Source: Phycisphaerales bacterium (GTDB lineage Bacteria > Planctomycetota > Phycisphaerae > Tepidisphaerales > Tepidisphaeraceae). From it: 50,522 nucleotides of DNA. Below the pieces are notes generated by a model, which ran no database searches, had not been told where the DNA came from, and saw only the letters and a program-made list of their open reading frames with translations. The stretch is taken from assembly GCA_020853095.1 (NCBI GenBank), contig JADYZN010000053.1, positions 1-50,522 on the forward strand, written 5' to 3'. Numbering within the stretch: position 1 is the stretch's first letter; every line of letters begins with the position of its first letter. Position numbers and translations under genes: made by a program. Below, one piece after another: positions 1 through 50,522 of the stretch.

Positions 1-116
1 AGAAATCTCCGGATCAACGCTCGTTTGCCAGCTTCCCGGAGCTTATCGCAGGCTACCACGTCTTTCGTCGCCTCTCGATGCCAAGACATCCACCATACAC
101 CCTTAGTAGCTTGACC
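1..116 (-). rRNA. rrl: 23S ribosomal RNA, 5' end (partial)
   Basis: Read on the minus strand, the sequence begins GGTCAAGCTACTAAGGG, followed by the conserved GGTGGATG, a GGCATCGAGAGGCGA-like block and GCGATAAGC. This is the universal 5' end of bacterial 23S rRNA (5.8S-like domain and start of domain I). The gene runs off the left edge of the window, so only about 116 bases are present. The 5' end is placed at 116 by analogy with the GGTTAAG start of E. coli 23S. No 16S 3' end and no tRNA lie upstream in the same direction before the next protein gene. Confidence 0.95.
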
Positions 117-657
117 ACATTTATCGATTACCGTCCACCGGGCGAGGCGGAACGGCCGGAAGTCTGTCAAACAGACCAGCTCCCTTCGATAACGGATCTT
201 TCGCCGAAAAGGTGCTCGACGATACCTGCCCGACGGAAAACAACTTGAGATGGGGATCATCTCTTGCAGGGGCAGGCATCGCGGATTCTTTTCTTACCTA
301 TTGAACCTCGTTATTCACTTGTCAAAGAGCCGCTTCCACGCTCATCCGGCAAGCCGGAATCCCGTTTTCACGTTCCGCCGAACGCGGATTCATCAGTCAT
401 CAAGTCGAGGGCTGATGAATTCAAGTTCGGCCGATAATCATCCCCGGACAGTCCATTTCTTCGCTGTCCGTGTCGGCTGGCCACCGGCTTTCGCCTGATG
501 GCCCTGTTTGTTGTCAGGGGTTCAGAGGCGAGCGGCTCGGTGGGTCGGTAAAAGCGTTTGAATCTTCAAACTGATCGTTTCCAATCTCGGCTTTCCCGTC
601 TTTCGTGGCGTCGTTCTGTCGTCCTTTCGATCTCCAACCGTCCTATCGAGGTGGCGG
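117..657 (-). other. 23S rRNA leader, no gene seen
   Basis: About 540 bases lie between the promoter and the mature 23S 5' end. I looked for a 16S 3' end (anti-Shine-Dalgarno AAAGGAGGTGATCC on the opposite strand), 5S sequence and tRNA cloverleaves and saw none. Short open frames here have no family resemblance. The stretch is best read as a transcribed leader of an unlinked 23S gene; the only internal signal I can name is the boxA-like site at 319-331. Confidence 0.6.
319..331 (-). promoter_or_regulatory. boxA-like rRNA antitermination site
   Basis: The minus strand reads GGCTCTTTGACAA, close to the bacterial rRNA boxA consensus TGCTCTTTAACAA bound by NusB/S10 for rRNA antitermination. It lies between the 23S promoter and the 23S 5' end, where boxA is expected. 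The match is by eye; function is inferred. Confidence 0.6.
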
Positions 658-685
658 AGTATAGAACCATTTTTCGTCGCGTCAA
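658..685 (-). promoter_or_regulatory. sigma70-type promoter of the 23S rRNA gene
   Basis: On the minus strand there is a -35 box TTGACG (680-685), a 16-base spacer and a -10 box TATACT (658-663), giving a predicted start near 650. It is the best sigma70-like promoter upstream of the 23S gene, with no rRNA gene before it, which supports an independent 23S transcription unit. Confidence 0.65.
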
Positions 686-894
686 GGGCTGATACTGAAA
701 TTTTTATCAAACCCGTCAAACTCGACTTTTCGCAGCGACATCGCCCGGACTTATTACGTCCGGACAAACGTCGTGTTCACTCAACGACTCAAACAATACG
801 GTATCCGCAACGCCCTTGCAAGGGGTAGAATGAAAAAGGTGCGAAATTGTTTTTTTCGCCCGTTAAACTCTCATTTTTCCGGAGCATCACCACC

Positions 895-1788
895 ATGTCC
901 CAACCTGTCACCATTGAAAACGATCTGCTGCGCATACAGGTCTGGCCCCACATCGGTGGCAAAATCTCCTCCTTCGTCGATAAAACCGACCGTTTTGAGC
1001 TGTTGTTCAATTATCCGGCCGAAATCCCCCCCGCCGCCCAGTACGATCAACCCTATTCCAATGGCTGGTACGCCGGCTGGGATGAGTGTTTTCCATCGGT
1101 CGCTCCGGGAAAATACGTCGGCCACCCCTACGACGGCATCGCCATCCCCGACCACGGCGAATTGTGGGGTTTGCCCACCACGGCCGTCCCCACCCGCGAT
1201 GGGATCACCACCGTCTGGCACGGCCTGCGTTTTGGTTATCGCCTGACCCGCAAGCTCTATCTCGACGGCCCCAGCCTCGTGGCCCAATATCTACTGATCA
1301 ACCTCGCGCCATTTGAATTTCGCTTCGTCTGGGCCATGCACGCCCTGATGTCGATGATTTCGCCGGCCCAACTGCAAATCGACGGATCCGCCGAATATCG
1401 TTTTGACCACGATGCGGCCGGAAATGAGGTGCATCGGCCGTTTCTCTGGCCAAAATTGGACGGTTCCAACTTCTCCCAATTGGATCAATTGCCCGCCAAA
1501 CAAGCCTGGAAACTCATCTCCCTGTCCCCCATCGAGAAACCCGCGACGATCCTCTATCCCGAACGCTCTCGCACGTTGCGGCTGGAATATGAATCACAGG
1601 ATTCACTCAAAGCCCACTGGGGTCTCTGGATCAACACCGGCGGCTGGGCCGGCCACCGCCATTTTGCCATCGAACCCAACACCGGCCGATTCGACGAGAT
1701 CGGCCGCGCCATCCAGGACAACTCCGCCGGCCGTCTGTCACCCCTCGGCCGCACCGCATGGACAGTTCGCTGGACAGTTGGTCCATAA
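895..1788 (+). CDS. galactose mutarotase-like (aldose 1-epimerase superfamily) protein
   Basis: The 297-residue product resembles the beta-sandwich aldose-1-epimerase/galactose-mutarotase fold, which interconverts sugar anomers or serves as a sugar-binding domain in the cytoplasm. It opens with a strand pattern typical of the superfamily (VTIENDLLRIQVWPHIGGKI) and has GWDECFPS and IPDHGELWG blocks like those that build the sugar pocket, with the conserved His at DHGELW. I chose the ATG at 895, preceded by GGAG about 11 bases upstream, rather than the TTG 48 bases earlier, because similarity begins just after it. There is no signal peptide. The true sugar is unknown. It is flanked by the 23S promoter region and a long downstream spacer, so it is probably monocistronic, or cotranscribed with the small frame at 1881. 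Confidence 0.75.
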   Translation: MSQPVTIENDLLRIQVWPHIGGKISSFVDKTDRFELLFNYPAEIPPAAQYDQPYSNGWYAGWDECFPSVAPGKYVGHPYDGIAIPDHGELWGLPTTAVPTRDGITTVWHGLRFGYRLTRKLYLDGPSLVAQYLLINLAPFEFRFVWAMHALMSMISPAQLQIDGSAEYRFDHDAAGNEVHRPFLWPKLDGSNFSQLDQLPAKQAWKLISLSPIEKPATILYPERSRTLRLEYESQDSLKAHWGLWINTGGWAGHRHFAIEPNTGRFDEIGRAIQDNSAGRLSPLGRTAWTVRWTVGP

Positions 1789-1880
1789 CTCAAGTCAAAT
1801 CAGCCATTTATGAATGCACAAACTTCAAACGGTTGAGGGCGCTCTAACCCACGCTTGCCAGGGGTGTCTTATTTTCCGGA

Positions 1881-2024
1881 ATGAAAAATTTTTGCAACTA
1901 TCTCCCGCGTAATGGATATAGTAGGGTGAATGCGGATGGCGCATTCTCCACCGGTGGGTGGATTGGATGGATAGCAGCGGCCGGATACATCGGTTTGTGT
2001 GTTCTGGTCTACGGCTTGAAATAG
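1881..2024 (+). CDS. possible small membrane peptide (47 codons)
   Basis: An open frame of 47 codons starts ATGAAAAAT and ends TAG just before a strong hairpin and a rho-independent terminator. Its last 21 residues contain one hydrophobic span (WIGWIAAAGYIGLCVLVYGL) ending in Lys, as in single-pass small membrane proteins. An in-frame GTG at 1926 would give a 32-residue version that begins right after a TATAGT -10-like box (TTGCAA 19 bases upstream of it). I see no convincing ribosome binding site and recognise no family. Its place upstream of a terminator shows the strand is transcribed, but coding is an inference; the stretch could instead be a small RNA. Confidence 0.3.
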   Translation: MKNFCNYLPRNGYSRVNADGAFSTGGWIGWIAAAGYIGLCVLVYGLK

Positions 2025-2032
2025 AGATTAAC

Positions 2033-2064
2033 GATGGAAGGCGGCGTGGGTGTCGCCTTCCATC
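2033..2064 (+). repeat. perfect 11-bp inverted repeat (hairpin)
   Basis: GATGGAAGGCG and CGCCTTCCATC form a perfect 11-bp stem around a 10-base loop, 8 bases after the stop of the small frame. No T-run follows, so it is not an intrinsic terminator by itself; it may protect or process the 3' end of the transcript that ends at the next hairpin. Confidence 0.6.
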
Positions 2065-2089
2065 GATCAGAAATCCTACCCTCCCCTGA

Positions 2090-2128
2090 TGCCCCGGACG
2101 TCTTCCCCGCGCCCGGGGCACTTTTTTT
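2090..2128 (+). terminator. rho-independent terminator
   Basis: TGCCCCGG (2090-2097) pairs with CCGGGGCA (2113-2120), followed by C and seven T. It ends transcription coming from the mutarotase-like gene and/or the small frame at 1881. The opposite strand has no T-run here, so it acts in the plus direction only. Confidence 0.75.
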
Positions 2129-2173
2129 ACCTGCTCTCAGGTCAAGGCGATGGTCAAGGCGATCAGTTGCTTA

Positions 2174-3433
2174 TTACGGCAACAATCCCTTGGCCATGAT
2201 CGCGGAGTAGACCGACCGCAGCGCCAGGCACATCGCCGCATCGCGCAGCGGGATTTTTCGTTCCGCCGCCATCGCCTTGACCTGCGCATACCGACTCATC
2301 ATGCGTTGTTGCAGGCGGGTGTTGACCTCTTCCTCGGCCATCTGCTCCTGCTGGGTTTCCTGCGTAAATTCCAGATAAGAGACAAAGACGCCCCCCGCGT
2401 TGCACAGGATGTCCGGGATCACCTGGATGCCGCGTTGATTGAGAATCTGATCGGCCTCCGGCGACGTGGGCGAGTTGGCCCCTTCGGCGATGAGCTTCGC
2501 GTTGATTCGCCCGGCGTTGTCCGCGGTGATCTGATTGGCGGCCGCCGCTGGAATCAGCGCATCGCAGTTTAATTCCAGCATCGCCTTCGGATCGATCGCC
2601 TTGGCGCCGGCATATCCAACCACCGTTCCCTTGTTGCGCATGTGCTCATTCAACCGGACGATGTCCAGTCCTTCGGGATGATGGATCGCGCCGTTGATGT
2701 CGCTGACGGCGATCACCTTCACGCCCAGCAGGTCCAGCGCCGACACGGTGGCCGCGCCGACGTTGCCGAATCCCTGAACGATGGCCGTCGCCTTGCGGGG
2801 GTCGATGCCGTGGTCCTTGAACGCCGCCGCCACGCACGCCACGACGCCCCGGCCGGTGGCCTCTCGACGGCCGGGGATGCCCCCCACCACCACGGGTTTG
2901 CCGGTGACGTAACACCCCTGCGTCGTCGCCATCCCTTCGGAATAGCTGATGGCATCCTTCAGATACCCCATGTCCGTCTCATTGGTCCCCATGTCCGGGG
3001 CGGGAACGTAAATCTGCGGCCCGATGTGCCGCCGGCCGCTGCGTGCGAAACTGCGGATCAACGTCTCCTTGTTGAAATGGCTCATCTTGCCCGGATCGGC
3101 CACGATGCCGCTTTTGCCGCCGCCGAACGGCACGCCGATCAACGCGCACTTCCAGGTCATTTCCATCGCCAGGCCCGTGACATCATCCAGCGTCACGCCC
3201 GGCGTCATGCGGATGCCACCCTTGGCCGGCCCCAGCGCATCGTTGTGGCGGACGATGAACGCCTTGAACAGATGGACCTTCCCATCGTCCATCTGCGGCC
3301 CCATCGTCAATTCGATGCGTTCCTTGGGAAGTTGAATTTTCTCCAGGATCGACTTGTCGATCTCACCATCCAGAAGTTTCGCCGCATGGGCAAAATTCGT
3401 CTGCGCGTTGCTCAGGATCGTTCCCGTCGCCAT
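2174..3433 (-). CDS. gdhA: glutamate dehydrogenase (Glu/Leu/Phe/Val dehydrogenase family)
   Basis: This 419-residue cytoplasmic enzyme oxidatively deaminates glutamate to 2-oxoglutarate and ammonia with NAD(P), or the reverse. The N-terminal ELFV dimerisation domain (about 35-165) carries GPAKGGIRM (K71), MTWKCAL (K95) and the catalytic block PFGGGKSG (K107), followed by VPAPDMGTNE. The C-terminal Rossmann domain (about 185-415) starts at GGIPGRREATGRGV and has the dinucleotide motif QGFGNVGAAT. Length and order are standard for the hexameric roughly 420-residue class. Family members also include leucine and phenylalanine dehydrogenases, but those are shorter (about 350-370), so glutamate is the best guess. 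It lies 33 bases after the YhcH-family gene on the same strand and is probably cotranscribed with it. Confidence 0.9.
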   Translation of the reverse strand: MATGTILSNAQTNFAHAAKLLDGEIDKSILEKIQLPKERIELTMGPQMDDGKVHLFKAFIVRHNDALGPAKGGIRMTPGVTLDDVTGLAMEMTWKCALIGVPFGGGKSGIVADPGKMSHFNKETLIRSFARSGRRHIGPQIYVPAPDMGTNETDMGYLKDAISYSEGMATTQGCYVTGKPVVVGGIPGRREATGRGVVACVAAAFKDHGIDPRKATAIVQGFGNVGAATVSALDLLGVKVIAVSDINGAIHHPEGLDIVRLNEHMRNKGTVVGYAGAKAIDPKAMLELNCDALIPAAAANQITADNAGRINAKLIAEGANSPTSPEADQILNQRGIQVIPDILCNAGGVFVSYLEFTQETQQEQMAEEEVNTRLQQRMMSRYAQVKAMAAERKIPLRDAAMCLALRSVYSAIMAKGLLP

Positions 3434-3466
3434 GAATCAACTCCAGTCGTCCGATGTTGTCGGACG

Positions 3467-3919
3467 TTACAACCGCACCTTCAACACCGCCTTGCGCACC
3501 ATCGCCGGCCGGCCCGCCGCCAGGCCGGGCATGTGGGCGTCCTCCGGCAGGAAGATGCAGAAATTTCCTTCGCTCACATCCACGAAGCTCCCCGCATCCC
3601 CCTCGCACAACAAATAATCATCCGCTTCGTCATAGGGCTTGCTGATTTTCATCGCCTCCAGCGGCGCCCATCCCATGCGCTCGGTTCCCTGGATGACATA
3701 TTGAATATCGGCATAAATACGATGCGCCTCCCACTTGCCCTGATCGGCCGGTTTGGTCTGGGCGCTGCCCAGGATCAGGTACAAATCCTTCCCGTCGATC
3801 TCGTGCTTGCCGTCGGCCAGTTTTGACAGGTCCATCGTCCTTAAATAATCCAGCCCCTGCGCCAGACGATGGTGCATCCCGACGTACAACTTTCCGTTCT
3901 GAATCCGATCGATAACCAT
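3467..3919 (-). CDS. YhcH/YjgK/YiaL family protein (DUF386)
   Basis: This is a 150-residue member of the DUF386 cupin-like family (EbgC, NanQ and YiaL in E. coli), linked to sugar-acid and sialic-acid catabolism; NanQ is an anomerase for sialic acid. The family signature is visible in GKWEAHRIYADIQYVIQGTERMGW, shown here as HRIYADIQYVIQG with the metal-binding His and Asp, and in the C-terminal FLPEDAHMPGLA block with a further His. The length is typical. It begins at an ATG next to a MITE-like repeat at 3952-4046, which may carry or interrupt its promoter. Its immediate downstream partner is glutamate dehydrogenase, which does not define its sugar. Confidence 0.85.
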   Translation of the reverse strand: MVIDRIQNGKLYVGMHHRLAQGLDYLRTMDLSKLADGKHEIDGKDLYLILGSAQTKPADQGKWEAHRIYADIQYVIQGTERMGWAPLEAMKISKPYDEADDYLLCEGDAGSFVDVSEGNFCIFLPEDAHMPGLAAGRPAMVRKAVLKVRL

Positions 3920-3951
3920 GGTTCTCCGATGTCTTGCAAACGTTCAAACCC

Positions 3952-4046
3952 CTAGGCCCTGTCTAAAAACCTCGCGGCCTCGCGATAGGCACGATTCGGT
4001 CCGGATGCGAGGCGTCGAGGCAGCGGGGTTTTTAGACAGAGCCTAG
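3952..4046. mobile_element. MITE-like palindromic element with CTAG flanks
   Basis: An 87-bp segment (3956-4042) is bounded by long inverted ends: left GCCCTGTCTAAAAACC, right (reverse-complemented) GCTCTGTCTAAAAACC, with pairing continuing into CGC and GCCTCG. It is flanked on both sides by CTAG. The 4-bp YTAR-type flank matches target duplications known for IS5-family elements, so this looks like a non-autonomous IS5-type MITE. It has no coding capacity. Because CTAG is self-complementary, the flank could also be part of the inverted repeat. Confidence 0.65.
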
Positions 4047-4122
4047 TAGCTTGTGTACAATTTCCAGCTCAGTCCGTCAATCGAGTAAATGAACGCCTGA
4101 TGTCCTCAAGACAATCACCAAC

Positions 4123-5115
4123 ATGGCACAACATAAAATCCTGATCGTCGGAGTTGGTTCCATCGGCGAACGCCACACCCGTTGTTTCCAATCCACCAAC
4201 CGCGCCCAAATCCGCATCTGCGAACCCAACGACACCTTGCGCAAAACCGTCGCCGAGCGCTATCACCTTCAACACGCCTACGCCTCGCTGGACGATGCGC
4301 TGGTCGATCCCCCCACCGCCGCCATCGTCGCCACGCCCGCGCAGATGCACATCGCCATGAGCCAGCGGCTGGCCGAAAAAGGCATCCACCTTCTGATTGA
4401 AAAGCCGCTCAGCACGTCGCTGGATGGGACGGAAACGCTGGTTCAGACCGTTCGCAAGAAGAAACTCACCGCCGCCGTCGCGTACGTACATCGCGCCAAC
4501 CCAACATTGACCGCGATGCGTCAACTGATCCAGTCCGGCCGGTATGGCAAACCCATCCAGGCCACCATCGTCACCGGCCAGCATTTTCCCACTTATCGCC
4601 CGGCCTACCGCGAAATCTATTACACCCGTCACGAAACCGGCGGCGGCGCCATTCAAGATGCCTTGACCCATATGCTCAACGCCGGCGAATGGCTGCTTGG
4701 CCCGATGGATCGCGTCATGGCCGATGCGCAACACCTTGCGTTACCTGGGGTTACAGTCGAAGACTCCGTAAACGTCGTTGCCCGTCACGGCCCGATCATG
4801 GCCATCTACTCCCTCAATCAGCATCAGGCTCTCAACGAGTTGATTGTCACGGTTCTGTGTGAAGGGGGCACGATCCGGTTTGAATATCCTGACAAGCTGC
4901 GCTGGATGACCAGCCCCACCACCCAACAGTGGCAACACCAGGAATTTCCACCGCTGGAGCGTGACACGCTCTTCACCAATCAGGCCAGTGCCTTCCTCGA
5001 TGCGGTCGAGGGGAAATCCCCGCCGTTGTGTTCACTGGAAGAGGGCCTGCACACGCTGAAATTGAACCTGGCGCTGCTGCAAGGCGTGCAGTCGCCGCCG
5101 TGGATTGTGATTTGA
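4123..5115 (+). CDS. Gfo/Idh/MocA family oxidoreductase
   Basis: The 330-residue protein has the N-terminal NAD(P)-binding Rossmann fold (about 5-120) with GVGSIGERH, the VATPAQMH block and the hallmark EKPLS (Lys in the substrate pocket). The C-terminal alpha/beta domain follows, with GGGAIQDALTHMLNAGEWL, whose DALTH corresponds to the catalytic D-x3-H motif. Such enzymes oxidise or reduce sugars, inositols or pseudo-glycosides; the substrate cannot be read here. The ATG at 4123 has no recognisable ribosome binding site. It lies 77 bases after a MITE-like element and 51 bases before sucD on the same strand, so cotranscription with sucD is possible. Confidence 0.85.
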   Translation: MAQHKILIVGVGSIGERHTRCFQSTNRAQIRICEPNDTLRKTVAERYHLQHAYASLDDALVDPPTAAIVATPAQMHIAMSQRLAEKGIHLLIEKPLSTSLDGTETLVQTVRKKKLTAAVAYVHRANPTLTAMRQLIQSGRYGKPIQATIVTGQHFPTYRPAYREIYYTRHETGGGAIQDALTHMLNAGEWLLGPMDRVMADAQHLALPGVTVEDSVNVVARHGPIMAIYSLNQHQALNELIVTVLCEGGTIRFEYPDKLRWMTSPTTQQWQHQEFPPLERDTLFTNQASAFLDAVEGKSPPLCSLEEGLHTLKLNLALLQGVQSPPWIVI

Positions 5116-5166
5116 CTTCCCCCCTCACTTGGCGCGCACGCCCGATGGCCCTAATCTCTGTCGACC

Positions 5167-6084
5167 ATGAGCATTCTCGTTAATAAAAACACCAAGGTGA
5201 TTTGTCAGGGGATTACCGGCTCGGCCGGTGCGTTTCATACCAAACAATGCCTCGAATACGGAACCAAAATGGTCGGCGGCGTCACCCCCGGCAAGGGAGG
5301 CCAGACCGATCCCAACGGCCTGCCGATCTTTGACACTGTCGCCCAGGCGGTGCGGCAGACCGGCGCGGATGCCACGATGATCTTCGTTCCGCCACCCTAC
5401 GCGGCCGAGGCGATCATGGAAGCCGCCGACGCCGGCATCGCCACCATCGTCGCCATCACCGAAGGCATCCCCGTGCTGGACATGGTGAAGGTCAACGCCT
5501 TCCTCAAAGATCGCCCCAATTCGGTCCTGATTGGCCCCAACTGCCCCGGCATTATCACGCCCGGCGAATGCAAAATCGGCATCATGCCCGGCTACATCCA
5601 TACCCCGGCCCGAAAAGCCAAATCCAAAAAGAAAGTCGGCATCATCAGCCGGTCCGGCACGCTGACTTACGAGGCCGTCTGGCAATGCTCCACCCGCGAC
5701 ATCGGCCAGACCACCTGCGTCGGCATCGGCGGCGATCCGATCAAAGGACTGAACTTTATCGAATTGCTGGGGATGTTTAACAAAGACCGCGCCACCGATG
5801 GGATTATCGTGATTGGCGAGATCGGCGGGTCGGATGAAGAAGCGGCCGCCCGGTACGTGCAGGAAAACGTGAAGAAGCCGGTTGTCGCGTTCATCGCCGG
5901 CCGAACCGCCCCGCCCGGCCGTCGCATGGGTCACGCCGGCGCGATCATCTCCGGTGGCGAAGGGTCGGCCGAATCCAAAATCGCGGCATTACGTCAAGCG
6001 GGCATCGCCGTCGCCGAATCCCCCGCCACGATCGGCCAGACCATGGCACAGGCGCTGGGCATCGCCGCTGAAGTCGCGGCCTAA
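5167..6084 (+). CDS. sucD: succinate--CoA ligase [ADP-forming] subunit alpha
   Basis: This is the 305-residue alpha subunit of succinyl-CoA synthetase (TCA cycle, substrate-level phosphorylation). The CoA-binding Rossmann domain begins at [16 protein letters not shown] and has GGVTPGKGG. The ligase domain has [23 protein letters not shown] and the phosphohistidine loop [10 protein letters not shown] (H256). Length and motifs are complete. The partner beta subunit gene sucC normally lies immediately upstream; here the upstream gene is an oxidoreductase and the downstream neighbour, nuoB, converges on it with only 5 bases between the stops. The beta subunit must be elsewhere in the genome. Confidence 0.95.
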
Positions 6085-6089
6085 ATCCT

Positions 6090-6650
6090 TTACCGCCCGC
6101 CAACCGTCAACGGCACGGGGACCGGCTGCGGAACGGGCTTGTAGGTTGGTTCCACCGCCAGTTGCAACGGCCGTCGCGGGCCTTTGGGAAGGCCCTCCTC
6201 ATCGACGATGCGCTGGATCGCCATGATCCCCTCGATCAACGTCTCAGGTCGCGGCGGGCATCCGGGAACGTACACATCCACCGGCATGAACTGGTCGATT
6301 CCCTGGATCGTCGCATAGGCGTCAAATACCCCGCCGGTGCTGGCGCAGGCCCCCATCGAAATCACCCATTTCGGCTCGGTCATCTGCTGATAAATGTGCT
6401 GTAAAACCGGCATCATCTTGGTCGTCACCCGACCGGCCACGATCATCAAATCGGACTGGCGCGGACTGAAGCGCATCGCCTCGGCCCCGAATCGCGCCAG
6501 GTCATATCGGCTGGAGGCCGTGGCCATCAGTTCGATGCCGCAACAGGCGGTGGCAAATGGCATCGGCCACAGCGACGACCGCCGCGACCAGTTGACGATT
6601 TTCTTGAGCTGCGTGGTCAGCAGATTGTCCGGAAGTAGATGCGTATCCAT
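6090..6650 (-). CDS. nuoB: NADH-quinone oxidoreductase subunit B
   Basis: This is the 186-residue peripheral-arm subunit of respiratory complex I that holds the terminal Fe-S cluster N2 next to quinone. The four ligands are visible: the tandem cysteines in ATACCGIE (C36, C37), C102 in MGACAS and C131 in PGCPPRP. The C-terminal tail (about 160-186) is Pro/Val-rich and longer than usual. The start ATG lies 47 bases after the rnr stop on the same strand, so it may be the last gene of the riboswitch-headed operon. No other nuo gene is in the window; nuoB normally sits between nuoA and nuoC. Confidence 0.95.
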
Positions 6651-6697
6651 ATCGTGAATTATAGGGGATCAAATCGAGTACGGCCAACAGCGGTTGC

Positions 6698-9079
6698 TTA
6701 AATATGTCCGCGCTGGTGGCGTTTGCCCCGGCCGCGTTTTTTGGGCAATCGGTGGGCCAGCTTCATGGGCTTGGGCTTGTGTTTGCGGGGATGATGAGGT
6801 GCTTCATCGACACTGTGGCCGTGCGTGCCGCGGATCAATTCGGCGACCGCCAGGTCCAGTTCGCGCCGGGGAAGATCGACCTTGACCACCCGCACGCGGG
6901 CCTGGTCGCCGATGCCGATGCGCCGGCCGGTCCGACGTCCGCGCACCAGTCCGGCCCGCTCATCGACTTCCCAGTAATCGTCCATCAGGTCTTCATAGCG
7001 GATCAGCCCGTCAATCAGGTATTCCTGCAACTGGATGAAGATGCCGAACTTGGTGATGCCGGTGACGACTCCGTGAAATTCATCGCCGATGCGGTTTTGC
7101 AGCAGCTCCAGGATTTTCACCCGCCGAAGCTCGTTTTCCGCCTCATCCGCCCGGCGTTCGGTGACGGACAAATGCTTGCCGATTTCAACCAGCCGCTCGA
7201 AGGGGACCACGCGATCCAGTTGCACTGTTCGTTTTCGCGAAGGCGGGGATTTTTTCCGCCGGGCCTGCAAATAGGAATCGAGTAACCGATGGATCGTCAG
7301 GTCCGCGTAACGACGGATCGGCGAGGTGAAATGGCTGTAATGCTCGCTGGCCAGGGCGTAATGCCCCAGCGATTCGGGTGAATATTCCGCGCGCGACAAC
7401 GACTTGAGCACCGCCAGGTTCACGGCGAACGATTCGGGTTTTCCTTTGACCGAAGCGAGCAGTTGCTGCAATGCCTTGCGGTCGATGATCTTGGGAAGAC
7501 GATACCCGGCCACTTGAACGAAGGTGCGAAGGCGCTCGGACGATTCCATCTGCGGCTCGGCATGCGCCCGGCGAAGGAACGGCACATCCAGCCCATCGAG
7601 CAGCCGCGCCACCGCCTCGTTGGCCTCGACCATGAACATCTCGATGATCGTGTGCGTGTACGATTCATCCTCCGGCACCGCGCCGATGACCTTTCCCTCC
7701 TCATCCAGCACCAGGTCGATCTCCGGCAATCCCAGCACCAGTTGGCCGGCGGCGTGCCGGCGTTTTTGAATGCGCTTCGCAAGGGCGTCCATGTCCCGAA
7801 GCAGTTGCACGACGGCCGGGTCGTATTCCTCACGCCGGCGCGGACCATCGGGATGGGGAATCACCATCACGTTGTCCAGGATCGCCTGCGCCTCGCGATA
7901 GCGCAGTCGCTTGGCGGATCGGATGATCGTGTTGGCGAACTTGGCCGCCACCGGCCGGGCGTGTTCATCCAGCTCGATGAACGCGGATTTGCACAGCCTC
8001 GGCACGCCCTCCTGCAACGAACAGACGCCGTTGGACAGGATCTCCGGCAGCATCGGGATAACGTGGCCGGGAAAATAAGCGCTGTTGCCGCGTTTGGCCG
8101 CCTCCTGGTCCAGCGCCGATCCATCGGTCACGAAAAACGCCACGTCCGCGATGTGGACGCCCAGTTGCCAGTTGCCGTTGTCCAGTTGCCGCAACGAAAT
8201 GGCGTCGTCGTAATCCTTGGCATCGTCCGGGTCGATCGTGCAGATCAGATCGTCGGTCAAATCCAGCCGGCCAGCCTGTTCCTCCTTGAGCGTGGCGTTA
8301 AACCGGTCCATCGCCGCGCGGGATTCGGATCGAACCTGTTCGGGAAATTCACCCGGCAGGTTGTACTGCACGATGATCGAACGCAGATCGACGTCCTTTT
8401 CGCCGGCCGCTCCCAGCACCTCGGTGATGACGCCCTGCGCCCGCTGGCCATCCTGCGGCCAGTTGGTCAGCTCCACGACCACCTTGGTTCCCGGCTTGAT
8501 GTGGCGCGAGGCCGCATCCGGCGTCAGAATCGGATCGGTGAAATCGTTGCCATCGGGCAGGATCATCCATTGATTGTGCTGCCGCACCAGCGAGCCGACA
8601 AAGCGGTTGTTGACGCGACGGACGATCTCAGTGATCCGCCCCTCATACCGAAGCCGGCCTTCGCGTCGGTCGCTGCCGGTGATCTGGGCGCGCACGATGT
8701 CATCGGACAACGCACCGGCGTTTTGCCCTTCGGGGATGAACAAATCCTCATGTCCCGGCGGATCGGTCGGGATGACAAACCCAAACCCCCTGCGGTTGTG
8801 CCGATACGCGCCGACCACCATCCCATGCGTCAGGGCAGGCCGGACATTCGCGGCCGTATTGACCTTGACGGGCTTTGGCGTCGGCGGCAATTCGATGTTG
8901 CGTCCCCGCCCCACCACGACTTTTCCCTGTTCCTCCAGTTCGCTCAATGCGGACTTGAAGGCGGGATATTCTTCTTCACGATGTAAATTCAATTCACGCG
9001 CCAGCGCCCGTGCCTTGACGGGTCGATACGCGGAGTTCTTCAAATGATTCAAAATTCGACTTTGCAGATTTTCTGCCAT
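6698..9079 (-). CDS. rnr: ribonuclease R
   Basis: The 793-residue product is a 3'-5' processive exoribonuclease of the RNB family that degrades structured RNA. The order is: N-terminal helix-turn-helix-like segment (about 1-65), cold-shock OB domains (CSD1 with NRRGFGFV, then CSD2), the RNB catalytic domain starting near TIDPDDAKDYDDAISL with its acidic metal ligands, an S1 domain near the C terminus (GVVTGITKFGIFIQL) and a Lys/Arg/His-rich tail, all usual for RNase R. I start at MAENLQSRIL (ATG at 9079), 7 bases after the stop of the sulfur-carrier gene. A frame open to 9127 would overlap that gene and lacks similarity. It is probably cotranscribed with the two upstream genes. Confidence 0.93.
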   Translation of the reverse strand: MAENLQSRILNHLKNSAYRPVKARALARELNLHREEEYPAFKSALSELEEQGKVVVGRGRNIELPPTPKPVKVNTAANVRPALTHGMVVGAYRHNRRGFGFVIPTDPPGHEDLFIPEGQNAGALSDDIVRAQITGSDRREGRLRYEGRITEIVRRVNNRFVGSLVRQHNQWMILPDGNDFTDPILTPDAASRHIKPGTKVVVELTNWPQDGQRAQGVITEVLGAAGEKDVDLRSIIVQYNLPGEFPEQVRSESRAAMDRFNATLKEEQAGRLDLTDDLICTIDPDDAKDYDDAISLRQLDNGNWQLGVHIADVAFFVTDGSALDQEAAKRGNSAYFPGHVIPMLPEILSNGVCSLQEGVPRLCKSAFIELDEHARPVAAKFANTIIRSAKRLRYREAQAILDNVMVIPHPDGPRRREEYDPAVVQLLRDMDALAKRIQKRRHAAGQLVLGLPEIDLVLDEEGKVIGAVPEDESYTHTIIEMFMVEANEAVARLLDGLDVPFLRRAHAEPQMESSERLRTFVQVAGYRLPKIIDRKALQQLLASVKGKPESFAVNLAVLKSLSRAEYSPESLGHYALASEHYSHFTSPIRRYADLTIHRLLDSYLQARRKKSPPSRKRTVQLDRVVPFERLVEIGKHLSVTERRADEAENELRRVKILELLQNRIGDEFHGVVTGITKFGIFIQLQEYLIDGLIRYEDLMDDYWEVDERAGLVRGRRTGRRIGIGDQARVRVVKVDLPRRELDLAVAELIRGTHGHSVDEAPHHPRKHKPKPMKLAHRLPKKRGRGKRHQRGHI

Positions 9080-9086
9080 ATTAAAA

Positions 9087-9365
9087 CTATCGCCCCCCGG
9101 CGATGGCGGGAACGATCGAGATTTCATCCCCTTCCTTCACCGGCGTTTGCAGGTTTTTCAGGAAACGGATGTCCTCGTCGTTCAAATAAACGTTCACAAA
9201 ACGATTCAATTGATCTGGCCCCTTGAACAGCCTGGTCTCGATGCCGGCGGCCTTGGTTTTCAGATTGTTCAATACCTCGCCCACGTTGACGCCGGGCGCT
9301 TCCACCACGTCCGACCCGCCGGTGTAGCTTCGCAGAGGGGAGGGAATTCGTACTTTAATGCTCAT
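9087..9365 (-). CDS. MoaD/ThiS-family sulfur carrier protein ending in GGR
   Basis: The 92-residue protein has the beta-grasp pattern of MoaD/ThiS: MSIKVRIPSPLRSYTGG, a central helix (NVGEVLNNLKTK), RFVNVYLNDEDIRF, and the end EGDEISIVPAIAGGR. Such proteins carry sulfur as a C-terminal Gly-Gly thiocarboxylate after adenylation by an E1-like enzyme. Here one Arg follows the Gly-Gly, so the tail would have to be trimmed first, as for CysO-type carriers handled by a JAMM/Mec+ protease. The ATG at 9365 is preceded by AGGAG 5 bases upstream, which decides the start. It lies 35 bases after the threonine-synthase-like gene, under the same SAM riboswitch, which points to sulfur amino acid synthesis rather than molybdopterin or thiamine. 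Confidence 0.87.
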   Translation of the reverse strand: MSIKVRIPSPLRSYTGGSDVVEAPGVNVGEVLNNLKTKAAGIETRLFKGPDQLNRFVNVYLNDEDIRFLKNLQTPVKEGDEISIVPAIAGGR

Positions 9366-9400
9366 ATTGCTCCTGCTTTTTACTTTCAATGCGTAATTGA

Positions 9401-10663
9401 TTATAGCACCGTCGCCAGGCGATCTGAAATCTCCGGCTCCTGCTCCATCCATTGATCAAAATCCGTGATTTTCGGCTCGATGACCCGCCGGACGGGCAGC
9501 TCATCCACCACCGCTTCCTGGGTTTTCAGGCCGTTGCCGGTGATGCTGATGACAATCGACTCATCACGGGGGATTCGTCCCTGCTCGATCAGTTTGATCG
9601 CCGCCGCCAGCGTCGTTCCGCCGGCCGGCTCGGTCCAGATGCCTTCGGTTTTGGCCAGCAGCTTGATCGCGTCAACGATCTGCCGGTCGGTGGCGCTTTC
9701 GCCCCATCCGCCCGACTGCGTGACCACCTGATAGGCGTACAACCCATCGGCCGGATTGCCGATGGCGATTGATTTGGCCAATGTCCGGGGTTTTTGCGGT
9801 TCGATGTTGTCCGTGCCCTCGTGAATCGCCTTCACCACCGGATTGCACCCGGCCGCCTGCGCGGAATAAATCTTTGGCCGGTTGTCCTCCACAAGGCCCA
9901 ATTCGATCAATTCCTTATAGGCCTTGTACACTTTTGGCAAAATCGTCCCGCCGGCGGTCGGGATGATCGTGTGTTGCGGCAATTTCCATCCCAACTGCTC
10001 GGCGATCTCAAACCCGTGCGTCTTGGCCCCTTCGGTGTAATAAGGCCGAAGGTTCACGTTCACAATCGCCCAGCCATATTTATCCGCGATCTGCGTGCAA
10101 AGCCGGTTGACCTCATCGTAATTGCCGGCAATCCGCACCACCTGCGGCCCAAAAACCAGCGACCCCAGCACCTTTCCCTGTTCCAGATCGTGCGGGATCA
10201 TCACAAAACACCGCAAGCCGGCCTCGGCCGCATGGGCGGCGGTGGAATTGGCGAGGTTTCCCGTGCTGGCACATCCAACCGTGTCAAAACCAAACTCGAC
10301 CGCCTTGGAGATGGCGACCGAAACCACCCGTTCCTTATAGGAATAGGTGGGATAGTTGCACGAATCATCCTTGATCCAAAGTTGCGAAACGCCCAGTTCC
10401 CGTCCCAGCCGGTGTGCCCGTTTGAGCGGGGTGAAACCGGAATGAAATCCGGTTTGAGGTTCTCCCTCGATCGGCAGCAAATCCTTGTATCGCCACAAAC
10501 TGCGCGGCCCGGATTCAATGGATTGCCGCGTCACCCGCCCCCGCATCGCCTGGTAATCGTATTCAACTTCGTACGGCCCGAAACAGGCCTCGCAGACGTG
10601 AACCGGACTCACCGGAACCCGGTGGCCGCACTCTTTGCATTTCAAACCCAAAACGTAGCTCAT
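9401..10663 (-). CDS. thrC: threonine-synthase-like PLP enzyme, possibly a homocysteine synthase
   Basis: The 420-residue fold-type II PLP enzyme matches threonine synthase, which converts O-phosphohomoserine to threonine. It starts with a zinc-ribbon (C9, C12, C24, C27), followed by the PLP domain with YSYKERV (Schiff-base lysine K110), ASTGNLANS and the late PLP-phosphate-binding TAGGT and ITGNG loops. The ATG at 10663 is chosen by AAGGA 5 bases upstream. Two things are odd for a plain ThrC: it is headed by a SAM-I riboswitch, which normally controls methionine and cysteine genes, and it is followed by a sulfur carrier. I infer that it may perform gamma-replacement on an activated homoserine with carrier-bound sulfur. 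A true threonine synthase remains the conservative reading. Confidence 0.85.
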   Translation of the reverse strand: MSYVLGLKCKECGHRVPVSPVHVCEACFGPYEVEYDYQAMRGRVTRQSIESGPRSLWRYKDLLPIEGEPQTGFHSGFTPLKRAHRLGRELGVSQLWIKDDSCNYPTYSYKERVVSVAISKAVEFGFDTVGCASTGNLANSTAAHAAEAGLRCFVMIPHDLEQGKVLGSLVFGPQVVRIAGNYDEVNRLCTQIADKYGWAIVNVNLRPYYTEGAKTHGFEIAEQLGWKLPQHTIIPTAGGTILPKVYKAYKELIELGLVEDNRPKIYSAQAAGCNPVVKAIHEGTDNIEPQKPRTLAKSIAIGNPADGLYAYQVVTQSGGWGESATDRQIVDAIKLLAKTEGIWTEPAGGTTLAAAIKLIEQGRIPRDESIVISITGNGLKTQEAVVDELPVRRVIEPKITDFDQWMEQEPEISDRLATVL

Positions 10664-10708
10664 ATGTTCCTTCCGACGCCACGGGCAACCACGCCCGCTC
10701 GCCCAAAC

Positions 10709-10737
10709 AAAAAAAGCCGCTTCATATAAGAAGAGGC
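10709..10737 (-). terminator. regulated terminator of the SAM riboswitch
   Basis: On the minus strand GCCTCTTC, loop TTATAT and GAAGCGGC form an 8-position stem with one mismatch, followed directly by seven T. Its 5' arm (TCTTCTTAT, 10726-10734) is perfectly complementary to ATAAGAAGA in the 3' strand of aptamer helix P1 (10770-10779), which makes an antiterminator. This is the expression platform of a transcription-attenuating OFF switch. Confidence 0.88.
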
Positions 10738-10769
10738 CTTGGGCGGACACCTTGTCTCGTCGGTCAGCG

Positions 10770-10898
10770 TCTTCTTATCTTCCCTGTTGTTTTTTTCCAA
10801 CAGGCGGGAGTTAGCACCAAGTTCAACGGCGTGTTGTGCCGCCAACCGGTTGCTGTGGTGTCATCGGGCCCGAGTCCCTCGACCACTCTGGATAAGTT
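10770..10898 (-). ncRNA. SAM-I (S-box) riboswitch aptamer
   Basis: The minus strand shows the S-box core in order: CTTATCCAGAG (P1 and kink-turn side), GAGGGAC, GGGCCCGATGA, GCAACC, GGTGCTAACTCC, then a P4 hairpin CCTGTTG/CAACAGG, and finally GATAAGAAG. P1 is CTTATC (10891-10896) with GATAAG (10774-10779). The conserved blocks and their spacing match SAM-I riboswitches such as yitJ of Bacillus. With SAM bound P1 forms and the downstream terminator folds; without SAM the 3' P1 strand pairs with the terminator arm and transcription continues into the threonine-synthase-like gene. SAM-I RNAs nearly always control methionine, cysteine or SAM supply. Confidence 0.95.
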
Positions 10899-10905
10899 GC
10901 CGGTC

Positions 10906-10933
10906 ATCATAGGCAATGCCGGAGGAGAGTCAA
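10906..10933 (-). promoter_or_regulatory. sigma70-type promoter of the SAM riboswitch operon
   Basis: The minus strand has -35 TTGACT (10928-10933), a 16-base spacer and -10 TATGAT (10906-10911). The predicted start near 10899 falls exactly at the 5' edge of the aptamer. It sits in the gap after the stop of the secreted unknown protein, so the riboswitch operon starts independently. Confidence 0.8.
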
Positions 10934-10963
10934 GCATTTTCAGAAAATTGCGACTTGATCCTG

Positions 10964-12256
10964 TTACTGCTGGCCGACCAGTTGCAGTTGAACCTGGAAC
11001 TCGCCGGTTGCGTTTCGACGGCGGGTCTGGATGCGTTGGAGCACGCCGGATTGCAGGTCGTAGGCGGTTTGAGTTGTTTCGGCCGGACCTTGCTCGACAA
11101 AGATGGCGCTTTGGCCCTGCACGCCCACAAAGGTGGTGCGGAAGCGGGTGATGGGGTCGTTGTCGATCAACTGGTTGGGGTTGAGTTGTTGCAGCGCATC
11201 GGGTGGAACCCACAGCCCCGCCAGCATGGCCGAGCCGAAGCAGCGGTCCACCGTGGATTCCTGCGGGGGAAGGCCGTTGCCGATCTCGGTGCGCGTCATC
11301 ATGCGGGCCTGCATGCAGCCGTGGGAGACCTGGCCGATGGAAAAACTCACGGCCATGCCATATCCGGGCAACGCGCCCCCCTGGAGAATGGCCGTATACC
11401 CGCCCTGATAATCAATCTGCCGGACGGCCTTGACCCATCGGGGCAGGCGTTCTTCGGCCCAGGGGATGTCTACCTGCCGGACGGAGACCAACCTTGAATG
11501 GGAGATGTACGAGCTGCCCGCGCCGGGGGTGATGGTGTTGTTTTTGTCCAGCGTGTTGACGTTCTGGCCGGTGTCGCTGCTGCTGGATGCCAGCAGCAGG
11601 CCGGTCTTCAGGTCATAAATTCGGCTGACGTACCCCGCATTGGAGGCACTGACGATGCTAAGGGCATCGTAGGTGTTGTTATTGAGGGTGTATTGAACGC
11701 GGTTGATTCGTTCGCCGCGTTCGGCCTGTTGATCCATGTTGGCAAGCCGGGCGGGGTTGATCCAGTACATCCCCAGCTCATCGCCATTGCCCGTCAGGCC
11801 GGCGACGCTGGTGGCGCTGCAGGTGTGGCTTTTTAAGTCGATGATCAAAAAGCTGCGGGCATCGGCGGCAATCAATTCCGGATCGACGGCCACGATGTTG
11901 ATCTGGGCATACCCGACGCCGCCGGAGTTTTTCATGTCATCCTGGCGATAGCGCTTGCCGGTCAGCGGGTCCATCAGGTTGCCCTTGTCATCCGGCACCA
12001 CCTGCGTATTGACGCCCTGAACGACCGAGGAGCCTTCAAAGTAGGTCAATCGGGCGCCGGGACGAAGAAAATCCGGAATGCCGCCGGCCTGTTCTTCGTT
12101 CTGGGTGGGTTCATCATCATTGCCGAATAGATTGGCCGTTCCTTTGCGTGCCGGCTCGGCGGCGGGTGGTTGTGCCCATGCCCAGCCGCTGAGGGTGAAT
12201 ATCATCAACAGGGAACCGGCCACCTTGCAAAGACTCATCGGGGAAAAGGGAATCAT
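10964..12256 (-). CDS. secreted protein of unknown function
   Basis: I do not recognise the family of this 430-residue protein. Residues 1-29 form a signal peptide: short n-region, hydrophobic core (VAGSLLMIFTLSGWAWA) and an AWA-Q cleavage site. The mature part is Gln/Asn-rich and mostly predicted beta (many short V/I/T/S runs), without transmembrane spans or obvious catalytic motifs. GVNTQVVPDD, SHTCSATSVAGLTG and STVDRCFGSAMLAGLWVPP are distinctive stretches; a few cysteines could pair in the periplasm. The start has GGAG about 8 bases upstream; an internal Met at position 7 is also possible. A promoter-like TTGCCA, 17 bases, TAAAAT lies just upstream on the minus strand. It is followed by the independent promoter of the SAM riboswitch operon. 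Confidence 0.7.
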   Translation of the reverse strand: MIPFSPMSLCKVAGSLLMIFTLSGWAWAQPPAAEPARKGTANLFGNDDEPTQNEEQAGGIPDFLRPGARLTYFEGSSVVQGVNTQVVPDDKGNLMDPLTGKRYRQDDMKNSGGVGYAQINIVAVDPELIAADARSFLIIDLKSHTCSATSVAGLTGNGDELGMYWINPARLANMDQQAERGERINRVQYTLNNNTYDALSIVSASNAGYVSRIYDLKTGLLLASSSSDTGQNVNTLDKNNTITPGAGSSYISHSRLVSVRQVDIPWAEERLPRWVKAVRQIDYQGGYTAILQGGALPGYGMAVSFSIGQVSHGCMQARMMTRTEIGNGLPPQESTVDRCFGSAMLAGLWVPPDALQQLNPNQLIDNDPITRFRTTFVGVQGQSAIFVEQGPAETTQTAYDLQSGVLQRIQTRRRNATGEFQVQLQLVGQQ

Positions 12257-12844
12257 GTTGCCGCTCCAAAGAACTGTATAGCAATTTTATGCAATCCAAT
12301 TGGGCTTGGCAAACGCGAATTGGACGCAGCCCGCTCAAATCTGCGGCCGCATAAACGGCGTTGCAAATGCAGGCGTTACCAACCGCATTGCCGTCATGAA
12401 CCGCAAACGTGGAATCCGGACCGGCGGCGACGAGGCGGGTTCCCATAATATCTTCATTCCTGAGTCAATATCGCGGTTTTTGAGGCATTTTCGCGTCGTT
12501 CATCCTCTTGAGGATGAGTTGTTGCGACGATTGCAAAATCCAAAATTCGATTTGCCCATTTGGATTTATGGCGCACACTCTGGGTGTCGATTGCCGCGAG
12601 GTTCAAAGGCCGGTGTACAGCCGGTCAATAAGACAAACCGGCGGCAGTGGGTGACTCTTCAATCGACGGATCGTGAATGATCCCGATACGGCGATGGCCG
12701 GCACGACCGGCAAGGGTCTTGGTCTGTCAACGTGTGGATAATGGACCGTTTGGTCCGAACGGCGAGGCAGTGGTGATGTTACGACAGCGCTGCCCGTCGG
12801 CAAGAAGAAAGGCTCGCAAGGCTGTCGTTTTAGGAGGTTCGGAA
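12257..12844. other. long divergent intergenic region, no gene seen
   Basis: About 590 bases separate the secreted unknown (minus) from the VPLPA-CTERM-like gene (plus). On the minus strand TTGCCA, 17 bases, TAAAAT precede the former gene. A hairpin CATCCTC-TT-GAGGATG (12501-12516) is extended by outer CGTCG/CGACG arms (12494-12529), and GGACC/GGTCC hairpins occur near 12742-12757. I compared the leader with c-di-GMP, cobalamin and SAM riboswitch cores and found no match. The length suggests a long structured 5' UTR for the plus-strand gene, but this is inference. Confidence 0.4.
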
Positions 12845-13594
12845 ATGTCCGTTTCCTGGTTCAAGTTTACGGCGTCGGCGGTTGTCGCGGGCGCCTTGTG
12901 CTTCGGCGCCACCGCCAGTTCGGCCCAGGCCGGCTCGATGGTGCTCGGCAACAGCGGCTGGAAGGCATCCTGGTCGCCCGCTTTTGACGATGCCAACTTC
13001 ACTCACGTCACGCTGACGGTTCTGGCCGAAACGTGCGATGCGGTGGTTCTCCAGAAAGTCGCGGTCTTCACTGACGGCCCCGACCAGTATGGGATGATCG
13101 TCCCCATCGAAATCAATTTCGAGCAGATTCGCGGCGACGCGGTTCAGCAGATCGTCTTCACGTCCGAGAACGTGACCAACGCCACCGGCGGCGACTGGAG
13201 CGGCTTCAAGTTCATCATTGAAGACGGCACCACCGGCACCCCGGCGGACACGCACTACAATCTGGACGAGACCTTCGGGTCGGGCGATCCGTTTGACACC
13301 TCGCCCTTCTCGGTGACTGAAATCGGCGCCCCCTACGGGATGCCGCAGATCATCACCGTCGGCGACGGGACCCTGCACAACGGCGAAGTGTGGTACCCGG
13401 GCATGGCGAACGGCGCCGGTCAGCTTGTGATCAACGCCGCTCCTTCCTGCGAAGGCGTCAAACGCTTCGTCTTCAAGGAACAGCCGATCCCCAGCGCGAT
13501 CCCGCTCCCCGCGGCCGCCTGGACCGGTCTGACCGGCCTGATCGGATTGGCCCTGCCCCGCGCGGCCAAGAAGATCCGCAAGTCGATCGCTTAA
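12845..13594 (+). CDS. secreted protein with VPLPA/PEP-CTERM-like sorting signal
   Basis: This 249-residue protein is preceded by GGAGG 7 bases before the ATG at 12845, which decides the start. It has a signal peptide (about 1-30, ending SSAQA-G). The body is beta-rich and acidic, with no recognised enzyme motif. The C terminus has the tripartite sorting form: IPLPAAAW, a hydrophobic helix (TGLTGLIGLALP) and a basic tail (RAAKKIRKSIA). This resembles the VPLPA-type PEP-CTERM signal processed by exosortases, which export proteins linked to extracellular polysaccharide. No exosortase gene is in the window. A terminator follows at once, so the gene is probably monocistronic. What it binds or builds is unknown. 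Confidence 0.8.
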   Translation: MSVSWFKFTASAVVAGALCFGATASSAQAGSMVLGNSGWKASWSPAFDDANFTHVTLTVLAETCDAVVLQKVAVFTDGPDQYGMIVPIEINFEQIRGDAVQQIVFTSENVTNATGGDWSGFKFIIEDGTTGTPADTHYNLDETFGSGDPFDTSPFSVTEIGAPYGMPQIITVGDGTLHNGEVWYPGMANGAGQLVINAAPSCEGVKRFVFKEQPIPSAIPLPAAAWTGLTGLIGLALPRAAKKIRKSIA

Positions 13595-13623
13595 TGCGAT
13601 TCTGACAAATTGCAACTTCCCTC

Positions 13624-13659
13624 GCGAGGGCCGTTTCGGCGGCCCTCGCTTTCTTTTTT
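13624..13659 (+). terminator. rho-independent terminator after the VPLPA-CTERM-like gene
   Basis: GCGAGGGCC (13624-13632) pairs with GGCCCTCGC (13641-13649), then TTTCTTTTTT. It ends the plus-strand transcript 30 bases after the stop codon and touches the end of the convergent glycosyltransferase gene. Confidence 0.85.
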
Positions 13660-15773
13660 CACGGAAGCGACCTGGCATTGATCACAAATGGCTCGCCACG
13701 TTGCCGCACCCAGTCCGGCACGGGCGGGATTTGCCAGTAAGTGCGGGCAAACCGTTCCAGTTCGGGCGGGTCGATCAGAAGCCACGTCGGGCGGGATGGA
13801 TGGAGTGATCGGCCCGACAACCAGGCATGAACCGCATCCCCATCCGCCGGCACGTCGAAGACGGTGCGATAATACAGGCGGGTCATGGGAATTTGATACC
13901 GAAACGCGGCCGCATCGCCGATCAAGGCCAGATCATCGGAACCATCGAGAAGATCAACCACCTGCTGTGATGGCATCAAGGGGCGATAATCTTCCAGGCC
14001 GATCGCGCTTTGCACTCCACGTTGAAGATATGGATCGAGCTTTGTTTGCAATCCGATCCACCCGATCACGGCCGCTATGATGGCCGCACCAGCCACCATG
14101 CCATTGGCCAATTTTCCTCTGCACATCCCCGCCGCCAGGCCGGCCAACGGGATACCAAGCACAAAAAACCGGCTTTGCAGGTGCGTAAAAAAAAGCCAGA
14201 CCAACAGGATGCACCCGCCGGTAATGATCAAAACCCACATCGAGCGATTGCGCCGACAGAAGAAGGTGGATGCAATCGCCGCGATCCAGATCAGGCCGCC
14301 ATAACGCCAGTCAACGGCGATTTGTGTCCAGCCGGCTTTCATTCTGGCCCCGATCGTTCGCTGATTGGCCGTGGCATCGTGGGCACGGCCCCATCGTTCC
14401 ACCTGCACCGGCGTAAAGTGTGCCCGGCCCAGCAGTTGCATCGCTTCGGGGAAAATCGGGTTGCCGGTCCAGGCCAGATTGCGAATCAACCAGGGCGAAA
14501 AAACCGCTCCGCCAACCAGAAAATAAACCAGATAACCGGCCAGGATGGATTTGATCGGCCGCCGCGGTCGTCTCACCAACTGCACCGCGCCGATGCTCAA
14601 AGCCAATGCTAACAGCACCATCGGCACGGCCGTCAGTTTGACCCCACAGGCCAGGCCGGCCATCGCGCCGGCCAAAGCCATTTTTCGTACGAACCCACCT
14701 TCATCTTCTCTGGTCCCCTCTCCCTCCGGGAGAGGGTTAGGGTGAGGGTCCGTTTGATCGTGAAATGGTTTCGACATGGAACACCCCCTCACCCCAGTCC
14801 TCTCCCGGAGGGAGAGGGGGAGAAAAGAGGGCTTCTCCAATGGGAAGTGGGGGTTTATCGCGCGCAAACCCCAGATCATCGCCAATCCGCCATACAGTAG
14901 AAGCCCGCCTTCGTTGTATGCCACGGGGGCCAACAGCGCCAACCAGGGCGTCGCGGCCACCAGCGCCCCGGCCGTGCTTTTGCCGGCCGCTCCGGCGATC
15001 GCCATCACAAAGACCACCATCAACCCCAGATGCAGAAATTGAGCGGCATACATCCCCGCCCACGGGCCGCCGCGAAGTTCCATCGCCAGCCAATAGAGCA
15101 TCTCGACGTTGAAGGGAAAATATGAAAAGACATTGTGATGCAACGGCATCATCCGCCCCGCCTCGTACCATTCGCGCGGCACCTGCAGATGATATTCCAG
15201 CACATCGTACCAATGCGGTTCATCACCCCAGAGAATGCCCGGCGGCATCGTCGCGCCCAAAACCGCGATAGCCAGCGCCGGCATCACCGCTACCCAAATC
15301 CACCCCCACCCGGCGGGCTGGGCGAGCCACAACCCAATCCGTTCAAATGATGTTTGTTCCAGGGCGGTGGCCTTGCCATGAACCAGTCCGATCCCCCCCG
15401 CCGCCGCCGCGACCGCCACCAATGCGATGGAATATGGCCGGTTCAATTCCCCCGCCAACCCCAACCCCATCACCGCCAGGCTGAGGATGCCCAATCCCAG
15501 TGCGATGCCGGTGGACCAGCGCAACAGGAGTGGAATGTCGGATGTCCTGGTTCCAAAAATCCACCGCAGAATCGCACAACCCAGCAACCCGCCCGCCAAA
15601 ATAATCAGCAGCGACACCGCCCCTTCCATCACTCCCACCGCGATGACCGCGGGCCATGAACCACCGGCGTTGATGAACAGACAGATCAGAAACACCCCCG
15701 TCGCCACCGCCAGCGCAGCGCCACGGCTGATCCACCATGGACTAGGTTGCGCTGGGGCCTTCGGCATCATCAT
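13659..15773 (-). CDS. integral membrane GT-C-type glycosyltransferase-like protein
   Basis: The 704-residue protein has about a dozen hydrophobic segments and a short soluble C terminus. After the first membrane region, a periplasmic loop with GILWGDEPHWYDVLEYHL carries the acidic DE-type motif typical of GT-C (PMT/ArnT-like) lipid-phosphate-sugar glycosyltransferases. The donor and acceptor are unknown. I start at the MMMPKAPAQ cluster (ATG 15773), which overlaps the 3' end of hemA by 32 bases and implies translational coupling; the upstream frame lies within hemA and is spurious. Residues about 305-355 are an insertion of unlike composition encoded by an inverted pair of palindromic repeats (14715-14820). 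The frame remains open through it. It is the last gene of the haem operon. Confidence 0.7.
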   Translation of the reverse strand: MMMPKAPAQPSPWWISRGAALAVATGVFLICLFINAGGSWPAVIAVGVMEGAVSLLIILAGGLLGCAILRWIFGTRTSDIPLLLRWSTGIALGLGILSLAVMGLGLAGELNRPYSIALVAVAAAAGGIGLVHGKATALEQTSFERIGLWLAQPAGWGWIWVAVMPALAIAVLGATMPPGILWGDEPHWYDVLEYHLQVPREWYEAGRMMPLHHNVFSYFPFNVEMLYWLAMELRGGPWAGMYAAQFLHLGLMVVFVMAIAGAAGKSTAGALVAATPWLALLAPVAYNEGGLLLYGGLAMIWGLRAINPHFPLEKPSFLPLSLRERTGVRGCSMSKPFHDQTDPHPNPLPEGEGTREDEGGFVRKMALAGAMAGLACGVKLTAVPMVLLALALSIGAVQLVRRPRRPIKSILAGYLVYFLVGGAVFSPWLIRNLAWTGNPIFPEAMQLLGRAHFTPVQVERWGRAHDATANQRTIGARMKAGWTQIAVDWRYGGLIWIAAIASTFFCRRNRSMWVLIITGGCILLVWLFFTHLQSRFFVLGIPLAGLAAGMCRGKLANGMVAGAAIIAAVIGWIGLQTKLDPYLQRGVQSAIGLEDYRPLMPSQQVVDLLDGSDDLALIGDAAAFRYQIPMTRLYYRTVFDVPADGDAVHAWLSGRSLHPSRPTWLLIDPPELERFARTYWQIPPVPDWVRQRGEPFVINARSLP
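14715..14820. repeat. inverted pair of REP-like palindromic repeats inside a gene
   Basis: Left unit 14715-14748 (CCCCTCTCCCTCCGGGAGAG and on to AGGGTGAGGG) and right unit 14784-14820 are inverted copies that differ at only a few positions; each itself contains the palindrome CTCTCCCTCCGGGAGAG or its complement. The arrangement (two palindromes facing each other over a 35-base spacer) is that of a REPIN-type element. Translated, such repeats give the NPLPEGEG / LSLRERTGVRG peptides seen in many genomes. Here the element lies in frame in the glycosyltransferase gene. Confidence 0.85.
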
Positions 15774-17064
15774 CCTGTTTGGGGGTTGTTGGCGGGTCCA
15801 GGTTAAACAGTTTTTCCAGTGCGTGAACGTAGGTTTGTTGCATGCCATGTGGCATCTGGCCGTTGCGCAATCGTTGCACCGGATCGTGCAGCAGTTTATT
15901 GACGACCCGCCGGGCGAGGTCTTCAAAATGTGCGACCTGGTCGTCGGTCAATTCGGGCATCTTGTTGAGCGTGCGGCGAAGCTCATCCTGCGCCATCCGA
16001 TGATGGCGCGCATAAAGCTGTTCGATCATCGGCCCCATTTCGCGGGCGCGATGCCACTGTCCGAACGAATTGACTTCCATCTCCACGATCCGGCGGGCCG
16101 CTTCCAGTGAACCATTGCGCTGGGACTGGTTTTGCCTGACCACCTGTTGCAGGTCGTCGATGTTGTACAGGTAGACGTGTTCCAGTTCCCCCACCCTGGG
16201 ATCGATGTCGCGCGGCATCGCGATGTCGATCATGAAGATCGGCCGATATCGGCGCAGCTTGCGCAACGGTTCAAACAATTCGGCGGTGATGATTGGTTCG
16301 GATGATCCGGTCGCGCAGACCACGACATCGGCCGCCACCAGATGTTGGGACAGATGCTCAAAGGCGGCCGGTGTGCCCTGAAATCGCCGCGCCAATTCTT
16401 CGGCTTTGCGATGATCCCGGTTGCACACCAGGAGCCGGCCCGGAGATAACTGGGCGAAATGTCGAAGCACCAGCGTGGCCATCTTGCCGGCGCCGACGCT
16501 GAGGATGGTCTTGTCGGAAAACTGGTCGAAGATTCGCCGGGCATAATCCACCGCGACGCTGGCGACGCTGAGCTGGCCTTCGGCGATGGTGGTCTGCGTC
16601 ATCACCTGTTTGCCGACCGCGAGGGCGCGTTGAAACAGCGGATGCAGCACCAGTCCGGCCGACTGTTCGGATCGGGCCAGATCATACGCCTCGCGCACCT
16701 GGCCGAGAATCTGCGTTTCGCCCAGGATCATCGAATCCAGCGACGAGGCGACGGAAAACAGGTGCGCCACCGCCTCGACGTTGGCCTTGTGATACAAATG
16801 GGGTGAAAATTGATCCGGATGCAACTGGTGAAACCGGCCGAGAAAATCGACCATCTGTTCAGGCCTGGGCAGTTCATGGGTTGGCCGGGAAACGTACAGC
16901 TCGACGCGGTTGCAGGTGGATAAAATAACCGCTTCGGCCCCGGGGAATCGTTCCCGCAAACCCCGCAGGGCGCACCGTCGCTGGGTCGTGGAAAACGCCA
17001 GTTTCTCGCGCACCTCCAGAGGCGCGGTGGCGTGGTTCAGTCCCATGAGCAACAGTCGCTGCAT
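15742..17064 (-). CDS. hemA: glutamyl-tRNA reductase
   Basis: The 440-residue enzyme reduces glutamyl-tRNA(Glu) to glutamate-1-semialdehyde with NADPH, the first committed step of C5 tetrapyrrole synthesis. The catalytic domain has GLNHATAPLEVREK and the nucleophilic cysteine in STCNRVELY (C51), with SSLDSMILGETQILGQV. The NADPH-binding domain has SVGAGKMATLV and VVCATGSSEPI. The helical dimerisation domain fills the C terminus and ends in an acidic tail. Length is normal. The start ATG shares one base with the stop of the upstream hemX-like gene (TGATG), and the stop lies inside the next gene, so this operon is tightly coupled. Confidence 0.95.
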   Translation of the reverse strand: MQRLLLMGLNHATAPLEVREKLAFSTTQRRCALRGLRERFPGAEAVILSTCNRVELYVSRPTHELPRPEQMVDFLGRFHQLHPDQFSPHLYHKANVEAVAHLFSVASSLDSMILGETQILGQVREAYDLARSEQSAGLVLHPLFQRALAVGKQVMTQTTIAEGQLSVASVAVDYARRIFDQFSDKTILSVGAGKMATLVLRHFAQLSPGRLLVCNRDHRKAEELARRFQGTPAAFEHLSQHLVAADVVVCATGSSEPIITAELFEPLRKLRRYRPIFMIDIAMPRDIDPRVGELEHVYLYNIDDLQQVVRQNQSQRNGSLEAARRIVEMEVNSFGQWHRAREMGPMIEQLYARHHRMAQDELRRTLNKMPELTDDQVAHFEDLARRVVNKLLHDPVQRLRNGQMPHGMQQTYVHALEKLFNLDPPTTPKQDDDAEGPSAT

Positions 17065-17894
17065 CAGCCCGTCCCTCCGGGCATGAATTGAACCGCCACC
17101 AACGCCCCGACCATCAACACAAATCCCAGGACGCTCAACGTCGCCGCCCGGCGTCCGCGCAGCCGGGGATTGATCGGCGTGTGCAGCACCAGTGCATAAA
17201 TCAGCCAGACCGCGAAGGCGAGCAACACCTTGGGTTGTGTCATCCAGTGGCTCCCCAGCCGCGTATAAGGCCCCATGTGGATGGCCTGCGCAACGCCGGT
17301 GATCAGGCCGACGCTGAGCAGGGCAAATCCCAGCGTGACCGAAGCCATCGAAAAGCGTTCGAGACGTTCGAGGCTGCCAAATTCAAATTCCGGCCGAATG
17401 GTCTTTCGCCGAAGCCGGCGATTGTGGATCAGATACATCGCGCCGGTCGCACCGGCGACCGCGAAGACCGCCGCCCCGCCATAGGCGGTGACGCGATGGA
17501 CGATCGACCAGGTGCTGTCGATGTATTCGCGCGGGCTGATTTGTCCGAAAATGCCGGCCGCCACCAGCAACAGGATCACCACCGGCATGATGAACCAGTC
17601 CAATCCAGCCAGCGGGCGCTGGCGTTGAACGTATTGCACAAACAGCGCCAACAACACCCCCAGCCAGATCAAGGCGTCAAAATTGTCTTCCAGCGGATAC
17701 CAGCTTCCACGCATCCTGGCATGCCAGATAAGCACGGCTAGGGATGTGGCAATGCCGAAATAGGCGCAGATCTTGGCCGGAAGCCGCAGGCCGGGTTTTT
17801 GACGGAAAACACGCAACAACGACAACACCCCACCGACGGCGAAAAAAATCACCGACACCGTTAGCAATCCAAGTTGTCCGGCATTAGGTGACAT
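17064..17894 (-). CDS. HemX/CcsA-like cytochrome c assembly membrane protein
   Basis: The 276-residue protein has about eight transmembrane helices and conserved histidines in WSIVHRVTAYGG and in GVAQAIHMGPYTRLGSHW, as in the CcsA/CcmC/HemX haem-handling family. I do not see the tryptophan-rich WWD haem-binding motif of true CcsA, so HemX is the better match; HemX in Bacillus lowers the level of glutamyl-tRNA reductase and is encoded beside hemA. Here too it lies between met8-like and hemA, overlapping the former by 11 bases and the latter by one. I infer a role in haem synthesis control or cytochrome c assembly at the cytoplasmic membrane. Confidence 0.8.
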   Translation of the reverse strand: MSPNAGQLGLLTVSVIFFAVGGVLSLLRVFRQKPGLRLPAKICAYFGIATSLAVLIWHARMRGSWYPLEDNFDALIWLGVLLALFVQYVQRQRPLAGLDWFIMPVVILLLVAAGIFGQISPREYIDSTWSIVHRVTAYGGAAVFAVAGATGAMYLIHNRRLRRKTIRPEFEFGSLERLERFSMASVTLGFALLSVGLITGVAQAIHMGPYTRLGSHWMTQPKVLLAFAVWLIYALVLHTPINPRLRGRRAATLSVLGFVLMVGALVAVQFMPGGTG

Positions 17895-18522
17895 TCAATT
17901 CCGGGTAACGAGCGACCAACCATGATTCCAATGACGTAAACCCTTTTTCACCCAACACTTCCAACGCCTGCCGGCTTGCCAGATCGCGAAGGGCATCGGA
18001 TCGGCGTTCGCCTGACAACCCGCCGCACCCAAGCACTCTAGGTCGAAGGTGCTGTGTCGCTTCGGCCAATTTAATCCAGCGATCATCCAGCGATTCCAAC
18101 ATTTGATCCCGAATCATCGCCGATAGGGCCGGGCTGGAGGTCGATACCGCCACCGTGACCGGGCCACGCTGGAACTTTGCGGGGGTGGTGAAATCACCGG
18201 GCTGATCCATGTCGGCATCGGCCCTGCAAACCCACAGGTTCCGTGTTTGTGCATCCTGAACCACCTGGGCATTGACCTGGGGCCGATCCGTGGCGGCAAA
18301 CACCAAGTCCATTCCCTCCATATACTTAGGATGATACGGCTCGGTGATTTGTTGAACTGCGGGCGGCATTTGCGGGTCAATCTTCGGGGCGACGCACCTG
18401 ATCTGGCGAACATCAGCCTCGATCAGGCCGCGAACTTTGCGCATTGCAACCCGTCCGCCGCCGACAATCAAGGCCGAACGTCGGGAAAGATCCAGCAGTA
18501 TGGGATAGCGGCAGGCCACCAA
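17884..18522 (-). CDS. precorrin-2 dehydrogenase/sirohydrochlorin ferrochelatase-like (Met8/CysG-N)
   Basis: The 212-residue protein matches the NAD-binding CysG-N/Met8 module that oxidises precorrin-2 to sirohydrochlorin (and may insert iron), giving sirohaem or the alternative haem route. The N terminus YPILLDLSRRSALIVGGGRVA is the family start, with the GGGRVA dinucleotide loop; DLVFAATDRPQVN and STSSPALSAMIRDQ are the other hallmarks. The uroporphyrinogen methylase domain of full CysG is absent. The only possible starts are TTG 18522 or GTG 18519. There is no ribosome binding site; a -10-like TAAGAT ends about 7 bases upstream, so the message may be leaderless. First gene of the operon with hemX and hemA. 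Confidence 0.88.
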   Translation of the reverse strand: MVACRYPILLDLSRRSALIVGGGRVAMRKVRGLIEADVRQIRCVAPKIDPQMPPAVQQITEPYHPKYMEGMDLVFAATDRPQVNAQVVQDAQTRNLWVCRADADMDQPGDFTTPAKFQRGPVTVAVSTSSPALSAMIRDQMLESLDDRWIKLAEATQHLRPRVLGCGGLSGERRSDALRDLASRQALEVLGEKGFTSLESWLVARYPELNVT

Positions 18523-18569
18523 GGGGGTATCTTAGCGTGTTTTTGGTGGATTTTCATGGTCTGTGCATC

Positions 18570-18598
18570 TTGCAATGGGTGGGGGATGAGTCTATTCT
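18570..18598 (+). promoter_or_regulatory. sigma70-type promoter of rpsO
   Basis: TTGCAA (18570-18575), 17 bases, TATTCT (18593-18598) gives a start near 18605, about 95 bases upstream of the rpsO ATG. The leader is long enough for S15 autoregulation. Confidence 0.55.
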
Positions 18599-18615
18599 TA
18601 TTGGCCGTCGTTTTG

Positions 18616-18667
18616 GCCACGCGCGTGGCGCGACCCCATTATTGACCGGCCGGCCGGCTTTTTTTTT
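18616..18667 (+). promoter_or_regulatory. structured rpsO leader, possible attenuator or S15 binding site
   Basis: The leader holds a GCCAC-GCGC-GTGGC hairpin (18616-18629), then the self-complementary run CCGGCCGGCCGGC (18646-18658) directly followed by nine T. Taken together these could fold as an attenuator upstream of the GGGAG ribosome binding site (18687-18691). S15 represses its own mRNA in many phyla through unrelated leader structures; a match to a known class was not established. Confidence 0.35.
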
Positions 18668-18699
18668 CGCTGGCGGCCTGGTGTCTGGGAGATGATTCG

Positions 18700-18969
18700 A
18701 TGTCGGTAGTGAATGAAGCGAAGCAGCAGATCGTCAGCGAGTATAAGATTCACGACAATGATACCGGTTCGCCGGAGGTGCAGATCGCGTTGTTGACGCG
18801 CCGGATCAGTGAATTGACCGAGCACCTGAAGACGCACAAGAAGGACCATTCTTCGCGACGGGGATTGTTGAAGATGGTCGGAAAGCGCAACAATCTGCTC
18901 AAGTACCTGACCAAGGAAGACCGGACCCGCTACCAGCGGATCATCGGTCGACTGGGTCTGCGTAAGTAA
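18700..18969 (+). CDS. rpsO: 30S ribosomal protein S15
   Basis: This 89-residue primary binding protein of the 16S central domain contains the full family pattern: [20 protein letters not shown], the [12 protein letters not shown] block in contact with rRNA, and the [23 protein letters not shown] end. Length is standard. GGGAG lies 8 bases before the ATG. It is followed by pnp, the classic bacterial order, with a long hairpin in between that may separate the levels of the two products. Confidence 0.98.
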
Positions 18970-19060
18970 TTTAGTCGGTTTGTCGTCCCCGGCCTGATTT
19001 GTTACCCCCTTTTGCTCTTTGGCCTCTTGGCTTGGGCGTGGTAATCATCGGGCGCGGGCG

Positions 19061-19120
19061 CCACAGATGCACAAAACCGGGTATTGGCCCACCCCCGTAC
19101 GCGGTTTTGTCCATCTGTGG
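19061..19120 (+). promoter_or_regulatory. long rpsO-pnp intercistronic hairpin (possible RNase III site)
   Basis: CCACAGATG-C-ACAAAACCG (19061-19079) pairs with CGGTTTTGT-C-CATCTGTGG (19102-19120): two perfect 9-bp helices separated by a single C-C mismatch, over a 22-base loop. It lies 56 bases before the pnp start. In E. coli the rpsO-pnp gap contains an RNase III-cleaved stem through which PNPase controls its own mRNA; the position and size here are alike, the sequence is not. Confidence 0.7.
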
Positions 19121-19175
19121 CATATATGCTCTACTTAATTAACACCCCTGTAGAGGCCATAGAGGATTCGTGTTT

Positions 19176-21467
19176 ATGCAAGCGATTCGAGTTGAACGCC
19201 AGATCGGCGGGCGCACGCTGTCCATTGAGACCGGCACGCTGGCCAAGTTGGCGCATGGCGCGGTGACGGTTCAGTATGCCGACACCGTGGTTTTCGGCGC
19301 GGTGGTTCGAGCCAAGCCGCGTGAGGGGATCGACTTTTTCCCCCTGCAGGTGGATTACCGTGAACGCCGTGCGGCGGCCGGCAAATTCCCCGGCGGGTTC
19401 ATGAAGCGGGAAGGTCGCCCCACCACCAAGGAAATCCTGACCGCCCGGCTGATTGACCGGCCTTTGCGTCCGCTGTTTCCCAAGGGGTTCATGGACGAGG
19501 TGCAGATTCACCTCAACGTACTGGCGGCCGATCAGCAGAACGACCCGGACATCCTGGCCGGCATCGCGGCCTCCGCGTCGGTGGCGATTTCGGACATTCC
19601 GTTCATCACCCCCACCGCGCACGTCCGCGTCGGCCGGATCGACGGGCAGTTCGTCATCAACCCCACGCAGGAACAGCTCGAATATTCCGAGTTTGACCTG
19701 GTGGTGGCGGGGACCAAGCATTACGTCAACATGATCGAGATCGGCGCCCGCGAATCGTCCGAGGACGTGGTGGCCGACGCCATCGAATTCGGCCACAAGG
19801 TCGTCGTCGAAATCGTCTCGATGATCGAGGAACTGCAATCCAAGGCCGGCCATGAAAAGGTCGGCAACGTCAAGGCCCCAGACCAGGGATTCGTCGATGC
19901 GATCCGAGGCCGGGTGGCTGACAAGATCCGCGACGTCAAGGGCAAGGCCGGCAAGCAGGATCGTTCCGACGCGGTGGCGCAGATTCTCGAAGACCTGATC
20001 GTCGAGATGGCCCCGCCCGTGACCGACCCCAATGCCTCGTACCTGTCGATCATGGCGCAACGGGATGAGGTTCGCAAAATCCGTTCCGTCTTCGCCGAAG
20101 TGGAAGAACAGGCGACGCGCGAGGCGATTCTGACCGGCGTCCGTCCGGACGGCCGTGGATTTGGCGACATCCGCCCCATCACCTGCCAGGTCGGCGTGCT
20201 GCCGCGGGTTCACGGGTCGGCGGTTTTCAGCCGCGGCGAAACCCAGTCGATGTGCACCGTGACGCTGGGAACCAGCTCCGATGAGCAGCTCGTGGACGGG
20301 CTGATCGCCGAGTACAGCCAGAAATTCATGCTGCACTACAACTTCCCCAGCTACAGCGTGGGCGAAGTTCGGCCCATCCGCGGCCCGGGCCGTCGTGAAA
20401 TCGGCCACGGCGCATTGGCGGAACGATCGCTGGTGGCGGTTTTGCCATCGGTTGACCAGTTCCCCTACACCGTGCGGATCATCAGCGACATCCTTGAATC
20501 CAACGGCTCCAGCTCCATGGCCAGCTCATGCGGCGGGTGTCTGGCGTTGATGGATGCGGGCGTGCCGATCACCAAGATGGTCGGCGGCATCTCGATCGGC
20601 TTGATCCAGGAAGGCGGCCGCAAGGAACTGCTGACCGACATCATCGGCGAGGAAGACCACTTCGGCGACATGGACTTCAAAGTCTGCGGCACGCGAGATG
20701 GCATCACCGCCATTCAGCTCGACATCAAGATCGAAGGTCTGGATTACCAGATCATCCGCCAGACCCTGCACCGCGCCAAAGAGGCCCGGCTCCGGATTCT
20801 GGACATCATGGCCCAGACGCTCGACCAGCCGCGTGCGGCCATCAGCCAGTGGGCGCCGCGCCTGCTGACGGTCAAGATCGACCCGGAAAAGATCGGAAAG
20901 CTGATCGGCCCCGGCGGCAAGAACATCAAGCGCATCCAGGAGGAGACCGGCGCCCAGATCGACATCGAGGACGATGGGACCGTCTTCATCTCCTCGGTCG
21001 ATGGCGCATCGGCCGAAAAGGCCCGCGACATCGTCGAAGCGATGACGGCCGAGGTGAAGGTCGGCAAGATTTACAACGGCAAGGTCGTTTCCATCAAGGA
21101 ATTCGGCGCGTTTGTCGAAATCGCGCCGGAGACCGATGGCCTGTGCCACGTTTCCGAGCTGTCCGACAGGTACGTCCAGAACGTCACCGATTTCGTCAAC
21201 GTGGGCGACGATGTGCAGGTCAAGGTGATCCTCATCGACGACCAGGGACGAATCAAGCTGTCCCGCAAGGCCGCGATGAAGGAACTCGGCCAGAGCGATC
21301 CCGAACCCGAAGGCGCCGGTGTGGGCAATGGTGGCGGCGACAATTCCGGCAACCGTCGTGAAGGCGGCGACCGGGACGATCGCGGCGGTCATCGCGGCGG
21401 ACGCGGTGGCGACCGGGGCGGACATCGCGGTGGACGCGGCGGCGACCGGGGCGGTGATCGGCGATAA
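19176..21467 (+). CDS. pnp: polynucleotide phosphorylase (PNPase)
   Basis: The 763-residue 3'-5' phosphorolytic exoribonuclease and polymerase is a core part of the RNA degradosome. Two RNase PH domains are present (first about 1-210, second about 310-540, with FSRGETQ, GPGRREIGHGALAER and SSSMASSCGGCLALMDAGVP), linked by the all-helical domain, then KH (about 555-610, IGPGGKNIKRIQ) and S1 (about 620-690, GKVVSIKEFGAFVEI). The last 35 residues are RGG/DRGGH repeats, an unusual basic Gly-rich tail that could bind RNA. I choose ATG 19176 over GTG 19170 because AGAGGA (19161-19166) is 9 bases before the ATG. Cotranscribed with rpsO. Confidence 0.97.
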   Translation: MQAIRVERQIGGRTLSIETGTLAKLAHGAVTVQYADTVVFGAVVRAKPREGIDFFPLQVDYRERRAAAGKFPGGFMKREGRPTTKEILTARLIDRPLRPLFPKGFMDEVQIHLNVLAADQQNDPDILAGIAASASVAISDIPFITPTAHVRVGRIDGQFVINPTQEQLEYSEFDLVVAGTKHYVNMIEIGARESSEDVVADAIEFGHKVVVEIVSMIEELQSKAGHEKVGNVKAPDQGFVDAIRGRVADKIRDVKGKAGKQDRSDAVAQILEDLIVEMAPPVTDPNASYLSIMAQRDEVRKIRSVFAEVEEQATREAILTGVRPDGRGFGDIRPITCQVGVLPRVHGSAVFSRGETQSMCTVTLGTSSDEQLVDGLIAEYSQKFMLHYNFPSYSVGEVRPIRGPGRREIGHGALAERSLVAVLPSVDQFPYTVRIISDILESNGSSSMASSCGGCLALMDAGVPITKMVGGISIGLIQEGGRKELLTDIIGEEDHFGDMDFKVCGTRDGITAIQLDIKIEGLDYQIIRQTLHRAKEARLRILDIMAQTLDQPRAAISQWAPRLLTVKIDPEKIGKLIGPGGKNIKRIQEETGAQIDIEDDGTVFISSVDGASAEKARDIVEAMTAEVKVGKIYNGKVVSIKEFGAFVEIAPETDGLCHVSELSDRYVQNVTDFVNVGDDVQVKVILIDDQGRIKLSRKAAMKELGQSDPEPEGAGVGNGGGDNSGNRREGGDRDDRGGHRGGRGGDRGGHRGGRGGDRGGDRR

Positions 21468-21500
21468 TTCCGCCGATCCATCGGGTTGACCCAAAACCAT

Positions 21501-21548
21501 TCCCTCCGTCCGGGCGACCGGCGGAGGGATTTTATTTTGCGGGTTCGA
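21501..21548 (+). terminator. rho-independent terminator after pnp
   Basis: TCCCTCCG (21501-21508) pairs with CGGAGGGA (21532-21539), followed by TTTTATTTT. It closes the rpsO-pnp unit just before the convergent HAD gene ends. Confidence 0.75.
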
Positions 21549-21549
21549 T

Positions 21550-22332
21550 TCAGACTTCGGTCAGGTCCTCAACAACCCCATCCGGTTGCCATTCGGATGG
21601 GATCGCCAGCAAATCCCTGCGGCGGGTCACGCCGGTCAGTGTGAGCAGGGTTTTCATCCCCATGTTTTTGGCCCCCATGATGTCCGCTTCAAGATTGTCG
21701 CCGATCAACAGGCATCGTTTGGGGTCCACGTTCAACCGCTGACAAAGTTTATTGAAAAACACCGGCTGGGGCTTGCCGCAGAATACAGGCTGGCAGTTGG
21801 CCGCATACGCCAGCATTGCCGACAACGCCCCCACGCCGAATTCCAACCCGCGCGGACTCGGATAAACCCGGTCCGCGCAGATGCCGACCAGCTGCGCCCC
21901 CTTGCGCAGCAAACCCAGCGCGATGCGCTGGCGTTCTTCGGTGGCATGGACGCTGGTTTGCGATCCGGCGACGACGGCGTGGCAGGGTTCGCCATCCCGT
22001 TGCACCCAGTCCACCATCCCCTCAAGCATCTCCCGAATCGATTCGGTGGACAGATTGAACACGCGCGGGCGCGGGGCATACGTCTGGATCACGAAATCGG
22101 CGGTCGCGGCGGCGGCCGAATAAACATGGTCCGGATCCATCGACATGCCCATGCGCATCAGTCGTTCGGTGATGCGCACCGGGCTGCTGGTGCTGTTGGA
22201 CAAACAGGCGTACAACCGGCCCTCGGCCTGCAGCCGGCGAATCAAATCCACCGCGCCGGGCAAGGCGTGCTCCTCGTGATACAGCGTGCCATCCAGATCG
22301 AGCAGGATGGCCTGATAATCGGAAAAATCCAT
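21550..22332 (-). CDS. HAD superfamily hydrolase, subfamily IIA (NagD/phosphoglycolate-phosphatase type)
   Basis: The 260-residue phosphatase has all HAD motifs: LLDLDGTLYH (nucleophile D12, acid D14), motif II SNST, the C2-type cap in the middle, motif III at GKPQP and motif IV GDNLEADIMGAKNMG. The arrangement with the cap between motifs II and III and the final GMKTLLTLTGV is that of subfamily IIA (NagD, pyridoxal/4-nitrophenyl/phosphoglycolate phosphatases). The precise substrate is not readable; salvage of toxic sugar phosphates is common in this group. I start at MDFSDYQ (ATG 22332); the frame is open for a further 99 codons but that part overlaps the divergent nfeD gene and shows no similarity. 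Confidence 0.88.
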   Translation of the reverse strand: MDFSDYQAILLDLDGTLYHEEHALPGAVDLIRRLQAEGRLYACLSNSTSSPVRITERLMRMGMSMDPDHVYSAAAATADFVIQTYAPRPRVFNLSTESIREMLEGMVDWVQRDGEPCHAVVAGSQTSVHATEERQRIALGLLRKGAQLVGICADRVYPSPRGLEFGVGALSAMLAYAANCQPVFCGKPQPVFFNKLCQRLNVDPKRCLLIGDNLEADIMGAKNMGMKTLLTLTGVTRRRDLLAIPSEWQPDGVVEDLTEV

Positions 22333-22396
22333 CGGCACGCGGGGGAGTGTAGGATCAAAGGAAGACCGCCACAATGGATTGGTGTACAATATGAGG

Positions 22397-23935
22397 ATGA
22401 AACAAAAGTCGGCTGCATCCTGGTGCGGCTTTTGTGCCGCGATGCTGTTGATGGTTGGCCTGTGCGCCGCCTCGACGGCGACGACGACGCGGGCCGCCAC
22501 CTCCCATGTCCCGGCGGTTCGGATCGTGTTGTCCGGGCCGATCGACGACATGCAGTATGATGCGCTGGTTCGACGATTCGACGCCGCCCGCAAGCTGGGG
22601 GCGCAGGTCATCATCCTCCAGATCGACACCTACGGCGGCGCGGTGACGGCCGGCTTGGAAATTTCACATTTTCTCAAGAGCCAGCCCAACCTGCACACCA
22701 TCGCCTACGTCCCCCGCAAAGCCATCTCGGCCGGCGCGATGATCGCCCTGGCGTGCAATGAGCTGGTGATTGGACCCAACGCCACTATCGGCGACGCCGC
22801 CCCCATCGCATTGGCTCCCGGCGGCGGAATGCAAACCCTCGGGGCCGCCGAGCGTGCCAAGGCCGAAAGCCCCGTCATCGAAGATTTCCGCGACAGCGCC
22901 CTGCACAACGGCTATGCGCCGCTGCTGGCCGAGGCGATGGTCTCGGTGGGCATCGAGGTCTACTGGATCGAAAACAAACAGGGTGAAAAACGATTCGTGG
23001 ATGGACCCACCTATCAACAGTTGACCGCGCAAGGGGATTGGCGGCCGGTTCAGGGCGTGCGCAACCCGATTGACGGCCCCGAATCCCTGTTGACGGTCCA
23101 CAGCGGCCTGGCGGTCCAACTTGGACTGGCCAAAGAGATCGTCGATTCCGCCAATCAACTGACGGACCAGCGCGGCTACAACCTGCTGCGAACGCTGGAG
23201 CCGGGCGTGGGAGACCGGCTGATCGAATGGCTGGGTGGCGATGTCGTCCGGCTGGTCTTGACGGTCATCTTCTTCATGAGCCTGTACACCGCCCTGCACG
23301 TGCCGGGACATGGGGCGCCCGAAGCGTTCGCGGCCGCGAGCCTGATGATTTTGCTCGGGGTTCCCCTGTTGACCGGCTATGCCCAATGGTGGGAGATCCT
23401 CGCGATCCTCATCGGGCTGGGATTGCTGGCATTTGAAGTCTTCGTCTTTCCGGGGCATTTCGTGTCGGGAATCGTGGGGTTGCTGCTGGCGCTGGGCGGG
23501 TTTTTGATGACCTTCGTCCCCAAGGAACCCGATGGCATGCCGGGCATTCTGCCGGCGTTGGATTCCACCTGGTCGGCCCTGCGGCGAGGATTGCTGGTCA
23601 TCGCCGGCGCCATGGCCGCATCGCTTTTTTTGTGGTTCTGGCTCAATCGCTACCTGCCGAAACTGCCTTATTTTAACCGCTTGATCCTGCAGGATTCGGC
23701 CGGTGGAACGGCCCAGTCGTCCGGCGCGGCCCTCGTGGATTCATGGCCCGGCATCGGCGCCAACGGCCAGGCGTTGACCGATCTTCGCCCCGGCGGCACG
23801 GCCGCTTTCATCGATCCGGCGACCGGCGACACTCGGACGATCGACGTCGTCAGCGACAGCGGTTTTGTGCCCGCCAACAGCCGGCTGGTCATCCTCGAAT
23901 TGCGCGGCGGCTACGCGGTGGTGCGAACGGCCTGA
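22397..23935 (+). CDS. nfeD: NfeD-type membrane serine protease (ClpP-class), long form
   Basis: The 512-residue protein begins with a signal peptide (MKQKSAAS to about residue 35). A ClpP/SppA-like protease domain follows (about 40-230) with ILQIDTYGGAV and the nucleophile serine in RKAISAGAMIALA, with the downstream NATIGDAAP strand. Then come four or five transmembrane helices (about 285-425) and a C-terminal soluble OB-fold NfeD domain. Long NfeD proteins accompany flotillin or stomatin genes and are thought to process or assist them at the membrane. I choose ATG 22397, because a -10-like TACAAT ends 7 bases before it and there is no ribosome binding site, suggesting a leaderless start; ATG 22391 is the alternative. 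First gene of the nfeD-nfeD2-floA operon. Confidence 0.88.
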   Translation: MKQKSAASWCGFCAAMLLMVGLCAASTATTTRAATSHVPAVRIVLSGPIDDMQYDALVRRFDAARKLGAQVIILQIDTYGGAVTAGLEISHFLKSQPNLHTIAYVPRKAISAGAMIALACNELVIGPNATIGDAAPIALAPGGGMQTLGAAERAKAESPVIEDFRDSALHNGYAPLLAEAMVSVGIEVYWIENKQGEKRFVDGPTYQQLTAQGDWRPVQGVRNPIDGPESLLTVHSGLAVQLGLAKEIVDSANQLTDQRGYNLLRTLEPGVGDRLIEWLGGDVVRLVLTVIFFMSLYTALHVPGHGAPEAFAAASLMILLGVPLLTGYAQWWEILAILIGLGLLAFEVFVFPGHFVSGIVGLLLALGGFLMTFVPKEPDGMPGILPALDSTWSALRRGLLVIAGAMAASLFLWFWLNRYLPKLPYFNRLILQDSAGGTAQSSGAALVDSWPGIGANGQALTDLRPGGTAAFIDPATGDTRTIDVVSDSGFVPANSRLVILELRGGYAVVRTA

Positions 23936-23971
23936 AACTTCCGGTTCGATCCGGCGTCCAAAAAGGTGTCG

Positions 23972-24496
23972 ATGGAGATGATGGGACATCCGGGAATTCT
24001 CTTCGCGGTGCTGCTGGTCGGCGGTTTGGCGCTGCTGATCGGCGAATTGCTGCTGCCCACTCACGGGCTTCTGGGGGTGTTGGGGGCGGGGCTGGTCATT
24101 GCGGCCATCGCGGTTTGCTTTACCATCAATCAATGGCTGGGCGTGGCGGTGATGCTGGCGGCGGTGGGCATCGCTCCATTCGCGGCCGGCTGGGCGATGA
24201 AAATCTGGCCCAAGACGCCGCTGGGACGAAAAATGGTGCTGCCGGAGGTGCGGGCCATCCCGCTTCCGCCGGCGGCGCACATCGGCCAGCGTGGAACGAC
24301 GCGCAGCGACCTTCGCCCCACCGGCGAGGTGGATTTTGACGGCCAGCGCGTCGAGGCGGCATCCGAACTGGGCTGGATACCCGCCGGAACCCGTGTCAAA
24401 ATCGTGGCGATCGAAGAAGGGCTGCCGCGCGTGCGGCCGGCCGATCAACAGGAACCTGAACAGACCGAATCAACCCATCAAGGGAGAGTCATATGA
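23972..24496 (+). CDS. NfeD family protein, short form
   Basis: The 174-residue protein has a short N-terminal membrane region with two or three helices (about 8-80, [20 protein letters not shown] and neighbours), then a soluble OB-fold-like domain (about 95-155) with the NfeD pattern [21 protein letters not shown] as far as [22 protein letters not shown]. No protease domain is present. AAAAGG lies about 6 bases before the ATG at 23972. The last codons overlap floA by 4 bases (ATGA), so the products are translated together; partner binding to flotillin is the likely role. Confidence 0.85.
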
Positions 24497-25509
24497 ATCT
24501 GCTTGCGGCGGGAGATGGAATCGTGATCGCGATCGTGCTGGTCGTGCTGATCGTGGTGATCGTGATCGTGGCGCTGATGCTCCAGTTCCTGGGGCTGTAC
24601 GTGCGGGCGCTGGTCAGCGGGGCCCGCGTCAGCATGTTGGAGCTGATCGGCATGAAATTGCGGAAAGTCCCCGCGTCAGTCATCGTCAATTCCCGCATTC
24701 AGGCCACCCGCGCCGGCCTGAACGTCACGCAGACGGAGATGGAATCGCACCTGCTGGCCGGCGGCGACGTGCCGAGGGTCATCACCTCGATGATCGCGGC
24801 GTCCAAGGCGAACATCGATCTGCCCTGGAAGACCGCCACCGCCATCGACCTGGCCGGCCGCGACATCCTCGAAGCCATCCAGACCAGCGTCAATCCCAAG
24901 GTCATCGACGTTCCGTCGGCCGCCATGGGCCGGACGACGATCGACGGCGTTGCGAAAAACGGCATCCAACTGAAAGTCAAAGCCCGCGTGACCGTCCGCA
25001 CGAACATCAAACGGCTCGTCGGCGGCGCCACCGAGGAGACCGTCATCGCCCGCGTCGGCGAAGGGATCGTGACTTCCATCGGCACGGCCAACGATCACAA
25101 GGACGTGCTGGAAAACCCCGACCACATCTCCAAGGCGGTGCTGGCCAAGGGGCTGGACGCCAACACGGCCTTTGAAATTCTCTCCATCGACATCGCCGAC
25201 ATCGACGTGGGAGAAAATATCGGGGCCAAGTTGCAGGCCGATCAGGCCGAGTCGGACAAGCGCCGATTCCAGGCCGAAGCCGAGCAGCGCCGGGCCATGG
25301 CCATCGCCCACGAACAGGAAAACGTCGCCAAGCAGGCCGAAAACCGCGCGGCGGTTGTGTTGGCCGAAGCCGAAGTGCCCCGCGCCATCGCCGAGGCGTT
25401 CCGCAAAGGCAACCTCGGCGTGATGGATTATTACCGCCTTCGCAACGTGCAGGCCGACACCGCCATGCGCGACGCGGTGGCCCAGCCGACCGATGGACCC
25501 AAGGCCTGA
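24493..25509 (+). CDS. floA: flotillin-like protein FloA
   Basis: The 338-residue protein has one N-terminal membrane hairpin (about 8-40), a SPFH/band-7 domain (about 50-230) and a long Ala/Glu/Lys/Arg coiled-coil (about 235-300, [20 protein letters not shown]). This is the FloA (YqfA) family that scaffolds functional membrane microdomains. Signature blocks such as [18 protein letters not shown] and [23 protein letters not shown] are strongly conserved. GGGAGAG lies 6 bases before the ATG, inside the upstream gene. The operon order long nfeD, short nfeD, floA is like yqeZ-yqfA in Bacillus. Confidence 0.95.
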
Positions 25510-25521
25510 TCGGTGTGAATC

Positions 25522-25971
25522 ATGAACACACTGGCCCTGACAATCTTTCTGGCCGAAGGAGGGTGGATCCCGCTGGTGGTGATCGCGGTGGTCTGGCTCA
25601 TCACCGCGGCGGCATCGGCGACGGGAAAAAAAACAAAGCAGCCGCCAAAGCCGCCGATCCAACCAAAGGATCCGGTGGCCCGATTGCAATTCCGCATCAA
25701 TACCGTGCCGCCACCGCGAAAATCCGGCCGTTCAAAAAAACGCCCCGCCGTTGCGCCGCCGCCATTGCCGGCAGAACCAGCCGTTGAGCCGCCGAGCATC
25801 GACCAGTCAGCGCCGCCGGCCGAACCGGTGGCCCGCAGGTCGGTCCCGCAGGCCGTATCGGCCGCTTCCATTCACAACTGGCTGACGCCCAAGACGCTGC
25901 GACAGCAATTCATCATCACCGAATTGTTTCAACCCCCCGTGGCATTGCGCGGCGAAGACCGATCCATGTGA
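25522..25971 (+). CDS. small membrane protein, Pro-rich, of the floA operon
   Basis: The 149-residue protein has one N-terminal transmembrane segment (about 14-33), then a long Pro/Ala/Lys-rich, probably disordered part (about 36-120), and ends in a structured-looking motif (WLTPKTLRQQFIITELFQPP then VALR). The final helix with ELF-PP-ALR resembles the C terminus of small proteins placed after flotillin genes in planctomycetes; this is recollection, not a search. It begins 12 bases after floA. Its last 43 bases overlap the convergent mnmG end. Function unknown; a FloA partner or anchor is plausible from position. Confidence 0.65.
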   Translation: MNTLALTIFLAEGGWIPLVVIAVVWLITAAASATGKKTKQPPKPPIQPKDPVARLQFRINTVPPPRKSGRSKKRPAVAPPPLPAEPAVEPPSIDQSAPPAEPVARRSVPQAVSAASIHNWLTPKTLRQQFIITELFQPPVALRGEDRSM

Positions 25972-27782
25972 ATCGCCAGCACGGTCACATCCGCCGGCGT
26001 GATGCCGCTGATGCGCAGCGCCTGTCCAAGGCTGCGCGGGGTGAATTGCGCGAATTTGACCTTGGCTTCGTTTCGCAGACCCGTCACCGCGGCAAAATCC
26101 AACCCATCGGGAATGCGTTTGTTTTCCAATTGGGCAAAACGCTCGATCTGGCGGTCCTGCCGGGCGATGTATCCTTCATATTTGACTTGAATCTCGATGC
26201 GGCTGGCGATGTCGGGATCAACGGCCGATGCGCCGGGCAATAATGTGCAAAGCCCCGCCCAGTCGGTTTGCGATCGCCGCAGCCATTCCATCGCGTTGAC
26301 GCCATCCATTCGATTTTGACGAAGTAAATCAAACCCCCGTTCCATGGCCGCGCGCATCGCCTCAAACGCGGTCCATCGGGCATCGTCCACCGTGCCCATC
26401 CGCCGGCCGATTTCGGTCAGCCGCAGGTCCGCATTGTCGTTGCGCAGATGCAGTCGATGCTCCGCCCGGCTGGTGAACATGCGATACGGCTCGGTTGGCG
26501 GCTTGGTGACCAGATCGTCGATCATCACGCCGATGTACGCCTGATCCCGCCCCAGCACAAAATCGCACTCTTTCCCGCCGGCGTATTGCGCCGCGTTGAC
26601 CCCCGCCACCAGCCCCTGCGCCGCCGCCTCCTCGTATCCGCTGGTTCCGTTGATCTGGCCGGCCAGAAACAATCCCGCGATCCGCTTGGTTTGCAGCGTG
26701 GCGCGAATCTGCGTCGGCCATACCATGTCGTATTCGACCGCGTAGCCGTATTTCAGAAATTTCACCCGTTCCAAACCCGGAACCAGCCGGACGATCCGCT
26801 CCTGCACATCCGCCGGCAGGCTGGTGCTGACGCCGTTGCAATAGATTTCATCCGTGTCCAACCCTTCGGGTTCAAGAAAGACATGGTGGCTGGTCTTGTC
26901 GGCGAATCGCACCACCTTGTCTTCGATGCTGGGGCAATAGCGCGGCCCCATACTTTGAATCTGCCCGCTGTACATCGGTGCGCGATGCAGATTGTCGCGG
27001 ATGATCTGATGAATCTGTCCGTTGGTCGCCGACAGATGGCACGGAACCTGCGGCAATGGCGGCCGCCATCTGCCGGCCTGTCCATATTCGTTCAAATACG
27101 AAAAAGGCAGCGGATGTTCGTCCCCCCATTGCACTTCAAGGCCGGAATAATCAATCGAATCCCGTTGCAATCTTGGCGGCGTGCCGGTTTTGAGCCGGCC
27201 CAATTCCAGCCCCAGCCGGGTCAAACAACCGGACAACCCCCTGGCCGAACCCTCTCCCACCCGGCCCCCTTCGGTTTTGGTTTCGCCGGTGTGCATCAAC
27301 GCCCGCAAAAACGTCCCCGTGGTCACGATCACCGCCCGGCATCGCACGGTGTTCCCATCGGCCAATGTCACACCCCGCACGGCCGGACGTTCACCTTCCG
27401 TTAAAATCTCCACCACTTCGCCGCTGATCAGGTCCAGATTGGGGCAGTTTGATAGCAGTCGTTGCACCTCGGCCGCATAGCGGTATTTATCCGACTGCGA
27501 ACGCGGCCCCCAGACGGCCGGCCCTTTGCTGCGGTTCAGCATCCGCAACTGAATGGCTGTGTTGTCGGTTGCGATCCCCATCAGCCCCCCCATCGCATCA
27601 ATCTCGCGCACCATCTGCCCCTTGGCCAGCCCACCGATGGATGGATTGCAGGACATTTGAGCGATCCGCGACAGGTCCAGCGTCAACAGCGCCACCGATG
27701 CCCCAAGATGCGCTGACGCCCATGCCGCCTCAGCACCCGCGTGGCCGCCGCCAATGACCAGAATGTCATATTCCTGCTTCAT
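25929..27782 (-). CDS. mnmG: tRNA uridine-5-carboxymethylaminomethyl(34) synthesis enzyme MnmG
   Basis: The 617-residue FAD enzyme, with MnmE, installs the cmnm5 group at U34 of tRNAs reading split codon boxes. FAD binding is at VIGGGHAGAEAAWA; the two GidA signatures GPRSQSDKYRYAAEVQ and the insertion-domain block GTSGYEEAAAQGLVAGVNAA are present; the C-terminal helical domain ends with SGITPADVTVLAIHM. Length is standard. I start at MKQEYDILV (ATG 27782) because the family begins there; a 17-codon upstream extension is open but unlike. No clear ribosome binding site. It follows the GntR gene on the same strand and converges with the floA operon, overlapping by 43 bases. mnmE is not in the window. 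Confidence 0.96.
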   Translation of the reverse strand: MKQEYDILVIGGGHAGAEAAWASAHLGASVALLTLDLSRIAQMSCNPSIGGLAKGQMVREIDAMGGLMGIATDNTAIQLRMLNRSKGPAVWGPRSQSDKYRYAAEVQRLLSNCPNLDLISGEVVEILTEGERPAVRGVTLADGNTVRCRAVIVTTGTFLRALMHTGETKTEGGRVGEGSARGLSGCLTRLGLELGRLKTGTPPRLQRDSIDYSGLEVQWGDEHPLPFSYLNEYGQAGRWRPPLPQVPCHLSATNGQIHQIIRDNLHRAPMYSGQIQSMGPRYCPSIEDKVVRFADKTSHHVFLEPEGLDTDEIYCNGVSTSLPADVQERIVRLVPGLERVKFLKYGYAVEYDMVWPTQIRATLQTKRIAGLFLAGQINGTSGYEEAAAQGLVAGVNAAQYAGGKECDFVLGRDQAYIGVMIDDLVTKPPTEPYRMFTSRAEHRLHLRNDNADLRLTEIGRRMGTVDDARWTAFEAMRAAMERGFDLLRQNRMDGVNAMEWLRRSQTDWAGLCTLLPGASAVDPDIASRIEIQVKYEGYIARQDRQIERFAQLENKRIPDGLDFAAVTGLRNEAKVKFAQFTPRSLGQALRISGITPADVTVLAIHMDRSSPRNATGG

Positions 27783-27837
27783 GCAAGTCGCGGAAATGCT
27801 ATGCCCGCCAAGCCGGCCGGTCCAGCGGACCAAGCAT

Positions 27838-28509
27838 TCAAGCCATGATCGCTGGCCGGCCGCGATAGGTCAGATGCTCGCGTAAGATTGCCTTGGCCGG
27901 TTCGATCTGTCCGCCGGCCAGATGGCTGAGAATTTCGCGGTGATCGCGAAGCGTGACATATCCCTCATTGAGCCAATGTTCCGACCGCACAATCTCATCA
28001 TGGATCATCGGCAACGGCGCACGCTGGTAAATCATCCGCAGCCGCTTGTTGCCGGCGGCCTCCACCAACGATTCGTGAAACCGCCGGTCCGCCTCGCTGA
28101 AACCCAGCGAATAGCCACGTTCCAGAAACCGCTCCAGGTCGTCGCACGCCTGACGAAGCGGCTTGAGGTGCTGGGGCGTGTTTCTTCGAGTCGTCAACAA
28201 AATCTCCATCGCCCCGATCTCGACCACCAGCCGGGTTTGAAGAATTTCACGGATGTCTTCCTCCGACAGCGCCGGAACGAAATAGCCGGTTTGCGGGCCT
28301 TTTTCGATCAGTCCTTCGGCCTCCAGCCTTGCGAACGCCTCGCGCAACGCGGTGCGGTTGACGCCCAGTCGTCTGGCCCAGGCCGGTTCTCCCAGTCGCT
28401 GGCCGGGCGGGATTTTCTGAAGCAACAGCAACCGGCGCAACTCGCGATGGGCCTGTTCCCGCTGGGCCAGGAGCTTTCCACGACTGGTTGACAGGGCGAT
28501 GCGTGGCAT
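27838..28509 (-). CDS. GntR family transcriptional regulator, FadR/FCD subfamily
   Basis: The 223-residue regulator has an N-terminal winged helix-turn-helix (about 18-80: RRLLLLQKIPPGQRLGEPAW, LGVNRTALREAFARLEAEGL) and a C-terminal all-helical FCD domain (about 90-215) with the metal/effector residues in SEADRRFHESLVEAAGN and DHREILSHLAGG. FCD regulators sense small carboxylates and usually repress divergent catabolic genes. The ATG at 28509 lies in a 17-bp palindrome that also covers both divergent -10 boxes, so it likely represses itself and the five-gene operon. The predicted transcription start coincides with its ATG, implying a leaderless message. Confidence 0.92.
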   Translation of the reverse strand: MPRIALSTSRGKLLAQREQAHRELRRLLLLQKIPPGQRLGEPAWARRLGVNRTALREAFARLEAEGLIEKGPQTGYFVPALSEEDIREILQTRLVVEIGAMEILLTTRRNTPQHLKPLRQACDDLERFLERGYSLGFSEADRRFHESLVEAAGNKRLRMIYQRAPLPMIHDEIVRSEHWLNEGYVTLRDHREILSHLAGGQIEPAKAILREHLTYRGRPAIMA

Positions 28510-28516
28510 GTAGACT
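28488..28516 (+). promoter_or_regulatory. promoter of the D-amino-acid/hydroxyacid operon
   Basis: TTGACA (28488-28493), 17 bases, TAGACT (28511-28516). The predicted start near 28523 is only about 6 bases before the ATG at 28529, so the first gene would have almost no leader. The -10 box lies in the left half and centre of the palindrome at 28508-28524. Confidence 0.75.
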
Positions 28517-28524
28517 GTCTACAT
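28508..28524. promoter_or_regulatory. 17-bp palindromic operator, likely for the GntR/FCD regulator
   Basis: ATGTAGAC-T-GTCTACAT is a perfect 8+1+8 palindrome between the two divergent start codons. Size and spacing suit a FadR-type dimer. It overlaps the start codon of the regulator and both -10 boxes, so binding would shut both promoters. Confidence 0.82.
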
Positions 28525-28544
28525 AGATATGCCAATTTTGTCAA
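28516..28544 (-). promoter_or_regulatory. promoter of the GntR/FCD regulator gene
   Basis: On the minus strand TTGACA (28539-28544), 17 bases, TAGACA (28516-28521). The start predicted 7 bases further coincides with the ATG at 28509. The -35 box lies inside the first codons of the divergent gene. Confidence 0.75.
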
Positions 28545-29614
28545 CACCATCGCTGGTCATCGACGCCTCCATCGTGCGTCGGAATCTTGATCGCATGGCC
28601 CGATTTTCCGCACGGCATCGGATCAACATCCGCCCGCACACCAAGACGCACAAGTCACAATTCATCGCCCGGCTGCAACTGGAATCCGGTTGCCGTGGAT
28701 TGACGGTGGCCAAGGTGGGCGAGGGGAAGATCATGGCGGATGTCAGTGATGATTTGTTGCTGGCTTATCCGGCGCTGGACCCGATTCGGGCCAAGGCGGC
28801 GGCGGAACTGGCCGGCGTCGTAACGTTGCGGGTGGCGGTGGATTCGGAATTCGCCGCCCGCGCGCTGTCCGATGCGGCCGGTTCGGCCGGTTCAACGCTG
28901 GGAATGCTTGTCGATCTGGATGTTGGGCTTCATCGCACCGGCGTGCAGTCGCCGCGGTTGGCACTCGAATTGGCGCGGGCGATCTCAAAGCTGCCGAATC
29001 TGCGGCTCGATGGCCTGTTCTGTTATCCGGGCCACGTACAGGACAAACCGGATCGACAGGGCGAATCGTTGAAGAAAGTCGAAGCATTGCTGGAGGAAAC
29101 CCTGGATTTGTGGGGGCGGGATGGGTTGTCGGCAAAGATCGTATCCGGTGGATCAACGCCCAGCGCGCTGCAATCCGATCTCGTTGGGCAATACACCGAA
29201 ATCCGGCCGGGAACGTACGTTTTCAATGACATGAACACCGTGCGGGGCGGGTTTTGCGGGATTGACGATTGCGCGGCGCGGATCATCGCCACGGTGATCT
29301 CGACGGCGGTGCCGGATCAGGTGGTATTGGACAGCGGGAGCAAAACCCTGACCAGCGATCGGCTGATTCACAACCCCGACGCGGGACATGGTTACATCAT
29401 CGAATATCCCGATGCGGTGATCCGCCGGCTCAGCGAGGAACACGCGCAGGTGCAATTCGCGCCCGGCTCGCGCCGGCCGGGGTTGGGCGAGCGGGTGACG
29501 ATCATTCCCAATCACGTCTGCCCGTGCGTCAATCTTCAGGATGAATTGTGGTGGCGTGAATCGGATGGATCGGTGCGGCCGATCCGTGTGGATGCTCGAG
29601 GCAAATTATCATGA
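28529..29614 (+). CDS. D-threonine aldolase/D-serine dehydratase-like PLP enzyme
   Basis: The 361-residue fold-type III PLP protein resembles D-threonine aldolase (D-threonine to glycine and acetaldehyde) and eukaryotic-type D-serine dehydratase. The N terminus has TPSLVID and the PLP-lysine motif RPHTKTHKSQ (K39). The barrel continues with VDLDVGLHRTGV and GLFCYPGHVQ; the C-terminal beta domain has DSGSKTLTSDR and the divalent-metal motif NHVCPCVNL. Length is right. It starts the operon with almost no leader and overlaps the next gene by 4 bases (ATGA). Within this operon a D-beta-hydroxy amino acid is a likely substrate, but aldolase versus dehydratase activity cannot be told by eye. Confidence 0.88.
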   Translation: MPILSTPSLVIDASIVRRNLDRMARFSARHRINIRPHTKTHKSQFIARLQLESGCRGLTVAKVGEGKIMADVSDDLLLAYPALDPIRAKAAAELAGVVTLRVAVDSEFAARALSDAAGSAGSTLGMLVDLDVGLHRTGVQSPRLALELARAISKLPNLRLDGLFCYPGHVQDKPDRQGESLKKVEALLEETLDLWGRDGLSAKIVSGGSTPSALQSDLVGQYTEIRPGTYVFNDMNTVRGGFCGIDDCAARIIATVISTAVPDQVVLDSGSKTLTSDRLIHNPDAGHGYIIEYPDAVIRRLSEEHAQVQFAPGSRRPGLGERVTIIPNHVCPCVNLQDELWWRESDGSVRPIRVDARGKLS

Positions 29615-30531
29615 TGGCGAAGAATTCCAATTCATTGACGGGCGTGTTTCCGGTTTTCTCCACGCCTTTTAACGAAGATGAGTCGCTGGATTTCGCGACG
29701 TTGGAAAAGGAGATTCATTACCTCTTTGACGCCGGCGCCGATGGGATCGTGGCGGCGATGGTATCGGAGGTGTTGCGTCTGGACACCGCGGAACGGCGGG
29801 AACTGGCGGTGATGGCGTGCCGATTCGCGACGGCGCGAAGCAAGCCCGCGATCATCAGCGTGGGCGCTGAATCGACCCGATTGGCCGAGCGGCTGGCGGT
29901 TCATGCGCAGGAGGTCGGCGCGGCCGCGGTGATGGCGATACCGCCGGTGTCGGTGGCGCTGGGCGAGGCGGATCTGCTTGATTATTACCGTCGCATCACG
30001 CGGGCGATTGAACTGCCGGTGATCGTGCAGGATGCCAGCGGATACGTCGGCCGGCCGATGTCGATCGCGCTGCAGGCGAGGATGATGGAGGAATACGGGC
30101 CGGAGCGGATTCAATTCAAGCCCGAAGCCAGCCCCATCGGCCAGCGGCTCAGCGAATTGCGGGATGCGACCGGCGGCCGGGCGCGCATCTTTGAAGGAAC
30201 CGGCGGGATCGCGCTGGTGGACAGCTTCCGCCGCGGCATCGTCGGCACCATGCCGGGAGCGGACCTGATCGACGTGCTGGTGGCGTTGTGGAATGCGTTG
30301 AAAAGCGGCGACACTCGCCGGGCGGACCGGATCGGCCAGCCGCTGGCGGCGATGATCTCGCTTCAGACCAGCCTGGATGCGTTTGTCGCGGTGGAAAAAC
30401 ATCTGCTGGTCCGCCGGGGCGTCTTCAAGAACACCGTCGCGCGCAAGCCGGTGGGGTATCGGCTGGACGATGACACCCGACGCGAGGTGGACCGGTTGGA
30501 TGATCTTCTGCGGGAGACCCTTGGCGCATGA
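29611..30531 (+). CDS. dihydrodipicolinate synthase/N-acetylneuraminate lyase family aldolase
   Basis: The 306-residue TIM-barrel class I aldolase of the DapA/NanA family has the Schiff-base lysine at IQFKPEAS (K170) on strand 6 and the neighbouring tyrosine in DASGYVG (Y145). The early GVFPVFSTPF block is typical. The usual GT(G)-NST phosphate/carboxylate loop is replaced by GAESTRLA, so it is not a standard dihydrodipicolinate synthase; members with such changes cleave or form various 2-keto-acid aldols. It is coupled to both neighbours by 4-base overlaps, so a catabolic aldolase or dehydratase is likelier than lysine synthesis. Confidence 0.87.
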   Translation: MMAKNSNSLTGVFPVFSTPFNEDESLDFATLEKEIHYLFDAGADGIVAAMVSEVLRLDTAERRELAVMACRFATARSKPAIISVGAESTRLAERLAVHAQEVGAAAVMAIPPVSVALGEADLLDYYRRITRAIELPVIVQDASGYVGRPMSIALQARMMEEYGPERIQFKPEASPIGQRLSELRDATGGRARIFEGTGGIALVDSFRRGIVGTMPGADLIDVLVALWNALKSGDTRRADRIGQPLAAMISLQTSLDAFVAVEKHLLVRRGVFKNTVARKPVGYRLDDDTRREVDRLDDLLRETLGA

Positions 30532-31382
30532 TCGTCGACGTCCACAGCCACGCCTGGTTGTTTCCGAAGCATTTCAACGATGACTTTCGCCGCCAGGCCG
30601 CGCGGGCTAAAGCCGGCCGGGAGGTCGATCTGACGGTGCGGTACGAGGATTATCGGCGCGATGCGCCGGACGAAACGACGACGATCGTCTTTGGCGGCAA
30701 GGCCAGATTGTCCGGATTGTGGGTTGAAGACCAATTCATCGCCGATTACGTGTCGCGTGACCCAGGACGGTTGATCGGGTTCATGTCGCTCGACCCCACC
30801 GTGCGGGGGTGGGAGGATGAACTGCGACAAGGGCACCTGGAACTGGGCCTGCGCGGCATCAAGCTGATGCCGATGTATTCGGGATTCGCGCCCGATGACC
30901 GGATGCTCGACCCTTTGTGGGAATACGCCCAGCGACACGATCTGCCGGTATTGCTGCACACCGGCACGACGTTCGTGGCGCAGGCGCCGATCGAATACAC
31001 GCTGCCGCGCCGGCTGGACCGGGTGGCGATCCGATATCCGCAAACACGGATCATCCTGGCGCATCTGTCCCATCCTTATGAAGGGGAATGCGCCGCCGTG
31101 ATCCGCAAGCACCCGAACCTGTTCGCGGATGTCAGCGCCCTGTATTACCGTCCGTTCCAGTTGTATCACGGCCTGATGCTGGTGCAGGAATACGGCATCT
31201 GGGACAAACTGCTGTTCGGGACGGACTATCCGTTCACGACCGTCAACGCCACGATCGAGGGATTGCGCGGCTTGAACAACATGCTGGCCGGAACGGCGAT
31301 GCCCCGGCTGGAGGAAAAGCAGATCGAAAGGCTGATTCTTCGCGACTCGCTGACGCTGCTGGGACTAAAGAGGCCGGCATGA
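30528..31382 (+). CDS. amidohydrolase-2 family (TIM-barrel) metal-dependent hydrolase or decarboxylase
   Basis: The 284-residue protein has the amidohydrolase-2 pattern: DVHSH near the N terminus (H6, H8), KLMPMYSGF, the metal-ligand histidine in VLLHTGTT, the second in ILAHLSHPYEG and the late aspartate in LFGTDYPF. This branch includes ACMSD-type decarboxylases, hydratases and lactonases as well as hydrolases, so the reaction is open. It overlaps both neighbours by ATGA and belongs to the five-gene operon. Complete by length and motifs. Confidence 0.85.
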   Translation: MIVDVHSHAWLFPKHFNDDFRRQAARAKAGREVDLTVRYEDYRRDAPDETTTIVFGGKARLSGLWVEDQFIADYVSRDPGRLIGFMSLDPTVRGWEDELRQGHLELGLRGIKLMPMYSGFAPDDRMLDPLWEYAQRHDLPVLLHTGTTFVAQAPIEYTLPRRLDRVAIRYPQTRIILAHLSHPYEGECAAVIRKHPNLFADVSALYYRPFQLYHGLMLVQEYGIWDKLLFGTDYPFTTVNATIEGLRGLNNMLAGTAMPRLEEKQIERLILRDSLTLLGLKRPA

Positions 31383-32359
31383 ACGAACACCCGAAACAAA
31401 CGATCGGCCTGGCGGGACTGGGAATGATGGGTCGGGGAATCGCATCGTGTCTGCTGGGTCATGGGTTTGCGGTGCGGGCGTTTTCAGCCGATGCCAAAAC
31501 GTACGATGAGGCCAGGCGCGAAATCGAATCCAATTTGCGGGAATTGGTTGAAGGCCATGGCTTTTCGCCTTCGATCTTGGACGACTGGCACGAACGTTAT
31601 GTCGCGGTCGATTCGTTGCAACGGTTCGCCGAATGCGATTTTGTCATCGAATCCGTGGTCGAGGATTTGTCCATCAAGCGGTCGTTGTTTTCACGGCTGG
31701 AGGACATTCTTCAGCCGGGCGTGACGATCGCATCCAACACATCCGGCCTGTCGATCACCAGATTGCAGCAATCCATGAAGGATCCCGGCCGATTGATCGG
31801 GATGCACTGGGCGGATCCTTCACACATCACGCGATTTAAGGAGCTGGTTCGCGGCGAACGGACCTCGGATGCCGCGTATGCGGCGGCGGCCGCCTTGTGC
31901 CGGTCCTGCGGCAAAGACCCTTCGCTGGTCCGCCGGGATATCGAAGGATTCATCGTCAACCGACTGGGATACGCGATGTATCGCGAGGCGCTGCACCTGC
32001 TGGAGAGCGGCGTCGCGGATGCCGCGACGATTGATGAGGCATTCCGAAACGCCCTGGGATTGTGGGCGGGGGTCGCCGGGCCGTTTCGGGCGATGGATTA
32101 TTTTGGATTCAAAACCTGCGTCAAAGTGATGGAGACAATCTTCCCGACGTTGTCCAACATGCCCGGCCCACCGGTCGGCCTCCATCAAATGCTTGATGAG
32201 GGCGCCGGGGGCATGGCCAACGGCAAGGGGTTTTATTCCTATACCCCGTCGGAGTCGGCCCGCTGGAAAGACATTTTTCGTCGGCACGCCCGGCAAATCA
32301 CGCAGTTGCAGGATTCACATTTTCCACGTTCGGCCCCACCGGAGAAACCATCACCATGA
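31379..32359 (+). CDS. 3-hydroxyacyl-CoA dehydrogenase-like NAD-dependent hydroxyacid dehydrogenase
   Basis: The 326-residue protein has the N-terminal NAD domain with GLAGLGMMGRG, then CDFVIESVVEDLSIKRSLF (the classic E-S-V-x-E block), SNTSGLSI, and GMHWADPSH where fatty-acid enzymes have GMHFFNP, followed by the C-terminal helical domain with DIEGFIVNRLGYAM. The changed HWADP suggests a substrate other than a CoA thioester, as in carnitine or L-gulonate (lambda-crystallin type) dehydrogenases. The start at 31379 gives the usual ATGA overlap with the preceding gene. The C-terminal 20 residues are Pro-rich. Confidence 0.88.
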   Translation: MNEHPKQTIGLAGLGMMGRGIASCLLGHGFAVRAFSADAKTYDEARREIESNLRELVEGHGFSPSILDDWHERYVAVDSLQRFAECDFVIESVVEDLSIKRSLFSRLEDILQPGVTIASNTSGLSITRLQQSMKDPGRLIGMHWADPSHITRFKELVRGERTSDAAYAAAAALCRSCGKDPSLVRRDIEGFIVNRLGYAMYREALHLLESGVADAATIDEAFRNALGLWAGVAGPFRAMDYFGFKTCVKVMETIFPTLSNMPGPPVGLHQMLDEGAGGMANGKGFYSYTPSESARWKDIFRRHARQITQLQDSHFPRSAPPEKPSP

Positions 32360-33450
32360 TTCCCATTATCGATTCCCACATTGATCTGTCCTGGAGCGCG
32401 CTGTCGTTCAACCGCGACCTGACCGAACCGCTGGACACTCAGCGCGATCGGGAACGGCGGATGACCGATCATCCCAGCCGAGGCAAGGGGACGGTCAGTC
32501 TGCCGGAAATGCGGCGGGGGCGGGTCGCCATGTGCCTGGCGACGCTGCTAGTGCGGGCCAAACGGGAGGTTTGTCCGCCTGGCGGGTTTTGGCGGTTCGA
32601 TCTGGACACCGCCACGCAGGACCACGCCCACGCCATCGCACGGGGCCAGTTGGATTATTACCACACCCTCAGCGCCCGCGGCGAGATGCGGCCGATCCGC
32701 ACGCAGGGCGAGCTGGATCACCACTGGCGACAGTGGGAATCGGCCGGCGACGCGGTGGATCGCCTTCCGATCGGGTTTATCCTGGCGATGGAGGGGGCCG
32801 ATCCGATCCTGCATCCGGAGGAAGTTCCCATCTGGTGGGACTTGGGATTGCGCAGCGTGGGCCTGGCACATTACGGCCCGAGCCATTACGCCGTCGGCAC
32901 CGGAGATTCCGGCCCCTTGACGGCCGATGGCGTCAAATTGCTTGGCCAATTCGAAAAAGTGGGCATGATCCTCGACCTCACCCACAGCAGCGACATCAGT
33001 TTTTTCCAGGCGATGGACCACTTCAACGGCCCGGTGATGGCCAGCCATAACAACTGCCGGGCGCTGGTTCCCGGCGACCGCCAGTTTTCCGATGAGCAGT
33101 TGAAGATGCTGATCGGCCGCGGCGCCGTCATCGGTGCGGTCTGCGATGCGTGGATGCTTTATCCGAATTACATCCCCGGCAAGATGCCGCGCAACGTGGT
33201 CGGCCTCGACGCCGTCGCCGACCAGATCGATCACGTCTGCCAACTGGCCGGCAACTGCCGGCATGCGGCCATCGGTTCGGACCTCGATGGCGGTTTTGGC
33301 ACCAACCAGACGCCCGATGGGCTGGAGACGATCTTTGATTTGCAGAAGCTGGAGTCCATCCTCGCCGGCCGGGGGTATTCATCGGCCGACGTTCAAGCCA
33401 TTTTTCACGGCAACTGGCTGAACTTTTTTCGGCGGCATCTGCCCAGGTGA
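32356..33450 (+). CDS. membrane dipeptidase (renal dipeptidase, peptidase family M19)
   Basis: The 364-residue zinc hydrolase of family M19 has ligands at IDSHIDL (H8, D10), LAMEGADP (bridging Glu), LDLTHSS and ASHNNCRALV, with the late GSDLDGGFG aspartate and the HGNWLNFF end. M19 enzymes cleave dipeptides and many accept D-amino acids at the C-terminal position. No signal peptide or lipid anchor is seen, so it should be cytoplasmic. It is the last gene of the operon, coupled by ATGA. Together with a D-threonine-aldolase-like enzyme this suggests use of dipeptides containing a D-hydroxy amino acid. Confidence 0.9.
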   Translation: MIPIIDSHIDLSWSALSFNRDLTEPLDTQRDRERRMTDHPSRGKGTVSLPEMRRGRVAMCLATLLVRAKREVCPPGGFWRFDLDTATQDHAHAIARGQLDYYHTLSARGEMRPIRTQGELDHHWRQWESAGDAVDRLPIGFILAMEGADPILHPEEVPIWWDLGLRSVGLAHYGPSHYAVGTGDSGPLTADGVKLLGQFEKVGMILDLTHSSDISFFQAMDHFNGPVMASHNNCRALVPGDRQFSDEQLKMLIGRGAVIGAVCDAWMLYPNYIPGKMPRNVVGLDAVADQIDHVCQLAGNCRHAAIGSDLDGGFGTNQTPDGLETIFDLQKLESILAGRGYSSADVQAIFHGNWLNFFRRHLPR

Positions 33451-33470
33451 AAAACCGCCACGGCCGGGGT

Positions 33471-34331
33471 TTATTCCCCGCCCGCGTGATTGGACGTGTG
33501 ATTGGGCCGGGCATCGTCGGCGTCGTAGGGATGGTCGGCGTTTTCGCCTTGAACTTCGATCCGTTCCATCGACAGCGCCCTTCCGGTTTCCGGGTCGATC
33601 TCGGCCAGCGCGCCGCACAGACGAACATCCCCCGTCGCCACGTCAAAGGACTGCGGCATGGAGGTGGTCATGTGACGGAGGATTCGATCTTTTCGTCTGC
33701 CCAGCACCGAATCGTATGGGCCGCACATCCCCAGGTCGGTGATGTAGGCGCTGCCGCCGGAAAGGACCCTGGCGTCGGCGGTGGGGATGTGGGTGTGGGT
33801 GCCGACGATCATCGAACAGCGGCCATCCAGCCAGTGGCCCATGGCCACTTTTTCGCTGGTGGCCTCGGCGTGCATGTCGCAGACACAGACCCGCACCGAT
33901 TTGGGGATCTGACCCAGGATGCGGTCGGCCGCCGCGAACGGGTCATCGGAGGGCATGTTCATGTAAATCCGCCCCAGCAGGCAGAAGACCCCCACCGTCA
34001 CGCCCGAATTGGTGGTGACGGTGGTGAAGGCCCGGCCGGAGGCGTGCGTCGACAGATTGGCCGGACGCAAAAGCCGTTCGCTGTTGCCCATCGTCGAGAA
34101 GATGTCCACCTTGCGGTAGACGTGGTCCCCCAGCGTCACCACATCCACGCCATAGGAGCGTAATTTGGTGAACAAATTGGCCGTGATGCCGCTGCCGCCG
34201 GCGATGTTTTCGGCGTTGGCCACGACCAGGTCGATCTGTCGTTGGCGCACCAGTTCCGCCAGCCGCTGATGAACCACCTGTCGGCCCGGCCGGCCAACGA
34301 TGTCTCCCAAACACAGGATTCGCAATGCCAT
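33471..34331 (-). CDS. YmdB-type metallophosphoesterase (TIGR00282 family)
   Basis: The 286-residue protein matches the YmdB/DR1281 family of calcineurin-like phosphodiesterases, which hydrolyse 2',3'-cyclic nucleotides and influence RNA turnover and biofilm choice. Blocks: ILCLGDIVGRPGR, VVANAENIAGG, VVTLGDHVYR, DMHAEATSEK and IVGTHTHIPTADARVL with metal-binding Asp/His/Asn, then ITDLGMCGPYDSVLG. I start at MALRILCLG (ATG 34331); a longer open frame overlaps the divergent lpxB and is unlike the family. The C-terminal tail (about 265-286) is His/Asp/Asn-rich and variable. Confidence 0.93.
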   Translation of the reverse strand: MALRILCLGDIVGRPGRQVVHQRLAELVRQRQIDLVVANAENIAGGSGITANLFTKLRSYGVDVVTLGDHVYRKVDIFSTMGNSERLLRPANLSTHASGRAFTTVTTNSGVTVGVFCLLGRIYMNMPSDDPFAAADRILGQIPKSVRVCVCDMHAEATSEKVAMGHWLDGRCSMIVGTHTHIPTADARVLSGGSAYITDLGMCGPYDSVLGRRKDRILRHMTTSMPQSFDVATGDVRLCGALAEIDPETGRALSMERIEVQGENADHPYDADDARPNHTSNHAGGE

Positions 34332-34416
34332 CTTGGCCGCAAAGTATAGCGGCCCGCCAAAGAATCCAAAACGAATCGTCTTGACTTCCATTCGCCACCG
34401 GATTGCACTACCGCCC

Positions 34417-35562
34417 ATGCCGGGTCGAATCTTCATCACGGTGGCCGAACCCAGCGGCGACCTGCACGCGGCCGAGCTGGTCAAAAGCCTTCGCGCCCTC
34501 GACCCGCAACTGCTCTTTGAAGGGCACGGCGGACCGCACCTTCGACAGGCCGGTGTCGTCATTCACCGCGACACCACCACCCGCGCCGCCATGGGGCCGC
34601 AGGCCGCCGGCCGGGCGTTGGAGATGGTTCGGCTGCTGCGCTGGACGGGCCGGCATCTGCGAAACAACCCGGCCGACCTGCACATCTGCGTCGATTCGTG
34701 GTCGATCAACTGGCACTTCGCCAAACTGGCCAAAAAGCTCGGCACGCCGGTCCTCTATTACATCGCCCCGCAGACCTGGGCCTCGCGGCCGGGCCGGTTG
34801 AAAAAACTGCGGCGATGGGTGGATCGGGTGGCGTGCATCCTGCCGTTTGAGGAGGAATATTTCCGCCGGCACGACATCCCGGCCACCTTCGTCGGCCACC
34901 CGCTGTTTGATGAGCTGCCCCCACACCGCGATGGGCCGGCCGGGCCGCGATTTCCCGACCGCCCGCCGGTGATCGGGTTGCTGTGCGGTTCACGAAAATC
35001 GGTGGTGGTTCACAATTTCCCCCGCCTGCTGGAGGTGGCCCGGCAAATCGCCGCTCAATTCCCGCAGGCCCGCTTCATCGCCCCCACCACCCCAACCACC
35101 ACCCCGATCGTTCATCAACTGTCGGCCGGTTTTCCATCCCTGGAGATCCGCCCCGATGACTTCAACGACACCGTGGCCAGTTGTGACCTGTGCCTGACCG
35201 TCTCCGGAACCGCCGCCTTGCAGACCGCGGCCTTCGGCACGCCGATGGTGGTGGTCTATCACGTCAATTGGCTGCTGTGGCACCTGATCGGTCGGTGGGT
35301 GGTCAACACGCGAACCTATTCACTGGTCAATTTATTGTCCGACCACCACGAACATCTGGTCCCGGAATTCATCCCCTGGCATGGATCCACCGAACCGGTG
35401 GCCCGCTGCGCGATCGACCTGCTTGAACACCCCGACAAACTGCGCCTGCAACGCCAACGCCTCGGCCACCTGATCGACTCATTGGACCGCCCCGGCGCCT
35501 CGGCCAACACCGCCCGTTTGGCAATGTCAATGCTCCCCCCTCTCCCCTCCCCGCGGCCATGA
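34417..35562 (+). CDS. lpxB: lipid-A-disaccharide synthase
   Basis: The 381-residue GT19 glycosyltransferase joins UDP-2,3-diacylglucosamine and lipid X to the lipid A disaccharide at the inner membrane. Family blocks: ITVAEPSGDLHAAELV at the start, the substrate-domain GPQAAGRALEM, CVDSWSINWHFAK, YYIAPQTWASRPGRLKKL, CILPFEEEYF, VGHPLFDE, LLCGSRKSVV and TVSGTAALQTAAFGTPMVVVY. Motifs are complete and the length is standard. The start at MPGRIFITV (34417) fits the family. No other lpx gene is nearby. Its presence supports a Gram-negative, lipid-A-making envelope. Confidence 0.94.
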   Translation: MPGRIFITVAEPSGDLHAAELVKSLRALDPQLLFEGHGGPHLRQAGVVIHRDTTTRAAMGPQAAGRALEMVRLLRWTGRHLRNNPADLHICVDSWSINWHFAKLAKKLGTPVLYYIAPQTWASRPGRLKKLRRWVDRVACILPFEEEYFRRHDIPATFVGHPLFDELPPHRDGPAGPRFPDRPPVIGLLCGSRKSVVVHNFPRLLEVARQIAAQFPQARFIAPTTPTTTPIVHQLSAGFPSLEIRPDDFNDTVASCDLCLTVSGTAALQTAAFGTPMVVVYHVNWLLWHLIGRWVVNTRTYSLVNLLSDHHEHLVPEFIPWHGSTEPVARCAIDLLEHPDKLRLQRQRLGHLIDSLDRPGASANTARLAMSMLPPLPSPRP

Positions 35563-35602
35563 CCCCCGCCCCCATTGCTCCCCCTGCTCCCCCTCACCCG
35601 GC

Positions 35603-36151
35603 CTACTTGTTGTGAAACCCCTTTCGGCGCTGCCGGCTGTATCGGCTGAGGGCATCCTCGATGATCGGAAAGGCCGCCTTGGCGGGCTGAATCTCGTTCA
35701 CCTCGACCGCCTTGCCCTCCAGTTGTTTGTAATCCTGGAAAAACCGCCGCAGCATCGTCAGCCGGTGCGGGGGCATCTCGGCCGCCTCGCGATAGGAGTT
35801 GAATTCGGGGTCCTCGGTGGCGATGGCGATGATCTTGTGATCCTTCTTGCCCATGTCCAGCATCGTCATCAGCCCGATGGTGCGGGCCGAGATCAACGTC
35901 AACGGCACCACCGTCTCCTGACAAAAGACCAGCACATCCAGCGGATCATCATCCTCCGCCAGCGTCTGGGGGATAAACCCGTAATTGGCCGGATAAAACA
36001 CGGCCGAAAACAGCACCCGGTCCAGCTTGATCAACCCGCTCTGCTTGTCCAGCTCGTATTTGACGCTGGACCCGAACGGAATCTCGATGATCGCCGAAAA
36101 TTCCTGCGGAATGTTGGCGCCGGGGGTGACATCGTGCCAGGGATGAATCAT
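35603..36151 (-). CDS. ppa: inorganic pyrophosphatase, family I
   Basis: The 182-residue soluble enzyme hydrolyses pyrophosphate to phosphate. Catalytic pattern: EIPFGSSVKYELDK, FYPANYGFIPQT (active-site Tyr), and the Mg-binding signature DDDPLDVLV. Then GKKDHKIIAIATEDPEF and the C-terminal DYKQLEGKAVEV with the conserved Lys. Start at MIHPWHDVTPG (ATG 36151); the frame is open a further 96 codons upstream but that would run antisense through the tRNA-Gly gene. Converges with lpxB. Confidence 0.95.
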   Translation of the reverse strand: MIHPWHDVTPGANIPQEFSAIIEIPFGSSVKYELDKQSGLIKLDRVLFSAVFYPANYGFIPQTLAEDDDPLDVLVFCQETVVPLTLISARTIGLMTMLDMGKKDHKIIAIATEDPEFNSYREAAEMPPHRLTMLRRFFQDYKQLEGKAVEVNEIQPAKAAFPIIEDALSRYSRQRRKGFHNK

Positions 36152-36268
36152 GTCTGTGCCATGGGGTAAAAACTTCAACCAATTCAAAACAACCGACCCC
36201 CCGATTGTACCGCCCGCCCACTGGTACTCAAACCACCGGCCGGATACAATCCCCTCCATTCGTACGAT

Positions 36269-36340
36269 GCGGGCGTAATTCAGTGGTAGAATGCAGCCTT
36301 CCCAAGGCTGACGTCGTGGGTTCGAATCCCATCGCCCGCT
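36269..36340 (+). tRNA. tRNA-Gly (anticodon CCC)
   Basis: Acceptor stem GCGGGCG (36269-36275) pairs with CGCCCGC (36333-36339); D-arm TTCAGTGGTAGAA; anticodon arm CAGCC-TTCCCAA-GGCTG gives anticodon CCC; T-arm GTGGG-TTCGAAT-CCCAT; discriminator base T at 36340. The 3' CCA is not encoded. Reads GGG codons. Confidence 0.97.
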
Positions 36341-36405
36341 TTCCCCCTTTTCCCCCTCCGCTCCCACTCGCCCTCCCCGCTTCGGTGCGGGGATGAAGAA
36401 CATAT

Positions 36406-36517
36406 GCCACAGAGCCACAAAGATCACGGAGAAGAACAATCAAAATATAAAAATTGAATGTTCTGGTTTCCCACCCCCTTCTCTTTCTGATCTCCGTGCA
36501 CTCCGTGTCTCCGTGGC
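36406..36517. repeat. 112-bp intergenic element with 27-bp imperfect terminal inverted repeats
   Basis: Left end 36406-36432 (GCCACAGAGCCACAAAGATC and on to ACGGAGA) and the reverse complement of the right end 36491-36517 (GCCACGGAGACACGGAGTGC and on to ACGGAGA) agree at about 22 of 27 positions. An inner AGAACA/TGTTCT pair lies within. Repeats of this CACAGAG/CACGGAG type are scattered between genes in planctomycetes and verrucomicrobia by my recollection; it looks like a non-autonomous or REPIN-like element. No coding frame. Confidence 0.65.
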
Positions 36518-36602
36518 GCATTGATTTGCGGGCGACCGGGAACCGGGGCGCGGTGGGAACCCAATCACAGGTGGATCGCCCTTCCATCGGCGACGCCGGC
36601 GG

Positions 36603-37415
36603 CTAGTCGGCATTTGTTGAAGCGCCCAGGTGATTGGATATTGTCGCGGCGGCCATCACCAGCATCTCGCGGACATCTTCAACGGGTGTTCTTCGCGCCT
36701 TCAGGACGATGACCGGCGTCGCAAGAACGGCGATGGCCGATCCGGAGGGGTCCAGGATGGGCGCTGTGATGCCGATGATCCCCTCAACCTCCGAACTGGG
36801 GCCTTGCCAGTGATCCTGAAGGCGGATGGTTTTCATGATGTCATCCAAATCATCGGGAATAGGTGCATCCGAATGCGCTGAGCGCCATTCCCGGATCCAT
36901 CTTTCCCGGTCCTCGGCCGATTGATGGGCCAGCAGCAGCAGCCCCGACACGGATTCGAACAGCGGCAGCATTCTCCCCAGCCGAACGGAAAACCCGATGA
37001 AATCCGGGCTGTCGACGTTCGCGATCACCAGGATGCCGTGACGATGCTTGATGCCAAGGTGGCATGATTCATTCGAATCATGGGCAAATCGGCGCATGAT
37101 GGGCAATGCCAGGTCCAGCAAACGCTTGGTGGGCGGATGCTGGTGGGACAACTCGAACATCCGGGCCGTCAGACGATATAAATCTCCGGGGCGATCCCGT
37201 TGCACGTATCCACGCTGCTCGAGGCAATCGAGCATCCGGTAGATTTCCCCCGGCGAGCGATTCAACTCCCGCGCGATCATCGCCTGGTTGACCGCGCTGT
37301 CATATCGGGCCAGAAGCTCCAGGATGTCCAGGCCTTTCTCCAGCGCCGGCGCGCGATATCGACTGGTCGCCTGATGCGTGGGCTTGGTCGTCGTTTTTGC
37401 CGTGTTTTTATCCAT
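36603..37415 (-). CDS. IclR family transcriptional regulator
   Basis: The 270-residue protein has a winged helix-turn-helix at about 22-85 (ALEKGLDILELLAR, NQAMIARELNRSPGEIYRML, LEQRGYVQRD) and a C-terminal IclR effector domain (about 95-265: HLGIKHRHGILVIANVDSP, SVSGLLLLAHQS, ITAPILDPSGSAIAVLATP). IclR proteins sense small carboxylates or sugar acids. The start at MDKNTAKTT (ATG 37415) is the best of the Met codons; an extension to 37478 is unlike. It ends the minus-strand sugar-acid gene set and is the likely local regulator of the divergent locus. Confidence 0.92.
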   Translation of the reverse strand: MDKNTAKTTTKPTHQATSRYRAPALEKGLDILELLARYDSAVNQAMIARELNRSPGEIYRMLDCLEQRGYVQRDRPGDLYRLTARMFELSHQHPPTKRLLDLALPIMRRFAHDSNESCHLGIKHRHGILVIANVDSPDFIGFSVRLGRMLPLFESVSGLLLLAHQSAEDRERWIREWRSAHSDAPIPDDLDDIMKTIRLQDHWQGPSSEVEGIIGITAPILDPSGSAIAVLATPVIVLKARRTPVEDVREMLVMAAATISNHLGASTNAD

Positions 37416-37580
37416 GATCGTGCAATCTCGATTGTCGCGTCGGGATGGACCCGGCTGAACCTTCCCGCAAGATGTCACCGGGTATCCCTGTCCGTGACAT
37501 CATACCGCATCATGGCGCCAAAATGCACGCATTGTCCACGACCGCCGTCATGGACGTCGAATCCGAACGCCGGCCACCGC

Positions 37581-38390
37581 TCAGTCGCGACAGAACCGCT
37601 GGGCATCGGAACCCTTGTACATCTGGTAACCACCATCAACCGGAATGATGGCCCCCGTGATGAATTCGGCCAGGTCGCTGGCGAGGAACACCGCCATGTT
37701 GGCCACGTCTTCCGGCCGGCCAAGCCGCCGCGTCAGGTGATATCCTTCCACCGCCTTCACGGCGGCGGGGTTGTCGTCGAACCACTTTTTCTGCACGTCC
37801 GTGATCACGTAACCGGGGCTGATGCAATTGATGCGGATGCCTTTTTTGCCATAGTTGACCGCCATGGATTTCGTCAGCGAGATGACGCCGCCCTTGGCCG
37901 CGGTGTAGCTGTCAAAGCCGCCTTCCGGAAGAATGGCATCGCAACTGCTCACGTTGAGGATGACGCCCCGCCCGTGCTCCAGCATGGTGGGAACGCACGC
38001 CTTGGAGCAAAGATAGACCCCTTTGAGCGTGATGTCGATCTGTCGATCCCACACGTGTTCATCCAGCTCGTGGGCGGCCCTGTCCTTTTCGTTGCACAAT
38101 CGCGTCGCGGCGGCGTTGTTGTAAAGAACGTCGATTCGCCCCCACGTCCGCAGGGCGACTTCGACCATCGAACGGACATCGGCCCAATTGGAAACGTCGC
38201 AGTGCGCAAAGGCCGCATCGCCGCCGGCCTGGCGAATCAGTTCCATCGTGTCATGGCCCCGCTCATCGTCAACATCCGCCACGAGGACCTTGGCGCCGTG
38301 CCGCGCGAACAACACGGCCGCCGCGCGGCCCATGCCCATGGCGGACCCGGAAATCACGGCAACCCGATCCTTCAACAGCTCGTTCCACAT
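37581..38390 (-). CDS. short-chain dehydrogenase/reductase (SDR), classical type
   Basis: The 269-residue oxidoreductase has the cofactor loop SGSAMGMG (TGxxxGxG position), DVSNW, the NNAA block at 91-94, catalytic Ser in NVSSC, Y162-x3-K166 (SYTAAKGG) and the PGYVITD end, with C-terminal PVDGGYQMYKG. D40-D42 after the second strand favours NAD over NADP. AAGGA upstream of the ATG at 38390 decides between two close starts. In this set it may oxidise or reduce a sugar acid or ketouronate, as KduD does, but no substrate motif is visible. Confidence 0.9.
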   Translation of the reverse strand: MWNELLKDRVAVISGSAMGMGRAAAVLFARHGAKVLVADVDDERGHDTMELIRQAGGDAAFAHCDVSNWADVRSMVEVALRTWGRIDVLYNNAAATRLCNEKDRAAHELDEHVWDRQIDITLKGVYLCSKACVPTMLEHGRGVILNVSSCDAILPEGGFDSYTAAKGGVISLTKSMAVNYGKKGIRINCISPGYVITDVQKKWFDDNPAAVKAVEGYHLTRRLGRPEDVANMAVFLASDLAEFITGAIIPVDGGYQMYKGSDAQRFCRD

Positions 38391-38451
38391 CGCCATCCTT
38401 TGAATGGACGTCTCGGCTGGCACCTGATCGCAGTTGGGAAAGCCTGTTCGA

Positions 38452-39648
38452 CTAACCCAGCGTGGCCGCCGGCGTGCCCAGCCCCGTACCCATGATTTTA
38501 ACCGCATTTGGATTGACGATCACCTGTGCACGACGTGTCGGCCTGAGCTGGAGAAACCGGGAACATGCGACCAGAAACGGACCCTGTCCCCACGGCACGA
38601 CTCCACCACGAGGCATGTTGCAGTAATGTTCCGCGCGTCGGCTGGGAAACGTCTCAAAGGACACCCCATCCACCAACCCACTTTCGCGCACATGACGCCA
38701 CATGGCCCGCCAGGCTTTCTCGGCCACCGCGAGATATGATTTGTCGATCCATCCCCGGCTGATCGCCAGGGTGAACCCCGCGATGACGAACGCGGCCACC
38801 GATGACTCCAGGTACGAGTCCGGCCGGTCCAGGACCGTATACCAGTCTCCGGATTTATCCTGCAGCTCAGCCAGCCGTTTCACCTGCTGGTTCAACAGAT
38901 CCTTCAACTGGATGAACTCCGCCCGGTGCGGCGGTATATGCTGCAATGTCTCCACGAGGCCAAGAAGACCCCACCCGTTGCCCCTCCCCCACAGGATGCC
39001 GTTGCGCTGCTCGATGGCCTCAATCCAGAAGTGATGAAACAACTGGTGAGCCGGATCCCAAAGCAATTGAATCTGCGGCACGATCGTCTGGAGGCATTGT
39101 TCGAGATACCGCTCTTCTTTTGTTACGGCATACAACGAGGCGAGAAACGGACCCTGGAAATGAACGCTGTCCACAAAAACGCAGGCGCCGGCGTTTTCCG
39201 TCGCCATGGACTTTCGTCGCTGTTCGGCCCGCTCGGAATACTGGGGATGATCGACCGGAAGCTCCGGTGGAAGCTCCAGGTGCGCATCATCATAGTGAAT
39301 CGGACATCCGTTCTTTGATCGGCGAAACGTCTGAAGATAATCGGCGAAATCCCTCGCGGCTTCCAGCAGCGCGGGATCCCCCGTGCGCTGATGGCATCGA
39401 ACCAGGGCGACGCCCGCGGCCGTGTGGTCAAACTTGCTGCGATATTCGATCCTCGAAATCCAGCCCTTGAACAGACCGTGGACGTAACCGAGATATTTCT
39501 GGTTGCCCGTCAGGTCGGTCGCGTCAAGCAAACCTTCCAATCCGATTCCATCTCCCCAGAACCACATTTTCCACCGGTAATCGGTGAGCATGTCCGCGGC
39601 ACGGGCGATGGTGGCAAGCATCATCTGTCGGGGTGGTATCGAGTGCAT
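38452..39648 (-). CDS. glycoside hydrolase family 88/105-like unsaturated uronyl hydrolase
   Basis: The 398-residue protein is an (alpha/alpha)6 six-hairpin glycosidase-like protein. The blocks WFWGDGIGLEGL, FDHTAAGVALV, CVFVDSVHFQGPFLA, ILWGRGNGWGLLG, SYLESSVAAFVIAG and PWGQGPFLVACSRF match GH88/GH105, which hydrolyse the unsaturated glucuronyl or galacturonyl unit left by polysaccharide lyases through hydration of its double bond. GH105 (YteR/YesR) is the closer match from the WGRGNGW and PWGQGP motifs. No signal peptide, so it would work in the cytoplasm on imported oligosaccharides. It starts 3 bases after the lactonase-like gene stop and is cotranscribed with it. Confidence 0.85.
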   Translation of the reverse strand: MHSIPPRQMMLATIARAADMLTDYRWKMWFWGDGIGLEGLLDATDLTGNQKYLGYVHGLFKGWISRIEYRSKFDHTAAGVALVRCHQRTGDPALLEAARDFADYLQTFRRSKNGCPIHYDDAHLELPPELPVDHPQYSERAEQRRKSMATENAGACVFVDSVHFQGPFLASLYAVTKEERYLEQCLQTIVPQIQLLWDPAHQLFHHFWIEAIEQRNGILWGRGNGWGLLGLVETLQHIPPHRAEFIQLKDLLNQQVKRLAELQDKSGDWYTVLDRPDSYLESSVAAFVIAGFTLAISRGWIDKSYLAVAEKAWRAMWRHVRESGLVDGVSFETFPSRRAEHYCNMPRGGVVPWGQGPFLVACSRFLQLRPTRRAQVIVNPNAVKIMGTGLGTPAATLG

Positions 39649-39651
39649 AAA

Positions 39652-40548
39652 TTACTTCCGTACGTTTGCGACGAATTCCCGCCGCCCGGCGACATCCAGA
39701 GAAACACGGTATAAAGGCCCACCGACATTGTTGCCGTGCGGGTCATAACCGGCGGGCATGTATCGACTGGGCCACGATTGCCCGGCGCTGGTGACGTAAA
39801 GATCGGTCAGGTCAGACCCGCCAAACGCCACGCTGGAGATCTGGCTGCTTGGAAACCGAATCCGTCGTTCAAGAACCCCATCCGGGTCGTATCGAACCAC
39901 TTCCGATCCATACCAATGGGCATTCCAGACGTAACCGTCGGCATCAACCGTCAATCCATCGGGCAATCCCTCCTCGGGCGGCACTTTGACAAACGGGCGA
40001 CGGTTTGAAAGTGAACCATCCTTCGGATCGACATCAAACGCGTAAATAATCCTTGCGGCGGAGTCTGCGAAATAAAGGGTCCGGTGATCCGGACTGAGTC
40101 CCAGGCCATTGGCCAGCATGATGTCGTCCGCGACAACGCTCATGTGAAGATGTTCGTCGATCAAAAACAGCGCCCCCGGCTCGATCATGTCCTCAGCCCA
40201 GTAATAGCTGCCGACGTAAACACGGCCATGTGGATCAACCAGGAGATCGTTCAGAATCAATTTTTTGCCGTTGAAATTGCGGATGAGTGGCTCAGCGCCG
40301 GCCGCATTCAGTGCATACAAACCATCGCCGCCAGAAATCAGATAGCCACCATCCGAGTTAAGCCCAACCCCGACGACCGGAACGTCTCGACTCAGGATGG
40401 AGATGGATGCCAAGGGCGGTTTCAACGAACGCACTGTGGCATTTTCCACGTCTATCCATACCAGCGACTGCTTACGCCAATCCCACAGCGGACCTTCACC
40501 ACACTTATCCTGTTGGTCACAAACTACTTGTGGCAAAAAATCGACCAT
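39652..40548 (-). CDS. SMP-30/gluconolactonase/LRE family lactonase
   Basis: The 298-residue six-bladed beta-propeller has metal/active residues visible in CGEGPLWD (Glu), LILNDLLVDPHGRVYVGS (Asn), LANGLGLSPD (Asn) and PDGLTVDADG (Asp), the usual SMP-30 tetrad. Such enzymes open sugar 1,4- or 1,5-lactones to aldonic acids. The start is either ATG 40548 (chosen, as homology begins soon after) or ATG 40575; neither has a strong ribosome binding site. It is the first minus-strand gene after a divergent AT-rich promoter region. Confidence 0.88.
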   Translation of the reverse strand: MVDFLPQVVCDQQDKCGEGPLWDWRKQSLVWIDVENATVRSLKPPLASISILSRDVPVVGVGLNSDGGYLISGGDGLYALNAAGAEPLIRNFNGKKLILNDLLVDPHGRVYVGSYYWAEDMIEPGALFLIDEHLHMSVVADDIMLANGLGLSPDHRTLYFADSAARIIYAFDVDPKDGSLSNRRPFVKVPPEEGLPDGLTVDADGYVWNAHWYGSEVVRYDPDGVLERRIRFPSSQISSVAFGGSDLTDLYVTSAGQSWPSRYMPAGYDPHGNNVGGPLYRVSLDVAGRREFVANVRK

Positions 40549-40601
40549 TGCATTTACCCACAGCCTCAAAGACATTGGTTTATAAGCAAATTTACTATTT
40601 A

Positions 40602-40630
40602 CTTTTACATCATTTTTTCGTCGTTGTCAA
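40602..40630 (-). promoter_or_regulatory. promoter of the lactonase-hydrolase-SDR-IclR gene set
   Basis: On the minus strand TTGACA (40625-40630), 17 bases, TAAAAG (40602-40607). It lies about 55 bases before the lactonase-like start in a markedly AT-rich divergent region. Confidence 0.6.
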
Positions 40631-40672
40631 AAGTCTTTTTATGCATCCATCCACCACTCCCATGGAATGAGC

Positions 40673-40700
40673 TTGACAATTCATTTAAAATATTTATACA
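40673..40700 (+). promoter_or_regulatory. promoter of the plus-strand acid-sugar genes
   Basis: TTGACA (40673-40678), 16 bases, TATACA (40695-40700). A perfect 10-bp palindrome ACATATATGT (40698-40707) overlaps the -10 box and could be an operator for the IclR protein, though in AT-rich DNA it may be chance. Confidence 0.65.
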
Positions 40701-40800
40701 TATATGTTATAATCATTAGTAAATAATCCAAACATCGCTGGTTGGTTTCCTATATAAATAGTCAGAGAGATCACCGGTATTGACGGAAGGATCGAACATC

Positions 40801-42192
40801 ATGAGCGGCAGCAGTGCGGGCGGTGCAATTCGTTCGGGTCAATGGGAACAAATGAATGCGCGGACATGGAAGTGGAGCATCGAACTGCCTCTGTCGGCTC
40901 GATTGCATCTGCCGGTGGAGGATGGTCGAATTTTCGATGCCAGCGCGCCGGTTGGTTTTGCGTGGGGCGGTTTCCCGCGTGCCTCGTGTGTGGGCGTTGA
41001 ATGTCCCGAGGAGGTTCGACTGCTGAGCGTTCGGGACAAGCGTAAGGGAAATTTGAACGTCCATGCGGTGCGAGAGGAGCGCAAACTGCGTCTTGACTGG
41101 ACCTGGTCGTTGAAACTGAGTCAAGGTGCAACCTCCGCGGACAACCCTCCGGAGCGACACGACAAATCCTTTAACTCTTTGTCTGATGCGTGGAGTGATC
41201 ATCGTCGATGGATCGATGAAGTTTATCCGGTTAATCGATCCATATTTCCTGACTGGGTGAACGATATCCCGGCCTGTGTGATGATCGAAATGTGGACCGG
41301 AACCCGACGGATTAAACATCGATATGAGGATTTGAAACGACTGATCGCGGATATGCGAACCGCACGAATCCCTCGGCACGCCCTGCTGGTGTTTTGGGGA
41401 TGGCATGCGCCATACGATACGAAATATCCTGATTACTGGCCGGCGGATGAACTGGGGGGAGAATCGGCATTTGCCGAGCTTGCCGATGTCGCCAGGGATG
41501 CCGGTTATCACCTGGTTCCGCACACCAATCACTGGGGTTGCGATGGAACCCTGCCGCTTTACCAGCAATTCAAAGATGATCAGCTACGCGATGAACATGG
41601 CCAACGGATCGGCTGGCGGGTCGAGGGAGAACCGCCCATCGAGTATATCCGTCCAACGAACAGTGCGTGGCGGGACATGCTGACCGAACGGTTGCGTACA
41701 CTGACAGGCAAATACGGAATCGACACCGTCTTCATCGATCAGATCGGATTTTATTATGACGATCCGATGGCCGACGTTGAGGCTGGGGCGCGACAACTGG
41801 CGGACCAATTGCACCAGGCATGCCCCGGAGTGGCCTTCATGGGCGAGATGTTTCATGATCGCAGCAGGTTCCTACCCATTTACCAGACGTGGGGCGTTCC
41901 ATGGTGCGGTCTTCCCGTCCAGGAACAACTGGCTCACTCGGACATGCTTGGCCGGCTTTTTGGCGGATCGGTCGTCATGATCGGCCATGAGGGCATGCCC
42001 GCCGCCGTGCCGGTGCGGGATTGCTGGCCGTCGTATTATGACTACGTTCAACATCACGGAATGGAAGAAGCGGCTAGGAGGGCACATGCTTGGCATCTGG
42101 ACACCGGCGTGGTTCCGACGGCGCGGGTGAACTACAACGAGTACGGTCTGGACGACAAAAGCATCGCGATCCTGCACGGCAGGAGAATTTAG
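40801..42192 (+). CDS. TIM-barrel glycosidase-like protein (DUF6259-like)
   Basis: The 463-residue protein has an N-terminal part of about 140 residues without recognisable motif, then a TIM-barrel with alternating strands such as HALLVFWGWHAPYDTKYPDY, YHLVPHTNHWG, GIDTVFIDQIGFYYDDP and VAFMGEMFHDR, which place acidic residues (Asp in FIDQ, Glu in MGEM) at strand ends as in alpha-galactosidase-like glycosidases. I associate it with DUF6259 from memory, whose members are usually longer, so this may be an N-terminally shortened form. GGAAGGA lies 9 bases before the ATG at 40801. No signal peptide. First gene of the plus-strand set. Confidence 0.55.
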   Translation: MSGSSAGGAIRSGQWEQMNARTWKWSIELPLSARLHLPVEDGRIFDASAPVGFAWGGFPRASCVGVECPEEVRLLSVRDKRKGNLNVHAVREERKLRLDWTWSLKLSQGATSADNPPERHDKSFNSLSDAWSDHRRWIDEVYPVNRSIFPDWVNDIPACVMIEMWTGTRRIKHRYEDLKRLIADMRTARIPRHALLVFWGWHAPYDTKYPDYWPADELGGESAFAELADVARDAGYHLVPHTNHWGCDGTLPLYQQFKDDQLRDEHGQRIGWRVEGEPPIEYIRPTNSAWRDMLTERLRTLTGKYGIDTVFIDQIGFYYDDPMADVEAGARQLADQLHQACPGVAFMGEMFHDRSRFLPIYQTWGVPWCGLPVQEQLAHSDMLGRLFGGSVVMIGHEGMPAAVPVRDCWPSYYDYVQHHGMEEAARRAHAWHLDTGVVPTARVNYNEYGLDDKSIAILHGRRI

Positions 42193-42216
42193 ATACGATT
42201 GCGGCACAAATTCGAC

Positions 42217-44316
42217 ATGAAACAGATTGTCATCGCCATTCCATTCGTCGACGCCGCGCGATTAACCCCGCTCTGGGGGGTGGAAGAAAAATTTATTGAT
42301 TTTGCCCATGAGAACGATCGCGCTGAACGCTGTACGATGGCGTTCGCGGCCATGGAGTTGCAACAATATCTGGTCAGGATGTTTCATGATACCCAAATCC
42401 GATTTGCATGTTCCCTTGATCCAATCGCAGTTGTCGAAGACCACAAGCAAACCGCCGCGATCATCATCGAATTGGTGGTTCGACAAGGGCAGCCGGTGGA
42501 TGGGTTTTCACTGGAACCGATTGCCAGAGGCGTTCGCGTGGTGGGTTTTTCCCGTCGCGGATTGATGTATGGCGCGTATGAACTGCTGCGGATGCAGGGA
42601 TGGCGTTGGTACGCCCCCGGCAGTGCGGGAGAAACACCACCCGCGCCCGCTACGCAACTGGTCCTGCCGCGACAAGTCGTCCACCAGCAACCATCCATGC
42701 CCGTTTTGCGAGGCCTGGAATTTGAATCAGCTTCGGAAGATTCGGTTGATTTTATCCTTTGGATGTCACGTAATCGGCTCGATTGCTGCGGCCATCGGCC
42801 ATTAACCGCCCCACTCGCCAAAAAATTGGGCTTGCTCACCTGTGTGGGTGGGCATCTTTTTGACGAGGTGTTGCGGCCGGATCGACCACTGTCGAGCGGG
42901 CAAACCCTGTGGGAGGCTCATCCCGAATGGTTTGGCCTGCCGCCGGGAGGGGACCGTTCAAAGGAAAAGGCGGTCAAAACCCAGTTTTGCATGGCGCAAC
43001 CGGCTCTGCTGGACTATCTCTGGCAACACCTGCTGGGGAGGCTTCAAACCGATTGGAAGGGAACGGACCTGATCGCGATATCCGGCTTTGACACGTGGGG
43101 AACAGCGTGTCATTGCAGCCAGTGTCGATCGGCAGGCAATGGAAGCGATCAACTTCTGTCATTCGCCGCCGCCATTCAACGAAGAATGGAAGAAAGTCGT
43201 GCTTCAGGAGAGCTTGCCGCCGCAAGTCGATTGTTGATCTGGTGTTACGAAGGTACCGACACATTGCAACCGCCCGACCGGCCTGTGCCGCGAGAATTGG
43301 TGGCGGGAGGCGCGGCCTGTGTCTTCTGGCCGATTAATCGTTGCTATGCCCACAATTGGAAGGATCCAGGTTGCCCAGAGAACACCCATTACCGGCAGGC
43401 GCTGGATGGATGGGTTGAGCGGGGGCAGCTACCGATGATCGTGGGCGAATATTACAATGTATCAAAATACGAAGATTTGCCGTTGCCATTTCTCCGCCGC
43501 GTTTGTGCGGATCTGCCTGCTTTTCATCGCCGTGGCGTTCGAGGAATGACGTACATGCACGTCCCGTTTGTCAACTGGGGGCAGCGGACGCTTCTTCAAA
43601 ACCTTTACGCGCAGCTCTCATGGGATGTCGACACGGATATTGAGGCTTATTGTGAGGAGTATTTCCGCCGTTGGTACGAATCCGACGATGGACGTTTGCC
43701 ACGGGCCTACGAATTGATCGACCAGGCATGGCAATTGATCAGCCAATGGCGCGCATGGTCGGAGAAGAGCATCCTTTCGCGGCTGATCAAATGGGATGGT
43801 GCTCGACCGCAAAAGACGATGCCGGTCGATTCGCATTTCAAAAGTGCGGCGGAAGCGATTCTTGCCGGCCGTGAAGCGGTGGTAAACATGCGCGAGGCGA
43901 TGAAACTCATGGAACACTTTCGCCGCAAATCACGGCTTCGAATGAATAACACCGCCGGCACATCCGCCGTCAACCCCCGGCAACAGGCGGAATTGGAGTC
44001 ACGCCGCCGAATCGTTGACCGTCGTCTTGGGGATGATCGGCGTCTTCTACGGTACGGCATCGACGTCATGACCGTCATGACCGAGTTGCTGGCGTATCAC
44101 GAGGCACTTGCCAAAGATGATTCGGACGAAGCCGAAGCCAGTTGGAAAGTAGTGGAACAGGCGGCCGATGCATTGGATTCCTATTTTTTACCCATTGGAT
44201 ACGAATGGCCTGGGCCAGGGCTGGTCAGCAAGGATGCGTTGACGCGTTCTCAACTGGATCACACCATCGACCGCTGCCGTCTTTCCCGGCCCAAACTGGC
44301 GTCTTTGGACACTTAA
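42217..44316 (+). CDS. DUF4838 protein with alpha-glucuronidase-like N-terminal domain (first copy)
   Basis: The 699-residue protein has an N-terminal segment (about 1-140) like the GH67/GH20-type domain 2: FAAMELQQYLVRMF, then GVRVVGFSRRGLMYGAYELLRMQGWRWYAPG. The DUF4838 TIM-barrel-like domain (about 190-470) has SQFCM-like TQFCMAQPALLDYLW, AISGFDTWGTACHCSQC with its Cys-x-Cys-x2-Cys cluster, and GEYYNVSKYE. The C-terminal part is helical and charged. There is no signal peptide, unlike the second copy at 45938. The start ATG 42217 has no ribosome binding site and lies 24 bases after the upstream stop. The family is found in polysaccharide loci; substrate unknown. Confidence 0.75.
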   Translation: MKQIVIAIPFVDAARLTPLWGVEEKFIDFAHENDRAERCTMAFAAMELQQYLVRMFHDTQIRFACSLDPIAVVEDHKQTAAIIIELVVRQGQPVDGFSLEPIARGVRVVGFSRRGLMYGAYELLRMQGWRWYAPGSAGETPPAPATQLVLPRQVVHQQPSMPVLRGLEFESASEDSVDFILWMSRNRLDCCGHRPLTAPLAKKLGLLTCVGGHLFDEVLRPDRPLSSGQTLWEAHPEWFGLPPGGDRSKEKAVKTQFCMAQPALLDYLWQHLLGRLQTDWKGTDLIAISGFDTWGTACHCSQCRSAGNGSDQLLSFAAAIQRRMEESRASGELAAASRLLIWCYEGTDTLQPPDRPVPRELVAGGAACVFWPINRCYAHNWKDPGCPENTHYRQALDGWVERGQLPMIVGEYYNVSKYEDLPLPFLRRVCADLPAFHRRGVRGMTYMHVPFVNWGQRTLLQNLYAQLSWDVDTDIEAYCEEYFRRWYESDDGRLPRAYELIDQAWQLISQWRAWSEKSILSRLIKWDGARPQKTMPVDSHFKSAAEAILAGREAVVNMREAMKLMEHFRRKSRLRMNNTAGTSAVNPRQQAELESRRRIVDRRLGDDRRLLRYGIDVMTVMTELLAYHEALAKDDSDEAEASWKVVEQAADALDSYFLPIGYEWPGPGLVSKDALTRSQLDHTIDRCRLSRPKLASLDT

Positions 44317-44393
44317 CAGATACGGGTTAAAGGCCCTCGTAACCTCGAAGAATCGACCGCTCAGGGAGAAGATGAAAAATCCAAAGTTAATTC

Positions 44394-44421
44394 TTGACAA
44401 TCGCAAACATTGGTGTATATA
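44394..44421 (+). promoter_or_regulatory. promoter of the prepilin-like gene
   Basis: TTGACA (44394-44399), 16 bases, TATATA (44416-44421), giving a start near 44428 and a leader of about 73 bases. In the leader ATTGAAC (44480-44486) pairs with GTTCAAT (44493-44499), leaving the GGAGG ribosome binding site in and beside the loop. Confidence 0.7.
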
Positions 44422-44500
44422 TAAAAACAATGTGTACTGGTAGACGGATGTGCCCGTCTCAACTACAACCTGGTGGTACATTGAACTTGGAGGTTCAATC

Positions 44501-45271
44501 ATGTCTCGTCGAATCCGTGCATTTACGTTGGTGGAATTACTGGTTGTCATAGGCATTATCGCGCTTTTGATCTCGATCCTGCTGCCTTCTTTGACACAGG
44601 CCCGTGAGCAGGCAAAGAGCGTTCAGTGCCTGAGCAACCTGCGACAGGTCAGTCTGGCCCTTCAGATGTACGTCAACGACAACTCCGGTTGGTTTCCGTG
44701 TTACACCTTTGAATTTCAAGGCGTTCCCAAGCCGGCGGCCGGAGGGCAATTCGGTTGGAACGATACGCTGGTTAGAAAAGGATATCTTCCCACGCCCAAA
44801 GTCTTCGATTGCCCCTCATTTGAGGCGGAAACTCCGGATTGGAACAACCTGCCGCAGAATCATCTGGATTCCGAATGGACCTGGGCGGTATGGACCGAGT
44901 ATGGATATAGCATGGGGATGATCGGGGCGACATGGACCGGGACCACGTTAAAGCAACTGACGACTCCTGCGAAACAATCTCAGGTGAAAAACCCCGCCGA
45001 GACCATCGTGCTGACCGACACCCGTTATTACGCCGACGGCATATGGCAGGGTATGCGCGGTTATTTCGTGACCTGGACGGATTACGATCCAGCGCCGGGC
45101 GACCGCGTGGGGATGGGCATTCCCGATGCACGTCACGGCCGCAAGACCACGGTCAACGTTGCCTGGGTCGACGGCCATTGCTCCGCGGTCACAGTCAAGG
45201 ATTACGAACGGCCGCTCGGCAGCGGTTTAACCAATCTGCTGGATGAGTCGAATTTCTGGGATTTAAAGTAA
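44501..45271 (+). CDS. prepilin-like protein with N-terminal methylation motif and H-X9-DG end
   Basis: The 256-residue protein begins [20 protein letters not shown], a type IV/II prepilin signal with cleavage before F8 (here Ala-Phe) and Glu5 of the mature chain. The helix is followed by [16 protein letters not shown], typical of planctomycetal pseudopilins, and by [16 protein letters not shown], the H-x9-DG motif. GGAGG 7 bases before the ATG at 44501 decides the start. Genomes of this phylum carry many such proteins, often beside carbohydrate genes; a role in surface binding of the glycan or in secretion is inferred. It has its own promoter. Confidence 0.92.
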
Positions 45272-45365
45272 TGGAGCCGGCTGGGAGATGGCGCGACGGC
45301 GACTCGGCCGCCGCGACGTGATCGCGAACGTTCGCATTGGATGACACCGACCAAAGGTTGTTTGA

Positions 45366-45878
45366 ATGTCAGTACGTCAGACTCTACGTGAAAAGCCGGC
45401 CGTCGGAGTCGCTGTTGCCATCGCCTTTGTGGCCATCGCGGTTGGATTCACGGTCTATCAGTGGACGAACCAGCACGAGGATTGGACGCCGCCGCAAAAA
45501 GTTTTCTTCTCGGTGGATGATGGCAAGACTTGGTTCGTCGACGATTACAATAAAGTTCCCCCGATCGAGCACGATGGCAAGCAGGCGTATCGAGCGTATG
45601 TTTTCCGATGTCACGACAAGGAATTCGTAGGTTATCTCGAACGATACACTCCCGACGCACAGAAAGTGATCCAGGAAATCCGAAGCAAGCCGCTGAGTAC
45701 AACCGGCGCGCCCGATTCCGCCGCCATGGATGCCGCGACGCGCGGTCGCGAGGTGAAGCGACCGGGAGATCAGAAATGGATGTCCTGCGCCAATCCTCGT
45801 GAAGTGATTCCGATCACCAGCCCCAAGTGCCCGCATGGCGGCGACAATACGGCCAAGCCCGAGCCGGTGGAGCCGTAA
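45366..45878 (+). CDS. small membrane-anchored protein of unknown function, paired with the prepilin-like gene
   Basis: The 170-residue protein has one N-terminal transmembrane helix (about 12-33, VGVAVAIAFVAIAVGFTVYQW) and an outer domain with KVFFSVDDGKTWFVDD, YRAYVFRCHDKEFVGYLERY and a C-terminal segment with two cysteines (MSCANPREVIP, SPKCPHGG). The pattern of a short membrane stub followed by a DDGKTWF block recurs beside H-X9-DG prepilin genes in planctomycetes by my recollection. AAAGG lies about 9 bases before the ATG. Function unknown. Confidence 0.65.
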   Translation: MSVRQTLREKPAVGVAVAIAFVAIAVGFTVYQWTNQHEDWTPPQKVFFSVDDGKTWFVDDYNKVPPIEHDGKQAYRAYVFRCHDKEFVGYLERYTPDAQKVIQEIRSKPLSTTGAPDSAAMDAATRGREVKRPGDQKWMSCANPREVIPITSPKCPHGGDNTAKPEPVEP

Positions 45879-45937
45879 TTCCATGATCAGGGGCAGGCGA
45901 TTCCGTCAACATGATCCAAGTGAAAGGATGCGTGGAG

Positions 45938-47845
45938 ATGAAACTTAAGCCGGTTGTCTTCCATTGCATGGTCACCCTGTTCGTTGTGGGCGCAGGCATC
46001 GCAAGAGCAAGCGAGCCGCTGGAACTGACGCGCGATGGCGCCAGTGCGTATGCAATCGTTCTGTCTGGCGATGCCTCACCATCAGAACGACATGCGGCCA
46101 CGGAGCTTCGCCAATTCATTAAACAGATCAGCGGCGCCGATCTTTCGATTGTGACCGAACCTCCGGCGTTTCCGGAAAAAATGATCATGCTCGGCGCCGG
46201 GCCGGCATTGGATTCGACCGGGGCCACGATCGATCTGAACGCGCTGGGAGAAGAAGGGTTTGTAATCAAGACCATCGGTCCACACCTGGTCATCGCGGGC
46301 GGCCGTCAACGCGGGACGATGTACGGAGTTTACGCCTTCCTGGAAGATGTCCTGGGATGTCGATGGTATACCCCACAGGTCAGTCGCATTCCCCGTCAGC
46401 CAACCATTGTGGTTGAATCGCTGGACATTCAAAACAGGCCGGCGTTCGAATACCGCGACGTCTATTTCAAGTCGGATGGTGCGGATGCCCGTGATCCGGA
46501 CTGGGCAGCGCGCAATCGATGCAACGGCGTAACCCCGGAGCTGGATGAAGCACATGGTGGACACATCACCTATGGCCAGTTCGTGCATACCTTTGATCTG
46601 CTGATTCCACCCGAACAATATGCATCATCCCACCCGGAATACTACGCATTGTGGGATGGTCAGCGCATCGGCGGCAAGCGGGGCGCGCAATTGTGCCTGA
46701 CAAATCCTGACGTGCTGCGCATCGCGACACGGGAGGTATTGCGATGGATTGAGGAAAACCCCCAAGCCAGGATCTTTTCGGTTTCCCAGAACGACCAGGG
46801 ACCTGGCGGGGATGGATATTGCCAATGTGAGGCATGTTCCGCCATTGCCGAACACGAGGGCAGCCAGGCCGGCCCGATTCTGCATTTCGTGAATGCGATC
46901 GCCGACGAGGTGGCGAAAAAACATCCCGGGGTATTGATCGATACTCTGGCGTACAACTATTCACAAACGCCGCCCAAACACGTGCGGCCGCGCCCGAACG
47001 TTCGCGTGCGGCTCTGCCCATCGCCCTGTCAGTATCATGCTTATGACCAATGCACCATGGCGGAGACGCAAAAAGTCATGGGCGACCTGCGCGGATGGGC
47101 CAAAATCACAAACAACCTCTACATCTGGCATTACACCGGTGCCTATTCGCACCTGCCGATGCCCTTTCCCGACATCGCGCAACTGGCAACGAGCCTGGCC
47201 TTGTACCAAACTCATGGCGTGGTCGGCGTCTTTGTCGAAGGCAACGACTGGCCGGGCAACGGTGGGTTCATGGATGAATTGAAGATTTACATGCTCGCCA
47301 AGCTGCTGTGGGATCCGACACGAAACGCCGATTTGATCGTCAACGATTTTCTCGAAGGATACTTCGGCCCTTCGGGTCAGGCCATCCGGCAATGGATCGA
47401 CCTGATGCACGCGGAAATCGCAAAACAGCCGAACGTTCATGGCACCTGCTGGTCGGAGTTGGATTACGTTCGTGACACCGGAAAACAACCGGGTGGTCCG
47501 CTGGCCTATATGCCGCTGCTTACCCCGGAGCTGGTATTGCAAAGCGAACGCCTCCTTGACGAAGCGGCCCGTCTGGCCGACACGGATGCTTATCGAAGCC
47601 GGGTTGCGCATGTGCGCATGTCGCTGGATTACCTGACGATGATGAGGAAAGTTCAGTCCGCGTACAAATCGGATTCAAAGCAAATCCGCATACAGGCAAT
47701 GAAAGTTTGGGAACAACTGTGTGGCCGCCTTGCGGCCGATGGCATTACGTACCTTGGGTTGGACGTGAGTGTGGCCGCTCGTGATCAGGCGGTGAGAGGC
47801 GCGTTGGGATGGCAGTCGCCTGCATCGGTGAGCGATAATCCGTGA
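45938..47845 (+). CDS. secreted DUF4838 protein with alpha-glucuronidase-like N-terminal domain (second copy)
   Basis: The 635-residue protein has a signal peptide (about 1-25, VVFHCMVTLFVVGAGIARAS), then the GH67-type N-terminal domain (about 30-155: SERHAATELRQFIKQISGAD, FVIKTIGPHLVIAGGRQRGT, MYGVYAFLEDVLGCRWYTP), then DUF4838 (about 190-470) with IFSVSQNDQGPGGDGYCQCE (Cys pair) and GVVGVFVEGNDWPGNGGF. The start ATG 45938 has AAAGGA 9 bases upstream; ATG 45911 is weaker. It is a distant paralogue of the first copy, but exported, so an outer-surface or periplasmic glycan-degrading role is inferred. No activity can be stated. Confidence 0.8.
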   Translation: MKLKPVVFHCMVTLFVVGAGIARASEPLELTRDGASAYAIVLSGDASPSERHAATELRQFIKQISGADLSIVTEPPAFPEKMIMLGAGPALDSTGATIDLNALGEEGFVIKTIGPHLVIAGGRQRGTMYGVYAFLEDVLGCRWYTPQVSRIPRQPTIVVESLDIQNRPAFEYRDVYFKSDGADARDPDWAARNRCNGVTPELDEAHGGHITYGQFVHTFDLLIPPEQYASSHPEYYALWDGQRIGGKRGAQLCLTNPDVLRIATREVLRWIEENPQARIFSVSQNDQGPGGDGYCQCEACSAIAEHEGSQAGPILHFVNAIADEVAKKHPGVLIDTLAYNYSQTPPKHVRPRPNVRVRLCPSPCQYHAYDQCTMAETQKVMGDLRGWAKITNNLYIWHYTGAYSHLPMPFPDIAQLATSLALYQTHGVVGVFVEGNDWPGNGGFMDELKIYMLAKLLWDPTRNADLIVNDFLEGYFGPSGQAIRQWIDLMHAEIAKQPNVHGTCWSELDYVRDTGKQPGGPLAYMPLLTPELVLQSERLLDEAARLADTDAYRSRVAHVRMSLDYLTMMRKVQSAYKSDSKQIRIQAMKVWEQLCGRLAADGITYLGLDVSVAARDQAVRGALGWQSPASVSDNP

Positions 47846-47958
47846 ACGGCGAGGTTTGATTCTTGTGAGCATATCGCAGGGTGTGCGGTCAGACTGTGGC
47901 ATCGAAAAGTCCGATTCATCGGTACAATGCCGGACAATTACCCGCACAGGCAGGTGTT

Positions 47959-49098
47959 ATGAAGATCACGGACATACAGGCCCTTCATCTGCGCATCGAA
48001 GATCCGGCCATCGGATTGTTCGACGGCTCTTATGACGACTGTCTCATCGTCGTTCGCACGGATGAGGGGTTGACCGGCATCGGCGAGGTCGAATCTCTTC
48101 CCGCTGCGATCCAGGCACTGGTATATTCACCGCCGGCGCACAACCATGCACGCGGCCTTCGTGAATTGTTGATGGGGGAGAATCCCACCGATCCGGTTCG
48201 CCTGTGGCATAAAATGTACGAGGCCACCGATTACATCGGCCGCCGCGGCCTCGCCATGCACGCGATCGGCGGGATCGACATCGCCCTGTGGGACATCGCC
48301 GCCCAGTCGGCGGGCAAACCGATTCACCAGATGTTCCCCGGTGGCATGCGCCGGGATCGCATTGCGGCCTATGGAACGATTTACCCTCTTGAACGAACTC
48401 CCGATGGCGTCGCCAGGCAGGTTTCGCGGGCCATGGCGATGAATCTCCGCAACATCAAGTTCGCGGCCGATCCATGGTGGCTGGACGACCTGGACCTGAT
48501 GGGACGTCTTTTTCAATCCGCCAGAAGAACGTTGGGGGATGCCGGCAAGATCATCGTTGATGCCGCCCTGTCCTACAAAACAGTCGAGGAGGGACTTCGG
48601 CTTTTTCCCATCTACAAGGAAACGCGGATCGATTTCCTGGAAGCGCCGTTGCCACTGGACGACGTTGACGGGCACGCTCAAATGGCCCGCCATGGAATCC
48701 CGCTGGGCGTCGGCGACCTCGGCCTGACCCACGTGAGCGAATTCATCGAGGCGATGGACCGCGGAGGGGCCGCGATCTGTCAACCGGACATCACGATGGT
48801 CGGTGGGTTCACCGGCCTCAGGAGCATCGCCGCCGCGGCCGGACAAAGAGGCAAGCGCATCATCACCCACGGATATAAAACCAACATCGAGATCGCCGCA
48901 AACCTGCATTTCCTGGCCAACCACGAACAGGAGGAAATGCTCGAATATTCCACCAGCCATTCCCCGCTGCGATGGAAAACGACGATTCAGATGCTACCGG
49001 TTGAGGCCGACGGCACCGTACTCGTTCCCCGTTCCCCGGGTTTAGGTGTCACACCCGACTGGGAATTCGTGATGGCCCATCTACGCCACACAAGTTGA
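47959..49098 (+). CDS. mandelate racemase/muconate lactonizing enzyme family protein (first copy)
   Basis: The 379-residue enolase-superfamily protein has an N-terminal capping domain (about 1-115) and a barrel with metal ligands Asp in IIVDAALSY and Glu in IDFLEAPLP; at the third ligand position it has Asp (GVGDLGL) instead of the common Glu. The base position after strand 2 has NIKFA rather than K-x-K, and His in ITHGYK can serve as the opposite base. Such proteins dehydrate aldonic or uronic acids or racemise hydroxyacids. Start at 47959 has CAGG nearby. The next gene is of the same superfamily. Confidence 0.87.
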   Translation: MKITDIQALHLRIEDPAIGLFDGSYDDCLIVVRTDEGLTGIGEVESLPAAIQALVYSPPAHNHARGLRELLMGENPTDPVRLWHKMYEATDYIGRRGLAMHAIGGIDIALWDIAAQSAGKPIHQMFPGGMRRDRIAAYGTIYPLERTPDGVARQVSRAMAMNLRNIKFAADPWWLDDLDLMGRLFQSARRTLGDAGKIIVDAALSYKTVEEGLRLFPIYKETRIDFLEAPLPLDDVDGHAQMARHGIPLGVGDLGLTHVSEFIEAMDRGGAAICQPDITMVGGFTGLRSIAAAAGQRGKRIITHGYKTNIEIAANLHFLANHEQEEMLEYSTSHSPLRWKTTIQMLPVEADGTVLVPRSPGLGVTPDWEFVMAHLRHTS

Positions 49099-49187
49099 CA
49101 CCGATCCTGAACGATGCCCGGAACATCTCAACTTGTCTCATGCGTCCAAAGATTGATGATGCGTGCCGGCATTCTTGGAGAATACCC

Positions 49188-50333
49188 GTGACTGAAGCGG
49201 CAATCGAGGAGATTCGGGCATATGAGGTGGTCGTCCCCGCGAACGCAAGGTCGGTTGACAGCTCTTGTTACCAATCCGCCAAGCCCTGGTATCTGGAGCC
49301 GATCGTCCTGATCGAGATGTTGACCGATGATGGCCTTACGTCCGTGGGCGAGTGCGGGCGTGGCCATTCGCTCGCCGCGTGCGAGTCTTCACTGAAGCGC
49401 CTGCCCGGCATCAAACTTCGAGCGTTGAGCATGGATGTATTGCCACCGGAATGGCGCATGCAGCCGTTGGGAGGTCTTCAATCGGCATATCCGCCCGCCC
49501 TTTGGCAGTCCAGCGACCCCGTGTTGTGGGCGATGGAGATCGCCATCCTTGACTGGGCGGGAAGGCGTATGGATTGTCGTGCCGTGGACCTGCTGGGCGG
49601 GGCGTATCGCAACGAAGTGCCGGTCGAATATTGGTGTGGCAGACAGACCCCGCAGGACATCCGTGACATCGCCGCGCGTGCCGCACAGAGAGGCTTCACG
49701 GGATTGAAGATGAAATCCCAGTTGGGCGATCCCGTGGCCGAACAGATAGATGCCGTTGTTCGGGAGGCTGGCCCCCATTTCCATGTCACGATCGACCCGA
49801 TGTTCCAGTGGATCAGCCCTCGTGACGCCTTGTCCACGTTCATATCCCTGGAGCGATGGAACGCCCAGCTTCTGATTGAAGACCCGTTTCCCCAGGATCA
49901 GCCCGAGATGTGGGAGCGAGCCAGGTCACGCTCCTCGATCCCGCTGGCTTGGCACGCGCGGACAATCCAATCGTTGAAGGATGGATTGCGTTACGGCTGT
50001 GCGGATACGTTCAACTGTTCGGGCGGCATCTGGGAATTCATGACTTTGGCCCATGCGATCGAGGTCCACGGGCTGGCCTGCTGGCACGGAACGGGAATCG
50101 AATTGGGGGTAAGCCAGGCCGCTCATCTCCACACCGCCGCCGCGGCGCGGTCCTGCACGAACCACAGCGACTTTGTCTCCGCGATCGTGCGCGAGCACAC
50201 GTTGGTGGATTGGGACTGGCCGTACCGTGAAGGTCGGCTTCCCCTACCGCCGGGACATGGGATCGGAGTCCAACTGGATCACCAGGCCATCAAACACTAC
50301 ATCCGTGCAAAAGCAATATTTCGACAACAATAA
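49188..50333 (+). CDS. mandelate racemase/muconate lactonizing enzyme family protein (second copy)
   Basis: The 381-residue enolase-superfamily protein has a capping domain with WYLEPIVLIEMLTDDGLTSV and GECGRGHS, and a barrel with the K-x-K base motif at GLKMKSQLG, metal ligands Asp (TIDPMFQW) and Glu (LIEDPF), and AWHART where the third acidic ligand is usual, followed by CWHGTGIELG. I choose GTG 49188 because GGAG lies 7 bases upstream and similarity begins there; TTG 49095 and ATG 49140 are also in frame. Its active site differs from the first copy, so the two probably act on different acids or steps. Confidence 0.85.
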   Translation: MTEAAIEEIRAYEVVVPANARSVDSSCYQSAKPWYLEPIVLIEMLTDDGLTSVGECGRGHSLAACESSLKRLPGIKLRALSMDVLPPEWRMQPLGGLQSAYPPALWQSSDPVLWAMEIAILDWAGRRMDCRAVDLLGGAYRNEVPVEYWCGRQTPQDIRDIAARAAQRGFTGLKMKSQLGDPVAEQIDAVVREAGPHFHVTIDPMFQWISPRDALSTFISLERWNAQLLIEDPFPQDQPEMWERARSRSSIPLAWHARTIQSLKDGLRYGCADTFNCSGGIWEFMTLAHAIEVHGLACWHGTGIELGVSQAAHLHTAAAARSCTNHSDFVSAIVREHTLVDWDWPYREGRLPLPPGHGIGVQLDHQAIKHYIRAKAIFRQQ

Positions 50334-50384
50334 CCGCCGAGTGATTGTGTCGTTTGTTCGAGGGTGGCAAGTTACGAATCCGCC

Positions 50385-50522
50385 GGCTCTTTCTTATCGG
50401 TCCTTCCGGCTTTTGAGTGGGTACGACCGAGCAGGATATCATGCCGGGATGCGCGATACACAACTTTATGAGCAGATTCTTGGTCTGGTGGAACCGTGGT
50501 TTGTCAGCCGCGTGGAGTTGAA
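50385..50522 (+). mobile_element. left end of an ISL3-type insertion sequence (partial)
   Basis: From 50385 the sequence starts GGCTCTTTCTTATCGG, like ISL3-family terminal repeats, and 64 bases on is the start of a transposase reading frame. The right end, the second terminal repeat and any 8-bp target duplication lie outside the window. The exact left boundary is a guess. Confidence 0.6.
50449..50522 (+). CDS. ISL3-family transposase, N terminus (partial)
   Basis: The visible 24 codons read MRDTQLYEQILGLVEPWFVS and continue RVEL. This MRDTxLYxxILGLxxPWxVxxV start is the hallmark of ISL3-family DDE transposases, preceding the zinc-finger region. The frame is open to the window edge. Nothing can be said about whether the gene is intact. 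Confidence 0.82.
   Translation, partial: MRDTQLYEQILGLVEPWFVSRVEL

Follow-up and report, generated by a model that had tools for sequence, protein, structure and literature searches.

Our data point toward an operon, metM-metO, that makes homocysteine under the control of SAM in a planctomycete that carries a separate, canonical threonine synthase (ThrC); on the strength of sequence comparison, we give this reading a probability of about 0.86. The operon lies in a stretch of 50,522 nt (contig JADYZN010000053.1; here called the window), and the nearest named relatives of the genome are MAGs of Phycisphaerales and Phycisphaerae (Planctomycetota). It is a new member of the MetM/MetO system known from Streptomyces since 2024, not a new system. 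In Streptomyces albulus, MetM is described as a homocysteine synthase that uses O-phosphohomoserine, its gene adjoined by metO and preceded by a SAM riboswitch (Hasebe, Adachi, Maruyama, and Hamano 2024, Appl Environ Microbiol 90:e01247-24, doi 10.1128/aem.01247-24, PMC11497804, as described in PMC12172450). The sequence-only reading had taken the pairing of a ThrC-like enzyme with a sulfur carrier to be without prior description, which fails in view of MetM and MetO as that account presents them. This methionine pathway is very recent; it now extends to planctomycetes and, by our survey, to Nitrospirota, Nitrospinota, Omnitrophota, Aquificota, Acidobacteriota, Methylomirabilota, Mariprofundus, and others. 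Sequence models name MetM threonine synthase across the survey phyla; its distribution is broad and easily misnamed.

The metM-metO operon and its SAM-I riboswitch

All features of the operon lie on the minus strand. Its sigma-70-like promoter (TTGACT-N16-TATGAT, 10906 to 10933) agrees with the consensus at 10 of 12 positions and was the one match in the region, against 0.1 expected in shuffles; the −10 box ends 8 nt upstream of the aptamer. The SAM-I (S-box) aptamer at 10772 to 10898 scores 75.9 bits (E = 4.1e-16) with RF00162, whose gathering score is 44.4, and is the only SAM-I copy in the whole genome (3.61 Mb, 77 contigs, 96% complete). Sequence inspection and folding place its P1 pairing at 10896-10891/10779-10774. 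P1 overlaps, through its 3′ strand (10779-10774), one strand of an antiterminator (10726 to 10778), in which AUAAGAAG (10778-10771) and CUUCUUAU (10733-10726) form 8 consecutive pairs (−11.9 kcal/mol), and the second of these strands reaches into the 5′ arm of an intrinsic terminator (10709 to 10740, −12.0 kcal/mol; stem 10740-10713 with one mismatch, U7 at 10715-10709). Since the antiterminator has bases in common with both P1 and the terminator, antiterminator and terminator are mutually exclusive. P1 and the terminator are both retained in the MFE fold of the leader. A strict terminator scan of the leader returned no terminator, although folding does show one; the one mismatch in the stem is probably the reason. 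In sum, the leader is a complete SAM-I switch, with a score above the gathering threshold and an expression platform, and SAM binding is predicted.

The Shine-Dalgarno sequence GGAAGGA (10668 to 10674) precedes metM (9401 to 10663; ATG at 10663, stop at 9401), which encodes a ThrC-fold PLP enzyme of 420 aa, as assigned by PALP, TIGR00260, the tree, and motifs. metO (9087 to 9365) starts 35 nt past the metM stop and encodes a ThiS/MoaD-like sulfur carrier of 92 aa, recognized by ThiS and a MetO profile, that ends in VPAIAGGR. The aptamer score, folding, and these open reading frames confirm the promoter, the aptamer, the antiterminator and terminator, and the ThrC-like and MoaD/ThiS-like genes of the sequence-only reading. 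After a gap of 6 nt follows, by its coordinates, an RNase R-like gene (6698 to 9080). It may be a read-through partner, perhaps cotranscribed under the SAM switch, and RNase R-like genes likewise lie downstream in two close relatives (L032 and L039); we do not think that it is part of the MetM/MetO pathway. At the far end, window positions 1 to 116 are part of a 23S rRNA gene on the minus strand, and the contig therefore terminates at an rRNA operon.

S. albulus shares the arrangement in which a SAM riboswitch precedes the gene of a ThrC-like PLP enzyme and a small carrier gene comes next. The window differs from it in the planctomycete host, in a carrier that ends in GGR and not GG, in the additional presence of MetX-MetY and a CGS-like enzyme, and in the location of E1, JAMM, and CysM at another locus. 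A homologous locus in Nonomuraea keeps the gene order and has a groEL-like gene farther downstream, a SAM-I riboswitch upstream of metM (68.7 bits), and an enzyme 50% identical to that of the window.

MetM forms a group separate from canonical threonine synthase

MetM belongs to PF00291 (PALP, 223 bits), matches the NCBIfam thrC model TIGR00260 over its cut-off (267 bits), and matches the ThrC structure 6cgq with an E value of 8e-56. It has an N-terminal zinc ribbon (C9/C12/C24/C27), the PLP lysine K110, and the motifs TGNL and NVNLRPYY. The fold family and the PLP lysine are common to canonical ThrC (PDB 6cgq, 2zsj, 1uim), but MetM has TGNL for TGNT and NxNxRPYY for NSxNPxR, falls into a separate tree group, and is encoded in a genome that has a real ThrC. 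In the maximum likelihood tree, whose rows do not include the S. albulus MetM sequence, 46 MetM-type rows were split from 24 canonical ThrC by a 100/100 branch, and the MetM side takes in the window protein, Nonomuraea, and cyanobacterial homologues. TGNL was present in 110/110 MetM-type proteins and NxNxRPYY in nearly all of them, where ThrC has mostly TGNT or TGDT and NSxNPxR or NSMNSLR, respectively; these motifs were part of the patterns by which the 80 named loci had been found, but not of the searches behind the phylum panel and Nonomuraea. The altered NxNxRPYY stretch presumably corresponds to the phosphate-binding pocket of ThrC (Thermus enzyme). Measured against canonical threonine synthase, the window MetM thus neither groups with ThrC nor has the TGNT/TGDT loop and the NS-N--R site.

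In the phylum panel, for which 166 genomes of Planctomycetota were searched, MetM homologues with 49 to 100% identity were found in 29 (the window genome included); other ThrC-like proteins reached only about 40%, leaving a sharp gap. SAM-I riboswitches lie upstream of metM at 22 of the other 28 panel loci and, among the 80 named loci from many phyla, at 26, where some contigs are too short for a verdict. metO adjoins metM in 69 of these 80. Within 6 kb of metM they also encode E1 (36 loci), CysM or CysK (30), a separate NIL gene (31), JAMM (13), and a canonical ThrC-like protein (8). The gene order CysM-JAMM-E1-(SAM-I)-MetM-MetO-CysH-like in family f4 (L157 and L158) combines several of these. 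In eight named loci, mostly of Nitrospirota (L069, L071, L076, L079, L084, L087, L102, and L110), metM-metO(-NIL) is followed by a canonical thrC-like gene, and this side-by-side arrangement suggests separate jobs for the two enzymes.

Homocysteine routes in the window genome and in the panel

The sequence-only reading had named a complete classical pathway with no other threonine synthase in the genome as the finding that would count against it. The genome encodes a second, canonical ThrC on contig C38, beside a dapB-like gene (TIGR00260, 251 bits, over cut-off), and does not show this combination. The genome search that it had proposed turned up, in addition, MetY (TIGR01326, 642 bits) and MetX (NF001209, 494 bits), adjacent on C26, a CGS/CGL-type enzyme on C69, a JAMM protease, and an E1. 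Its proposal that homocysteine is made from O-phosphohomoserine and a carrier thiocarboxylate is well supported as a mechanism by comparison; the route is not the only possible one here, given MetX-MetY and the CGS-like enzyme, and we rejected metM as the sole homocysteine route because MetX-MetY is present. MetM/MetO is an extra, SAM-switched route alongside MetX-MetY, and since the genome has the latter, it is not needed by default. None of the classical genes (MetX-MetY, CGS-like) has a SAM-I switch. Of remaining interest are that MetM/MetO coexists here with MetX-MetY and has a private SAM switch, that its distribution is wide, and that MetO precursors may be tailed or NIL-fused.

A gene run on C11 encodes an E1-like enzyme, CysM, a JAMM protease, a rhodanese, and CysK, followed by CysC- and CysH-like genes. 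No carrier gene was found at C11; the other two carriers of the genome, MoaD and ThiS, are encoded on C18 and C44, and an E1-rhodanese of the MoeZ type on C69. The E1, JAMM, CysM, and rhodanese of C11 could activate and trim MetO. CysM, JAMM, and E1 occur together as in CysO/CysM/Mec+ of Mycobacterium, from which C11 differs in being without a carrier gene, and the cluster resembles classes 4c and 4e of the survey by Iyer et al. 2006, which described ThiS/MoaD-JAB-E1-cysteine synthase operons and named neither threonine synthase nor NIL (PMC1779556). A further cluster, on C33 of the window genome and at L125:1996-6888, places an E1-like ThiF, a JAB protein, and what appears to be an E2-like protein next to FHA proteins and looks like a ubiquitin-like conjugation cluster.

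Across the panel, 13/29 MetM genomes were without any strong PF01053 enzyme (MetB/MetC/MetY/MetZ type) compared to 3/137 others (P = 4e-9), counts that come from mutually related draft genomes, so that P values overstate independence. Strong MetX was found in 0/16 of the genomes without a strong PF01053 enzyme and in only 3/29 MetM genomes, the window genome among them. MetM is the only homocysteine route found by these searches in 13 sampled planctomycete genomes. The missing homocysteine step in Aquifex aeolicus was noted by Price et al. 2018 (PMC5764234), and MetM, found in Aquifex and Hydrogenobacter MAGs, is a candidate for it. In these MAGs (L094 and L101) metM has no adjoining metO; another Aquificaceae MAG (L090) has metO.

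Proposed pathway and alternative readings

The anatomy of the leader suggests that the antiterminator would form at low SAM and allow transcription of the operon, and that at high SAM the aptamer would close P1, the terminator would form, and transcription would stop. A cut would first expose the diglycine of MetO; an E1-like enzyme would then adenylate it, and sulfuration would leave a thiocarboxylate at the C terminus. For these steps, the E1, JAMM protease, and rhodanese of C11 are the likely helpers. The S. albulus MetO is said to act as the thiocarboxylate donor. MetM would take O-phosphohomoserine from the threonine pathway, and the sulfur of MetO would replace the phosphate to yield homocysteine, as reported for the S. 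albulus pair and expected here by homology. A thrB-type homoserine kinase (TIGR00191) was not found in the window genome; another kinase type would have to supply O-phosphohomoserine. Threonine would be made by the separate canonical ThrC, with the MetM/MetO route running parallel to MetX-MetY.

MetM/MetO homologues have been noted in cyanobacteria, and the best evidence contrary to homocysteine formation comes from Microcystis, whose homologue, beside a MetO and with the SAM riboswitch absent upstream, is reported to have behaved in vitro mainly as a threonine synthase and threonine deaminase; its homocysteine-like activity was only ambiguous (PMC12172450, mSystems). MetM might accordingly be a threonine synthase under incidental SAM control, with MetO serving another enzyme such as CysM of C11, as the NCBIfam name, the TIGR00260 score over cut-off, the threonine made by the Microcystis homologue, and the clustering of CysM, JAMM, and E1 with no carrier gene among them would allow. 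We consider this unlikely: the genome has its canonical ThrC, the MetM group is separate and changed at the residues of the ThrC NSxNPxR site, and SAM control suits methionine, not threonine; furthermore, the eight loci with metM and thrC adjacent and the many MetM genomes without another known homocysteine enzyme argue against it. No more probable, and perhaps slightly less so, is that MetM makes homocysteine from O-phosphohomoserine and free sulfide, MetO being dispensable or mainly a partner of CysM. In an assay with Na2S, Microcystis ThrC yielded a peak near methionine that was not identified (PMC12172450), and four genomes of family f24 (L026 to L029) have divergent MetM-like genes without a nearby metO and without a SAM riboswitch. 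Against free sulfide speak the adjoining metO in most named loci and the placement of both genes behind one riboswitch in the window. The f24 genomes have one NIL protein each, encoded elsewhere in the genome.

It is very unlikely that the pair makes another sulfur compound (cysteate-, CoM-, or specialized-thiol-like) instead of homocysteine. In favor of this, homocysteine is already supplied by MetX-MetY in the window genome, and MetM does match the cysteate synthase and XcbE families; these matches are distant, far under the curated cut-offs (79 versus 325 bits and 38.5 versus 450, respectively), and the riboswitch and the anticorrelation with the classical enzymes point to methionine.

MetO carriers, their C-terminal tails, and NIL fusions

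The window MetO (Pfam ThiS, 60.8 bits; MetO profile, E = 8e-45) has a core that ends in VPAIAGG and is followed by one residue, R, and the diglycine needs trimming for thiocarboxylation; a candidate for this cut is a JAMM protein encoded in the genome, in which the HSHPDHPARPSEYD stretch is intact. A protein-thiocarboxylate methionine pathway is also represented by HcyS/HcyD/HcyF of Wolinella (Krishnamoorthy and Begley 2011, as cited in PMC5764234). The partner of the window carrier is the PF00291 enzyme and not a Wolinella-type acceptor (MetY/PF01053). The Wolinella carrier is reportedly ThiS-like with a residue after GG, trimmed by a JAMM-type protease and activated by an E1-like enzyme, and its acceptor is said to be of the MetY type and to act on acetylhomoserine. 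The residue past GG is thus common to both systems, but the acceptor is a MetY-type enzyme there and a ThrC-fold enzyme in the window.

Among the 69 named loci with an adjoining metO, 26 have no residue past GG, 36 have a short, unconserved tail, and 7 have a longer stretch. GGR as a conserved MetO signature was rejected, as the closest relatives end in GG (L039) or GGANL (L032); judged by these sequences, the tail is labile, and GGR is lineage specific and not a hallmark. In nine loci (L015, L022, L023, L058, L061, L064, L068, L074, and L078; e.g., L064:7158-7784), three of them from planctomycete family f39, MetO reads as fused behind the diglycine to a NIL domain, and Pfam assigned ThiS and then NIL in 5/5 fusions scanned. 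A long "tail" in L053 was rejected as a tenth fusion, since it is an anchoring artifact and the carrier core ends in AAG. A JAMM gene lies in the same locus as the fusion in L058, L061, L064, and L068. Strong JAMM matches were present in 40/40 tailed-MetO genomes counted and in 23/29 with GG-ended MetO (Fisher P = 0.004, weakened by kinship and incomplete genomes). We tentatively suggest, at somewhat less than even odds, that outside Actinomycetota and Cyanobacteriota MetO is often a precursor, from which JAMM must remove an extension of one residue up to, in the nine loci, a full NIL domain before sulfur loading. If so, the primary metabolism of bacteria would have a counterpart of ubiquitin-fusion processing, and the released NIL part might be a separate subunit of the methionine pathway. 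A genome-wide search found no NIL domain in the window's own genome. In close relatives and in many phyla, a stand-alone NIL-domain gene lies downstream of metO (L003:3431-3682, L004:3281-3547, L038, L039, L077, and others).
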